DNA of 64,000 nt from Prunus persica. Taxonomy: Eukaryota; Streptophyta; Magnoliopsida; Rosales; Rosaceae. The notes under the pieces are model-generated. The model was not told where the DNA came from. It did no database searches and was given only the letters and a program-made list of their open reading frames with translations. Location of the stretch: positions 18,021,077 through 18,085,076 of the forward strand of contig NC_034009.1 of NCBI RefSeq assembly GCF_000346465.2, given 5' to 3'. Below, in pieces: positions 1 to 64,000 of this stretch. Each line of letters begins with the position of its first letter. The first letter of the stretch is position 1. The position numbers and the translations under genes were made by a program.

Positions 1-1514
1 TGTTAGGAAACACAAACCAATGATGCAGACATATTGCAAAAATCCTAGAGAAACTGATAGACCCAGCAACAACATTAATTTTTTAAACCAAATAATACAG
101 ATTGACAAAAATCCTCACGAAACTGATAAGCCCAGGCAACAAGATTCAATTTTGGTACCAAATGACAAATTTAAAGTTAAAACTTGAAAAAGAACAAAGC
201 CCCAAACAGAATGACAAAGCTAAACCAACCACAAACTTCATAAAGGACAAAGCCCCAATAACAAATGATGCAGATAATTCACCAAATTTTATGTTCTTCT
301 AGCTATAAGAATGCAAAAAAAAAAAAAAGCAGCCAATTTCTCAAATTTAAACCCATTTCACAAGATTAGGAAATACAAATACTCAAGAAACTGATTAACC
401 CAGCAATAAGATAATTTTTGAAACCAAATGAAAAACCATAAACTTTAAGAGAGAGAAACAGAGTCGGAATATGGGTAAAGTACAGTGATGGGTCGATTTC
501 CAAATTTCCACATTTTCAAGAATGCAGGCAGATTGGCAAAAATCCTCAAGAAACTGATAAACCCAGAAACAAGATTCGTTTTTGGAACCAAATGACAAAG
601 TTAAGACAAACATAAACTTGAAAAAGAACAGAACCCAATGACAAATGATGCAGATAATTCATCAAATCTACTGTTGTTGGTATTAGAACGCAAAAAGGCA
701 GATAGTTCATCATAGTTCCTAGCATTATTGAAATTGTAAACACAAAGAGACGAGAAAAATTCGATAACGGGAGGATATTAGAAAGCAAAAATGCAGGTAA
801 TTCATTAATTTTATACAGATTTTATAACAAAACAATGTTAGGAAACACAAACCAATGATGCAGACAGATTACAAAAATCACTAGAGAAACTGATAGACCC
901 AGTGACAACATTAATTTTTTAAACCAAATAATACAGATTGACAAAAATCTTCAGGAAACTGATAAACCCAGGCAACAAGATTCAATTTTGGTACCAAATG
1001 ACAAATTTAAAGTTAAATTGTGAAAAGGAACAAATCCCCAAATAGAATGACAAAGTTAAACCAACCACAAACTTCATAAAGGACAAAGCCCCAATAACAA
1101 ATGATGCAGATAATTCATCAGATTTATTGTTCTTCTAGCTAGAAGAATGCAAAAAAAACAGCCAATTTCTCAAATTTAAACCCATTTCACAAGAAGATTA
1201 GGAAATACAAATCCTCAAGAAACTATAATTTTTGAAACCAAATGAAAAACCATAAACTTCAAGAGAAAAAAACAGAGTCGGAATATAGGTAAAGTACAGT
1301 GATGGGTCGATTTCCAAATTTCCACATTTTCAAGAATGCAGGCAGATTGGCAAAAATCTGCTAAACCCAGAAACAAGATTCGTTTTTGGAACCAAATGAC
1401 AAAGTTAAGACAAACATAAACTTGAAAAAGAACAGAACCCAATGACAAAAGATGCAGATAATTCATCAAATCTACTGTTGTGGGTATTAGAACGCAAAAA
1501 GGCAGATAGTTCAT
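1..1514. repeat. Tandem duplication, two ~0.7-0.84 kb copies
   Basis: Copy 1 runs from 1 to 835 and copy 2 from 836 to about 1514. Both open with TGTTAGGAAACACAAACCA and share the same order of short A-rich phrases. Copy 2 carries small deletions, including the loss of about 20 bases near 1225 and again near 1360. Inside each copy shorter phrases recur (AACTGATAAACCCAG, CAAATGATGCAGATAATTCA), so the unit itself grew from smaller repeats. The minus-strand open frames here are parallel copies of one another and follow the repeat; no protein family is recognisable. Confidence 0.85.
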
Positions 1515-1581
1515 TTTTTTTAAAAAAAAAATTACAGGGCCTAAACCCTAAACTTACAGATTAACAGAGTGGGTTGAAACG

Positions 1582-1665
1582 AAGAGTGGCAAGGAGGAGA
1601 TAGCTGCCGAAGAGTGCCAATGAGGAGATAGCCGCCGAAGAGTGCCAATGAGGAGATAGCCGCTG
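1582..1665. repeat. 28-bp minisatellite, 3 copies
   Basis: Three 28-base units begin at 1582, 1610 and 1638, each of the form AAGAGTGCCAATGAGGAGAT followed by AGCCGCCG. The first unit differs at a few bases. No coding assignment is supported. Confidence 0.85.
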
Positions 1666-1944
1666 AATAGTGTGAGCAGACCCAATGTGTAATGCAACGA
1701 GTAATGCTCTTTTATGAAGGGTAAGGGGTGTCATTTTGATTTGGGAAAAGTAAGGAGTTGTTACGAGAAAGATAAAAAGTTGATTAAAACAGAGGTAAAT
1801 CATTTTTCAAAAACCCTTCGATAATCAAGGCATTGGCACCAGGCAAAAAAAATATAGAAAAAATTATTTCAAAACTTTTTTTTCAATCACAGCAATCCTA
1901 AATGACACCCCAAAATCATGATAAATTAAGAAAAATAGTTGGTA

Positions 1945-1956
<12 letters not shown>

Positions 1957-1985
<29 letters not shown>
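1957..1985. repeat. (TA)n microsatellite
   Basis: An uninterrupted AT dinucleotide run follows an A-rich stretch. Such runs are length-variable and error-prone in assembly. Confidence 0.9.
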
Positions 1986-1990
<5 letters not shown>

Positions 1991-2045
1991 TAGATTAACA
2001 AACCAGGTGAATAGCGTGACATTGGGCATTTTGAGTAAATTCGGG

Positions 2046-2315
2046 GTTTTGGGCATTGGGTTTTCTGGGTGAGTTTAGTGTTTTTGTAGAATGTGGGTAT
2101 GGTTTTGGGCATTGGGGTTTTCTGGGTGAGTTTAGTGTTTTTGTAGAATGTGGGTATGGGTTGTTGGGTGGGTTTAGTGTTTTTGTAGAATGTGTCTACG
2201 GATTTTTGGGTAGGTTTTGGGCCTTGGAATTTACGTTTGAGAGATAGGTTTGGATGGGTTTGGTGTTTTTTCACAATGTGGGTGGGTTTGGTGTTTTTTC
2301 ACAATGTGGGTATTG
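2046..2315. repeat. G/T-rich minisatellite, ~55-bp unit
   Basis: Units contain TTTAGTGTTTTTGTAGAATG preceded by TTTTGGGCATTGGGGTTTTC. Two good units start near 2047 and 2103, a third is shorter (about 2158), and a related 30-base unit (GGGTTTGGTGTTTTTTCACA) is repeated twice near 2258-2310. The strand is strikingly G/T-rich. The open frames over it (repeating GFLGEFSVFVECGYG) are products of the repeat. Confidence 0.8.
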
Positions 2316-2579
2316 GGAGGTTTTACAGTGGAGAGATGGCGGCTGTGCCGGCCCTTGGGTGGCTATGTGCAGTAAGAGCCCAAAGTTTCATCCTCAAGTG
2401 GTGGTGGTGGGTGGCGGTCGCTTTTGTGGCGGGGGTTGCAGCGGCAGATGTGGTGATGCGGCAGTTGCGGTGGTGGCAGAAGTCCTTATTCATGAATTTG
2501 GCGGCACTTGCGCCTCTTGACACCTACAGATCAGGGGCCGCTGTTCATCTTCAAACTCAAATATCCAAAAAATCGAGAA

Positions 2580-3665
2580 GATAGACAGAGAGATTCAAAC
2601 CAACAAACCGCACAATCTATCTCGGTAAAATAACAATTCCGGAAGCAGTGTCTCTACACACCTGCAGATCGCGGCGGCTGTTTATCTTCAATCTCCGAAA
2701 ATTCGCCATCTTTGGCCCTCGAAAACATCAAGAAGATAGACAGAGAGATTCAAACCAACAAACCGCACAATAACTCTCGATCCAGTAAAATAAGAATTCC
2801 GGAAGCCGCGTCTCTCCACACCACCAAACAAACGACATCTCTGCTCCAAACATCAAGATGATAGACACAGAGAGATTCAAACCAACAAACCGCACAATCA
2901 CTCTCGTAAAATAAGAATCCGGAAGCAGCGTCTCTTTACACCTCCCAAAATTCGACATCACAGAGAGAGATTCAAACCAACAAACTGCACAATCTCTCTC
3001 GATCCTGCAGATCAATTCCGGAAGCAGCGTCTCGCCACACCTTCAAAAATTCGACATCTCTGCTCCCCTCGAAAACATCAAGATAGACAGAGAGATTCAT
3101 ACCAACAAACGGCACAATCTTTTTTGATCCCAGTCGTAAATCAACAATTCCGGAAGCAGCGTCTCTCCAAACCAGCAGATCGGTTTAATCTCCAAAAATA
3201 AATAGACAGAGAGATTCAAGCCAACAAACCAACTGCACAATCGCTCCCGATCCCGGTCGATAAATAACAATTCCGGACGCAGCGTCTCTACACACCTTCA
3301 AAAATTCGACATCTCTGCTCCCTAGAAAACATCAAGAAGATAGACAGAGAGATTCTAACCAACAAAGTACATAATCTCTCCCGATACTGGTCGTAAAATA
3401 ACAATTCAGGAAGCAGCGTCTCTCCACACCTGCAGATCGCGGCGGCTGTTTATCTTCAATCTCCAAAAACTTGACATCTCTGCTCCCCTCGAAAACATCA
3501 AGAAGATAGACACAGAGAGATTCAAACAAGCACACCGCACAATCTCTCTCGATCCCGGTCGTAAAACAACAATTCCGGAAGCAGCGTCTCTCCACACCTG
3601 CAGATCGCGGCGGCTGTTATCTTCAATCTCGAAAATTTTCAACATCTATGCTTTCGGAGACAGAG
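2580..3665. repeat. Irregular tandem array, 8-9 units of ~100-165 bp
   Basis: The phrase AGAGAGATTCAAACCAACAA recurs near 2588, 2742, 2870, 2965, 3089, 3210, 3347 and 3512, with a last partial unit near 3658. Each is followed by a CACAATCTCTCTCGATCC-like block, then AACAATTCCGGAAGCAGCGT and, in some units, CTGCAGATCGCGGCGGCTG. Unit length varies because internal blocks are gained or lost. The last unit runs into AGAGGTAAG, which looks like a splice donor, so the array may derive from a transcribed 5' leader. That is inference; no downstream exon is seen. Confidence 0.8.
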
Positions 3666-3974
3666 AGATCAGAGGTAAGAAATAAAAAAAAGGGGCTGCT
3701 ATCACATATCAAACCCGTTCTTGTGATAGACCAAGATAAGAGGCTCTTTATGCGGCTGGCAGGTTAGGTTTAGTTTGTGCGTTTGTTCGTGTGAAAGCAG
3801 CACAAGTAAATGACTAATTGGGCTTTTTAAACTTCAGTTCAGTTCACTTCTGGGCCTGAACTGCTGTTCATTCTGATGTCATGAGTCTTGTTGGGCAGTT
3901 ATCTAGTGAGAACACTAAATGAGAATTTTATATGAGAACATCATTGGATTAGATTGGACGATTGAGGTTAAAGC
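3666..3974. other. Intergenic, nothing recognised
   Basis: No gene, RNA or element end is recognised between the tandem array and the repeated block that starts at 3975. Confidence 0.5.
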
Positions 3975-4108
3975 ATGGTTTTAATAGGTTTCACATACAA
4001 ACGGGTAAAACGAAACCCTTATACCTAACTGAAAACCATCAGACATCTCCTCTTTTTCCTCCATTTTCCCTCTTCGTCCCTACCCGCACTGCACATCTCA
4101 TCTTCAAC
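3975..4108 (+). repeat. Direct-repeat block A (copy 1)
   Basis: About 130 bases starting AATAGGTTTCACATACAAAC recur at 6895-7027 with roughly ten differences. Here the block ends four bases before the LTR at 4113. In the second copy it begins right after the Harbinger element. The two blocks therefore bracket the LTR fragment plus Harbinger fragment. Confidence 0.8.
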
Positions 4109-4112
4109 CTAT

Positions 4113-5020
4113 TGTTGAGGCCCAAAAAATCTACGGTTATGCCTGAATAAATTCCCGGCCCAATACGACACCTAACTTGGAAAGAAACCCAATTTGGGTA
4201 TGCAAGAGTTCATCATATACGCTTGCACACGTACCTTGCCAAGCAAATAAGCAACACGCCACGCTACAAGCTTAAGTGGGCTCAAGTCACGCGAATGCCC
4301 AGGGCTTGCTTGAGTGGGTTGTGGTATGGATGGTAATAAGTTGACATTAGGCCCATTGATGGGCCGAGAAATGGAAGTCCCGGGGTTGCTTGGGAGCCTC
4401 AGAACTTAAGCACATTTCTTAGGCCCAAACATGTGGGTGAGCACAAAAGAAAAAGTAGCCCAACCAAAATAGCCCATCACTCCAACCAAAATAGCCCATC
4501 ACTTTAACCAAACTAGTCCAATACTTGATGAAGTTAGCCCATTTGTTTGATAAATCAACTTGTTGTCTTAGAAGGCCATACAATTACAATAAGGAGCTGC
4601 AAAAGCCCCAGCACTTGGCTGGAGAACAAAAAGCCATGAAGGGAACTCTGGAGGTCCACTATGCAGAGCTGTTGGGAGGCTCCAGTACATGGGAGGGAAC
4701 AAGTTTCAAGCAAAAACATCCAAAACACCAAGGGATACTTGAGCAAAACAGCCTTCAAAACTAGTGTGCATACCCATTTCTTTTCCCCCATCAGATCTAG
4801 CCATAGAAGAGGGGAGAAAATAAGGAGGAAAGATGGCTGAAAATGAGGGTTCTCCACTGAGGCAGCTGTAGGAAAGAACATTGAGCTCCCAAAAATCCCT
4901 GATTTTGTGCAAATGGGCAGAGTGGATTTCACTAAAATAGGATGATTGAAGAGATGAGGGGAGAAAGGAAGAGAAAGACTTGGCCAAATTGGATAGAAAC
5001 CATTAGGGTTTCTTGGAAAA
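4113..5020 (+). mobile_element. Truncated LTR, same family as 48436/58567
   Basis: The sequence starts TGTTGAGGCCCAAAAAATC and follows the LTR consensus at 48436-49889 base for base in order (AAGCTTAAGTGGG, TTGCTTGAGTGGGTTGTGG, GCCCATTGATGGG, ACCATTAGGGTTTCTTGG). It diverges at about 5020, losing the TATA box and the 3' third, where Harbinger sequence begins. Divergence from the young LTRs is far greater than between the two young LTRs, so this is an old copy. Confidence 0.85.
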
Positions 5021-5025
5021 TACAA

Positions 5026-6894
5026 CATAAACATAATAAATTAAAAAAACATCTTCACTTCACTTCATTCACCTTCATTGCCTTTCACCGCCCATAAATG
5101 CTCTATCAAGTCAACTTGACGGCGTTCATGAATATACGAAGATTGCATCTCCGTGTAGCGATCAATCATACGGGGCATGAAACTACCGTCTCTAACCAAC
5201 GGTTCATGCTACACTGGTTCTCCATTTGGCCCCATGGGTTTTTCATAAATTCGTGTTAGGGCCGTGTCCATGGGATCTAGTTCATACACTTCATTAGCAT
5301 CATAATCATACTCGTCTTCCACAATCATGTTGTGGAGGATGATACAAGTCATCATTATACTCCTAAGCACCTCCTCGTCAAATAGACGCGTCGCGCCCCT
5401 GATAATAGCCCACCGGGCTTGAAGGATACCAAAGCACCTCTCCACATCTTTTATGTACCCCTCTTGATAGGTAGCAAAAAAATTTTGCTTATAGGATCGG
5501 TGATGTGGAATTGATTTCACAAATATTGTCCACCTCAGGTAGATGCCATCAGCTAGATAATACCCGTTCTGGTAGACGGTATTGTTGATTTCATATGTGA
5601 TATTTGGGGCTTCACCTCTCAAAACATCATTGAACACCAGGGATTGACCCAGGACGTTCAAATCGTTTTGAGATCCGGCAAGTCCGAAGAAGGCGTGCCA
5701 AACCTATGTATCAAAATTAGCAACTGCTTCAAGGATGATACTTTTCTGCCCTTTCCTATTTCCGTAATCCCCTTGCCAAGCAGTTGGACAATTTTTCCAT
5801 TGCCAGTGCATGCAGTCAATGCTACCAATCATTTCAGGAAATTCATGAGACTCAGCTTTTTGTAGAACCCGTTGCAGGTCCATGGGCGTAGGTCTATGCA
5901 GGTAGTCCCTGGTGTACAGAGTTTCCACTGCATCACAAAATCGCACCAAACTCTCCAAAATAATGGACTTCCTCATTCGGGCAACCTCATCCACCTGATT
6001 AGTAGATGACCCATAAGCCAACATTAGTAGCACAGGTGTGAATTTTTGCTCGGGAAGAAATCCCAAATTTCCAGCATAATTTTTCTTTTGAACAAAGTAT
6101 TCATCATAATTGCAAATATCATGCATGACTTTATTGAACAAATGGGGTTGCATTCTATATCTTGCTCGAAAATGAACATCAGAGTACAGAGAATGTGGGA
6201 TAAAATAATCTTCCAGAATATTCTTACCACGAGAATGTCTATGTCTGTCCACATTCGGGCCACGGTCTTCTCGTGAACCACGATGGCTCTGATTTTCTTC
6301 CTCCAACAAAGCAACTGCTATGCCAAGTTGCTCATCTAGTTCTCTCTACGCCTTTTTGCTTGCAGCTCGTCTACGTATTCTTTCTCTAGTTTCTCGCTCT
6401 TGCCTCTCCAAAACCTCTTGCATGTCTGTCATTGAGAATGGAGAATGAAATCTAAAATCTGAGAAATGGAAATGTAGAGAAGATCTGGTGTGGGAGGTAT
6501 GAGCTGAGCCTCTGGTTTTATAGAAAAATTTAGGCATATAGATATGACACGTGACGCAATCTTAGAGGGTGAAAATCTTATCTGAAATTTGAAATTGAAA
6601 TGAAATTTGAAATTTGAAATTTATCTGAAATTTGAATTTTGAAATGTATCTGAAATTTGACATTTGAAATTTATCTGATATTTGAATTTTGAAATGTATC
6701 TAAAATTTGAAACCGAAAATCTTATCCGATTTGAATAGTATTAACACGTAAGAACCCAAAAATCTTATCCGAAAATATTATCCAAATTAATTGTTTAATT
6801 AAACAAAGTTGTGAAGAAAAAAAACAAAAAAATGAACAGTAGCTACCTTAGGGCTCCTCTTGCCATGGCAAGGGGCTAACTGCTGGAAATGCTT
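5026..6894 (-). mobile_element. Truncated PIF/Harbinger transposon
   Basis: This carries the transposase half of the element seen complete at 28522-32357, in the same orientation. ORF1 and the left terminal repeat are missing; the left boundary abuts the truncated LTR at about 5020. The right end reads CTGGAAATGCTT, a degraded form of the CTGGAGTTGCTC-type Harbinger terminus. The distal 300 bases contain the AAATTTGAAATTTATCTG simple repeat also present in decayed form in the second copy. Confidence 0.8.
5209..6432 (-). pseudogene. PIF/Harbinger transposase (DDE_Tnp_4), two nonsense codons
   Basis: Reading from 6432 one frame is collinear with plant Harbinger transposases (ALP1/HARBI1-like). 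It has an Arg/Glu-rich start (MTDMQEVLERQERETRER), the helix-turn-helix region (MQPHLFNKVMHDI), the first catalytic Asp in GSIDCMHWQWKN, the second in GSQNDLNVLGQS, and the catalytic Glu in KDVERCFGILQARW. In-frame stops occur at 6346-6348 and 5704-5706. The second replaces the Trp expected before VWHAFFG. No frameshift is seen, so only two point changes break this copy. It cannot make full-length enzyme. In life the protein would cut and insert at TWA targets together with the Myb-like ORF1 partner, which is absent here. Confidence 0.9.
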
Positions 6895-7027
6895 CAATAG
6901 GTTTCACATACAAACAGGTAAAACAAAACCCTTATACCTAACTGAGAACCATCAGACATCTCCTCTTTTTCCTCCATTTTCCCTCTCTGTCCCTACTTGC
7001 ATTGCACATCTCATCTTCATACTGTCT
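6895..7027 (+). repeat. Direct-repeat block A (copy 2)
   Basis: Matches 3975-4108 (TAGGTTTCACATACAAACAG, CATCAGACATCTCCTC, CATTGCACATCTCATCTTCA). It continues into pyrimidine-rich sequence absent from copy 1. Confidence 0.8.
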
Positions 7028-7208
7028 ATCTTCATCTTCTTCTTCGACATGTCTATATCCATCATCTTCTTTCTTTCTCTCTCCAACCATTTTCTTTGTA
7101 CCAAGTACAAATTAACCTTTTTGTTTTATCAAATGACAATAATAAAAAACCCAATTGGTGATAGGTCAGCAAAATATTCAAAATCTGGCATACCCTTTTC
7201 TTGATTTA

Positions 7209-8697
7209 TGTAGGGGCCTTTTTCTTCTGGCAGTTACAAATGGGTTGGGTCACCGTAAGAAGCAAACTGAAGAAAATACCTTCACCAACAGAAAATAATG
7301 GCTGCTTATAGATAAATTTTCTAGCTTGGCATGAGAGGCTTGTGGCATGGGAGCAAAGTTGTCATGAGTTTAGCACTAAAGATAAAATTAAGTGTTCCTA
7401 GGGTATTAAGGTATGAGAGAAAGGGTTTTGCAGAGAGGTTTGGTTGAGAACGAGGGAAAGAGAGAAAATGGTGGCTTGAGTGGTTTTCCCGGCAGCTTGA
7501 CAGAGACTCTGTCAAGTGTTAGAACAGCTTGCCAAGAGGGAAAACTAAGGGAAAATGATCGGTTGAGCATGAAATTGCTAGGTTTTGGGAGTAAGAGAGG
7601 AAGCTTGTTCTCTGGTTGTGGATGTTTTTCGTTGGGTAGAAGGGCCCTATTTATAGCCGCTGGAAACCATCTTTTTCCAAAAACCCTAATGGCTTCCTTC
7701 CCATTTTGCCAAGTCTTTCCCTTCCTTTCTCCCCTATTCCCTTCAATCATTCTATCTTGGTGAAATCTACTCTGCTCCTTTGCATGAAATCAGGGATTTT
7801 GGGAGCTCTAGGTCCCTTTCCCGCAGCTGCCCTAGCGAAGAGTTCCTACGTTCTAATATCTCCCATCTTCTCTTTCCTTCTCTCTTTCATGGTCAGATCT
7901 GGAGAAGGAAAGAAATGGGCATACAAGCTGATTCGAAGGGTGGCTCCTTGCGCACCAATACCTTTTGGTTTCTTGGATATTTTGCTTGAAAACTTGTTCC
8001 TTCCCTCCCAGCCGCCCACGTGGTCCTCCAAGCTTCTTCGTGGCTTTATCCTTCAGCCAAAATATGGAGTCTTTGCTGCTTCTTACTCCTAATTGTATGG
8101 GTCTTCTAGGATAGCAAGTCAACTTACCAAACAAATGGGCTATCTTCATCACATATTGGGCTATATGGGTTAACCTTAGTGGACCATTTTGATTGGGCTT
8201 TTTGGTTGGGTTCTTTTGCCTTTTGTGCTCACCCATATGCTTGGGCCTAAGAAATGGGCTTGGGTTCCGAGGCTCCCAAGCTACCCGGAACCTCCATTTC
8301 TCGACCCATCAATGGGCCTCGTGACAACTTATTACCATCCATACCACAACCCACTCAAGCAAGCCCCGGGCATTCAGGTGGCTTGGGCCCACTTAGGCTT
8401 GTAGCGTGGTTGGGTGTGAAATAGCGATTTTTCGCTTTGGCATGGCACGTCGCTTGGCATGTTTTTTAATTATGATGCTTGACGGGATAATTAGCATGGG
8501 TTTGTAGAACTAACATATTTTTTATAATCTTAATCTTGATTCCTAGCATGACGAATTATTCATTTAGCATGGCATGCGAAGTGTGACTCGTGCGTGGCGG
8601 ATCTTTGTGTGCTCCAAATTGGGCCTTTCCCGAATAATGTGTCATTTTGGGCCAAGAATTTATTCGGGCCTAACCGTGGATTTTTTGAGTCTCAACA
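7209..8697 (-). mobile_element. Diverged LTR of the 48436 family, inverted
   Basis: On the minus strand it starts TGTTGAGACTCAAAAAATCC at 8697 and ends at 7209 with the complement of a decayed GCAGCTGCCGGAAGAAAAAG block. Middle landmarks are the ACTCAAGCAAGCCCCGGGC and CCCATCAATGGGCCTC blocks, and a TTTATAGC TATA-like motif near 7650. Length is about 1.49 kb, close to the 1454 bp of the young copies. The flanks (ATTTA and ATGTC) show no 5-bp target duplication, so it may be an old solo LTR with worn flanks or one end of a broken element. Overlapping open frames on both strands are shadows of this LTR. Confidence 0.8.
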
Positions 8698-9072
8698 ATG
8701 TCATCCTCTTGAACCCTTAGATTTAACGAATAATATTTATTTTATCTCCAAAATCTTATGATTTTGGAACTCTATTTTTTTTTTTTTCCTTGGGTTATCA
8801 AAAACAACCAACTCCATCACTTCTCGAAAAGGAATTCATGGGATTCAATTATCATGTCTGTCGATTTCCTATTTCTTTTATAAGGGTGTTGGCCACGGAT
8901 TTGCATGCTATAGCATCGGCTGCTCAACTCCATTTTTGCGTTTTTCTTATATGGATTTCTTGGATTTTTGGTAACTTATTTTGTATTTTGGGTTGTTGAT
9001 TTGTATGCCAGTCAAATAATATAGGTTGTTGATATCTTATTCTATAATTTAGGCTGCATCTTTATCTCACTC
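8698..9072. other. Intergenic, nothing recognised
   Basis: AT-rich sequence with a T-homopolymer near 8776. No gene or element boundary could be supported. Confidence 0.5.
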
Positions 9073-9499
9073 TGTAATAACCTGATCCTAAATTAATATT
9101 TAATTATTAATTTATTCAAGTAAAAGATAATTTTACCCCAGAAATATTTTAATGGTTTAAAAGTTGACTTTTTGTTCGGGAAAGAATATGGGGATTTTAG
9201 TAGTACCGTTGCATAAAGAACGTCGAGATGAGTCCATAGACAGGTAGTGAGCTCAAATTGGATTTATAACGAAAAAGTTATGATCTTCGGAAGCCCAATA
9301 AAATAACCGTAAATATTTCAAACTCTGTTTTTTAAAAACCCGGCAGATCTCTTTCTCTCTCCCCGATTCAGCCTCTCTCTTCTCCTCCACGAACAGCAAA
9401 CTTCAAACGGATATATCTCCTCCGCCCGGCCACTAAAAGCAGCGCCAAAACTTGCAAACTCTTCATCTCTCTCCTCTTCACATCCATACCAATTTCCAC

Positions 9500-9500
<1 letters not shown>

Positions 9501-9531
<31 letters not shown>

Positions 9532-9538
9532 CCCCCCC
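9501..9538. repeat. Poly-C run (C30, G, C7)
   Basis: Thirty consecutive C bases at 9501-9530, one G, then seven C. The complementary strand is a G homopolymer able to form G-quadruplexes. It also generates the false poly-Gly open frames on the minus strand. Confidence 0.95.
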
Positions 9539-10019
9539 AAAATCCAAGGCATGAACCCAAAAATCGTGCCAAAGTGAAGCCCAAAAACTGGCTGTTCCAA
9601 ACCGCGAGCATCGATGCCATTTTCGGCCAACTCTGACCACCACCAACAACCAAATTACTTCCAAAACACTCCCCTACCTTTCCTCTGTAATTTTCCTCAT
9701 AGATCCGACCCAATTTCAAGTAGAATTGACGAATCTAAACCAAGAACTTTCTAGGTTTTTCAAAAGAGAAAATCGTTCGTTCGAGGGCTTTAACGATTGA
9801 ATTGATGTTCGACCAAAGGTATAAAGTTACTCTCCTTGATGTGCTTGATCTGTAGGTATGAATATTGGCTGGCGGTTTGGAGTTTTCCGATCACCGAAAA
9901 ATTTCTCTACTGCCCGTAGCGGTGCGTCGGCGGGGTGTCAAGGTTAGGTTTTGGTCCTAAAATAATCCCCACGTCGTCCCGAGCACGACGGTTGTAATGG
10001 TCATTTTATTCCAGTAGCC

Positions 10020-10185
10020 TGACGAATTGGCTTGGGCTGCCGAAAAAGAGAAACAGGTGAAGCTGCCCTTGTATCTGAGTTTAAGGATCAGGCACCAAGA
10101 GTGTTTCGAAAGGGTAGCTGAGTGTGCTGTTGTACTAGGCCGAAAATATATTTGGGCCCAGCCTTGGATTTTTTATGCCTCAACA
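10020..10185 (-). mobile_element. Internally deleted LTR remnant of the 48436 family (tentative)
   Basis: Read from 10185 on the minus strand it begins TGTTGAGGCATAAAAAATCC and continues with GGGCCCAAATATATTTTCGG, resembling the LTR start. About 100 bases later it reaches TTTTTCGGCAGCCCAAGCCA, resembling the LTR end. The middle 1.2 kb would be missing. Confidence 0.35.
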
Positions 10186-10990
10186 ACAGTATGCTCAGAT
10201 TTCATTTTGGTTATTGTTTGACTATCGATCGGATATCGCATATTAGGTGTTATCCGGGTTTGATATGTTTGGACTGTTGGATCGACTTCATTTTTAAATA
10301 TGTTGATCTAGACACTTCTAGGATTGTGTAGAAATTCGCGGATCGAGAATCGAAGTCCTGAATATTTCGATTCAATAATTCAAAGTTTTGGTAAACGGTA
10401 ACCGTCCAATGATGCGATTGCAAGCGATTCGACCGTTCAATTCTGACCAAACTTGCAGGGCATGTTTAGTAAATTGTATTGAACCCATATGAACTCTCGG
10501 ATTATTAATTAGATATCGTGGACCCTACGGGAACTGGAATGACCAATATGAGAATGCAATCGCTTATTTAACCTTGATTCTTTCCAGACCATTCCACCTG
10601 TCATAAATGTTGAAAATGGGCTTAGGAACCTTCTTAAGTTATGTACACGCACTTTTAAGGCTGGGGGTCAGGGTTTTGATTCAATATTTGTGGTTGAGCT
10701 ATTCTATTAATTAAATATTTTAATCGCTTAAACAGGTATTCGAGCTTCGTTGAACCCGTAGGAAGGACCCTCGAAAGGTCAGGCTAGCTCAGACACACAA
10801 TGAGTGGACATTTGTTTTCTAAATAGTTTTAAGAAGTTCTTGAACTGAGGTTACTAATTGTTTTACTTATGGAATTGACAATTTATGATTTCCAATTTTC
10901 TAAATAGTATTTTATGCATATTCGAATTTTAGTTTGAGAACCATTTTGAAAGACTTTTCATGATTGAGTTAAGTTAAGGAATTATGTATG

Positions 10991-12861
10991 GCTTTTGCTT
11001 TCTAAGTATAAAGCTTGAGTTCAAATACTTTTATAAAATTTTATTTATGATTAAATGAGAATGGCTTGGTAAGTAGAAAATAAATTGGCAACAGGAGTTA
11101 AGGATTGAATGAGAAATAGTTTTGTAGATTTCCATGAAAGGCTTGTGTTTTAAACCTCCATAGGTACCCAAAGTGTTTTGTAATTCAATCTCCTCTTAGA
11201 ATGTAGATTCTTCAACCAAGAGGCTCCAAAGTAGAAGTCATCTAGTTCACCACACCAAAATCGACAAGAGATGGAGATAATATCAACCAAGAGGCCTTAG
11301 ATGCTAGACTACCTCTTGATCTGTCCAATTTTTGGCTAAAAAGATGAGAGGTCTCACCTATACATCAACACTTCATGGTTTAGAAGCCAAAAACACTAAC
11401 TTGAAATGTCAAAGTGTGGCTTACAAAGCCAACAAAAAGAAGTGGATAAATTCCCAATAGGGAGTTTTGGCCATGGTGTTTCTTGGGCTCATTTAACTTG
11501 TGTTGTCATACAACATATGTTCCTAGGCCCAATAGGTCCTTGGGCTATTTTGTCATTTGCCTCAAAATGCCTTTAAAGCTTAAATCGAGTCTAACCGTCA
11601 AAACTAACTTCACAATTAACATTTTAATTGTGATTTGTGACTTAACCATTAAGTGATATCCTTAGTCCGAATAGTTTTACTTGGTCAACTGTTTTGGTCA
11701 AACATGTTGACTTTTCACTTTGACCATTGACTTTCAACGTCTTATCCTCTTCATTTGTTTCTCAAGTTTGTTCTTCTCTTCATTTGTTCCTCTAATCACA
11801 TTTCTTGATGTGCGATCCGTAAGTTCCTTTTATAGCAAGGTAGTGAGAGAGAGAGAGAAAAAAAAAATTCAAATTTTTATTAAACCCATGTCGAAATAAT
11901 TAGGGTTGTGCCACTGAGCTTGTTTTGATCGTATCTTCTTCGTTACGGTTCCAATTCGAGCCCACTACGTGTCTACATAGTTCTCATGTCCACTTTCATA
12001 TTCATAAGACTATAGTAGTTTTACATTTCTTCATATAGAATAATCATGATTTGAAAACAACTTGTCTTGTCCAGGAATAACTTAATAAGTTATTACAAAA
12101 GATGCCCTTAACATTAATGATCACATAATTAGTTGGCTTTAAGGGCATACTACTAACAGAGACTGGGTGTGACTTGTTCACTTAGGATTTGGGGTAGTGA
12201 GGATGGGTGCATGGCTAGGGTGGTCGAGGATTGAATTTTCAGTCCTAATTTTTTTTTTCTTAATGTTAACTTTTTTGTTTATTTAGTCTTTTTGGTCATT
12301 TTGATGTTAGGGTAAATTAGTATTTCAATAAATAGTTTGGTGATAAAGTGTACTAAATTAATTTTAAGGTTCGTTTAACAACATCTTAAAAATATTATTA
12401 AGACGTGTGATGGTGGGGCTACCTCTATAATGATGATCTCGTCTTGAACATGTAGTTTTGATTTGTATTTAAAAAATTTAATAGTCTAGAATTATAGTTA
12501 ATTAATATTGAATTTATATAAATGTTGTGCTGATATTGTTTTTTTATCGTTCAATAAAGTAGTTTTGTATTCATAGTGAGGAATGCGGGGATGGAAAATA
12601 CCCAATTTGAACATCCGAGGATGGGGAAAAATAATTAACACCATTTCCATCCCTACAATAAATACACTCGTAAGAGTACAAAATTCGATTTCAATATTAC
12701 ATCCAGAAAATTTGTTCCTTTTACAAAACAAAATTTTAATTTCATTTCTATAAGCCGTACAAGAATCAAAACTGTATCACTCTTCCCGTGTATCTCACTC
12801 ACACCGAAACCAACTACACTTGTGTATCTTCACCGTTTATTCTGATCGATCAAATCGAACC
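10991..12861. other. Gene-free stretch
   Basis: No protein-coding similarity, RNA gene or paired terminal repeat was recognised. Repeated phrases such as AACCAAGAGGC (about 11215 and 11284) suggest old repeat-derived sequence. A purine-rich GA tract lies near 11851. Confidence 0.4.
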
Positions 12862-13261
12862 CTAGCTAGGCGGACCGATCCCAAGCTCGTCGGCGCCATT
12901 GACGACGACGCCGGCGCCATTGACGACGACGCCGGCTCATTTAATGGAATCAAAGAGCGGCAAGACCCTGATGCGGTGGTGGACGGGCCTCGAGAGCTCT
13001 TCGCTGACGTCGATCTCTACGCCGATGACGCCGATCTCCCAGAGACAAAGGCCGAGCTTCTCATCGACAAGAGAGGCGACCTTGGCGTCCCAGAAGATTT
13101 GGGAGCGAGGGAAGCAGTTTAACTTGGCCCGGTACTGGGCAACGAACTCTTGCTCGAAGGAGGGGGCCATGGCTATGATTGAGCAGCTGTTGGGGCTCGT
13201 CACCTGCGCTATGATTTTGCGGCAGGAGAGGACGAGGCGGAGGACATGGTGGTTCGTCGAC

Positions 13262-13263
<2 letters not shown>
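12862..13263 (-). pseudogene. uL18 family (L18p/L5e, plant L18-like) broken copy
   Basis: Reading from ATG at 13263 the frame gives MSTNHHVLRLVLSCRKIIAQ, then VTSPNSCSIIAMAPSFEQ, then FPRSQIFWDAKVASLV and EELSRPVHHRIRVLPLFDS. This order matches a small plant ribosomal L18p/L5e-like protein family, from memory of the family. Just after LFDSIK the frame meets TGA where family members carry Arg (CGA to TGA). Beyond it the frame resumes with AGVVVNG twice, a 21-bp duplication (GACGACGACGCCGGCGCCAT repeated at 12901 and 12922), and a GIGPPS end with TAG at 12862-12864. The 134-codon span has no intron. It is either a retrocopy or a recently broken intronless gene; a truncated 108-residue product is possible. 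The opposite-strand frames are shadows. Confidence 0.7.

Positions 13264-13266
<3 letters not shown>

Positions 13267-13302
<36 letters not shown>
13267..13302. repeat. (GA)n microsatellite
   Basis: About 18 GA dinucleotides directly upstream (minus-strand sense) of the uL18-like start. CT-rich leaders are common in plant 5' UTRs, so it may be the old leader. Confidence 0.9.
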
Positions 13303-13305
<3 letters not shown>

Positions 13306-13533
13306 GCGAGCTTACTATTGAGTGGGTGTTTGGTTTGGTGTTTTGATGTAATTTGATTTATTTAATTTCCAATTTCATTTTTTTTCTGATTTTCTTTTTA
13401 ATAATAAAAAAAGGTGTTTTTAAAATTTTGTTTTTTAGGAGATTTTAGATTTTATTAGAAAATAAAAATTAAACGAGAAAAGGGAAATATCTACAAATCA
13501 GACAATGAATGACAAAGGTTTGTTTAAGACAAA

Positions 13534-13915
13534 TCATGTTGTCTTGGCAATTACTTGAATGTGATTCACAAGATCTTTACTAAAATTATTAAACGTCATC
13601 TGAAACCTCCTTACAGTCTCCGGAATGGTTATGAATCTATAAGAAGCTTGCTGCAAAAATTTAACTTTCATTTCATGAGGTGTATCTTCTATAAAGGCAA
13701 ATATAGTTGCAAATGATCTCGCTAGTAATAGACATCGACTCCCAAATATATTTGTGCTTGGTTCAATCACTATTAAGCGAAATATTCACAATCGTTGATA
13801 TATGTAGAGCTTCGCTTATCGTGCATCAATGGGTGTTGTCACTCATTCCGACATGAGCATCTTGGTAATATTTTGATGCATGAAGTTATTTTTGTTAACT
13901 GAGCTAGACATCAGA
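13534..13915 (-). pseudogene. Unrecognised coding-like fragment
   Basis: The minus strand gives a protein-like reading of about 80 residues (ARSFATIFAFIEDTPHEMKV, then RFITIPETVRRFQMTFNNF). It appears to extend upstream past two in-frame stops (LHASKYY region to PSTNIFGSRC). Composition is protein-like and not repeat-derived. I do not recognise the family; it could be an exon relic or a transposase fragment. Confidence 0.35.
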
Positions 13916-14002
13916 ATTAACACAATTTCTTAAGAAATATCACGTTGTTCTGCTAAAGCCTTATGAGAAAAACTTAGAAGCACAAAACTTTGGTTTAAAA
14001 TT

Positions 14003-15394
14003 GGCTTATTTACTGTAGTGCCCTCTAAAACTATGGTCAATTCTCACTTTACCTCCTGAAAGTTAAAGTGACCCAGAATGCCCCATTGACCAAAGTTTGG
14101 TAGTTCACTTTACCCTTCACCGTTTAACTTAGTTAAAAATTATGTTAAAAATGATGACATGGCACGAAAGAGACCCACCTTTGTGCTGAAATGTATCACA
14201 TATGAATAATAATAATAATAATAATAATTAACATTTCTTTTCAAAAATATTATTTTTTTCTCTCTCCATCTCTCTCTCCCCATCTCTCTTTCTCCGTTCT
14301 TCCCAACCCATCAATTCAATATTCCCTAGTGCTAGCCCCCAACCTATTAACCCTTACTGCCCCACGCCCTTCCCATGACCACCCCCTCCCTTTTGCTCCC
14401 TACCTACATAAACTTCTCTATGCACCCACCCCACATCCTAAGACCACCCCTCCCACATCCTCATAAAGAATTTTGCCATATCCTCCCATTTCTAAAACTT
14501 CTCAGCCCTACTTTTTTATTTCTCAATTCTCACCACCAAAACACCATATTGTTGTGTTTTATTTGATTTGGGAACCAAAAGTCTCCAAATACCAAAATAA
14601 TGTCCTAAACCATATGACATTTTTTATTTCTCATCAGACCTAGAGAGACAAAGAGAGATAAAGAGAAAGAGGAGTTTGGGTTTGGGGATGAAGAACAACA
14701 TGGTGGCTTTATGGGTTTTCTAAGATGATAGGTGGTTATTGCACCATTGGGTGCGCTATGAATTTGGATGCGCAATTAATGGGTCAATTTTAGGATTTTT
14801 GGGATTTTTGATATGGTTTGTTTGATTCTAGAAGGTAGTGGGTTTTGGCAATAAGAATTAAATTCATGAGAGGGAGAAAGACAAGTCACAAGGGCATGGC
14901 TTATGGGTGCTCTGTCTGTCATGGATATACATATTTAGATTTAGGGATTTGGAAATCAGTGGAAGAAGAAAAGAGAGAGGGGCGGGGGCTGGGCTATGTC
15001 GTGGGTGGATGGCAATTTGGGTGGGGAGGGGTGGGGCTGTGATGGCTGCCCCCAAGTGGGTTGGTGAGGGAGGGTGTCTGGTACCGAGAGAGAAAGAGGG
15101 AGAGAGAAGAGGGAAGTAATTTTCTAAATGTTTTTTCTTATTTGTAAAATATTTTTAAATAAAATATTTTATTGGTTGTTCACATGTGGCACTTACATGC
15201 ATACATTTCATCAAAAGGGTGGGTCCTATTTAGGTAATGTCATCGTTTTTAATAGAACTTTTAACAGAGATAACGGTGGGGGGGCAAAGTGAACCACCAA
15301 ACCTTGGTCAAGGGGCCATTCTGGGTTATTTTAACTTGCAGAGGATAAAGTAAGAATTGACCATAGTTTCAGGGGGCACTACAGTAAATAAGCC
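14003..15394. mobile_element. Mutator-like (MULE-type) non-autonomous element
   Basis: Inverted ends start GGCTTATTTACTGTAGTGCC on each side. The left arm is 14003 to about 14170 and the right arm about 15220-15394, with clear pairing over more than 110 bases. The 9 bases outside each end agree at 7 of 9 positions (TTTAAAATT versus TTAAAAATG), consistent with a worn 9-bp target duplication. The interior is CT-rich on the left (14250-14570) and GA-rich on the right (14640-15115). No transposase frame is visible. An (AAT)n run lies at 14206-14228. Confidence 0.75.
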
Positions 15395-15432
15395 TTAAAA
15401 ATGAAGATTAAGAGATATATGTTTTATTTTAT

Positions 15433-17163
15433 GGCTTATTTATGTACATGCCTCTTGTGTTTTCAAACTTGTCTCAGATTACCATCTGTGTTTGGAAACG
15501 TCTCAAAATTCTCCCCGAACATTTAAAAACGGTCTCACGTTACCCGTTCCGTCAGTATTATAGACGTTCCGTTACTTGCTTTGAGCCCCACTTCGTTGCA
15601 ATCTTTAACCTTTGGGAATAAGGGTTTTTCAGTTCTAAGAAAGGGGGAAATTGGAGAAGAGGGCTTATGGCTTATGAAAATCTGAGATGGGCTTCGATTT
15701 TGGGAGAATCTGGAGAAGGAATTAGGGGTTTATAAAACTCTGATGTGTCAACTCCCTTATTTTGTTACGGACATTATTCATAAATATCAACTCCCTTCCA
15801 CAATTAATGGAGTATATCCTCACAGCTTTTCTAAACATCTCGATAGTTGCAAACTTTAAACCTATTTTAAAACCTAGGTTTGCCATATTAATTTTAGGTC
15901 TGAAATCTTCACCTTTTGGCATTCTATTCTTCTTCCTTCTTAGTTCACATACTGGTTCATTTTTACTTGAAGAGCTATTTGGGCAAGTAAGTGTAGGTTA
16001 CTCTTCTCCATTGTCTGACTCATCATTTTCCTTTGCATTAGGATCATTGTCAATGCAACTATGATCCACATAACCTTCAAACCACTTATCATCCTTCTTC
16101 AATAAAGTCAATCTCTTCATCACTCTGTGCATAGTCACTGTCTTCAAGGGCTGGGATCACTGCTATCATCATCCTCAGAACAAGAATATTCTTGATCACT
16201 GCTATCATTCCCCACTTGGCTTGAAGTCAGGCTCACTACTTTCAAGTACAAAACTATCACCCTGCTATTGCTTTTAGGTACCGTGCTCATACAAGCTAAA
16301 AGCGTACTATCTGATATTATTTGAATGAGTCTACCAGTTCCAACTCTTCACCATAAAAACTCACATCATACCTATTGTCATATCTCAAATCTTTAGCCAT
16401 TCCAAATAGCTCTAACATGGACATATAGTCAACCTCACAATAATCAAACCAACTGACTTCACCACCCAAATAAGATCATTCATTGTCCTTTCTATTTTTA
16501 ACTAGTTTACTTCTATGGAAAAACTCAAATGTGACAACCTCGTCAGCATCTTTATCTGTGTAGGACGAAGATTCACTTAACAAATGGACAAAGGTAACAA
16601 AGACAAAACAAGGACCACACAAGGACAATACAAGGATCACACAATGACCACATAAGGACCACACCAGGACCAGCACAGAGTAAAAAAGTATATGAAAAAA
16701 AAAAAAAAACTCTAACAGTAGTTCAATGCACATGCCAAAATCAAGAAAATCGACTGAGAATGGGTCCACTTACATATGGGTTGACAACCTCCAAATTCTC
16801 TAAGCACCACCATCTTCGCACTTTCTAGCCTTAAAGTCTAACGCCAAACAATGATTTCTTCTACAGATTCTCCCAAAATCGAAGCTCACCTCTAATTTTC
16901 ATAAACCCCAAGCCCTCTTCTCCAATTTCCCCTTCTCACCCAATTTTCCCCTTTCTTAGAACTGAAAAACCCTTATTCTCAAAGGTTAAAGATTGAAACG
17001 AAGTGGGGCCCAAAGCAAGTAACGGACCGTCTATAATACTGACGGAACGGGTAATGTGAGATTGTTTTTAAAAGTTTGGGGGGATATTTTTGAGATGTTT
17101 CCAAACACATGTGGTAATCTAAGACAAATTTGAAAGGACAATGGGTATGTATATAAATAAACC
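15433..17163 (-). mobile_element. Mutator-like element with 9-bp target duplication
   Basis: Long inverted repeats of roughly 290-300 bp pair 15433-15720 with 16865-17163. Both ends begin GG(C/T)TTATTTA(T). The flanks carry a perfect 9-bp duplication TTATTTTAT at 15424-15432 and 17164-17172, which sets the ends exactly. The element is 1731 bp, too short for a full MULE, and retains only the N-terminal part of the transposase gene between its arms. Confidence 0.9.
15722..16470 (-). pseudogene. mudrA-type transposase, N-terminal fragment
   Basis: Read on the minus strand, the upstream part gives LGGEVSWFDYCEVDYMSM and LELFGMAKDLRYDN, the usual N-terminal module of plant mudrA transposases. After an acidic linker rich in Asp, Ser and Glu it gives GFKIGLKFATIEMFRKAVRI and GRELIFMNNVRNKIRE, the MuDR N-terminal domain (PF03108-like). 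The catalytic DDE domain and SWIM zinc finger are absent, and stops interrupt the linker. This is an internal-deletion derivative that could only move with an enzyme supplied elsewhere. Confidence 0.7.
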
Positions 17164-17172
17164 TTATTTTAT

Positions 17173-17693
17173 TGATTTGTCTTTACTTTGAAGTTAACAT
17201 CGATCACAATTTTCTTTTTTGTTGGGAAAAACACAAATAAGAAATCGAATTAGCTTTTTTATTTTAAAAATTGGACAAACGTATATAATTTCATTTTAAT
17301 TGGCTTGTAATTGAATATTTTGAAGTCTTTTCTTAGTATAGTAAAATAGTATTATTTTGGAGAGCGATTGTAATCAAAAGATCAATTTGAAATGTAATAA
17401 TAAAACAATAGATTTAAGGAATGAAGTAGCAAATTATGTTTAACTAAAATTTAGGTCTAATATTCAAAAAATTATTGACATATATTCATATTCGATTTGT
17501 AGCAGCTATAGATCTTTTTCAAAAACACAAATATTTTTTTTGTCATTTTTTAAAATATTTATAAATAAAGCTATTTTGTTTTTATTTTTTAAATTAGAGT
17601 AAAATTGAAAATCTAAAAAATTGGGTACACGGCTTTAAAAAGTATCCATTTCTAACATTTCTTATGAACCTTGAGAAGGTTGGGTTTTTATAT
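17173..17693. other. AT-rich intergenic stretch
   Basis: Very AT-rich sequence between the Mutator-like element and the gapped MITE. No gene or repeat boundary seen. Confidence 0.5.
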
Positions 17694-18155
17694 GAGTAAT
17701 GCTATTTAGACACACAACATTGACCACCTTAACTGACCACCTTATGTGGCAACTGATGTGTCATGCCATGTCAATTAATGAATGTCGCNNNNNNNNNNNN
17801 NNNNNNNNNNNNNNNNNNNNNNNNNNNNNNNNNNNNNNNNNNNNNNNNNNNNNNNNNNNNNNNNNNNNNNNNNNNNNNNNNNNNNNNNGTTGAAATAGAT
17901 GAATATCAATAGAATTTCGTCTCTAAGAGAGATGTAATCACAAATGTGAGTCGAAAATGTAGTCCCAAAAGTAATGGAAACAAAGTTATTTTCAAGTAGG
18001 CAAGGTACCTTATATCCGCCTCAGAAAATGTATAAGTAAACATCGGCCGCCAGGTTCGCAATACCAGCCTTGGCTACTTAGTGTGGAAAATATTCAATAC
18101 TACATAAAAAGGTCAGTTAAGGTGGTCAATGTTGTGTGTCCAAATAGCATTACTC
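17694..18155. mobile_element. Gapped copy of the 28134-type inverted-repeat element
   Basis: The left arm GAGTAATGCTATTTAGACAC (17694) runs about 95 bases to the gap and matches the left arm of the intact MITE at 28134. The right arm ends CAAATAGCATTACTC at 18155, but only about 46 bases of it match. Sequence between the gap and the right arm (17889-18108) has no counterpart in the intact MITE. This copy is therefore larger or carries an insertion hidden partly by the gap. Confidence 0.75.
17789..17888. other. Assembly gap (100 N)
   Basis: Exactly 100 N, the conventional placeholder for a gap of unknown size. It falls inside an inverted-repeat element. Confidence 0.99.
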
Positions 18156-19125
18156 AACTAATATTATACATTTTCACCCAAAAAAAATATATATTATACA
18201 CTGCATGCTAAACAAATATGATCCGTGACGAACACCTAGGAGGCATAGAACACAATGGCGCATGCCCCTCGTTCTCCGAGGCCATTACAGCAGAGCCACC
18301 GCTTGCTTGCGCTCAAATCAAATACCTTACAATGAGCTAATCTTGCCATTGTAAAACTTGGGGCAAAATGCATTTTGATTTTCCAACTTGGAAAAACCAG
18401 GCCAAGTGGAACTAGAAATGAAACTTGCATACAAGATATATAATCCCCACAATTCATGCCTTTGATGGGAAATCCTGCATGTAAAGGAGATAATAAGGCT
18501 AAATTCATAATTTGCTTGTTCTTCATTTTCTTTGAAACAAAGGATATATTTCTTTGAAGTCAAGAAATTTAGTTGGGAGCAAATTTAAGTCAAAGATTAG
18601 GAACAGTGAAAGGGATAGAAGATGTGGTACAACTTGCCCCACCAACCCAAAATAATAAAGAAAAAGAAATATACACGAGGTGGAGAGACAAATATGATCA
18701 AGAAAAAGAATGATTGATAATGTTCTGTAATGTAAAACAATTGCATATTACATTCTGCAGTTGGGTGCCATTTATCAAAAGCTAATGCAAAAGTAAACTA
18801 ACTGGTAAAAGCAGCTAACAAGAGGTTCTTTTGCTCATTGCATCATGAAAGATTGTGATATCTGAACTGTTCGAACTTCAAATAATTCTATGTATTGTTA
18901 CAAAAAATTTCATAAAAAAAATATATAGCTTCACAATATTACAGTAGTTCTGACAATCACATGGGCTTTATAGGTGCTTCAAACCCTTCTGAACTCTCTC
19001 AATATACAGATATCTGTTACTAAATTATTTATTACAAGTCATGCAAGGTCTTTTCTAATCCCTCAACAGACTTAATTTTCAAATAATACATGTATCGAAA
19101 GAAATTGAACTTACCAGATACTGCA
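18156..19125 (-). other. 3' flank / possible 3' UTR of the SPRING1-like gene
   Basis: No further coding exon is identified. A donor-like GTAAGTTC sits 12 bases after the stop codon (around 19113), so a 3'-UTR intron is possible, ending somewhere in this stretch. The remainder is AT-rich. Confidence 0.4.
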
Positions 19126-22100
19126 CTATGCACAAGGGCAGAGTCTCCTGGTATGCTGATGTGAACCATAACAAGAAAGCATTGATTGTGTTTGAGTAAA
19201 CAAGCATGCTCCAGGATTCTGAAAGTAATAAGCGGTATTAATGCTCCATTGAGTGTCATATACTTCAAGCAAAAGAAAAAATGTTACAATTTTTTTTTTA
19301 CTGTTTTCTGGCTTCAGGGAAAAAACATGCTAAACAAAAATTCTTCCAATAAGATGGTTCTGGTTCCAATTGTTTCTTTTTAGCAAAACAATCAGAACAA
19401 TGATTGCATCTGAGCTATATGATGTTTAGATCATGGTTTTAAAATTGCTATACTAAATCTTCATAATATTTTGCAAAATTGGCAGGTGTGGCACCACAAA
19501 AAATATAAAAGAAACAAATCCATCGAAACCAGAGAAGTACTGATTTATTATCAAGGAGGTATGTGGCACAGAGGAATGGAGGGCCTAACCTATCATATTC
19601 TTTAACTTTAAAGTAGTTAGTGTGCCACCAAAAGGAAAGAGATAGATCAAGTGCTGAATCATCATAGGACAGGCACATCTTACATGGGCAATTTCATATT
19701 TAAATTAACTGCCAAAGTATGAGCTATCTCAGTTAGACTCATAAGATATGAGAAAAAGTACATTGCTCTATCAGCAATCTACATAGAATACACCGGACTT
19801 ATAACACTTAAGGCCTTATATCATTATATGTCTATAAAGCCTCATTTCGGCAGCCAAGTAGGTAAGTCCATATATGAGAACAGTGGTATATCAATAATCA
19901 CTAAATCATAGTTCAATAGGGTGGGAAAACAACCTCCACAATAAAGGTGTGGTACAAGATCCAAGGCAGTGCGTAGGGCACTCAATAAAATTTACTACAA
20001 GACAACTATGTGGTAGTTTTGCAATGCTTGAACTTTAAACTAAAATAATTACTAGCCAGAAAATGCCTATGTGGTAATAATAATCTCCAGTGACTGAAAT
20101 TTCTTTGCAGAAATACAACAAATTTTTCGAAGACAGAATGATTGTATCAAAGCTATTGCAGGAAATATGATTCTCTGTATACTAAAACACAATTCCAGAA
20201 CACAGAAACTTTAATGCTGAAAAGGAAGTATACCAAATCTTCAGGAGCATCATCAACAACTTCAGCGGGTTGGTCTGGACCAATACTTGCCAGGCAAGTT
20301 CCCTTGCAGCTCATATATTTCTGCATACTGTTCAAAACAGAATTACAGAGAATTAAAAAATGGTACAACCACATGCAAAGAAGAAATCTGGTTAACGTTT
20401 CCTAAAAGAAAAACGAAGGGAAACAAGAACTTTATTGAGAACCAAAAAAACAAAAAGAGATAGACATGCAGTCCAGCAGAACACCTAAACTACAAACAAA
20501 GACTAGCAAACCAACCAACAAAGCAAAAACTCCCACACAATTGAGAAGAATAGCACCAAAAATTACCATGTTGGATGCCAACACTAAAAAGAAACTACCA
20601 GAAATGTTCAGACACTAGTATCCATGATGCCTGAAATCTAATTCTATCCCGATGAATCAATACAAGTACCGTTTAAAATGTTACATGGAAAATAATGAAA
20701 TTAAAAACAGAAGTTAAACGTAAGTCAAAAGTCTGTATAAATATTTTGTTATTGGGTCTGAAGACAGTTGGAGGGAGAGGAAAGTAAAATGTGGTAGAAA
20801 GAACACACTTCAGTCAAGAAAACCAAGTACAAGAATGCTAGATTAAATAACCCGCTCCACACACATGATATATACAGAGCCATCCTCAAGCAGGTACGGA
20901 CTGTGCAACCACACCGGGACCAAGCATGGGCTCCAGTGGATATTGGGATTGCACAATTCTCATAAATTAAGTAGTTGTATTTGTGTAGGAAGGAATTCCA
21001 CAAGTCAACAGGAACAAACAAGTCTACTCCATGGTAAAACTCCAACGCATGAAGTAGGAAGTATGTATTCGTCCAATCAGTACAGCACCTAAATATGAGC
21101 TTGAAATAATGGGTCTCACACCCTTGTAATTGGACTTTCGACGAATTTCTGAAATATGGATTTAGGCTCAATAATAATTTGGGCATTTTTACCACAAAAA
21201 CTTAGGCTTCTTGAAATTGAAATTTTTGCTGAATCTTCAGTCACTTGAGCTGTGTGGCTATTAAAAAAAAAAAAAGCAAAAAGCAAAAAAACATACTACT
21301 TAAAATAATAAAAAATTATAAGGAGCATACTAATTAAACTTTTTTTTTATAAGAAGCATCCTAAATTAAACTTTTTTTTTTTAATAAGGAGCATACTAAT
21401 TAAACTTAAGTATTTAAAAATAAACGCTCTGGGTATACTAGATGGAATAATTATGTATCTATCGAAACCAAATTTAGAAGGAAAAAAAGAAAAGTTAAAC
21501 CTCTTTACTACAAACATATTTACGTTTTTTTTTTCTTTTTTCAAATTAATAGTTCCACACTTCTCTATTTACAGAGAAATGCAGCACAAATTTTTTTTCA
21601 ATATCATGGTGATACAGGAAAAGAACCGACCACAATTTGAATATGCATGCCTTTTACTTTCACTATAAAAGGGCCATGTTTTTAGTTTTTGTATGGCGCC
21701 TCATAAACCTCAGGACCACCCCTACATGTCTGTGTGTAGGTGTGATGGCGAAGTTTCAATTAAAAAATATACAAGAATAATAAATTTTACAAAATTAAAC
21801 TACCTGATGGCTGATGTTCAACTTACATGTCACACTGATTAAGTACCAAAAGCTTATTTGGAACACATGATTGTCCCTTTGACTTGCAAACTGAATCGCA
21901 TGATTGACCTCGCCTGCCATCCACACCGTAGCAAGTTCTTGTGAATCAGCCACGGTTGAGATTTTCTATAAATATATACATATATAAGTACATATAGATC
22001 AAGAAATAATTGTTGTGAGACCTCACCTTCCAACAAGAACATTAATGCCATTCAGTCTGGCTTCTAAAAATGTATAATTTGCAGCTGTTGACATATATTT

Positions 22101-25100
22101 AAAAAGAACAAAATTAATCCTTTTAATTAGCTGTAAACTGCACCCAGTCAAAAAGACAGGTATTGATTTAATCAATAAATCACTATACCATATAAGAAAG
22201 TCTAGCGAGAGAGGTAAGATAAAAAACATTCGATATAGAACAACCATACTCCAATAGTCCAGTTCGAAATTAATGCAAGTATATCACAAAGAACCTTCTA
22301 CCTAACAAAGTTTTATCAACCTATCATGCTAATGTGCTTAACGTTTGATATGGCACCCGCATTACTATATTCACTGTTACATTTAATTTAATTTATCTCA
22401 TAGCAAAAACAGTATAATGAAGCTTCTAGTAGTGTGGAAAGAAAACCAAATTTAATAATGAGGCTTCTAATAAGAATGTGTCTAATACCCCGTGGGCAAT
22501 CATGGGAAATCAGAAACCTATGAGGGATAATACTTGCTAGATTCTAGTTCACTATGTTTATAAAAGTAATTTGTGGTATTAGTTAGCTCCTCTAAGATAG
22601 CAAGAAGGAACCGCCTTTTTCAGAAACCGTTAGTAGCTTGATTTTGAATGTGTGAGGTGCATGGAAATTCCTTGGTCTGATCCAAAATCAAAAAGGTTAT
22701 GCAGCTGCTTGCCACCATGTGAAAGTCTTCTTCCCTAGTATGGTGCTAGGTTTCTCGAGGTTAGTCTAGGGGTCTAGATCCCAGGCTACCATTCTAATTT
22801 CTTTATCTGTGTATCACTGTATCTTAGTAAGATTATATTCACTCTCGAGTAATTTTTCAGATCATCCAACATATTTAGGTTACTATAAGAATGTGAAGAT
22901 AGACAAGTTCTCCATCAAGGAAAAGGTCCAACTAAAAACTAACAGCGGAGACATTACAAATATCTAAACATCCACTGCCAATTTTAAAACAAAAATTCAT
23001 GCTTTCAATGAAGGAAACAGTTAAATCCAAAAACAACTATAAAAATTAGATGGAAACTGCATCAACAATATCATAATTTGGGCCATGAGCTAGTTATCAC
23101 TTAACTCATAAGCAGATGAAGGAAACGAAGGTTACGCTAGTGTTGGAGTCAAGGTAACACAGATAAGGAAAATATTAAGGGGGGATTACACAACTGAAAG
23201 GACTAGAAATCCAGCCACAGCCCTTGCCACACAAAAAAGAAAAAATAGGAAAAACATGGAAGCATATGAGACATTGAAAGTTTATGTTCTCCCCTCTTCC
23301 CACTACCCAAAATAAATCAAAGAAATCCCCCGAACAATAAAAGAAAAAAAGGTCATAAACCTTCAAACATTGTCCTCATTAAAATATGATTACCCACTAT
23401 GGAAATTATAAAGATTTTTAAAGAAGAGTACATCATAATATAATTGCCAAAGCTGGACCTTACCTGACGAATTTGATGGCAGAGAAAAACAGTGATGGAA
23501 ATCACTAAGGTAAGCATTTTCGTGGACCTGAAACGTTCAAACTTACTCAGACAGTATGACAGGCATATTTTCTTTTTAATAGAAACATTTTTATTCAAAT
23601 TGTAAGGATCAAAACAAGGCCATTTAGCACACGGGTAAAAAGAAAACACTAGCCGGTGAAACAGATACAAGGCCACTCAACACATAACTAACCAACCAAC
23701 CATAAAACAAACCCTTAAGATACTACAGCCAGCAGATTGCGCATAATTATAGGATAGGGTACATCCTTAAAGGCAGGGGAAGTTGATGCCCAAAGGGCAG
23801 CCCAAAACTTCACTCTATCCCATAACTCTGCCACTCCCACTCCCTTATAATCCTCAAAAATTCTCCTGTTACGTTCCATCCATAGGTTCCAAACCACTGC
23901 CTGCATCAGACTTCCCCAGAGAATTTTGGCTTTCTTTCCCCTTCCCAAAGCATCAAATCTGATGGAAAAAAGTTCAAAGCAGCCTTCTGGTATTACCCAC
24001 ACCGTGTTCACTTCCTTCAATAGTGTCTCCCACAACTTTAGAGAGAAAGGGCAATGAATCAGGAGATGGTCCACGCTCTCCCCTGCCTTATTACATAGAG
24101 CACACCAGTGAGGGCTAATGCACAAATAGGGACACGGTCTCTGTAATGTATCACCTGTATTTAGTTTTCCCAACACCGCTTGCCACACAAAGATCTTAAC
24201 TTTCGGAGGAGTCTTGGCCTTCCAAATTTGAGTGTACGGGGAGAATATCTCCCCCTCATCACAATTCTGAATATGAGAACAGAAAGAATGACAGGTGAAG
24301 AGTCCAGAGGGGTCAAGCTTCCATCTTCTCATATCCAATCTGGAAGTGATCACCCTCACACCCTCCAATAAATCCAGCAATCTAGCCGCCTCCGTTATAT
24401 CCAATTCATTGAGATTCCTCCTGAAACCGAAATCCCAACTGAGAGCGAACCCATCTGAGCCCGTAAAAGAGGAAATATTGTGATTTTGCTTTCTGGACAA
24501 ATTGAAGAGTCTAGGAAACACCTCTTTCAAAACACCATCCCGGCTCCAATCATCCTCCCAAAATCTGACCCTAACTCCACAACCTACCACGAAAACACAG
24601 CCTTGAAGAAACAAATTATAGCCGCTAGAAATGTCCCTCCAAGGGCTGCGACAAGATCCCCGAGTCACAGGTTTAGCATCCCACCCATTTGTATCCATTC
24701 CATAAATACTTCTGATCACTTTATGCCAAAGAGCATGAGGTTCGTTAGGAAACCGCCAAAGCCATTTTGCCCGCAAAGCTGCACTCCTAGCCCTCAACGA
24801 ACGCACCCCTAACCCTCCACAGAATTTTGCCTTGCCCACAACCTCCCAACTCACAGCGTGGTTTCTTTTCCCATCCAAACCTTCCCACAAGAAATCCCTC
24901 ATAAGCTTCTCGATTCTATTGGCTACTCCAATGGGAATCCTGAAAAGGGACATGTAGTAGATCGGAATACTACACAACACAGCCTGAATCATTGTGAGTC
25001 TTCCCCCTTTGGATAGGCAAGCTCGCTTCCATTTTTGTAATCTATTCTCCACCTTTTCCACAACGGGATCCCAAAACTTTATCGCCCTGGGGTTCCCGCC

Positions 25101-27985
25101 TAGGGGAAGACCCAAATACGACATAGGCCAAGCCCCCACTTCGCATCCCCAAGCCCCAGCCAGCTCATTCAGCAGCCCATCATCCAGATTAATGCCAACT
25201 AGAGAACATTTTGATACTGAAATGATTATTAGTGTAATTTATGTTTGGCTTGATATACTTGTTGCACCCCTTTTATACAAAGTTAAGTTTTTCATGTTAT
25301 GAGAGCTCTGGTTGACTATTTCATCCTGTATCCAAATACAGGCGACTCAACTTCAAGTAAGTTTTTCAGTTTTGCATGTGAAAGGCCCGTAGTTGATTCA
25401 AGTTTTTGGGGAGGCTTTAATAACAAATGATTGTCCTATAAGCGTAATCTTTTGGGATCCACAGTTTCTCAATAATCCTAACTATACTATGAGTACTTCG
25501 ACTGTAATCAAACACATATCCCGAAGTAGCCACCAGAGAAACCTATAACATAATACAGACTCACGAGATCACTCACTCCTTTCATATCTCAGAGGATTAT
25601 TGGGGAAATAAATTATTTTAATTAAAAATAAATATTCAATAAGTACAAAACTGCTTTAAAGTAAAGTATTAAACATTTCTTATCCATATAGAGTCTGAGA
25701 AACAATGCGGATACTTTTAGTTTTTGTGAATATGACAACATAAACTAATAAATGACAAAACTTCTGAAGTTTCAAAAAGGATACCAATCTAATAAAAGTA
25801 TGTGGATTTTTAAACTCAACGATCAGAGCAAGTATGTGGATTTTAAAACTGAGTCACCTCTCTGAAATGAATTCTCATATTAAGTTTGATGACCAATTTC
25901 TGAACGAAGTATTGAGGAGACAGAAGGTAAAATGATTGCTATATATTTCTTGACGAAATCTTTGTGATGAGCTTTATAACCTTAAAAGAAAACATAAAGA
26001 GAACCAGAATTTGTTTATCTATGGTTCAATGCATCAGAGTAGCACATTGGTATCATTGGTAATTTTTTGTGACATTATTCCTGTTATCAACGCTTCATGC
26101 ATAGTCTAATCCATTATTTGTCTGTGTAACAACATATTAGTTAGCATTCGATAAATAAATTGTTCACATAATGAGGGAAACACTATCTATCCTCCATGAG
26201 TTGACAAAACCCAAAGGCCAAAAACCACCTCCAAGAAGAACAACGATTACATCATATATGTATTGCTTACCACACTCTCAGAATTATGACGACACCTCCC
26301 AGCACAGAAATCAAAAACATTTGAATATTTCCCTGCCAAGAGAAAACTGTGAGCACACATTATCCCAAGAAAAAATAATGTTCAGGGGTAAATATATTTC
26401 TTGATTGCCACTGCAAGGGGCAAAAAAGAGGTTTCACAAGACTAATTCCATGCAATGGATAAAGGGGATAAATAGTCAAATCGGGACTTCTAATCTTCCA
26501 AAACCTAGTAGAAATAGCGGTTGAACATTCATTTATCAATGTGCCCTAAAGCTGTCAGACTCTTCATGCAAAGATCATTTTGTGGATTTTTAAACTCAAC
26601 AATCTCTGAAATGAGATCTAATGCAGCATCAGAGCAGCGAATGCTCAAGATTAGTCTCCGAGAAAAGATTCAAAACCTTCTACTATTTAAAATTGTACCT
26701 GCAGTAGCTGGTTTGGCAACCTTCACATTCATTACTTGTTCCTCTTTTATCTGCACAATAAAACCCACTAATACTGAAACTTACAATATTAAAAAGAGAA
26801 CAGAAAAACACAAAGGAAATAATATAGACAATGGAAAATGGTAATACAAAATTTGAAGAATTCAAGAAATTACCCTTGAGGGATTTAGACAGCATGAAAC
26901 ACAATATTCATAAGAATCACAACACTCTGAAACTACATTGCAGCCACTGCAGACAAAAGGGAGGCAGGAATGTTGTTAATTTGCTCAATCTTCCGATAAA
27001 GAATTTCAGAGTTCTACTTAGTGAAAAACTCACTGACAAGAGAATTTTTCTCCTTTTTCAGGGCAGCAGCGAGACTGCGGATTTAAAGACAGAGCGTCAC
27101 AGACATGGCCTACAATGCAAATATAGATTATATAAATAAGTAAACAAAACATGATACGTTATCAGAAGATTTTTGATAAGTTATAAGCAAAAAAAGGACA
27201 AACTTGAAAACTAATGGCACAAGAAGAAACTTAGAGAGGGGCAAGCTGACCATTATCATCAGATAGTAAGTATCTTCCTAGGACCGTATTTTTGCAAATG
27301 CGCCTCCCTTGAAATCCAACATCCTTCCTGTAAATTTGAAGGGAAAACGAACATGTTGTAAATTGTAACAGTACGAGCATATCATCAACTAGGGGAGAGC
27401 CATAACAAAAATGTACAAAATATAGCACCAAACCACTGAGACACAAGCAATCGAAAGGAGCAATTGTGTTGTGGGATAAACCAAAGAATAAAGAGAAGTA
27501 CAATAACCCACAGTAACAAATAGCACATAGAATAGCAGTCTGTCACTATTTGACCCAAAGAAAAACATAAGAAATTTCCAATAGTAATGCATCCATATTC
27601 TTTTCAAATTCAGTTTCACGAGCAAAATTGGTAGATACTGTATTACGTTTGCTTCTTCTCTGTTAGTTATTGGCAGATACTGTATTAATACTATTAAATA
27701 AATAAACAAGAAATAAAACCCATGCCCAGTACGGGAAAGCCATCAAGATTCAAAATTCAGAAGAACATAAACAAGAACCCAAGCAGCATTACCACAAGAT
27801 TCAACCTTTTGCCCCCATTTCCTCTGTTTTCTCAGCAACCAAAGAGACGAACCAAAATTATATTGAAAATAGAAAACAGAAAAATGAAAAATGTACCTGA
27901 TGGCTGAGATTCTTGGGGAGAATTGAAGGATTAATAGGTGAAAGAATAGCAAGAATAAGTTTAATCTGGAAATGGACATTTTCAT
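19126..27985 (-). CDS. SPRING1-like: SPRING1/C12orf49-like (UPF0454) cysteine-rich secretory protein, 11 exons
   Basis: Coding exons on the minus strand: 27985-27897, 27327-27251, 27109-27034, 26946-26874, 26750-26699, 26332-26271, 23527-23464, 22063-22027, 21913-21827, 20327-20234 and 19218-19126. All junctions are GT-AG and phases join without a stop, giving 267 residues. Residues 1-28 form a hydrophobic signal peptide or anchor. Residues 41-100 carry the family signature: CKNTVLGRYLLSDDNG, then paired Cys (SRCC, SECC) and YEYCVSCCLNP. Residues 129-156 hold DFCAGRCRHNSESV and a conserved HENAY. N162 (NSS) is a possible N-glycosylation site. Residues 170-267 are a second Cys-rich domain ending HTRRLCPCA, absent from the animal protein (about 205 residues). 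Animal SPRING acts in the Golgi on Site-1 protease and SREBP processing. The plant role is unknown, so only lumenal secretory-pathway residence is inferred. ATG at 27985 is the first in frame before the signal peptide. Confidence 0.88.
23565..25218 (-). mobile_element. 5'-truncated LINE (L1-type) in intron 6
   Basis: An uninterrupted reading frame runs from about 25218 down to the stop at 23715, collinear with the 3' half of plant L1 ORF2. It has the post-RT segment (YLGLPLGG, KWKRACLSKGGRLTMIQAV, SIPIYYMSLFRIP), a thumb region (FGGLGVRSL-like, here CGGLGVRSL), and near the C-terminus a zf-RVT zinc-knuckle domain (PPKVKIFVWQAVLGKLNTGD, CALCNKAGESVDHLLIHCPF). The catalytic FADD box and endonuclease are missing, as expected from 5' truncation. 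The 3' end shows an A-rich tail in minus-strand sense (AAAAATGTTTCTATTAAAAA). Absence of stops over 500 codons suggests a fairly recent insertion. It lies in sense orientation within intron 6 of the SPRING1-like gene. Confidence 0.9.
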
Positions 27986-28122
27986 CTGGGGCAAGGAATA
28001 TGGAAGTTGAATTTTTGGGCTCTTCTGGTTCTAAGAGATGCTATTAAAATTGGGGGTGGGTTGAATCGAAGATCATCAAGGAGGAGAAAGAAAACTTCTT
28101 TCTGATAATTTGGAGAGGCAAT

Positions 28123-28131
28123 GTATATAAA
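28123..28131 (-). promoter_or_regulatory. Candidate TATA box of the SPRING1-like gene
   Basis: Minus-strand CTTTATATAC lies about 140 bases upstream of the ATG and two bases from the end of the MITE at 28134. Distance suits a short 5' UTR. Inferred from motif and position only. Confidence 0.45.
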
Positions 28132-28133
28132 GA

Positions 28134-28379
28134 GAGTAATGCTATTTGGACACACAACATTGACCACCTTAAATGACCATTTTATGTGGCAATTGATGTG
28201 TCATGTCATGTCAATTAATGAATGTCGTCATATCAATTAAAAATAAATTCAAAAACCCTAGCATTCCTAGTGAGTGGCCTCATGGCAACATTCATTAATT
28301 GACATGGCATGACACATCAGTTGCCACATAAGGTGGTTAGTTAAGATGGTCAATGTTGTGTGTCTAAATAGCATTACTC
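28134..28379. mobile_element. MITE with ~92-bp terminal inverted repeats (246 bp)
   Basis: Both ends start GAGTAATGCTATTT and pair over about 92 bases with few mismatches, leaving a loop of about 60 bases (28226-28285). Almost the whole element can fold as one hairpin. A flanking target duplication could not be resolved. It sits immediately upstream of the SPRING1-like promoter. Confidence 0.88.
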
Positions 28380-29051
28380 ATATTAGTTTGTCAAAGGGTA
28401 AACACATCAAGGTACTAGGCTCTTCGGATTTGACAAGATTTGGAGGGATATTTGATATAAAAAAAAAAGTGGGAAAATTGTATTATTGGTCTTGTAATTT
28501 ATGTTTGATTGTAGTTTCTAAGAGCAACTCCAGCGGTATGACCAAGCCTCGGGTTGGGGGATGAAAAAGCCAAAATCCGTTTCCAGCGAGGAGCCCAAGC
28601 CGGGGCTGGGAGTGGATCCCACGAAGATGGACTAGCCCGAAGACCAATTTCGCCCGAGCTCGAGCTCGAGGGTTGATGACGTCAAGCGCGACATCAATGA
28701 CGGTTTAATTTTTTTTACCGTTGGCGCATGCACGCGCCAACGGTAAAAAAAATTTAAACCAGCGTGCGCTGACGTTAGCCCTGTACAAGCTCCAACGGGT
28801 AGAAGACAGGTGTCACGCCCCCAGCGCTCTGATCTGCTTCTCCTCCTCCAATCCAACGGCTGACATTTTTTTGGCAATAAATTTAAGAAAAAAATACTAA
28901 AAAATTCTGATTTTTTTTCCTTCTATAAATACCTATCAATACCCATCACTTTCAACACCAAACCTCATACATTTTATTCTACTTCTACCATTATTTACTC
29001 TTTACTCAACATTTTCCTCTCTTTCACATTGTATTTTTATTTCTTATCTTT

Positions 29052-30210
29052 ATGGCTTTTTCTATCGAAACCGAAGGGGCGTGGAGTACCATGGAAAATG
29101 TTTCCTTGTCTGAGGCTTGGCTCCAAGTTTGTCATTGTCCCGTGTCAGGCAATGAGATGAAATTTTTTCATATGTGGAAAAAATTCATGCCGAATTTTGT
29201 GAAAAAATTCCGAGGTCGACTCGTACGGAAATGACATTGTCTAGTAGGTGGAAAATTCTCAATAAAGAGTTGGGAAAATGGAGAGATTCCTTGGCAAAAA
29301 CGATGGACAACTATAAAAGCGGGGAAAATCGTACTAACGAGGTAAGTATTTTGTAATTTTCATTTTATTAAGTTTAATTTTCATTTTAAATATTTTGTTA
29401 ATATTTCTTGCATTTTCAATATTTTGTTAATATTTCTTGCATTTTAAATATTTCCTTAATATTTCTTGCATTTTAAATATTTTGTTAATATTTCTTGCAT
29501 TTTCAATTGTTTCTTAATATTTCTTGCACTTCCAATTTATTTGTAAGGTTAATTGCATTTCCAATTTTTTTATTTTTGTTACTTGCATATCCAATATATT
29601 TTAAATATTTCTTGCATTTCCATTTTTTTTAAAAAAATAGATGATTCAAGCGCAGATGTGGTTTGGTGCAACTGGGCAAGGCAAAAAAAGTTTCAACCAT
29701 CATGAATGTTGGGAGGTGGTGAAAAATTGCAAACGCTTCATAATTATTCCCACAGGTCCCGCTGTTATGTTAAACGTGACGCCACTCCGTGATTCAATGA
29801 CTTCAGATTCATCTATCGATTCCCCTATGAGTGAAGACTCACCCATCGAAAAGGAGCCGAGGCCCATTGGCCAAAAGGCTACAAAGGCAAAGAAAGCGGG
29901 TAATTCGAGCAATAATATATCAAAAAATTTGGAGGAAATTGCAAGGCAGAACCAAACCAGAATTGAAATGGAGCAGAAACGCCAAGAGAATAAGATGGCA
30001 ATTCGAGCTGAGTATGCACAAGAAAGGGAGTATTTGCTCAAAAAATAGATATGCAAGACGGATCGGGAAACTATGGCGATGGATACAAGCCATATGTCCC
30101 TTGAAACAAAACAATTTTGGAAACTAGAACGAATGGATGTTATGAGAAGAAAACTTTTCCAAGAAGATGGGCCTCGCAGCACGGATTGGTTAAATGATGA
30201 AAACCATTAA
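29052..30210 (+). pseudogene. Harbinger ORF1 (Myb-like / NAM-associated domain protein), broken
   Basis: Exon 1 opens MAFSIETEGAWSTMEN and gives VSLSEAWLQVCHCPVSGNEM, the Myb/SANT-like module of plant Harbinger ORF1. A single-base frameshift near 29205 moves the reading to STRTEMTLSSRWKILNKELG. A donor (GAG|GTAAGT near 29342) and an acceptor (AAATAG at 29640) bound an intron of about 300 bases containing a decayed AATATTTCTTGCATTT tandem repeat. Exon 2 (29641 on) carries the NAM-associated C-terminal region with KNLEEIARQNQTRIEMEQK coiled coil. A stop at 30046-30048 precedes an in-frame tail ending DGPRSTDWLNDENH at 30210. The protein normally partners the transposase for DNA binding and nuclear import. 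Confidence 0.8.
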
Positions 30211-30565
30211 ATTAGTTGGCATACCTTTTATGTATTTGTATTTTTCATGTTTTCTATTAAAGTTGTTGTAATTCATGTATTTTATTTTAGTAGTAGTAAT
30301 TCTTAATGACTTGTATTGGATTTCTTTATTTAATAAACAAAGCATTCCATAAAATACTTTTTTATTCAACATATTCCATACATCAAGCAAAACATAAGTC
30401 AAATAAAAAAAAACTACAAACAACGCACAATAATAATAACAAACCACAATCAAACCATAATAAATAAAAAACAACACAACCAAACCATAACTAAATAAAA
30501 CATAACCAAAGCATCTATGCTCCATCATTCATCTTCATTGCCTTTCACCGCCCATAGATGCTCCA

Positions 30566-31902
30566 TCAAATCAAGTGATGCATTTCATGAATATATGAAG
30601 ATTGCATCTCTGTATATCGATCTATCATCTGGGTCATCAAACGACCATCCCTCACCAAAGGTTCTGGCTCAAACGGTTCTCCACTTGGCCCCATGGGCCT
30701 TTCATAAATTTGTGTCAAGACCGTGTTCATGGGATCCGGTTTGTAGACCTCTACAGCATCATAATCGTACTCATCCTCCACAATCATATTATGGAGGATG
30801 ATGCAAGTCATCATAATGTTTCTGAGGATCTCCTCATCAAACATACGGGCCGCACCTCGAATAATCAATCACCGAGCTTGAAGGATGCCAAAACACCTTT
30901 CGACATCTTTCCTGTATCCTTCTTGATAGGTAGCAAATAATTTTTGCTTCTAGGATCGAGGATTCGGAATGGATTTAACAAATGTGGTCCACCTTGGGTA
31001 GATGACGTCAGCTAGTTAATACTCTGTCTGGTAGACTGCATTGTTGACTTGATAGGTGTATTGAGGCCTTGGCCTCTCAAAACATCGTTGAAGACCGGGG
31101 ACTGACCCAGCATGTTGAGGTTATTTTGGGATCCGTCAACTCCGAAGAAGGCATGCCAAACCCATGTGTCGAAGCCAGCAACGGCTTCAAGGATGATACT
31201 TTTTTGGTCTTTTCTATTTTCGTAATCACTTGCAAGGCAGTTGGGGAATTCTTCCATTGCCAATGCATGTAGTCGATGCTACCAATCATTCCTAGAAATC
31301 TTTGAGCTTTGGCTTTTTGTAGAAGGCATTAGAGGTCCCTAAGAGTAGGTCTACGCAGATAGTCCCTAGTGTACAGAGTTTCAACTGCATCACAAAATCT
31401 TACCAAAGCCTGCAACGTAGTGGACTTCCCCAAGTGGGCAATCTCATCAACCTGATCAGCGGATGCTTCATACGCCAACATTCGTATAATAGCTGTAAGC
31501 TTTTGCTTTGGAAGAAGTCCCAAAACCTCAGCAGCATCACACTTTTGAACAAAGTATGCATTATAATTACAAATATCATGCATGACTTTATTAAACAAAT
31601 GAGGTTGCATTCTAAATCACCTTCAAAAATCAACATCAAAGTACAAAGAAGTTGGGATAAAATAATCTTCCAAAAGATTCTTACCCCAAGAATGCCTATG
31701 TCTGTCCACATTCCGGTGACGGCTGACTTGTGAACCACGGCGGCGACCTTAGTTCTCTTCATCTTGCAAAGCCACTGCTATGACAACTTGTTCATCGACT
31801 TCTCTCTGCAACATATTTATTTCATATGCTCTACGGTTTCTCTCATTTGTTTCTCGCTCTTGCCTCTCTAAGCATCTCCTAAATTCTTCCATTGAGAATG
31901 AA
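30566..31902 (-). pseudogene. Harbinger transposase, multiply disrupted
   Basis: Starts MEEFRRCLERQERETNERN at 31902, similar to the copy at 6432, with a stop soon after (EEN, then TAA). Recognisable segments are MQPHLFNKVMHDICNYNAYF, the first Asp in GSIDYMHWQWKN, the second region GSQNNLNMLGQS (Asp changed to Asn), and the C-terminal MMTCIILHNMIVEDEYDYD. Several frame changes and stops separate them. It is more decayed than the transposase at 5209-6432 although its element is end-complete. Confidence 0.85.
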
Positions 31903-32625
31903 TGGAGTATGAATTCTAAACTCTGAGAAATGGAAATATAGGAAGATGTGGTGTGAGAGTTATGAACTGAGCCTCTAGTTTTATAGAAAATTTTGGCAAT
32001 ATAGAGATGCCACGTAGCTTGATTTGATTGGATGAAAATCTTATCTGAAATTTGAACCCAAAAATTTATCTAAAATTTGAATTTTGAACCAAAAAATCTT
32101 ATCCGGAAATTTTATCCAATTATGAATAGTCTTGACACGTAGGAATCCGGAAATCTTATCCAAAAATATTATCCAAATTAATTATTGAGGTAAAATAATT
32201 TGTGAAAAAAACAAAAAAATGAATAGTAATTGCCCTTTGTCATGGCAACGGGTGGAAACACACAATACTATTTGCCAGGGCAATCACTATTCACGTGAAT
32301 AGTGCCTGCCCTAGCTTCCCCCTTGCCATGGCAAAAAGGGAATGGGTGGAGTTGCTCTAATGGTTTAGACATTTTTAATCTGAATTGGTACTGAAAGCGT
32401 ACATTTAGTTATTAAGTTCACCAAGGTAGAAAATGAACATCATAAAAAGTAAAAAATGTATGAAAGTACCAAAGTACCCTTAAAGTCTTAGATATTGTTT
32501 GGTTGTAGTTCCAATTAGACTGTTCATTTCGAAGGAAAAAAAATAATTAGGCATGTACGAATAATACGCCCAAGTGTGTGTACCCTTTTGGAGTATAATT
32601 GGAACTACATGCATATAATATTTTA

Positions 32626-33487
32626 GGATAAATTACTCAAATGGTCCTCAAACTTGTACGCGATTTACATTTTGGTCTCTAAATTAAATTATTAATCCAA
32701 ATGGTACATAAACTCTATTTTAATCGCCCATTTGATCCAACCGTTACATTCTGTCAATATATACTGTTAAATATGAGGGCAAATTGATCATTTTGTACGT
32801 TAAAAATAAAATAAAAACTCTCTCTCTCTCCATATTCCCCCATGGTCACCACCCTCAAGCTCCAACCCCCAAACCCATCCCACAACCACTCTCCACCCAA
32901 ACCCATCCAACAACCACCCTCCACCCAAGCTAGCAACTATAGAAACAAAAAAGAAAAAAATCTTCCACAAATCCCAAACCCACGATTCCATTCATACAAT
33001 CCCATCTCATCTGCCTTAAACTCAAAACCTCCACAAAACCCCAAACCAACTAACCCAATTCCCTCAAAATCTCCCAATTCTCTCTCACTCAGCTCCACCA
33101 GGACAACCCCGAATTCGAAGGCTCCATCAGAGCCTAATTCAAGCACTGACACTGTATTAAAGGCCCACATGAAGACATTGACTTCTCAAAACCCCGAAAC
33201 AAGAAGACCCACAACAATGCCAAAGCCGAAAAGCCGGATACTGTGCTGGCTGGGAAGTTAGTTGGCATTAGAGGCGATAACGCAATCAAGAAAATTGTCC
33301 CTAAAATTTGTTAATTATGAAAAGTCGTATTTGCCCTTAAAATTTGGTTACATTTAACAGAAAATGTAACGGCTGGATCAAATGAGTGATTAAAATAGAG
33401 TTTATGTACCATTTAGACTAATAATTTAATTTAAGGACCAAAATATAAATCGGGTACAAGTTTGAGGACTATTTGAGTAATTTACCC
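32626..33487. mobile_element. Mutator-type element, 862 bp, perfect 9-bp target duplication
   Basis: Inverted ends (GGATAAATTACTCAAATGGT against the complement of the right end) pair over about 150 bases. The flanks are AATATTTTA at 32617-32625 and 33488-33496, a perfect 9-bp duplication. The interior contains a plus-strand open frame at 32842-33261 (139 codons), Pro/Ser/Thr-rich, in a family of elements that often carry CT-rich leader-like inserts. Confidence 0.9.
32842..33261 (+). other. Pro/Ser/Thr-rich open frame inside the Mutator-type element
   Basis: The 139-codon frame begins MVTTLKLQPPNPSHNHSPP and is rich in Pro, Ser, Asn and Lys with no recognised domain. It may be a captured exon or a by-product of CT-rich sequence. 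Confidence 0.25.
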
Positions 33488-33496
33488 AATATTTTA

Positions 33497-33565
33497 AATT
33501 AATTTACAAAAGAACAAATATGGCATTGGTGTCACACCAACATACACAGATTTTGCTTTATTTAT
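33497..33565. repeat. Inverted-repeat arm, partner at 35905-35940 plus 43566-43625
   Basis: AATTTACAAAAGAACAAATA, GGCATTGGTGTCACACC and CACAGATTTTGCTTTATTT appear in inverse complement on the far side, where the partner is split by the Copia element. The pair bounds about 2.3 kb of pre-insertion sequence, so it may be the terminal repeats of an older element. Confidence 0.7.
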
Positions 33566-33769
33566 ATCATGATCACAACCATAGTATTAAATATCGATAT
33601 TATCGGTGATAATATCGTTTTTTTGAGTGGGAGATATTTTCGCACATATCCATTTAATTATTGTCAATATATCGATATTATCGAGATAATGTCGTGGACG
33701 ATAATTTCAACATTTTTCATGCATTATTTGGACAATATATCGCGATATTATTAAAATGTTGAAAAGTCT

Positions 33770-33850
33770 CGCTCTTGCGCACAGAGGGATTCGAACCCCC
33801 CCTTTCTCAATCAACCACAGCGCCTTATCCAACTCGCTGCTGTTGAGTTT
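33770..33850 (-). repeat. tRNA-like sequence (SINE head or tRNA pseudogene)
   Basis: On the minus strand GGGGTTCGAATCCCTC is a good pol III B box, and CAGCGAGTTGGATAAGGCGC upstream resembles an A-box/D-arm region. A full cloverleaf does not form and no CCA-adjacent acceptor pairing is visible. It is probably a SINE head or degraded tRNA. Confidence 0.4.
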
Positions 33851-35904
33851 GTGTCTCTATCTTCATCTTGTAATATTTATAAGGTCTTTAAAAATGTCTG
33901 CAAGCTAATATTATCTAAGATAAATTTCCATATTGAAAAAATTCCCTAAGAATAAATTTAAGCATATATTTAATGTTATTTATTATTTTATAATGGAGTA
34001 GTATTTTGTTGTTGTTATATGTTATGGAGTTTTATTATTATTCACTTCGAGTTTTAATATTGTTCATTATATGTGATACTAAGTTTGAATTTTAATAGGA
34101 ATTCTTTATATGTGGTACTAAGTTACTCATACACTAGCCTCTCTGCACGCGCTTCCGCGCTTGCCAGAGGTTTTTTAAAAAAAATAAGTAAATTTATTTT
34201 AGAATTAAAAAAGATAATAGGTAGTTGTGTTCCATAAAAATAGGATCCATTATCTGCTTTTTCTTTTTCTTTTAATTTTTTTAAATATGAAAAAGTGTGA
34301 ATTTATCATATTATCATCATTTAATTAATAATTTGAATTCTTAATGTTTGCATTAACCAAGGGCATTTTTTGGTATTTTGAATGTTTCACCATTCTCTGC
34401 CTTTTGCTTTATATATATAGATTTTATCTTTGGTTTTTTGGCTAAGCTCATATATTTGATCATATGTATCAAGTGTAATATATTGAAGTAAATTATTATA
34501 ACTAAAAAATTATGGTATGTTTAATTTTCTTTCACTAATTACTAGATATTTTCTAAAGTCACAGTGTTTGTCAGGTCGCTGCATAATCAACTTAAATCAC
34601 TCAAACCCACCGTGCCATGCATTTCCTTCCAATTTTTTGTGATAAAATAATAGACAATTGACTAAGTAAACATCCTCTAAAGTTTCAATAAAAATTCCCA
34701 AGTTTTTCTCACAATTTCGGTGATTTTTATTCAATTTTTATCGATATCGATATTTTCTCGATATTTCCATCGATATATCCGTGTTTTTGGACCACCGATA
34801 TTTCCAAAACTCCCGATATTTTATTCCTTACTCACAACGCATGCCATTAGATTTTCTCTACATTACTTTATATTCTATTACCTAAATTTTCTTCTAAAGG
34901 GGTTACGCCAGGGGTTTTTTTTTGGTGGGTTTTAAAAGTGGAGAGAGATTTGTTAAAATCCTTTAAACCTCATGAGTTGTTTCTGTAATTATCCCTAATT
35001 TTATTGTGTAGGATATCTTAGTTTTGATTTTTTTTAAAGGCATCTAAATATTGATTTGTCATTGTTTAAGGGTAATTTTGATATATAATTTTTTTGTATA
35101 TAAAACAAAAGGCCTTTGTTTTATTTTGTTTTATTTGCCATATTTAGGAAGGGGAGGGGAATTTTCTCACACACACATTGTCAAGGTACCATGGGAGTTC
35201 CAAACAAAAAGCCTTTATGATTAAATTTTCCCCGAGTTGTTGTCATTTAAAGAAAATATATATGTATATATATGGCTTATTATTACAAAATGTCCCTAAG
35301 ATTTATGAAACTATCATATTGCATCCTTAATATTTTTTTTGTCACTCGTGGTCCTCAAGATTAGTATGTGCGATCAGAAATGGTCCCTACCGTTAGGTTC
35401 TATCAAAAAATCATTAGTTTGCTAATGTGACATATATATAAATCACAAAACATCCTTGAGGTTCACACACCTTTCACAAATGATCCATACAAAATTTTTT
35501 AATTTTTTTAATTTAAAATTCATAAAATTTTGGTTTTCCTTTTAAAATTCATATATGTATATATATATATATTTCAAAGTCAACGGGATCTAACCCAATG
35601 AAAAATAGCTTTAATTTATAGACTAGTGGTCTCATGTTCAAACCCCCTATAACACCTTAATTAATTTGTGTAAGAAAGCCTCTTCTTTAGATTATTCTTG
35701 TACTAAAAAAGAAAGAAAGAATTTCAAAATAACACTACTTCATTATAAATGGACAAATACATAAAATAATAGTCTATATTAGAATAAAAATATTTAAAGA
35801 AATAAAAAAATAAATAAGAGTTCATTTCCAACAAAAGTTTGTACATATAAAGATAAAATAAAAAGCAATTATAAATAAAGAAAAATCTAATGGCATGCGT
35901 TGAG
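33851..35904. other. AT-rich repeat-derived stretch
   Basis: No gene seen. It contains dense ATCGATATTATCG-type palindromic motifs on the left (33590-33745) and again near 34740-34820. An inverted pair ACGCATGCCATTAGATTTTC lies at about 34838 and 35885-35903. A Mutator-type terminal phrase (ACAAAATGTCCCTAAGATTT) starts near 35287 without a matching right arm. A TATATA run lies near 35553. Confidence 0.5.
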
Positions 35905-35940
35905 AGCACGGGTCGATACAAATAAAGCAAAATCTGTGTG

Positions 35941-36087
35941 TGTTGTAAAATATATGGTGGAGCCCACCTCTACACCTCTACTTGCCTATAAATAGGCTTC
36001 TCCCTCTACTTGTATTATACATAGAAATAAGAATGAAGAAACTCTCTCTCTCTCAATTTCCTCTCCAATTTCTCTAGATTTATAACA
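35941..36087 (+). repeat. 5' LTR of the Copia-type element
   Basis: 147 bp, TG...CA ends. A TATA box TATAAATAGG lies at 35987-35996, followed by a pyrimidine-rich start region. It ends ATTTATAACA immediately before the primer site. Confidence 0.93.
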
Positions 36088-36101
36088 CGTTATCAGCACG
36101 A
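36088..36101 (+). promoter_or_regulatory. Primer-binding site matching the tRNA-Ile anticodon arm
   Basis: CGTTATCAGCACGA abuts the LTR end. Its complement TCGTGCTGATAACG matches the anticodon stem-loop of eukaryotic tRNA-Ile(AAU), recalled as TCGTGCTAATAACG. The only difference is at wobble position 34, which is inosine in the mature tRNA and would be copied as G. This implies a half-tRNA primer as in Drosophila copia, not a tRNA 3' end. Confidence 0.65.
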
Positions 36102-36127
36102 TTTCTCTATCTCCAAATTCAGAGCCT

Positions 36128-36132
<5 letters not shown>

Positions 36133-36162
<30 letters not shown>

Positions 36163-36195
36163 CTCTCTGTCTCTCTCTCTCTCTGTCTCTCTGTA
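36133..36195. repeat. (CT)n microsatellite in the element leader
   Basis: Interrupted CT run between the primer site and the captured calmodulin-like fragment. Confidence 0.9.
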
Positions 36196-36428
36196 ACTCC
36201 TTCACAGAGCTGATATCTTCGTCTCTCCTGAGGAGATGAGCTTCTCTGCCAAACCTCAAACCTTAACACCCATCTTTTAATCTGGGTCCTCAGTTCCACC
36301 ACCATAAACCACCACCGCCTTAATCGACCCCTTGACCTTGTGTGGGATCGTACAAGCACTTAACCACAAGAGTAAAGGCAAAGGCAGAACCAAAACAAAA
36401 CAAGTAGCCAGAACCAAAACAAGTAGCC

Positions 36429-36814
36429 ATGGCAACCAACGGAACCCCAAGCCCAGCCCAAGCCCCAAAATCCGTCGACGCCAAGCCAGTTGTCACCGAC
36501 GAGGTTCAGAGAGTCTTCAAAAGCTTCGACGCCAATGGTGACGGCAAGATCTCCGTCTCCGAGCTCGGCAACGTGCTCAAGGCCCTCGGCTCCAGCGTCT
36601 CTGCCGATGAGCTTCAGCGTGTCATGGGCAATCTCGACACCGACCGCGACGGCTTCATTTGCCTCGACGAGTTCAACGCCTTCTGGGTCTCCGGCTCCAA
36701 GGACGGCAACGCCGCCGAGCTTTGCGACGCCTTTCAATCTCTACGACCAGGACCGCAACGGCTTCATCTCGGCCAACGAGCTCCATTTGGTGCTCAATCA
36801 ACTCCAACAAATGC
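36429..36814 (+). pseudogene. Captured calmodulin-like (CML27-type) fragment
   Basis: Starts at ATG in a good context (AAGTAGCCATGGCA). It gives MATNGTPSPAQAPKS, then a first EF-hand loop DANGDGKISVSE, a second DTDRDGFICLDE, and a third DQDRNGFISANE. A one-base insertion near 36733 (GCCTTTCAATCTC) shifts the frame between loops two and three. The reading stops matching at about LVLNQL, so the fourth EF-hand is lost and the sequence runs into the permease fragment. Intact family members are about 140-170 residues with four loops and sense calcium. This copy could at most make two loops followed by a foreign tail. Confidence 0.85.
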
Positions 36815-37033
36815 CGTGTGGCTCTGCGCAGCCATCGGTTTGCTGTTTGGACTGCCCATCTTGAAACTTGATGTAGCATTCACAGCCTTCATTTCAGTTA
36901 GTACAATTGGCTGGGTGGGTAGTTATGCGGTGCCAATTTTTGCTAGGCTGGTGATGCTGAAGAGAACTTCAAACCAGGACCCTTTTATTTGGGTAGAGCA
37001 AGCAGGCCAGTTTGCTTGGTGGCCTTCCTGTGG
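36815..37033 (+). pseudogene. Captured BAT1-type amino-acid permease fragment
   Basis: In the frame continuing from the shifted calmodulin-like part it reads AVWLCAAIGLLFGLPILKLD, then ISVSTIGWVGSYAVPIFARL. These match a transmembrane segment pair of plant BAT1 (APC-superfamily bidirectional amino-acid/GABA transporter), from family memory. A one-base deletion near 36956 shifts the frame; the alternative frame gives NFKPGPFYLGRASRPV then CLVAFLW and ends. Only about 73 of roughly 520 residues are present. No intron interrupts it. Confidence 0.75.
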
Positions 37034-37269
37034 AAAACAAAACGGGCAAAAGGCCCTGCTTCGACATTTCAAAGGAGAAGAAAGTTGACTTCCCAGAATT
37101 GGTCTTCCAATTCAAAGGTGGTGCCAAGATGGAATTGCCATCGAAGAATTATTTCTCTATGGTTTCAAGCTCAGGCGTTGTGTGCTTGACCATTGTTACA
37201 GATGGGGTTGTAGGCCCAGGCGGTAATGGTGGACCTGCGATTATCTTGGGCAATTATCAGCAGCAATGA
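37034..37269 (+). pseudogene. Captured aspartyl protease (nepenthesin-like) C-terminal fragment
   Basis: The reading gives PCFDISKEKKVDFPELVFQF, GGAKMELPSKNYF, VVCLTIVTDGVVGP and GGPAIILGNYQQQ, then TGA. This order is the C-terminal part of plant A1-family aspartyl proteases (At4g16563-like), where ILGNYQQQ is usually followed by about 25 more residues. Neither catalytic Asp motif (DTG/DSG) lies in the fragment, so it is inactive. It joins the permease fragment directly at about 37033. Confidence 0.8.
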
Positions 37270-37559
37270 TGAAAGCAAAAGCAGATCCAACAGCAAATCC
37301 ACCGAAAGAAAGAAAAATAAACAATAATAAAGAAAAAAAAATTTTATGCTTTCTATTATTTTATTATTCCTCTACAGTATTTAATAAACCAATTAGTGCA
37401 GGTGTGCAGATTACAGGTGAAAAGCATTCGATTTGAGAGACAAGCATGATGCCTTCCACAAACGATAATAATATTATCTGCTATACTATTTTATCGTGGT
37501 GTTGATTAGAACCCACCAATAATTGCCTTTATTTTATCGCAAATTTACTTTTACTTAAA

Positions 37560-38010
37560 GTATGATGTGGAATTGACCCTCATACTTTATGAAATTTACT
37601 TTACCGCACATTTATTTTATTTACTGTATGGTGTAGGTTTATTACCCATACAACAGTATTTATTTAAAAGGGTGGTGCGGGTTTATCGTCTACGCCTTTA
37701 CTTTTATTTAAATGTATGGAGCAGAATTAGTGCCCATACAAGCACAATTTACTTTACCGCACATTTAATTTTACTTAAAGTATGGTGCGGGATTAACGTC
37801 CATACAGCAAGCAATTTATTTTATGCATTTAATTTACCGCACATTTACATTTATTTAAAAGGGTGGTGCGGGTTTATCGTCCACGCCTTTACTTTTATCT
37901 AAATGTATGGAGCAGAATTAATGCCCATACAAACACCTTAACTTTATGAATTTAATTTACCGCACATTTACATTTATTTAAAGTGTGGTGCGGGTTTATC
38001 GTCCATACCA
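37560..38010. repeat. Tandem repeats, ~65-bp unit in a 191-bp higher-order unit
   Basis: TTTACCGCACATTTA and GGTGGTGCGGGTTTATCGTC recur. The phrase AAAAGGGTGGTGCGGGTTTA is at about 37666 and 37857, spacing 191. Non-coding and internal to the Copia-type element. Confidence 0.85.
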
Positions 38011-38079
38011 GTAATTTATCTACCAGCAATTTATTTTATGGACTAAATGTGCTGTATGATGAGTTTTTACAGTAAGCAG

Positions 38080-38530
38080 ATCAGGACCAGAAGTTCCTTG
38101 ATCCTCATCATACAATTACATCAGGACTTGAAGATCCTTGATGATGATGTTAATATGAGAGCTGGCAGTCTCTCCGGTACTATATTTGTAAACATGTGAT
38201 CGGACTTGAGGGTCCTTGATCCCTGACATGTAAATAAGGACCTGGGGTTCCTTAATGATGTAACAGTACCGTATTGGTTCATAATGCCGTACACATGGAT
38301 GATAACTGTACTGGCAAATGTACTGTACACATAAATAGTGCCGTATACATGAATAGTGATGTATGCATAAATATTTACCATTTTGGGTAAACTATCACTA
38401 TTCAAAAAGGGAACTTGCAGTTCCTTAAACTCATGGATGAGCAATTAAATGAGATGCCAGAAGTTCCTCAAAATATGGACAATTATGTAAGGGCTTGAAG
38501 TCCAGAAATATGTACAGAAAATTGTAAAAA
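38080..38530. repeat. Short dispersed repeats (GAAGTTCCTTGATCC-type)
   Basis: The phrases AGAAGTTCCTTGATCC, GAAGATCCTTGATG, GAGGGTCCTTGATCC and GGGGTTCCTTAATG recur at irregular spacing, with ACTGTACACATAAATAGTGC-like repeats near 38310. No coding content. Confidence 0.6.
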
Positions 38531-38648
38531 TGTCCATACCATGAGAATATGTGATTTTGGCCCGAAGTTCAAAATCTAAGGGGATTGAATGTCCATACCA
38601 TGAGAATATGTGATTTTGGCCAGAAGTTCAAAATCTAACAGTGTTGAG
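38531..38648. repeat. 59-bp tandem duplication
   Basis: TGTCCATACCATGAGAATAT begins at 38531 and again at 38590; the two copies differ at few bases. Confidence 0.9.
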
Positions 38649-39414
38649 AACCTGAAGTTCCAACAATTAAATGGACAACCCTTGAGGTATTATTGCAAAT
38701 TGTGGTACGCCACATATCTCTTTGGCATAAGAGAATGATGAATTGAGACTCCCCACATATTTTGTTATATCTGGGCCGGAAGCTCATGAACCCAAATATA
38801 TGAGATATTAGCGTGGCTTTTACTCAATTCATATTTCATGTCCATTTTGAAAAGGGCAAATAAATTCTGAGTTTGTGTTTAGCCCAGGCCAAAAGTTCTG
38901 GGCTCCCATACGTTGAAATATGAAATTTGGGAGAGTCGATGTGGTTATTTAAACCTATAAGGCACAAGGTTCCAAACCGTCATTTTGAAAAGACGTAAAA
39001 ACCACAGGTGCAAATTTTAAGAATGTGCGCAATTATTATAACTGGAAAGGAGCAAGTTGAAACGCAGTTGCTCCAATCAAGTTTTGCAAAGGCCATATCT
39101 ATAGGAGGAAATATGGCTACAGTTTCCAGGATCCCAATATTATCTCAGATCCCCATATTATCTTTTTCTTTCCCAGAGTCCAAAACTTCATGTGGCCTCT
39201 GACAATGCATGTCGGCACTTTCGACGTTTTCAAAGTATTATTTTCATCAAAAGCCGATCTTACTTTACGGATTTCACGGAGCTACTTTTTCAAAAGTATC
39301 CCGAGAATCTCGCAATTTTCCTGTGGTTAATTTGAAATTCACCGGTTCTACCTATTCATTGTATTTGTGTATAAATGTATTACTAACGAAATTTTCTTTG
39401 CAGAAGACATTCAG

Positions 39415-39514
39415 NNNNNNNNNNNNNNNNNNNNNNNNNNNNNNNNNNNNNNNNNNNNNNNNNNNNNNNNNNNNNNNNNNNNNNNNNNNNNNNNNNNNNN
39501 NNNNNNNNNNNNNN
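39415..39514. other. Assembly gap (100 N)
   Basis: Exactly 100 N within the Copia-type element interior. Unknown sequence may be missing here. Confidence 0.99.
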
Positions 39515-40017
39515 GAAGCGAGACTATCCCTAATCACGTTTCCGCTACATCAGGAAACTGTGAAGGTGATCTTATGCTCTAATCTCCGGAAGTCCTTCTA
39601 GACTAGGAGATATGAGAGCTTATTGTCTGCTCCCACCAGCTTCCTTCCCTGATTGCTTACCTTCTCTTTTTGCATTTTTTCTCTTTCTGTAACTCTCTGA
39701 GGATTATTTGTTTTTGACAGAGAAAAGAGTTGTGATTTTACTATTGCAGGATATAACTAGATCATCAAGCATTACATTTACTGGGCCGATACAAGCTTGA
39801 ATGATACTTGAGAAAAGTTTCTCCCACCTAAGGATGTAAGCAATACTTGTGTTATTTTTTTGCTTATATACTTATTTGATATTTTATCTTGAAAGGTAAC
39901 CAAATGGGAAGATAAGTCCGTTCCAAAAGAATGGCTTGTATGTATCCATGAATTATTAATGCAAATTTTACAGATTGCAAGTTGGATACATTGATAATAC
40001 ACTGCACAGATTAATGT

Positions 40018-41462
40018 TGTTGAGGCCCAAAAAATCCACGCTTCGGCCCAAATAAATTCTCAGCCCAACGCGATATCTTACCGAGAAGAAACCCAATTTG
40101 GGGCACGCGAAAGTTTGCCATATGCGCTTATACACATGCCACGCCAAGCAAATAAACAACATGCCATGCTACAAGCTTAAGTGGGCCCAAGCCACGCAAG
40201 ATGCCCGGGGCTTGCTTGAGTGGGTTGTGGTATGGATGGTAATAGGTCGTCATGAGGCCCATTGATGGGTCAAGAAATGGAGGTTCCGGGTTGCTTGGGA
40301 GCCTCGGAACCCAAGCCCATTTCTTAGGCCCAAACATGTGGGTGAGCACAAAAGAGAAAATAACCCAACCAAAATGACCCAATCAAAGAATAGCCCAACC
40401 AAAAGCCCAATGTTTAATAAAATAGCCCACTTGCTTAAGAAACCACTTTAGCCCATACAAAAACCCCAAAAATAAGCCATAAAATCTCAGCCCTTTGCTG
40501 GAAAAAATAGAAGCCACGTAGAGGTCTGCAGAATCATTGAACAGAGCTGCTGAAGTGACAACACATTGGAAGAGATCAAGTTCCAAAACAAAACACCAGA
40601 GAAACCAATGGGTGTTAACATGCAAGCTGCCAGGAAGAGAGACACTCTCCAAACCAACATACACATCCCAACTCCTTCCCTATCAAAACTGGTCATAGGA
40701 AGGAGTGAGAAAGAAAGGAAAATAAAATGGCTGGAAGTGGAAAACCTCCACTGGAGCAGCCGCGGGAAAGGGGGCCTTGAGCTCCAAAATTCCTAATTTT
40801 GTGCAAATTGATCTGGGAAGTCTACCAAAATAGGAAAAAGTCAAGATAAGAAAGGAAAAGGGAAGGAAAAAACTTGCTAAGTTGGGGAAGAAACCATTAG
40901 GTTTTCTTGGGGAATGAAGGTTTCCCTCAGCTATAAAAGGAGGTCCCTTCCACCTAGCAAAAACGAACCCAGGCTGAGAGAGCAAGCTCCCTCTCTTACT
41001 TGCAAAAATTCAGTAGCCCTATTCACTCTTCTTCTTCGTTCTTCTCTGTTAACAGACTATTTTCAGAGTCTGTCAAGCTGCCGGAAGAAGTAATGCCCTT
41101 CTTTTACCCCTTTTTAGCCAAGATCATCCTGCAAACCTTGTCTCCCTCATCTTAAACACTCCCATTTCTCCCTAGGAAGCCTTATTTTCCTCTTTGGTGC
41201 TCAACTCATGCTGACCTTGCTCCCATGCCACAATCTCCTCATGCTAAGCTAAAACTTTATCTGTAAGCAAGCATAAATCACCTGCAAGCAGCCATCATTT
41301 TCGTTGGTGAAGGTAACCAGAACACTTCCTAAGGCTTTACTGCCCTTTCGAAGTGCTTTTGGGGCTTAATTTTCGAACTCAGGCACAGGGGGCAATTTCA
41401 GTAATTTCCCCTTTACGGCAGCCCAGCCCATTTGCAGCTGCCGGAAGAAAAAGACCCCCACA
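40018..41462 (+). mobile_element. Solo LTR (48436 family) nested in the Copia-type element
   Basis: A complete TG...CA LTR of 1445 bp begins TGTTGAGGCCCAAAAAATCC and ends AGAAAAAGACCCCCACA. The 5-bp duplication AATGT lies on both sides (40013-40017 and 41463-41467), so it is a proper insertion reduced by LTR-LTR recombination. A TATA box (TATAAAAGG) lies at 40932-40940. It must be younger than the host element. Confidence 0.93.
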
Positions 41463-41507
41463 AATGTACCATAAGAACAGAATATGGGTATAGAGTGATC
41501 AATATGA

Positions 41508-41869
41508 TGCACGCCTGTTGCGTAGCAAATGATATGGATTGAAGTCCCGAAAGGACAATCCTTTGACATGTCAATATTGATATTATGCACGCCTAATGCG
41601 TAGCAAATTATATGGGTTAAAGTCCCAGAAATTAATTGACATGTATGTATTAATCTGTGGCATGCCTGCAGCATGACAGATATATGGGTGCACGCCTGTT
41701 GCGTAGCAAATAATATGGATTGAAGTCCCGAAAGGACAATCCTTTAACGTGTCAATATTGATATTATGCACGCCTAATGCGTAGCAAATTATATGGGTTA
41801 AAGTCCCAGAAATTAATTGACATGTATGTATTAATCTGTGGCATGCCTGCAGCATGATAGATATATAGG
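41508..41869. repeat. 181-bp tandem duplication
   Basis: Two copies start TGCACGCCTGTTGCGTAGCA at 41508 and 41689, nearly identical. Each holds a shorter internal repeat (CACGCCTAATGCGTAGCAAA). It belongs to the Copia-type interior, resuming right after the solo LTR. Confidence 0.9.
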
Positions 41870-42793
41870 TTCTAAATGTTCCAACTCTCTAAATAGAGAT
41901 TATCCACGCCCTACTGTAAAATAACGCTCTATTGGAGGTTATAATCCACATTCTCATATAATAAAAGCCCCATGAAGTGGCTTGGGTACCCAAAAGCAAA
42001 GGAATGCTTATAATTGATGCATGCGCATGCACATGAGAATTGTGAGATTATGAATTGATGAATGACAATTTTTGGTTTTGGAGTAGCTACTCAAATCATC
42101 AATGGGCTGTGTTGATTGGAACCACGTTCAATTATTAAATGTCGACAATATTATTGGCCAAAATGGAACGAGGTAATTCCATTATAGATGAGAATGAACG
42201 TGAAAGAACAAACCCACAATACGAACCCCAAAATTTGTTAATACTGAAATTTATACTTGGGTGTTCGGAATAAAAGAGAATATACCTACTTTGTATGACA
42301 CACTGTTTCTGGCAGAAACAAGGAATGTTGGGTTTTCTCCATATTTACAGATTCAATTGCGCCCCCCTTATTACACAATTACGGAGACCAACATATTATC
42401 TTTAAGGGTTATTAAATGCACGGAGCATATCGCCAGAAGCGATTTCCTAAAGATGTATAAATAGCTGGGTAAAAGCTATATAATGTGTCATAAAGTTTAA
42501 TCCCTTTTAGACAAAATCCGTTGAGAGGATTGACAATTGCATAAAGCAAGTCCCTAAAGGACATGTGCTTGAAGCTAAAAATTTGTACTCAATATTAATA
42601 TGCATAAATTACCTCAGTGAGTACATTGATTATAATGTGATTGCAACACATTAAAGTTTCTGCAGAATTCATGAAATATTTGTCTCGATCAAGCATTATA
42701 CCAACGAGATTCTTGCTTATACTAAGAGAGTCTTATCCGTTGGTCCTTAAATGTTTTTCCAGAAGTATACTAGACCAGATAGAGCTCAGCTCC

Positions 42794-43390
42794 ACACTGT
42801 ACTCTTTTTCCTTCATCCAGGTTTTTATCCCATTGGGTTTTTCCTGGTAAGGTTTTAACGAGGCAGTGTCGCTCAAGGGTTTAGGGTATACTATGAAAAT
42901 TTTTATGGTCGCTTACTGGACAAAAGCTAGTCCTAAATTTTTCAGGGGGAGATATTCATCAGGGGGAGCATGGTTTTAATAAAGACCTTCATACACTGTA
43001 CTCTTTTTCCTTCATCCAGGTTTTTATCCCACTGGGTTTTTTTCCTGGTAAGGTTTTAACGAGGCAGTGTCACTCAAGATTGACTCACAGAAGCAGTGTC
43101 AACTACGATATTCAGAAAGCTGATCAACAGTATGACTTAAAGATATTTTGCCAAACATCAGGGGGAGCGCGCTATCAATAAAGATCTTCAAACACTGTAC
43201 TCTTTTTCCTTCGTCCAGGTTTTTATCCCACTGGGTTTTTCCTGGCAAGGTTTTAACGAGGCAGTGTCGCACGTGCGTCAATATACATAGAATTTTATGT
43301 TACACATGATTATGTACTCTTTTTCCCTTTGACCAGTTTTTGTCCCACTGGGTTTTTACTGGCAAGGTTTTTAAAGAGACATATTCTGTA
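42794..43390 (+). repeat. Fourfold 3' block (GTACTCTTTTTCC...GAGGCA)
   Basis: Blocks begin near 42794, 42993, 43192 and 43312. Each holds TTTTTATCCCACTGGGTTTT and AAGGTTTTAACGAGGCA. The first three are about 199 bases apart and separated by CAGGGGGAG purine tracts. Such a block usually appears once downstream of RNase H in plant Copia elements. Confidence 0.85.
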
Positions 43391-43414
43391 TCATTTGTGG
43401 TCTCCAAGGAGGAG

Positions 43415-43565
43415 TGTTGTAAAATATATGGTGGAGCCCACCTCTACACCTCTACTTGCCTATAAATAGGCTTCTCCCTCTACTTGTATTATACATAGAA
43501 ATGAGAATGAAGAAACTCTCTCTCTCTCTCTCAATTTCCTCTCCAATTTCTCTAGATTTATAACA
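43415..43565 (+). repeat. 3' LTR of the Copia-type element
   Basis: 151 bp. Differs from the 5' LTR by one A-to-G change and two extra CT units. Preceded by the purine tract CCAAGGAGGAG and followed by the GTGTG target duplication. Confidence 0.93.
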
Positions 43566-43722
43566 GTGTGTAGATAGTGTGACACCAATGTCATATGTCT
43601 GCTTTTGTAGATTAATTCAGACACACCTAATTTGGTGGACGGTCGGTCGATAATATACACTTCTCCTTCTTTATAATGTTCTCGTGTAAATTGTAATGCT
43701 CCTTCTTTGTAATTAATTTATT

Positions 43723-45043
43723 GAGTTAACTATAGTAAATTCCCCAACTTTTAGCGTCATTTAGTGAATCTGTTAAAAATAGGATCCCTTTTTTGTAATT
43801 AATTTAGTGAATCTGTTAAAAATAGGATCCCTTTTTTTATGACATAGACTTCCACGTTGACCAAAAATTAATAAAAAATTGATTTTAAAACTTAAACATA
43901 TTAAATTTAAATTTAAAAAATAAAAAATAAAACCCTTCCCAATTCTCTCTCTCCCGATTTCTTCCCACACCCCAGATTTCTTCAACCCTAGATTTCTTCC
44001 CCCACCCAATTTCTTCTCGCCCACCACCCAGATTTCTCTCTCTCGATAGTATCATTTACCTTTTGTTTTTGTGTCTCTGTATGTTTTCATTTTCCAAAGC
44101 CATCTTATCTTCTAATCCCCTGCCAAGCCACTCTTTCTCATCTCCCTCCACAATCACTTTAGTTCCACCCCCAGCTTTTTTGTTGATGTTTAATGAAGAG
44201 TAGTCGTTTTTTGCTGAAGCTTTTTTCAGCTTTAAACTTGCATCTATTGGATCTTCTGTATTGACTTGTGAAATTTTTTTTTTCTTACATCAATTATATC
44301 AGTGATGTGTTCTTTTTTAGGTTTTGAATTTTGACAAAATTCTGCTGAATAAATCTAGGTGGTGAGAGAGAGAGAGAGAGAGAAGGGAGTCGGAGGTGCG
44401 CTGGTGGTGCTGTAAGGGAGATGACTGCGCCCAGATCAACAAGCCCAACAATGGGCAAGCAGCAACTAGATCAGATTTGTCACCTGTATCTGCCCAGATC
44501 AAACAACAACAAAACATAAAGAGAGAGTCAAAATAGGTCCACCTTGTCCTTTGTCGAATCCCAACCCTTGAGAAAATCACAATTAGGATTTCTTTTGGTT
44601 CCTAAATCCTAATCCCATCTCCTCTCTCTCTGTGCTCTGTCTCAAATTCCGACCCAATACGACGGTCGTGAAGAAATGGATCTAGAGGTGGTGGGCCGCC
44701 ATGCTCTGTTCTTCGACGACGACGCCAGCGCCTCGTTCGTGAACTCACGCTATGATTTGCCGTTCTGGTTATGGGTTCACAGAGAGAGAGAGAGGTTTTA
44801 AAATAATTTAAACAGTACAATAGAATTTTTATTAATTTTTGGTCCACGCGGAAGCCCATGTCATAAAAAAAAGGGTCTCATTTTTGACACGTCAGCATTT
44901 AACAAATTTACTAACAGTTTGGCTAACGGAAGGGGCAAGTTGTAGGTTTTCCGCGACGTTGAGTATGTACTCGTAAATGTTCATAAAATCGAGTATGAAC
45001 TCGTAAATGACCCTATAGGTTGGGGGTTTACTGTAGTTTACCC
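43723..45043. mobile_element. Mutator-type terminal-inverted-repeat element, 1321 bp
   Basis: The right end, in complement, reads GGGTAAACTACAGTAAACCC, and the left end is the related GAGTTAACTATAGTAAATTC. Pairing extends through ATTTAGTGAATCTGTTAAAA and TTTTTTATGACATGGGCTTC, although the left arm has lost a segment and duplicated AATAGGATCCCTTTTTT. The flanks TAATTTATT and TAATTTATA agree at 8 of 9 positions. The interior is CT-rich (43935-44050) and GA-rich (44355-44385), with no transposase. Confidence 0.8.
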
Positions 45044-45064
45044 TAATTTATATGCCACACACCA

Positions 45065-45190
45065 ACCAGAGTTAGTTCAGTTAGTAAGGTCCTTGTACTA
45101 TTTTTAGCTCTATCATTGTTCAAGTCTCATTGCCAGCAATCCTTATTGGTGTACAATCTATAATTTCTTACATAAATTCATACACGTGAC
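45065..45190 (+). repeat. Possible tRNA-derived SINE
   Basis: TTAGTTCAGTTAGTAAGG resembles a pol III A box, and TTGTTCAAGTCTCATTG about 45 bases on resembles a B box. No clear tail or target duplication could be set. Confidence 0.35.
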
Positions 45191-45303
45191 AGTTGAGTGC
45201 CACGCGTAAGTCCTTTTGGCTCGAGGTTATAGGTATGGCGGTGGTGGTGAGAGTAGCTAATCTCCTCTTAAAATTTTTCTCATTACAAAAAAATTAATAA
45301 TTT

Positions 45304-45793
45304 GTGTTAATTGTTTTATTAGTCCCTGAACTTAGACTTGATTTGCATTTAGGGCCCTCAATTTCCAAAATCATTTCCGTGGTCCTTCAACTTCAGTTTT
45401 CGTTAGGACAAATGGTTCTGCCGTCAATTTTGTTAAATTTTATGTTAAATACAGGGATAAAATAGTATTTTTGTATCAAAATTGATTAAAATATAAATAA
45501 AAAATTAAAATTAAACTCTCTATCCATGTATCTCAATTTCTACTCCCCACCTTTTTTTTTTTGGTTTTTCATTTCAATTTCTTATATTGGTATTTTAAAG
45601 ATATGATTTTTTTTTGTTTTAATATAAAAATACTATTTTGCCCTTACATTTAACCGAAAAAATTAACAAAATTGACGGTATGACCATTTATCCTAACGAA
45701 AGTGAAGTTAAAGGACTACGAGAACGATTTTGAAAATTAAAATACTCAAATACAAATCAAATTTAAGTTCAAAGACTAATAAAACGATTAATC
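45304..45793. mobile_element. Terminal-inverted-repeat element (~490 bp) with 9-10 bp target duplication
   Basis: The ends TTAATTGTTTTATTAGTCCC and the complement of the right end pair over about 120 bases (AACTTCAGTTTTCGTTAGGA against its inverse). The flanks share TTAATAATTT at 45294-45303 and 45794-45803. No coding content. Mutator-type by target length. Confidence 0.8.
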
Positions 45794-45803
45794 TTAATAA
45801 TTT

Positions 45804-46467
45804 CTATGCCACACATGTTTCTTTGGATATGCCATATACATGTATGAATGTAATTAAAAGCAAAAGCAGCATTTTCCCATCCCAGCTTCCCATTTACAAG
45901 GCCAATATAAAAATATCACAAAACGACAACCAGCAAGACAGAGAAGGGCAGGGTCTGATTTTGATGTGTCTTCTCCATCGTTTCGAAACGCCAAAATGAA
46001 ACGCTCTGTAAAGTTCTACACATTTGCAGTTCGCTTTCCATTGGGCACATTTCACAAAGTCTTCTGCTCTTCATCTGCTGCTCATTCATATTTTATATAA
46101 ACAATAATATTTTCACTTAAATCATGCTTTTTGCAGGAGAAATACTTTGTGAAATTACTGTTTTGTTATTTTCAGCAGTCAATTACGAAATAAATGTTTT
46201 GCTATTTCTAATTGATAATAAAATATTATTTATGTTTGATTCGTGTTTGATTTTCCCGTCAGTCTATGACTAATCGAAAATAACAAAATACTATTATCCA
46301 TTTTACAAAAAAAATGTTAAGAATTTAAAAAAAAAAAAAAGTAGAAGCAATCATCAACCAAGCACATTAATTAATTGTTACAAAAACCCCAAATGTCATT
46401 TTAATTTCCTGTGCAAATATTGATACTGGGTAAGTTCCAGAACATTCAAATTGATCATATTTCAAAT
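45804..46467. other. 3' flank of GUN4
   Basis: Gene-free and apparently single-copy. It includes the downstream region of GUN4 with an AT-rich part (46090-46330) and an A-homopolymer near 46326. No further element boundaries are seen. Confidence 0.5.
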
Positions 46468-47260
46468 TCAAAAGCTATAGTCTGATTTGAGCACTCTTTT
46501 GCTTTTGGAGCCATCCATGAACCCTTTCAACCCTGTAACTCCATTGCCCATGTCTTCACCTGCAGCCTTGGCCTGAAGCAGCTCTTCCTCTGTGGGCTTG
46601 AAAGCTGGATGTTCTAAAATGCTTTTGAGCAGCTGGGTTCCTCTCAAAGCATTCGTCAATGGCAGATGGCCTTCTGGTGTGTCCTCGTTGAGCTCCCAGA
46701 TGAACTCATTGGGGAAGGCTCTGTAGTTGTATTGCTCAACTTCTGTGTCCAGCTTCTTCATCCACCCAACCTTAATGAAGAATTTGGTGAAGTCATTGCT
46801 CACTTTGCCATATATTTTTCTCTGGACGCTGTACCCAAATTTGTTGTTGCTGTGCTGCCTCCAGAGGTCGTCAATGGCCTTGAGGTCGGCTTCTGAGATG
46901 AACTGGGCCTCGGAGAAGAAGACGTAGCCTCGCTTCTGGGCTTGTTCTCCGGCCAGGACGATGAGGAGGCGGCGGGTTTCTTCGTCCGCTTCACGGAAGT
47001 TTTGGGTGGAGAGGTGCTGCTGTAGGAGGTCAAAGGAGATGGCTTGGGTGGAGGAGGGTGTGGAGAGTGAAGTGGTGGGTGAGATTGAGAAGGTTTTGGT
47101 GGAGGAGAGAGAAGAAATGCTTATGGTGTTTGGGGTGTTTGTGGTGGTGGGTTTGAGGAAGAGAGTGGAGGAGAGTGTGGAAGGAGCTATCTCTGTGTGG
47201 TGGTGGTGGTTGAGGAGTGAGTGGTGATTGTGGCATATGGATTCGAAAGACTTGGTTGCC

Positions 47261-47262
<2 letters not shown>
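46468..47262 (-). CDS. GUN4: GUN4, chloroplast tetrapyrrole-binding regulator of Mg-chelatase
   Basis: Single exon, 264 residues, complete. Residues 1 to about 70 are Ser/Thr/His-rich and lack acidic residues, as expected for a chloroplast transit peptide. The GUN4 core (about 76-225) carries the family landmarks NFREADEETRRLL, RGYVFFSEAQFIS, DDLWRQHSNNKFGYSVQ, VEQYNYRAFPNEFIWE and GHLPLTNALRGTQLL. The C-terminus RVLKSDYSF matches the plant-specific tail that is phosphorylated in Arabidopsis. GUN4 binds protoporphyrin IX and Mg-protoporphyrin, stimulates Mg-chelatase (CHLH) and takes part in plastid-to-nucleus signalling. I chose ATG at 47262 (MATKSFES) because plant homologues start MAT and total about 265 residues. 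The frame stays open upstream without a start signal resembling the family. No damage is seen. Confidence 0.96.

Positions 47263-47290
<28 letters not shown>
47263..47290. repeat. (GA)n microsatellite in the GUN4 5' leader
   Basis: Fourteen GA units end at the base before the GUN4 start codon, so the leader reads (CT)n directly into ATG. Confidence 0.92.
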
Positions 47291-47292
<2 letters not shown>

Positions 47293-47537
47293 GTGTGTGG
47301 TCGTGGTGGTGGTGGAGGAGGAGGAGGAGAAGTAGGAGAAGTTAGGAGGGCCAAAGGGGAAGGGAGGAGATGGGCTTAGAGATATGGAGAGATGTGTTGT
47401 GTTTGTGAGTTTTGAGTTTGATATATGACAGATAAGAAATGAGTGAAGGGGGAATTGGAGAGGTGATGAGGAGCAATAGAAGTGAGAACTTTGATTGGCT
47501 AGATGTGGGTGAGGCTTGATCCTCGTATGCACATGTA

Positions 47538-47549
47538 ATATATATAAAT
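47538..47549 (-). promoter_or_regulatory. Candidate GUN4 TATA box
   Basis: Minus-strand TTTATATATATT lies about 280 bases upstream of the ATG, implying a pyrimidine-rich leader of roughly 240-250 bases. Inferred from motif and position. Confidence 0.45.
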
Positions 47550-47924
47550 AAAATCAATGTGTATATGAAATTCACTTTTTAGTTACACATTGATTGGGGG
47601 CCCCAGAAAATAACCAAGTGGCACAATGGCAAGAAGACAAATATGAAGGTTTTTTTTTAATTTTTAATTTTTAATTTTTTTAACTTTTTGGGTCTGCCAA
47701 GACAAAAATGAACACTCCAACAGATATCCCTTGGCTTTTTTTTTTTTTTTTGACAAAATCCCTTGGCTTATTTATTCGGTGGGAGAGAACGTTTCACTTG
47801 CCCTTTTCTGGTAATTTCAATTGTCGCGATGTAGGAGGTGTTTTATGCTTCTCAGTCAACAGTCCATTTTATTTTAAATATGCGACTTGCGTAATAATTT
47901 TGTCGCATAAAGAAATTTAGGCAC

Positions 47925-48435
47925 TTTTAGTCTTCGTGGTTTTTTTTTTTTTTAATACCGTTAAAGTTAATGTGATTTTTCAATTCCAAGCAATTCGAAG
48001 ATATTGTTCAATTTATGTTAAATTATTCTAACTGTTGTTATTTATTGAGGAGCATTTCGGTCTATAAATTATTTAAAAAAATTTGTTGCTTTTAAATAAC
48101 AATATTTATATAAAAAATATTTAAAAAAGGAAATATTTAAAATTAAAATACTCTCTCACCGCTTCTCCTCTCAACCTGTTTGCCCCAACCCTAGCCAGTC
48201 ACCACCTCCCTATAACCCAACCTCCATCATAGCCACCCAAGTTTGCCAAACCCCAAACAAAGTAGATGTACAATCACATTGAATCACATCCCCATGAAGC
48301 TTTACACCCAAGCTATTATCACAAACGAATTCTTATCTTAGAAGGGGAAAGGTGGGATAATTGGTCAATCCAACAATCCCAAACCACAGCGCTGTTGCAC
48401 TTTTATACCCAATTATGCTCAAGCTAATGGCCAGG
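47925..48435. mobile_element. Mutator-type element end without partner
   Basis: CTTTTAGTCTTCGTGG, AATTCCAAGCAATTCGAAGA and TAACTGTTGTTATTTATTGA form the same kind of left terminal phrase as at 60575-60780, followed by CT-rich sequence (48150-48260). No inverted partner is seen before the LARD starts at 48436. Confidence 0.35.
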
Positions 48436-49889
48436 TGTTGAGGCCCAAAAAAATCCACGCTTCGGCCCAAATAAATGCTCAGCCCAATGCAATACCTTAC
48501 CGAGAAGAAACCCAATTTGGGCACGCGAAAGTTCGCCATATGCGCTTGTACACATACCACGCCAAGCAAATAAACAATGCGCCATGCTACAAGCTTAAGT
48601 GGGCCCAAGCCACGCAAGATGTCCGGGGCTTGCTTGAGTGGGTTGTGGTTTGGAAGGTAATAGGTCGTCATGAGGCCCATTGATGGGACGAGAAATGGAG
48701 GTTCCAGGTTTCTTGGGAGCCTCGGAACCCAAGCCCATTTCTTAAGCCCAAATATATGGGTGAGCAAAAAAGGAAAATAACCCAACCAAAATAACTCAAC
48801 CAAAATTAGCCCAATCAAAGAATAGCCCAACCAAGAAGCCCATCATTCAACAAAAATAGTCCATTTACTTAGTGAACCTTAGCCCATACAATTGTCATAG
48901 ATGAACCACAAGCTCCAGCACCTAGCTGGAATAGAAGCCACGAAAAGGAAGTTTGAAAGTTCATTGAATAAGGCTGCTAGGAAGTGCCAGCACATGGGAA
49001 TGGATCAAGTTCCAAAACAAAACACCAGAGAAACCAAGGGATGTTAACATGCAAGCTCCCAGGAAGAGAGACACTCTTCAAACCAACATACACATCCCAA
49101 CTCCTTCCCTATCAAAACTGGTTATAGGAAAGAGTGAGAAAGAAAGGAAGAAAATGGCTGGAAGTAGAAATCTTCTACTGAAGCAGCCGCAGGAAAGGAG
49201 GCCTTGAGCTCCAAAATCCCTGATTTTTTGCAAATAGATAGAGAAAAATCTCACTAAAACAGGAAAAGTCAAGAGAGGAAAGGAAAAGAGAAGGAAAACC
49301 TTGCTAAGTTGGGGAAGAAACCATTAGGGTTTCTTGGGGAATGAAGGTTTCCCGCAGCTATAAAAGGAGGTCCCCTCCACCTAGCAAAAACCAACCCAGG
49401 CTGAGAGAGCAAGCTCCCTCTCTTACTTGCAAAAATCCAGTAGCCCTATTCACTCTTCTTCTTCGTTCTTCTCTGTTAACAGACTATTTTCAGAGTCTGT
49501 CAAGCTGCCGGAAGAAGTAATGCCCTTCTTTTACCCCTTTTTAGCCAAGATCATCCTGCAAACCTTGTCTCCCTCATCTTAAACACTCCCATTTCTCCCT
49601 AGGAAGCCTTATTTTCCTCTTTGGTGCTCAACTCATGCTGACCTTGCTCCCATGCCACAATCTCCTCATGCTAAGCTAAAACTTTATCTGTAAGCAAGCA
49701 TAAATCACCTGTAAGCAGCCATCATTTTCGTTGGTGAAGGTAACCAGAACACTTCCTAAGGCTTTACTGCCCTTTCGAAGTGCTTTTGGGGCTTAATTTT
49801 CGAACTCAGGCACAGGGGGCAATTCCAGTAATTTTCCCTTTACGGCAGCCTAGCCCATTTGCAGCTGCCGGAAGAAAAAGACCCCCACA
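48436..49889 (+). repeat. 5' LTR of the LARD element
   Basis: TG...CA ends, 1454 bp. It contains an inverted CCCATTGATGGG landmark and GCTATAAAAGGAGGTCCC in the promoter region. Confidence 0.95.
49359..49367 (+). promoter_or_regulatory. TATA box of the LARD 5' LTR
   Basis: TATAAAAGG about 530 bases before the LTR end; the same motif is at 59490-59498 in the 3' LTR and 40932-40940 in the solo LTR. Transcription would start near 49390. Confidence 0.65.
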
Positions 49890-49894
49890 TAAAT

Positions 49895-49912
49895 TGGCGA
49901 CTCTGTTGGGGA
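49895..49912 (+). promoter_or_regulatory. Primer-binding site, tRNA-Arg type
   Basis: TGGCGACTCTGTTGGGGA starts five bases after the LTR. Its complement TCCCCAACAGAGTCGCCA matches the 3' end of plant tRNA-Arg(ACG), recalled as TCCCCAGCGGAGTCGCCA, with two differences that still allow G-U pairing. Confidence 0.7.
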
Positions 49913-49932
49913 TTAAGCCATTATCTTCATCA

Positions 49933-50025
49933 ATGCCTCCAAGGAAGAAGGACAGAGCCAAGCTTGTCATTCAAACACCATCGTTGGAAGAGCTGCTGCT
50001 AGAAGCAATAAACCAAAGAAAATAA
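49933..50025 (+). CDS. Short open frame after the primer site (30 residues)
   Basis: MPPRKKDRAKLVIQTPSLEE followed by LLLEAINQRK and stop, in the position of a gag start. The basic start is plausible for a relic of gag, but the frame closes after 30 codons. Not a known protein. Confidence 0.3.
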   Translation: MPPRKKDRAKLVIQTPSLEELLLEAINQRK

Positions 50026-52860
50026 AGAGATAAGAGCATTCCTTCTTTCCTTTTCTTTTTTTGGCTATCTGCTTTGCAGAACAAACATGATATCGATTGC
50101 TCACATGCTCCCTTTGTTTATGCCTTAGATCTCCATTCTCAAGTAAAACAAGATATTGTAAGAGGGCTGGGGGCTTTGGCAAATTCATCATTCATGCCTT
50201 TGAGCGAACTACACATGCAAACTCCAAAATACTTGGGGGTTTCGTGCCAAGCAAATCTGTAAAAAAAAAAAAAAAAAAAAAGAGGAGTCAAAATTCAATT
50301 CCAAATGACTTGGGGGCTTCCTGCCAATTAAAAAAAAAAGTCAAGCACAAGCACTTCAAAGTTTCTCATGCTAAACTAAGCTATGCCTTGGTTCCAAGAC
50401 TTGTGTGAACATTATTCACATCAGCAAGTCCAACTATATCATTCCAAGCCAAGTTACATTCTTTCAGCTCCTACTCTACAAGCAAAGAATTTATGGCACT
50501 TACCTCATTTCAAATCTTCTTAACCCCTGCCCTATTTCAAACATCATGCTAGTATATATGCTCCTTAACCCCCAAAGCTCAATTTATCCATGCAACTCAA
50601 GATTGAACAAGTCCTCTTCGGAACGCTGCTTGCATCACCTCCATCTTTAGCACTGCCCACAGAATGCCCTGACTTTCTATGCCAATCTCGGTTCCACACT
50701 CCACATGCTCTCTATTGGAGGCCAAAGATAAGAAAATCTTTCTTTTTCTTTCCTACCTTTTTAAGATTTCACAATAAAATATATATTATCATGCCATATG
50801 TCATACTTGTAAAAGCAGCACAAGCATGTCATCTATTCAAATATAAACATGTAATGATAAATTTTTTTTTTCTTATATATATATAAATCATGTTTTAGGC
50901 CAATACCAACAGAGTGAAGTTGGGCTATTCAGCTTCCTTTATTTCTTGTCTTTCACTTTGAAAGGAATACAAACACTAGGCATTTACACACTACTCAAAG
51001 CACGAGTATCATCACGTGCTTTAATAATTTCCAAAGCATCACATGCTTGCATATTACTGAAAGCAACCTATGTTGGTTTAATATTGATGTGTGATTCATT
51101 CGTTAGTTAATGATGTTGGATGACATTCATTTGAAATCGACAAATATCAATTATATTCATTTACAAGCTGCAACACATGTATTATTTTAACCACCATCTG
51201 CTTTGGTCATGCAGAAATTATATATCTGTCAAGCACTTTGTCCTTTTAAAGACGATGAGTACACTTCTCTACACCTCAAGCCTCAAGGAGCATGGGACCC
51301 TATGTTCCTGCACCGATCAGCATCTCAACACGCTCAGTGGCGCCAAGCCATGCCAACAACAAAATTGTGCCATAGGAGATGGTCTAAAGAGGAATCATGC
51401 CAAGAAGAAACAATCCAACTCCAAAATCATGCAACTCAAACATTTCACTTGATGCAATCATTTCAAGCAAAACCAGATATCACAAGATCAAGCTTTTCAA
51501 GCAACACAATCAACATAAAAATGAAAACTTGGTGTTTCTAGCTGCCGGAAGCGCAGAGAAGAAGCCATGCTATCATGCCAAATTGTCAACATTGCAATAG
51601 AGGGATATCCTAAGTTCATCACGCCATGCAATGACCCAAAGCCATCGAAGGCTATTTGAGAGCCTTGTGGAAACATGGAAAAAGCTTACGGGTGTAAATA
51701 TTCAAAACCACCCCATGGCCACTTACTGATGGATGGGAGAATGGTTCCAGCAGCAAAGTATTCACATTGGACATGCCGGAAGAACGCCACTTGGGGGCTT
51801 CATTTGGTTAGCAAGATTATCAAGAGACAGCTGCCGTAACCTCTCATAACCTCACAAAAGTTGAAGAAAGTGCAATGGGTTATGAGCTGCAAATCACTCT
51901 TTGATTAGTTGGGTTATGATCTGTATGATGTAAAGCAGCAGCTGTGGCTCTGTTAAATATCTCTGCAGAGCATGACAGCCTACTGCAACACATGCCAAAT
52001 ACATGCCAATCTAAGCCACAACCTTTCATGCTATTGCAAGACATGCACACTCCTTGGCCCTTTCATACTTGGGGGCTTAATTTGATTGGAGTATTCATCA
52101 ATGCAAAATGGCTCAAAGCCTTACTATTGTTGAGTTGCTTTTGCACCAAAAAAAAAAAAAAAAAAAAAGCACACAACTTAGCAGTGAGACATGCCAAGCA
52201 AAGTCACTTGGATGGGGTCCGGGGCCATCAACAAACAGCACGCCAAAGCAAAATAATATGGGGCATGCATTCTTGAGCTGCTGGAACAACGAAACCATTG
52301 TCCCTTTTTTGATAAGCAACCAGAATATGCAAAACATCTAGGAATTTTACAGAGAACATGCATATACTAGTCAGACCCTTTTTAGGTATGACAAGAGGGT
52401 GTTTTTCAGGCCTAGTGGTCAGACAAAATTTTGGCAGCATATACCTTGTTTTTAAGGATATCCAACCTGTCAGAGAACCTCCAGCAGTTCATAAAAACAA
52501 ATTTTGCCAATCAAGCAATATATATAAGACATGCAGATTACAACATGCCTCAAGCATTCAGAAATTAATACAAGCTCCAGTGATTCAACACTACATTACA
52601 AAGTTATAACGACATGGTCGTTAAAGTGTCCAAAAGAAAAAGAAAAAAAAAACTACAGTCAAAGCAAGATAAAACTGCACATGCTAAAGATCCATGCAGC
52701 CTATGGTCTCCAAGGGAACAGAACCATGTGCCAAGATAATCGATCACCAAGCCAAGAGGAGACAACCTGCAAGAAGAAGATGTGTGTCAAGACCAAGTGA
52801 TGCTGGAAGGAGTAGCCTGAAAAAAAAGAAAAAAAAAAGAAAAAAAAAAGGGAATTATAT
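50026..52860 (+). other. LARD interior, left part, no coding genes
   Basis: Non-coding sequence rich in CATGC and CAAGC. It includes A-homopolymers at 50262-50281 and 52149-52168 and repeated CTTGGGGGCTT phrases (near 50166, 50308, 51789, 52068; a TTGGGGGTTT variant near 50232). Open frames here are short and lack family similarity. Confidence 0.6.
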
Positions 52861-52869
52861 ACCTTGAAG

Positions 52870-53930
52870 CTATGAAGAATGCCCAAAAAGAACGAAAGAA
52901 GCCCTAGGAGATGATCTGACTATTGCCTCTGTCACACACTCATCATTGTCGGCAGAAATACCCTTAGCAAGGAGAAGGGCATGCACTTCCCTGCGCTGGC
53001 TGTCCAATTCCTGTTGCTTAATGTTCAAAATGTCGGCAGCAGCTTTCACCTCACTGGAACCATGTGATAATTTCATGCTATGAATGGCCCGCTCTCCAAA
53101 GACAGCACATGCTAGGTTCCTCACGAGATTAATGAGGAAGTCCACATGAAAGCCCAGAGTTATGGCCTCACATATCGCGTCCGCCAACAAAGTAGTTTGT
53201 GATCAGTAATATCAAGGAGCTCCATGGTATCTATCCCATGAAGTACCAAGCCAAGAGCCCGGAAGGCGGCACTTCTCGAGGAGGAGGAGATGACCCCCGT
53301 GACCTCCATGAAACTCCCATATCGATCCATAAATTTCCTCAAAACCGCAACCGTCTCTGGATACACAAAAGTGCCTTGAAAGGGTGCCTAACCATCGAAC
53401 CTGCGACAAAGCGGAAGAAGCTCATCGATAGATCAAAAGATCTTAGCACCACCATCAAAGAAGGCCTTGAACGCCATGAAGGAATTCTCTCAATCTTGCC
53501 AAGACATGCTTTTCCACATCACCGTCTTTATGGCTGTCATCAATAATCTCACCATGAGGCGGCGCTGCTGGAAGCTGTGGAGAGGTGCCGGAAGTTGTGT
53601 CGGATGTGCTTAGGAAAGGAGGCAGCACTGCTGGAAGCTGTGGAGAGGTGCTGGCAGTTGTGTCGGATGTGCTTAGGAAAGGAGGCGGTACTGCTGGAAG
53701 CTGTGGAGAGGTGCCGGAAGTTGTGTCAGATGTGCTTAGGAAAGGAGGAGTAGGAGGCAGCACTGCTGGAAGCTGTGGAGAGGTGCCGGCAGTTGTGTCA
53801 GATGTGCTTGGAAAAGGATGAGTAGGAGGCTGCGCTACTGGAAGGCGCATGGCAGTGTCGGCAGCTACGCCAGACGTCCCAAGAGGAGGAGTAGGAAGTG
53901 TGTCCTTCGCGACTTGTGAGATGTTCTCAA
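52870..53930 (-). pseudogene. Antisense host-gene fragment (MATH/coiled-coil, RTM3-like, tentative)
   Basis: Read on the minus strand a protein-like sequence runs from an acceptor-like TTTTTTTTAG|GTTGAG near 53931. It gives four 21-residue Pro/Ser/Thr units (LSTSDTTSGTSPQLPA-type), then DGDVEKHVLARLREFL. After stops comes FVYPETVAVLRKFMDRYG, then AFRALGLVLHGIDTMELLD, and after a one-base shift DAICEAITLGFHVDF and NIKQQELDSQRREVHALLL, a coiled-coil-like end. Stops and a frameshift break it. The order resembles the C-terminal half of Rosaceae MATH-domain coiled-coil proteins, from memory, so the family call is moderate. It lies opposite to the element's own transcription. Confidence 0.55.
53570..53830. 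repeat. 63-bp tandem repeat, 4 units
   Basis: GGAAGCTGTGGAGAGGTGC starts at 53570, 53633, 53696 and 53768; the last spacing is 72 owing to a 9-bp insert. All spacings are multiples of three, so the array preserves the antisense reading frame. Confidence 0.9.
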
Positions 53931-54509
53931 CCTAAAAAAAATTGGCAGCATGTACCTTGCACCTACCACAACCTGACCTGTTAAAATCTCAAGCAACTCA
54001 TGCATTTCAACCAAGCGGAGTGTACAAAACAAGCTGGAAATCTTTATCTCAATGCATTCCAAACCGCAACAATTCATGCATTTCATTATTTCCAACGAAG
54101 CAAAACGTACAAAACAGGCCGAAGCTCAATATCTCAAGCACTCTACATCAAAAGTTTTGACAGAAAGTATGCAACAATGTTGTGTTCCAAGTTCCCGACA
54201 ACATGAGCTTTAGGCTCTCAAAAAAAAAGGGGTACAACTCGGGCCCAAATGCAGTCAACTATGCTAAAGATCGATACACCCTGCAGTTTCAAAAGGAAAA
54301 GCTACTACACACTGAGCCAGCCAGCCCCTACAACAAAGAAATGCCGCCTGCAAAGCGAAATAAGGACAAGTGTTAGAGAAATATGGTGCTGGAAGATATG
54401 CCCTTTCTATTAAAAGAATATATATATATATATATTATGGTGCAAAGAAGGAGAACCGGGTACCTCAATTAGATCACGGTGCATGACTAAAACAGAATAG
54501 AAGAAGCAC

Positions 54510-54660
54510 TATTAGATGATCCTTTCGATGTTTCCACCATGCACCGAGCGCCATTCTCAATCGCTTATTTGTCAAGGAGAAGGTCTCATGGCTTACGGCA
54601 CTGGCTCTCCAATTCATGTTCCTGAAGGCTTAACGCATTAACGACAACTCTTGCTTAAGG
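54510..54660 (-). pseudogene. Second, more diverged copy of the captured gene's coiled-coil end
   Basis: Minus-strand reading ALSLQEHELESQCRKP, a stop, DLLLDK, a stop, then ENGARCMVETSKGSSNSAS parallels the NIKQQELDSQRREVHALLLA segment at 53000. Shared spacing of residues suggests two captured paralogous pieces or an internal duplication. Confidence 0.45.
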
Positions 54661-57600
54661 GGATCATGCATACATCTTCATGCTACAAGCAGTTCGTGCT
54701 TAAAAATAATAATAATAATAATAATGTGTGCTTCTTCTAAGTATTCAGCCGGAAGTCCATGCAAAATCCTAATAAGACACATGCTTAAGCCCTTTCAGCA
54801 CGCTGCTGTAAGGTCAAAAACGATGTTTCCTTGACAAAACATCTTTGGTAGTCGGGGCTGTCAACTCGCGATCGAACCACTGTGGCCAACCCTTAGTGAT
54901 GCTGCAAGGGTATTAAAAAATAAGGTGGCCGCCGGAAACATGTCTTTCTTCTATACAACACCTGGAAATGAGAGTAGCTTCCAAAGCTTACTCAGTGCCT
55001 ATGATCGAGTCTTGGTAAGTGTTTCTAAGCTATGAAGGTAGTTGTCCGTTCTTCAACCCGTCGTGCAAGGGGAAATAGGCCATCACTCATCACAAAGGTC
55101 ATTGGGACTTATTATGTGAGTCCCTGCAAGAATTACCAACGAGGAATATGCTGTAAAAGGGCAAAGTATGAAGCAGGTTCTCTGTGTTAAAGCCAAGAAA
55201 TCTCCATGCTAGCATGCAAGCTATATGAACTTTACAGGCCAAGCAAAGCAAGCCATCTCATGCCAAGCGAAATGCATAAACAAAAAAAAAAATTTGAAGC
55301 ATCATGCAATCTATTACTCGAGCTTATGACAAGCAAAGTTCCCATTTCATGCTCAATCAATCATTCCAGCAGACCCTTTCACAAAGCAAGTGTTACAAAC
55401 TGAACACCACTTACCTCCTAGTAACCTTTTTCACAAAAACAAAAAAATCCCTATGAGTTACATGACAATCTTGCAGACCCATCATATACATGTTTATATC
55501 TATCCCTATAAAGCCAAGAAAAAAAAGTTAGCCATGTCCAAACTCTAAGCTCAAAAGAGGAAACAAATGGTGCTCTCCTCCAGCTTTCAACAGCCTCTAA
55601 CCCTATGTATTAATCATGCAGTTACAAGCATATGCTCGTGATGCATATAGTTCAATCAAAGAAGGTGGTCAAGAACGTAGCACACGCAAAGTATACGCCA
55701 AGCATGCAAGTCAAGCTCACGCCAAAGAAAAGGCTTAAGCAAATATCAAAGCAGCATGCAATTTATCCATGGCAAGCAAAATTCTCAAGCAATTCCCATG
55801 ACAAGCAAATTCTCCCTCAAAATACAAAAAGATTCAAGCATTGCAGAGCATGCATTCTGTCAATTTCAATTTCCACAAGATCGGAGAAAAGTTCAGATTT
55901 AATCAAGCGTGTGTTCACAAGAAAAACAAGCCTAGGCCAAACACCAGTCTATGTCTATTCCTACAAAGCCAAAAGAAAGACTCAAGATTCCAGTGAAGGA
56001 GCAGAACTATTTACTGAGAAATCGAGATAGAAATCCAAATTGCCAAGTTGCGAAATTGGTACACTCGAAGCTTCCAGCGACAATGGATACAACGCAGGCT
56101 TTCGGCACCCTCCCCTGCCTGTGCCAGAGACGTATACACCTACATAGAAAAAAACGCATCATGCAAAGTTCAGCCTTTTCACCAGCTCAAAAAAGGGCCA
56201 CCACATGATAAAAGGGGATGCCGAAAGCATAATCGCTATTGAAGCATAATTTCCAAAGACAAGTTGCAAGAGACCAAAACTCACTTTCATGCTATCAAAA
56301 TCCTAGAAAATTAGACTTCTCATGCTTTCTCATGCTTTGGAGATTCTAAACAAGAGAATATGTTAGCCAAAATCAGACGCCGGAAAGGTACTCATACGCA
56401 AAGGGAGGCGCTGGAAGCATAATTTTCTCAAAGTGCAAGCAAACTCATCTATCAAGCATCTGACAAAATTCAAAAGGCGTGATACCAATCCACATGCTAA
56501 AAAATTTCATTTCATTCAAGCATTTCAAGCAATTTGAAGAACTCATGCTCTTACGACAATACCTTTCAACATCATGCTCTCACAACAATATTGCTCAAGA
56601 ACATGCTCTAGCAATACTCAGATCAGCACTCAATGCCAACAGAAAGGACATGCTAAATTCCCAAGCAAAAGCAACATGCCAAGCAAAACTTATACACAAG
56701 CTTTCCAACCATCCTAGCTAGAACATCCCACCTTTAGAAAATCACTATAAATCAAGCTTACAACCAACAAATCCCAAACTTTCCAGCTTAGAACTAGACA
56801 TATCAAGTTTCATTTTTCCAAAATTTCGTTGCATTTCGAGCTAGGGAAGCATGTCAAACAGATTCCTAAAATAGCCCATGCCAGAGGAACTGCACAGCTC
56901 CAGTAGCTTAGCCCTTACTTTGAAATTCCAACAAAAATTCATTTTTTTCTTCAAGTGACACAAGACCAATTCCAACATAGCCATTGAGAAGTCCATTTTT
57001 TATAAAGATCCAACTCAGATTCGAAAAGAAACATTTCAAAAGTTCAAAAAACAACCAGCATGCTACTTTGAGATATTTTGACAAACACTTGGCATGCATA
57101 GCCAAGTGAACTCGTATGACTCTTGTTTATCACCAAGCTAGAATCCTAAACCAGAAACTCAACCTCAGAATTCGATTTCTAGTTCACAAATTCTGGAAAA
57201 TGAAGAGGAACTCAAGCATTCATGCATAGAAAGCAAAGGCATCAACATCAACTCCTGAACATGCTTCAGAAAAATGGAGGCAGTGATCACTACAATGGGT
57301 GGATGATCCTCAATTTCGGATATGCTATAAACAACATGATTTCGAGCAAATTTTGTGAAGTAAGCACAGTCATCCGAGTATCAGAAGTTAAAGATACATG
57401 CAGAAGCAGAATCTGCAGAACCTCACCAGCCATGGATGAACACAGAAGTTGCAGACCAGCTTTGAGGCATCAGAAAAATTCAAAGAATTCAGAAAATTTT
57501 ACAGGCTATAGTACTCGAGCAGATGAGCAACTTTTGTCAAGAGTTTTCTGATCCGAGCTTCCAAAATATGACTTATGTACTGATGCACAATACCCACGGG

Positions 57601-58555
57601 TTTGGGTCTTGAAGAAGAAGAAGAAAGAAGAGAATGAGAGAAAACCAGAAGTAAATCATGTCAAGACAAGTCACGTGCTTCAGGCACATGCCCTATCCCA
57701 TTTCAAACAAAACATTTTTCAGTACCTGCTCTACTTCAAACATCCTTCCAGCACATGCCCTATTTAAAATTTTTTTTCAGCACCTGTCCTGTTTCAAATA
57801 TCCTTCCAGCACATGCCCTATTCCAAATACCCTCCCAGCACATGCCCTACTTCAAGCATTCTTCCAATATCTAGCCATCATGTCGCACACTATCACGTTC
57901 ACTAAGGTTTTGTTTGCCAAATTCAAGTGTTCTGGGGCTGGTGCTGTAAACTCAATACAAGCCAAAGCCAAGCAATACCAAGCATACATGCAAAAATCAA
58001 GCATACATGCCAATGCCAAGCATCCAAGCATACATGCCAATGCTAAGTATCCAAGCATACAAGTCAAAGCCAAGCATATATGTCAATGCCAAGCGTTAAG
58101 CCAGATACCAAGAATACATGCCAACATCAAGCGTGCAAATCAATACAACTCTTGCGAATCACAACTATGCAAAATCAAGTCTCTCTAGTCACTCAAGCAA
58201 ATAAATCATGCAAGCTAAGTTATTTTGAGCTAATCCACCAAGCATTTTCTCCTTTATCATGCCACAAAATAGGTCAACTGTTGGTAAATCTAGTAAGTAA
58301 TCTCCAAAATTACAGTGTCTAGGAAAGTTCTTCAAGGCAACACCCTCGGTGTTTAAGAAGGATTGGGTTTTAAGTGGGACCATTGCGACCCCTCCAACCT
58401 TCCCGGAAAAAACCTGGCTGTAATTTCAGAGACACTTAACTGGTCATCCTTGAGTTGCTCCTAAACCCATGCCATGCCATGCCACTGCATTTTATTTTTG
58501 GGCTAGAAATTGATTATTTGGGCCATTTCAATACACATTCATGGCCCCAATAATC
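54661..58555 (+). other. LARD interior, right part, no coding genes
   Basis: Non-coding, A/C-rich, with repeated CATGC/CAAGC words. It includes (TA)n at 54419-54434, (AAT)n at 54708-54724 and a cluster of AGCACATGCCCTATTTCAAA-like repeats at 57670-57860. Confidence 0.6.
57955..58125. repeat. Minisatellite (CAAGCATACATGCCAATGC)
   Basis: About eight imperfect copies of a roughly 20-base phrase (AAGCATACATGCCAATGCC). Both strands give false repetitive open frames. Confidence 0.85.
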
Positions 58556-58566
58556 AAGGGGGCTAA
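58556..58566 (+). promoter_or_regulatory. Polypurine tract of the LARD element
   Basis: AAGGGGGCTAA directly precedes the 3' LTR, with the purine core AAGGGGG. Confidence 0.75.
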
Positions 58567-60020
58567 TGTTGAGGCCCAAAAAAATCCACGCTTCGGCCCA
58601 AATAAATGCTCAGCCCAATGCAATACCTTACCGAGAAGAAACCCAATTTGGGCACGCGAAAGTTCGCCATATGCGCTTGTACACATACCACGCCAAGCAA
58701 ATAAACAACGCGCCATGCTACAAGCTTAAGTGGGCCCAAGCCACGCAAGATGCCCGGGGCTTGCTTGAGTGGGTTGTGGTATGGAAGGTAATAGGTCGTC
58801 ATGAGGCCCATTGATGGGACGAGAAATGGAGGTTCCAGGTTGCTTGGGAGCCTCGGAACCCAAGCCCATTTCTTAAGCCCAAATATATGGGTGAGCAAAA
58901 AAGGAAAATAACCCAACCAAAATAACTCAACCAAAATTAGCCCAATCAAAGAATAGCCCAACCAAGAAGCCCATCATTCAACAAAAATAGCCCATTTACT
59001 TAGTGAACCTTAGCCCATACAATTGTCATAGATGAACCACAAGCTCCAGCACCTAGCTGGAATAGAAGCCACGAAAAGGAAGTTTGAAAGTTCATTGAAT
59101 AAGGCTGCTAGGAAGTGCCAGCACATGGGAATGGATCAAGTTCCAAAACAAAACACCAGAGAAACCAAGGGATGTTAACATGCAAGCTCCCAGGAAGAGA
59201 GACACTCTTCAAACCAACATACACATCCCAACTCCTTCCCTATCAAAACTGGTTATAGGAAAGAGTGAGAAAGAAAGGAAGAAAATGGCTGGAAGTAGAA
59301 ATCTTCTACTGAAGCAACTGCAGGAAAGGAGGCCTTGAGCTCCAAAATCCCTGATTTTGTGCAAATAGATAGAGAAAAATCTCACTAAAACAGGAAAAGT
59401 CAAGAGAGGAAAGGAAAAGAGAAGGAAAACCTTGCTAAGTTGGGGAAGAAACCATTAGGGTTTCTTGGGGAATGAAGGTTTCCCGCAGCTATAAAAGGAG
59501 GTCCCCTCCACCTAGCAAAAACCAACCCAGGCTGAGAGAGCAAGCTCCCTCTCTTACTTGCAAAAATCCAGTAGCCCTATTCACTCTTCTTCTTCGTTCT
59601 TCTCTGTTAACAGACTATTTTCAGAGTCTGTCAAGCTGCCGGAAGAAGTAATGCCCTTCTTTTACCCCTTTTTAGCCAAGATCATCCTGCAAACCTTGTC
59701 TCCCTCATCTTAAACACTCCCATTTCTCCCTAGGAAGCCTTATTTTCCTCTTTGGTGCTCAACTCATGCTGACCTTGCTCCCATGCCACAATCTCCTCAT
59801 GCTAAGCTAAAACTTTATCTGTAAGCAAGCATAAATCACCTGTAAGCAGCCATCATTTTCGTTGGTGAAGGTAACCAGAACACTTCTTAAGGCTTTACTG
59901 CCCTTTCGAAGTGCTTTTGGGGCTTAATTTTCGAACTCAGGCACATGGGGCAATTTCAGTAATTTTCCCTTTACGGCAGCCCAGCCCATTTGCAGCTGCC
60001 GGAAGAAAAAGACCCCCACA
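58567..60020 (+). repeat. 3' LTR of the LARD element
   Basis: 1454 bp, about 12 differences from the 5' LTR. Followed by the CCAGG target duplication. Confidence 0.95.
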
Positions 60021-60025
60021 CCAGG

Positions 60026-60574
60026 CAGTATCTAGCAACAAAATTTTGATCAATATCATAAGGAAAATGCTAGAACAACCCGAGAGAATGACATAAAAAA
60101 TTGTCATAAATTTTATGGGCATATAGAACTTCAAAAATATTAACCACTGGGATGATACCTTAAGCTTTAACATATGAGCACGACGCCATTCTATCCATGG
60201 AAATCACGGTGAAGTCAATTAAAATTCCTCTACAATATGATCTAACAAGTTTATATTGTTCACATGTCATGATATGACTCATGTTGTATGTTCACAACAG
60301 AAGTAGGACTAATGAAGTTTGTCGTAGGTGTCTTGGGGTAGGGATAGAAGTCATGTTCTCGTCTCCCATGGTGGTGGAGACAACAGCTGGTACGTAAGAT
60401 TTAGGGTGTTAAAGTATAGTAGGATCAAGCAAATACTATAATATTATGGTATGTATTTTCCTTCTTGTGGAGAAAATATATGAGGTTACAACAACGCTTT
60501 TACAAGAAGTGTATTATTCATATGAATTTTTATTTTTATTTTCTATAAACACTTTGAAATAATATGACAAAAAG
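60026..60574. other. Gene-free stretch, nothing recognised
   Basis: AT-rich sequence that was contiguous with 48430 before the LARD inserted. No gene or repeat end seen. Confidence 0.5.
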
Positions 60575-61172
60575 TCATTTTTGGTCTCTATAGTTTGCCA
60601 CTTTTACCACTCTCGTCCCTGTCGTATCAATTTGGTCAATTTTGTCCCTGTGGTTTCAATTTGAAGCAATTCAAAGACAATCCTCAATTTTTGTCAAATC
60701 TTTTTAACTTCTGTTAGTTGTTGAAGGACAATTCGGTCAACAAATTATTAAAAAATTCATTCATTTTAAGAATAAATTTTAACGACAGAGAAAAGGAGGG
60801 TGAGCTTCCATGTCCCTTGGTCCGCTGGGATAAGGAGGGGGAGCTTGGGGGAGGAGATTGATACTTCCCTGCCTTTCGGGTCGATTGAGAGGTTGTGACC
60901 AGTTTTGGTGGCTGTGGCTCTTGAAGCCACATGGACCAAAACCTTACCAGCCATTGATCGGATAAGAGAGCAGCGAAGTACTTGCAGTGGCAGAGGCTGT
61001 GGGCCGAGAGGTGGAGGGTATCACAACCCAATACAACTCCACCACCGCCATTTCTCTCCACTCTCTTTTTCTTTCTTTTTTGGATTCCAATCTCTCCTCT
61101 TTCAGTAATCTTTCTTTCTCATATACGGTCTTAAGCAAATTCATTACCTCAACCGCATGCATCATGCTAACA
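60575..61172. mobile_element. Mutator-type end-like sequence, partner not found
   Basis: GTCATTTTTGGTCTCTATAG, ATCAATTTGGTCAATTTTGT and AACTTCTGTTAGTTGTTGAA form a typical left terminal phrase, followed by GA/CT-rich sequence. The right arm was not found before the Copia LTR at 61173; the LTR may have displaced it. Confidence 0.35.
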
Positions 61173-61394
61173 TGTGAATATGGTTTGAATACTTTAGGTT
61201 AATTATATTCTTCTCCATGAGGTATATATAGGATTTTACAAGAGTGCTTTATAAGGAAATAGATACAGTAATTAATTAGGAGAATATCTCCTAATTATAC
61301 AAGGATATGTCAACTATATGCAATAAGGAAATAAATCACCTAATTAACTTAGGAAATAAATCTACTTGATTTAGTAGGTTAACTCACATCAACA
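61173..61394 (-). repeat. 3' LTR of the decayed Copia element
   Basis: 222 bp. Begins TGTTGATGTGAGTTAACC and ends CAAACCATATTCACA in minus-strand sense. It contains a TATATATACC-type TATA region (CCTATATATACCTCATGG) near 61220-61235. Confidence 0.7.
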
Positions 61395-61401
61395 CTCCTC
61401 T

Positions 61402-62950
61402 TCAAGTTAGTGTATACACGTCACCAATTCCCAACTTGGTAAGTGAGTTATAAAACACTCGTTCACATACAGCTTTTATTAAGACATATGCTAACAGATC
61501 TTCTGATTTTACAAAAGGTAGACAAATGATCTTATTCTCAATTTTTTTTTTGATGAGATGTCTATCCACATCGACATATTTAGTTCGATCATGTTGAACT
61601 GGATTATGGGCAATATCGATCGCTGACTTGTTATCACAATGTAACTTCATTGGCTTCTCTGGTTTAAAACTCAATTCGGTCAAGAGTCCTCTGATCCACA
61701 ATAATTCACAAACTCCTTGAGCCATACCTCGATACACTACTTATGTACTAGACTGAGCAACCACATTTTATTTTTTACTCCGCTAAGTGACTAGGTTACC
61801 TCCAACAAATATGAAGTAACCCAATGCAGAGCGTCTATCTGTAATGGAACCAGCCCAATCAACATCTGTATATCCAACAACTTCAAGATTTCTATGCTTT
61901 GAGAATATTAACCCTTTTCCAGGGGCTGACTTTCAGTATCTTAAGATCCGATCAACTGCATTCCTATGAGAAACACTCTGTGAATGCATAAACTGACTAA
62001 CCACACTCACATCACATGCAATATTTGGTCTTGTGTGTGCCAAATATATCAATCTTCCAACAAGACGCTGATATTGTTCCTTATTGGTTGGCAAATCATC
62101 CATGTCTTCACATAAGTTGTGATTCATCTCAATGGGTGTGTCAGCATGCTTACATCCAAGCATTCTTGTTTCAGCGAGTAAATCCATCACATACTTCCTT
62201 TGAGACAGAAAAATACCAATTTTTGACCTTGCTACTTCAATTCCGAGGAAGTATTTCAGAGCACCTAAATCCTTTATCTCAAATTCCTGAGACAAATACT
62301 TTTATAGCATTTGTTGCTCTCCTGTGTTGTTTCCAATTACGATCACGTTAGCCACATGAACAATTAATGTAGTGATTTATCCACCATCACGCTTCAAGAA
62401 GAGGGTGTGGTCTGAATTACTTTGAGTGTATCCAAAATTTTTTATGAATGTAGTAAATCTTCCAAACCATGCCCTAAGAGATTGTTTTAACCCATATAAT
62501 GACTTTTTGAGTTTGCGAACTTGATTCTTCTAATCAGGAGCTAAATTACATCCTGGTGGTAAATCTATGTATACCTCTTTTTCCAAGTCTGCAATAAGAA
62601 TGCATTTTAAAAATTGAACTGATGTAGTGGCCAATCTAGAGTTACTGCTAGGGACAGTAAGACTCTAATAGTGTTGATCTTGGCTACCGAGGCAAAGGTC
62701 TCCTGGTAGTCCACCCCATACCATTGTGTATACCCTTTCCCCACCAATCTAGCTTTATATCTTTCAATGGATCCATCTGCTTTAAGTTTTACGTTATAGA
62801 TCCACATGCATCCCACTATCTTTTTTCCGTGAAATAAAGGTACGAGCTCCCATGTGGCATTCTTCTGGAGGGCTCTCATTTCTTCATTCATGACTTATTT
62901 CCATTTTGAGTCTTCCAATGCTTCATTCACACTATTAGGGAAAGATATAT
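61402..62950 (-). pseudogene. Copia pol (RVT_2 reverse transcriptase and RNase H), inactive
   Basis: Segments in order: MNEEMRALQKNATWELVP, YKARLVGKGYTQWYGVDYQE and TIRVLLSLAVTLDWPLHQFN (RT N-terminal fingers), LKKSLYGLKQSLRAWF, DHTLFLKRDGG, FEIKDLGALKYFLGIEVARS, LVGRLIYLAHTRPNIACDVS, then RNase H (DWAGSITDRRSALGY, LHCDNKSAIDIAHNP, KYVDVDRHLIKKKIE). The catalytic box expected as YVDD reads HVAN (near 62346-62370), so both catalytic Asp residues are lost. Several stops and frame changes also occur. Confidence 0.9.
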
Positions 62951-63060
62951 CGGCCAACTGCTTCACAAAGTATACATGTGACTTTGATAATTTGCTTAGA
63001 GATATAAAATTATTAGAGGCTCTGAGATATGGGTCCAATTTCAGAAATATAGTTTGATTG

Positions 63061-63422
63061 CAGGACACTAGTTGTTACCTATTAATTCCAGTCCTCAGGC
63101 CCAGTCGTGTAGCCACCTAAGCAAATACTATGTCCACCAATTTTTATGTATTTACAACTCACACCATTATGTAAACACGGAAACTGAAGGAGGGAGAACG
63201 ATAGATCACCAAAATCAAGGTTGATCCCATATAGTCATGCTCTTTCGTTGTAGAAAATTGAGACGCAGCCACAAGGTTTCAAAATTCTTAGACATCTTAG
63301 TTCTTGATTTTCTAGATCTTCAGGTTAGATTAGAGAATATAATTGGGCTTTCCAAAATCTTAGACATCTTAGTTCCTGTTGTACAGGTAATTGGGTTTTG
63401 GCTAATAGACAGAGATCATAAC
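63061..63422. other. Intergenic, short internal repeat
   Basis: No gene recognised. The phrase AAAATTCTTAGACATCTTAG / AAAATCTTAGACATCTTAGT occurs twice (about 63280 and 63356). Confidence 0.5.
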
Positions 63423-64000
63423 CACTACTACAAAAAAGCAAAAAGACGACGGTAAATCACCGTCGTGTATTCGGTTTTTCAATGGTCGTGGAATCCACCG
63501 TCATCTTTTCCCTCATAAACCACGACGCTAAATCACCGTCGTTGTTAAAATATACAACGTCATCAACAAATACAAAACGACGTCTTTGTACTGCAAAAAG
63601 ATCTAAAAAAGCAGTCGAGGATGAGAATAGACGACCAACTCTCTAAACAAACCGTCGTTAAAAAGGAAAAATATGACACATATTAAGAGAACAAGGCCGC
63701 AAGATAGACATACAACGACGAAAATAAAAATACGACGCCGTTAAATATCATTTTCACGACAAGAAAAAATTTGACGTCTTTAAATACATTAGAAGACGAC
63801 GTTATTGATACCTACTACGTCGCATATATAAAAACAGCCGTCGTAAAATTAATTTTTCACTTCGATTTTTCGATAAAAGATGACGTGAAAATAGTTGTCA
63901 GTGTCATTATTTACGACGTATGTATTTATAGAGTAGACGTTGAAAAACGAAACAACGTCGGTTACAAATATATGAGAGTCGTATTACAAAATTTATACGT
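63423..64000 (+). mobile_element. CACTA (En/Spm) transposon left end, continues past the window
   Basis: CACTACTACAAAAAAGC is the standard CACTA terminus of plants. It is followed by dense subterminal ACGACG / CGTCGT motifs in both orientations over at least 570 bases, the usual transposase-binding region. No coding sequence is reached before 64000. Confidence 0.85.

Follow-up and report, generated by a model that had tools for sequence, protein, structure and literature searches.

A Copia-related LTR retrotransposon family in peach with a recurrent slot for pieces of host genes

Introduction

How do pieces of several unrelated host genes come to lie head to tail inside a single LTR retrotransposon? 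The question is raised by an element in a 64,000-nt stretch of the Prunus persica genome (assembly GCF_000346465.2, contig NC_034009.1, positions 18,021,077 to 18,085,076; hereafter the window). In the passages of the literature cited here, gene capture by LTR elements is described as single cases or as genome-wide counts. Maize Bs1, an LTR element, contains parts of three host genes (PMC13317346), represented by exons only as cited in PMC4717578, and the soybean TRIM GmaRetroS15, a small non-autonomous LTR element with 5-bp target site duplications (TSDs), holds exon-only pieces of three genes (PMC4717578). The same source counts 30 gene-carrying TRIMs in seven subfamilies, present, with two exceptions, in at least two copies. 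Surveys found 425 LTR elements with captured gene fragments in maize, none of which, under that survey's conditions, combined fragments from two or more standard nuclear genes (PMC2774510), and 672 and 1,343 LTR-captured genes in rice and sorghum (PMC3726574). Prunus transposable elements have been reviewed (PMC13359793), and Yin et al. described Rosaceae TGTT/AACA Copia and TRIM families (PMC5659011), which may differ from the peach family. Among the matches listed for the open-licence literature, we found no published description of the capture slot reported below.

Results

A non-autonomous element with several captured pieces

The features of the element are collected in Table 1. Its span, LTR pair and intact TSD are as stated in an earlier note made from the letters of the window. 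The LTRs have TG...CA ends and, when aligned, differ by 1 substitution and one 4-bp repeat step (4 gap columns), a near-identity that supports the note's suggestion of recent movement. The absence of a visible pol was likewise confirmed, as the backbone from 37600 to 43400 holds no open frame longer than 125 aa (the N gap at 39415-39514 breaks frames). Three relatives match across the empty site of the nested solo LTR, and once this insertion is subtracted the element measures ~6 kb. No inverted pairs (arms of at least 40 nt) were reported inside the element, and ARAGORN found no tRNA genes in the window. As in LARD/TRIM-type elements, LTRs, a primer-like site and a polypurine tract (seen by eye) are present and coding genes are absent. 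The relative L051/L066, which has the same primer box and repeats, carries gag, integrase and RT in Copia order, with the integrase before RT. Since gag and pol are absent here and present in that relative, we classify the window copy, on its sequence features, as a predicted non-autonomous Copia-related LTR retrotransposon and not as a full Ty1/copia member.

Table 1 Features of the element in the window.
Feature	Position	Strand	Basis
TSD GTGTG, 5' copy	35936..35940	.	read directly; equals 43566-43570
5' LTR (TGTTGTAAAA...TTATAACA)	35941..36087	+	LTR pair comparison
Primer-binding-like box CGTTATCAGCACGA, adjoins LTR	36088..36101	+	LTR end and box counted genome-wide
Leader common to some family members (L030 up to ~36304)	36102..36304	+	comparison with relatives
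Fourth captured piece	36296..36387	+	100% identity to C3:6452176-6452267
Imperfect tandem duplication of CML 5'UTR start, at the join	36388..36407	+	sequence reading, comparison with donor
CML piece: 5'UTR, ATG 36429, EF-hands	36408..36807	+	98.3% to gene in L011 (C5:17687688 region)
BAT1-type amino-acid permease piece	36803..37034	+	97.9% to L014 (C1:40795821-40796053)
Aspartyl protease C-terminal piece (TAXi_C)	37031..37265	+	98.3% to L013 (C7:12905820-12906054)
Slot right border, common to several members (e.g. L017, L021, L022)	37266..37527	+	relatives
5'-leader repeats (CCGCACATTTA / GGTGCGGGTTTATCGTCCA units)	37528..38022	+	before gag in four gag-bearing relatives
Non-coding backbone, common to relatives	38023..43403	+	ORF scan, comparison with relatives
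Nested solo LTR, different family	40018..41462	+	TSD AATGT 40013-40017 / 41463-41467
Polypurine-tract-like CCAAGGAGGAG	43404..43414	+	by eye only
3' LTR	43415..43565	+	LTR pair comparison
TSD GTGTG, 3' copy	43566..43570	.	read directly

The calmodulin-like (CML), BAT1 and aspartyl protease pieces proposed earlier are indeed joined in the element's sense, each with a near-identical separate donor, and a fourth piece, from C3, had been missed. Host gene pieces with identifiable donors thus lie between LTRs, as in a Bs1-type element. The three EF-hands read from the ATG are present but do not share one frame: a 1-bp insertion in the CML piece places the third in another frame and, together with a 1-bp deletion in the BAT1 piece, leaves no intact fusion frame. 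Pfam placed EF-hand and TAXi_C above the cut-off and AA_permease_2 just under it; with the BAT1 parent exon, AA_permease_2 is above. Microhomology, which the note had proposed looking for, was found at both joins, as a 5-bp overlap (TCCAA, 36803-36807) between CML and BAT1 and a 4-bp overlap (TGGA, 37031-37034) between BAT1 and protease. A search of the whole genome (227.5 Mb) for the 841-bp join gave a single full-length match, the window itself, so that the full join occurs once. Pieces and donors diverge by ~2%, against an LTR divergence of 1/147, a count too small to tell.

The pieces contain no introns, as the note said, but its argument from this to spliced RNA fails for the window copy, because the captured spans carry no donor introns. 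The CML parent stays open in a single frame from its ATG to its stop codon, the BAT1 span falls inside the final exon of the C1:40795821 gene, and the protease span lies within one open frame in its donor. We therefore dropped intron loss as proof of an mRNA origin in this copy.

A family with a recurrent slot

What could not be seen from the window is that its element is one member of a large family in which the capture slot recurs. The LTR end followed by the primer box occurs 727 times in the peach genome (at most 1 mismatch; 0 for a reversed-pattern control). Of 20 primer sites sampled systematically, five had a long slot, with at least 1.3 kb separating the primer site from the leader repeats. 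Each of the five is a mosaic to which two or more other loci contributed, and one copy draws on at least eight donor loci. We compared 23 fetched slots of at least 700 bp, omitting L013 (a false slot), L017 (638 bp), L031 (285 bp) and L034, which lacks the primer box and was left unparsed. Matches to other slots are the rule in their first 60 and last 120 bp and the exception in the centre; for eight slots of at least 700 bp fetched by the backbone alone (L032, L033, L035-L040), 0-8% of the centre is common to the other slots compared. When seven slots (window, L025, L044, L050, L056, L059, L060) were searched against the whole genome, none had a second full-length match. The L056 slot was queried without the backbone, whose copies otherwise swamp the matches, and most of its pieces have a single other matching locus, at 90-100% identity, which is also the range across mapped pieces; only part of the donor loci are established as genes. 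Within family members the pieces are confined to one slot. Matching 5-bp flanks were found for all six LTR pairs compared, three of which have identical LTRs. Pfam matches above the cut-off were obtained for two of three sense slot ORFs from the window and for 6/10 and 2/10 in two further sets (the other 4/10 and 8/10 had no match), and for 0/10 antisense ORFs, two of which had weak matches below it; this sense excess is not a fair test, because the ORFs were chosen partly for their protein-like look.

Spliced donors and junction microhomology

Fourteen joins in other members connect segments of the same donor. Eight, spread over three members, are exact GT-AG intron removals in the element's sense, none has the reverse CT-AC signature, and six are not clean introns. 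Because eight introns were exactly removed, the captures concerned come from spliced mRNA, and since no window piece spans an intron, the mRNA origin of the window copy's pieces rests on the family. A 71-bp candidate intron in the C2 donor of L060 was rejected: the difference is a 78-bp loss flanked by two AGCTGAT repeats, and the relative L064 still has the stretch.

Joins between different donors numbered 23, and the join ahead of the CML duplication was entered as a gap of 20 bp; not listed as joins were the tandem-like L082/L083 matches of L050 and a 23-bp match in L056. Seven carry 11-107 bp of unassigned sequence and, with gaps above 10 bp, were omitted from the microhomology test. The remaining 16 lie within 10 bp and have a mean exact overlap of 3.3 bp, compared to 0.69 for random joins. 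Eight of them overlap by at least 3 bp (chance, 5.5%), and 0 of 50,000 simulations reached values as high; overlap is lacking in three, and in two there are 4 or 7 bases without an assigned source. Junction microhomology exceeds chance.

Inherited and shared cargo

The protease piece has the same 3' end in all seven holders among the slots searched (the window and six others) and five different 5' ends, a pattern that serial template switching predicts. With its 3' end common to six relatives, the join in the window was not made in one event; the protease piece is an older, inherited capture, to which the CML, BAT1 and chromosome 3 pieces are joined in the window copy only. CML pieces occur in four members and differ at both ends; this recurrence suggests that mRNAs may be captured according to their abundance, and almond too has a gene model that is a CML chimera. 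One CML piece, in L016, is reversed, an orientation not expected from plain minus-strand switching on mRNA. We rejected complete privacy of slots, since whole-genome searches returned common stretches: 863 of the 1472 bp of L044 at one other place (97%), 988 and 653 of the 1746 bp of L060 at two other places (98%), the first 339 of the 1306 bp of L025 at two other places, and several pieces of L050 at three or more places. Cargo is partly inherited and common to several copies.

Discussion

Multi-gene capture by template switching on mRNA, as the earlier note proposed, is supported by the donors, the microhomology and the intron removals in the family. The data are very probably explained by a slot-bearing non-autonomous family in which serial template switching onto spliced host mRNAs, or onto relatives' slots, replaces part of the cargo. 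The slot would be a tolerant place in the 5' leader, with the primer site on one side and the leader repeats on the other. Particles supplied by gag-pol-bearing relatives probably package the element's RNA along with spliced mRNAs of the host. During minus-strand synthesis, to judge by the junctions, the reverse transcriptase would leave its element template within or close to the slot, copy short stretches of successive host mRNAs, often via a few bases of microhomology, or alternatively the slot of a co-packaged relative, and then return near the primer site. Insertion of the new copy leaves the 5-bp target duplication that is seen. Later cycles would partly replace inherited cargo, as observed for the protease piece, and copies would therefore carry different mosaics. 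We hold only tentatively, with belief and doubt about balanced, the wider reading of a standing slot whose 5' cargo is partly overwritten per cycle by spliced host mRNAs and relatives' cargo, and which has yielded about a hundred or more mostly different, recent exon-shuffling products, some annotated as genes.

Cargo might instead be fixed at the plus-strand (second) strand transfer, when microhomology lets a minus strand that had strayed onto host mRNA join close to the primer site, and not by internal switching alone. We consider this unlikely, although the edges of the cargo give it some appeal: among the 23 long-slot members, the match to the gag-bearing leader of L051 breaks off at nt 23-32 in 18, nt 23 being the last of the primer box, and in 14 it starts again at nt 65-77. 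However, one member ends at nt 45, four lack a left match, and nine, the window copy included, lack a right edge at nt 65-77. Several leader types have 60-120 bp beyond the box in common, so that cargo does not start at the box, and donor-to-donor switches would be needed anyway.

A second alternative, that a modest set of captures was passed down and reshuffled by recombination between members, new captures being scarce and slots consisting mostly of recombinants of old cargo, would account for the shared protease end, the long stretches that L025, L044 and L060 have in common with other places, and the multiply placed L050 pieces. It also has a precedent in Arabidopsis Onsen, for which frequent intra-family recombination is described (PMC5668417, in the part cited). 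As a full explanation it is nevertheless rather improbable, given the lack of any second full-length match for the seven slots searched genome-wide, the single other loci matched by most L056 pieces, and the CML pieces with differing ends.

Capture at the DNA level, by gap repair, ectopic recombination or a Pack-MULE-like transposon and without reverse transcription of mRNA, is compatible with window pieces that cross no intron and with the reversed piece in L016, but is largely refuted by the eight spliced joins, all in element sense. Pack-MULE capture would be expected to keep introns, whereas in three of the mapped members introns were removed. The restriction of pieces to one slot and the short multi-donor mosaics with microhomology also oppose this very improbable route. 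Hardly credible is an assembly artefact, in which unrelated sequence, the LTR pair included, was collapsed around the N gap inside the element, as that gap falls in the non-coding backbone and is over 2 kb away from the joins, three relatives (L012, L015, L025) read 98 bp at its position, and LTRs, TSD and architecture agree with relatives.

With template switching onto mRNA as the preferred reading, the peach family is a variant of already known LTR gene capture; what sets it apart is the recurrent slot with differing mosaics. In the passages cited, Bs1, likewise an LTR element carrying pieces of several host genes, is described as one element, whereas peach has a family, with differing mosaics in one slot and at least eight donor loci in one copy. 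Gene-carrying TRIMs are small, whereas the peach elements are long, with differing cargo, the window copy exceeding the TRIM sizes given in PMC4717578. The maize survey reports single-gene fragments, in contrast to the multi-locus long slots of our sample, and the cited part of the rice and sorghum study gives whole-genome counts with no mention of a common slot or serial replacement (PMC3726574). Onsen copies recombine during transposition, as proposed in part for peach, but there element recombines with element, and in peach element with host mRNA.

The family offers a natural record of gene shuffling by retroelements. Hundreds of primer-site junctions, one place for the slot, identifiable donors and readable junctions make capture measurable: which mRNAs are taken, how long the copied stretches are, which microhomologies serve at the joins and in what way cargo is replaced. 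Annotation is affected as well: two gene models of peach, PRUPE_7G023700 and PRUPE_3G199600 (partial), are chimeric and lie within slots of this kind.

Four captured pieces in the window element

The window spans C1:18021077-18085076. One substitution and one 4-bp repeat step distinguish the two LTRs of its Copia-related, non-autonomous retrotransposon, and GTGTG flanks the element on both sides, in agreement with an earlier note that had described nearly identical LTRs and an intact target duplication. That no pol is visible, as the note also stated, is borne out by 37600-43400, which holds no open frame >125 aa. The empty site of the nested solo LTR is spanned by matches from three relatives. 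Two copies of a 1.45-kb LTR of the same family as the solo LTR lie ~10 kb apart (48436-49889 and 58567-60020) and are probably one complete element.

Features of the window element and its surroundings
Feature	Position	Strand	Remarks
LTR retrotransposon	35941-43565		LTR pair with target duplication
LTRs			147 bp and 151 bp
Target duplication			5 bp
Primer box CGTTATCAGCACGA			directly 3' of 5' LTR
PPT-like run			immediately before 3' LTR
Chromosome-3 piece	36296-36387		donor C3:6452176, 100% identity
Calmodulin-like (CML) piece	36408-36807		98.3% to CML gene
BAT1-type permease piece	36803-37034		97.9% to donor gene
Aspartyl protease piece	37031-37265		98.3% to aspartyl protease gene
Nested solo LTR, different family	40018-41462		TSD AATGT; inside the element
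GUN4-domain protein ORF (Pfam GUN4)	46468-47532	-	~2.9 kb beyond the 3' end of the element
ORF with zf-RVT domain (LINE-type)	23715-25139	-	
ORF with Plant_tran domain (DNA transposon)	5704-6309	-	

The CML, BAT1 and aspartyl protease pieces recognized in the note do come from separate donors, but a fourth piece, from chromosome 3, is also present. Microhomology, which the note had proposed to look for, was found as exact overlaps of TCCAA (CML/BAT1) and TGGA (BAT1/protease). The pieces contain no introns, as noted, but this is uninformative as a sign of RNA: the CML donor reads as one open frame, and the BAT1 source span lies inside the donor gene's last exon. The CML piece begins with a short duplicated stretch, and the reading frame of the join is broken because of a 1-bp insertion in the CML piece and a 1-bp deletion in the BAT1 piece. 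Further copies with the same joins, a possibility raised by the note, did not emerge: the 841 bases 36429-37269 had a single full-length match in the genome (227.5 Mb, 192 contigs), the window itself. Likewise, among 91 matches (255 candidates) from a search of 5.77 billion proteins, the full join was covered solely by the window's own ORF.

A slot with shared borders and a differing centre

The cargo occupies a slot between the primer box and the 5'-leader repeats. We compared 23 fetched slots of ≥700 bp, and the percentages of sharing count only fetched slots; members had been fetched for CML or protease pieces shared with the window (L012, L015-L022), for LTR similarity (L025-L030) or for the backbone alone (L031-L040). 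Matches to other slots cover the first 60 and last 120 bases in most cases, except for the left end of L016 and the right ends of L029, L025 and L027; the centre is mostly unmatched. Eight of the ten backbone-fetched members gave slots of ≥700 bp with 0–8% of the centre shared (L031 is short and L034 has no primer box); sharing reached 51% in L030, 60% in the window copy and the entire centre in the sister copies L021 and L022. Comparison with one gag-bearing leader places the right slot edge at nt 65-77 of that leader for 14 of the 23 slots, the window copy not among them. Seven slots searched genome-wide (window, L025, L044, L050, L056, L059, L060) had no second full-length match; long stretches are shared elsewhere in the genome (863 of 1472 bp in L044, 988 and 653 of 1746 bp in L060, 339 of 1306 bp in L025).

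Many donors, spliced joins and microhomology

All five sampled long slots contain pieces from at least two other loci: two in L044, three in L060, four in L059, eight or more in L056 and several in L050, where some pieces are also present in other members. Joins were mapped base by base against fetched donors in six mosaics (window, L025, L044, L050, L056, L060). Eight of 14 same-donor joins remove a GT-AG intron exactly, all in element sense (L025: 340, 121, 108 and 512 bp; L056: 153 bp; L060: 448, 97 and 89 bp), and the reverse CT-AC signature occurred in none of the 14. Captures with such joins thus derive from spliced mRNA. The remaining six are not clean introns; one of them, in L060, is a deletion between two 7-bp repeats. 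Among 23 joins between different donors, seven with 11–107 unassigned bp were excluded from the overlap test. The 16 tested joins showed a mean exact overlap of 3.3 bp, with ≥3 bp in eight, no overlap in three and 4 or 7 unassigned bases in two. Random joins of the same donors gave a mean of 0.69 bp (5.5% at ≥3 bp), and the observed mean was reached in 0 of 50,000 simulations. We propose that host mRNA may be packaged along with element RNA, that template switching would take place in minus-strand synthesis, and that synthesis would return to the element near the primer site.

Inheritance and recent turnover of cargo

Slots hold both inherited and differing cargo parts. In all seven holders among the slots searched, the protease piece ends 3' at the same donor base, and its 5' starts fall at query coordinates 1386 (L018), 1447 (window), 1492 (L021, L022), 1560 (L017) and 1612 (L019, L020). 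One 3' end with five 5' starts is expected if a single inherited capture was trimmed from the 5' side by later switches. Other places share the 5' cargo of L025 to different, nested extents (about 61, 145, 155 and 334–339 bp), a pattern consistent with switching between co-packaged relatives. The CML pieces of four members differ at both ends; that of L016 is reversed relative to the element, which is not expected from simple mRNA switching in minus-strand synthesis. Six LTR pairs were compared, those of the window copy, L020 and L025-L028. All have matching 5-bp flanks, and L025, L026 and L028 each carry two identical LTRs. Therefore, the capture process is recent.

Family size, relatives and known systems

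The LTR end followed by the primer box occurs at 727 genome sites (371 forward, 356 reverse; ≤1 mismatch), compared with 0 for a reversed-pattern control. Every fifth of the first 100 sites listed was sampled, giving 20 of the 727, each an exact match on C1, and ~2 kb was viewed per site. Leader, repeats and then a gag frame were found at four sites, slots of ≥1.3 kb before the repeats at five (L044, L050, L056, L059, L060), and neither gag nor a long slot within the viewed stretch at 11, including L042, where no repeats were found. By extrapolation, long-slot members would number ~180 (a quarter of 727), with a wide error. Six sampled sites (L042, L047, L048, L052, L053, L055) share one different leader, have no cargo and form a uniform subfamily.

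One gag-bearing copy continues with integrase and reverse transcriptase in the adjoining stretch, in Copia order, and such a relative may supply the proteins. The best 120 of 1267 listed gag relatives are led by almond and other Prunus, followed by Malus and other plants. The window element has its primer box, its leader repeats and its type of LTR in common with these.

Maize Bs1 is reported to carry three host genes (PMC13317346), as is the soybean TRIM GmaRetroS15 (PMC4717578). A maize survey counted 425 elements carrying gene fragments; under the conditions it used, no element held fragments of more than one standard nuclear gene (PMC2774510). The peach family uses the same capture route as these systems; unlike in them, capture is the habit of a whole family, at one site and with many donors per copy. 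The novelty therefore lies in these traits, the route being known. LTR capture is absent from the account in the available part of a 2026 Prunus TE review (PMC13359793).

Cargo in gene models

Element-sense slot ORFs contain Pfam domains of sulfate permease, 14-3-3, importin-beta, AUX/IAA, WRKY, lactate/malate dehydrogenase, DAHP synthase and ML proteins. Two annotated peach genes, PRUPE_7G023700 and PRUPE_3G199600 (partial), are element cargo: slot chimeras in L012 (C7:3753000-3760500) and L015 (C3:20870500-20878500) encode these models. In Prunus dulcis (almond), the EF-hand model P0035 has a CML fragment flanked by unrelated ends; in Prunus armeniaca (apricot), model P0045 joins part of a cytochrome P450 to part of an amino-acid permease.
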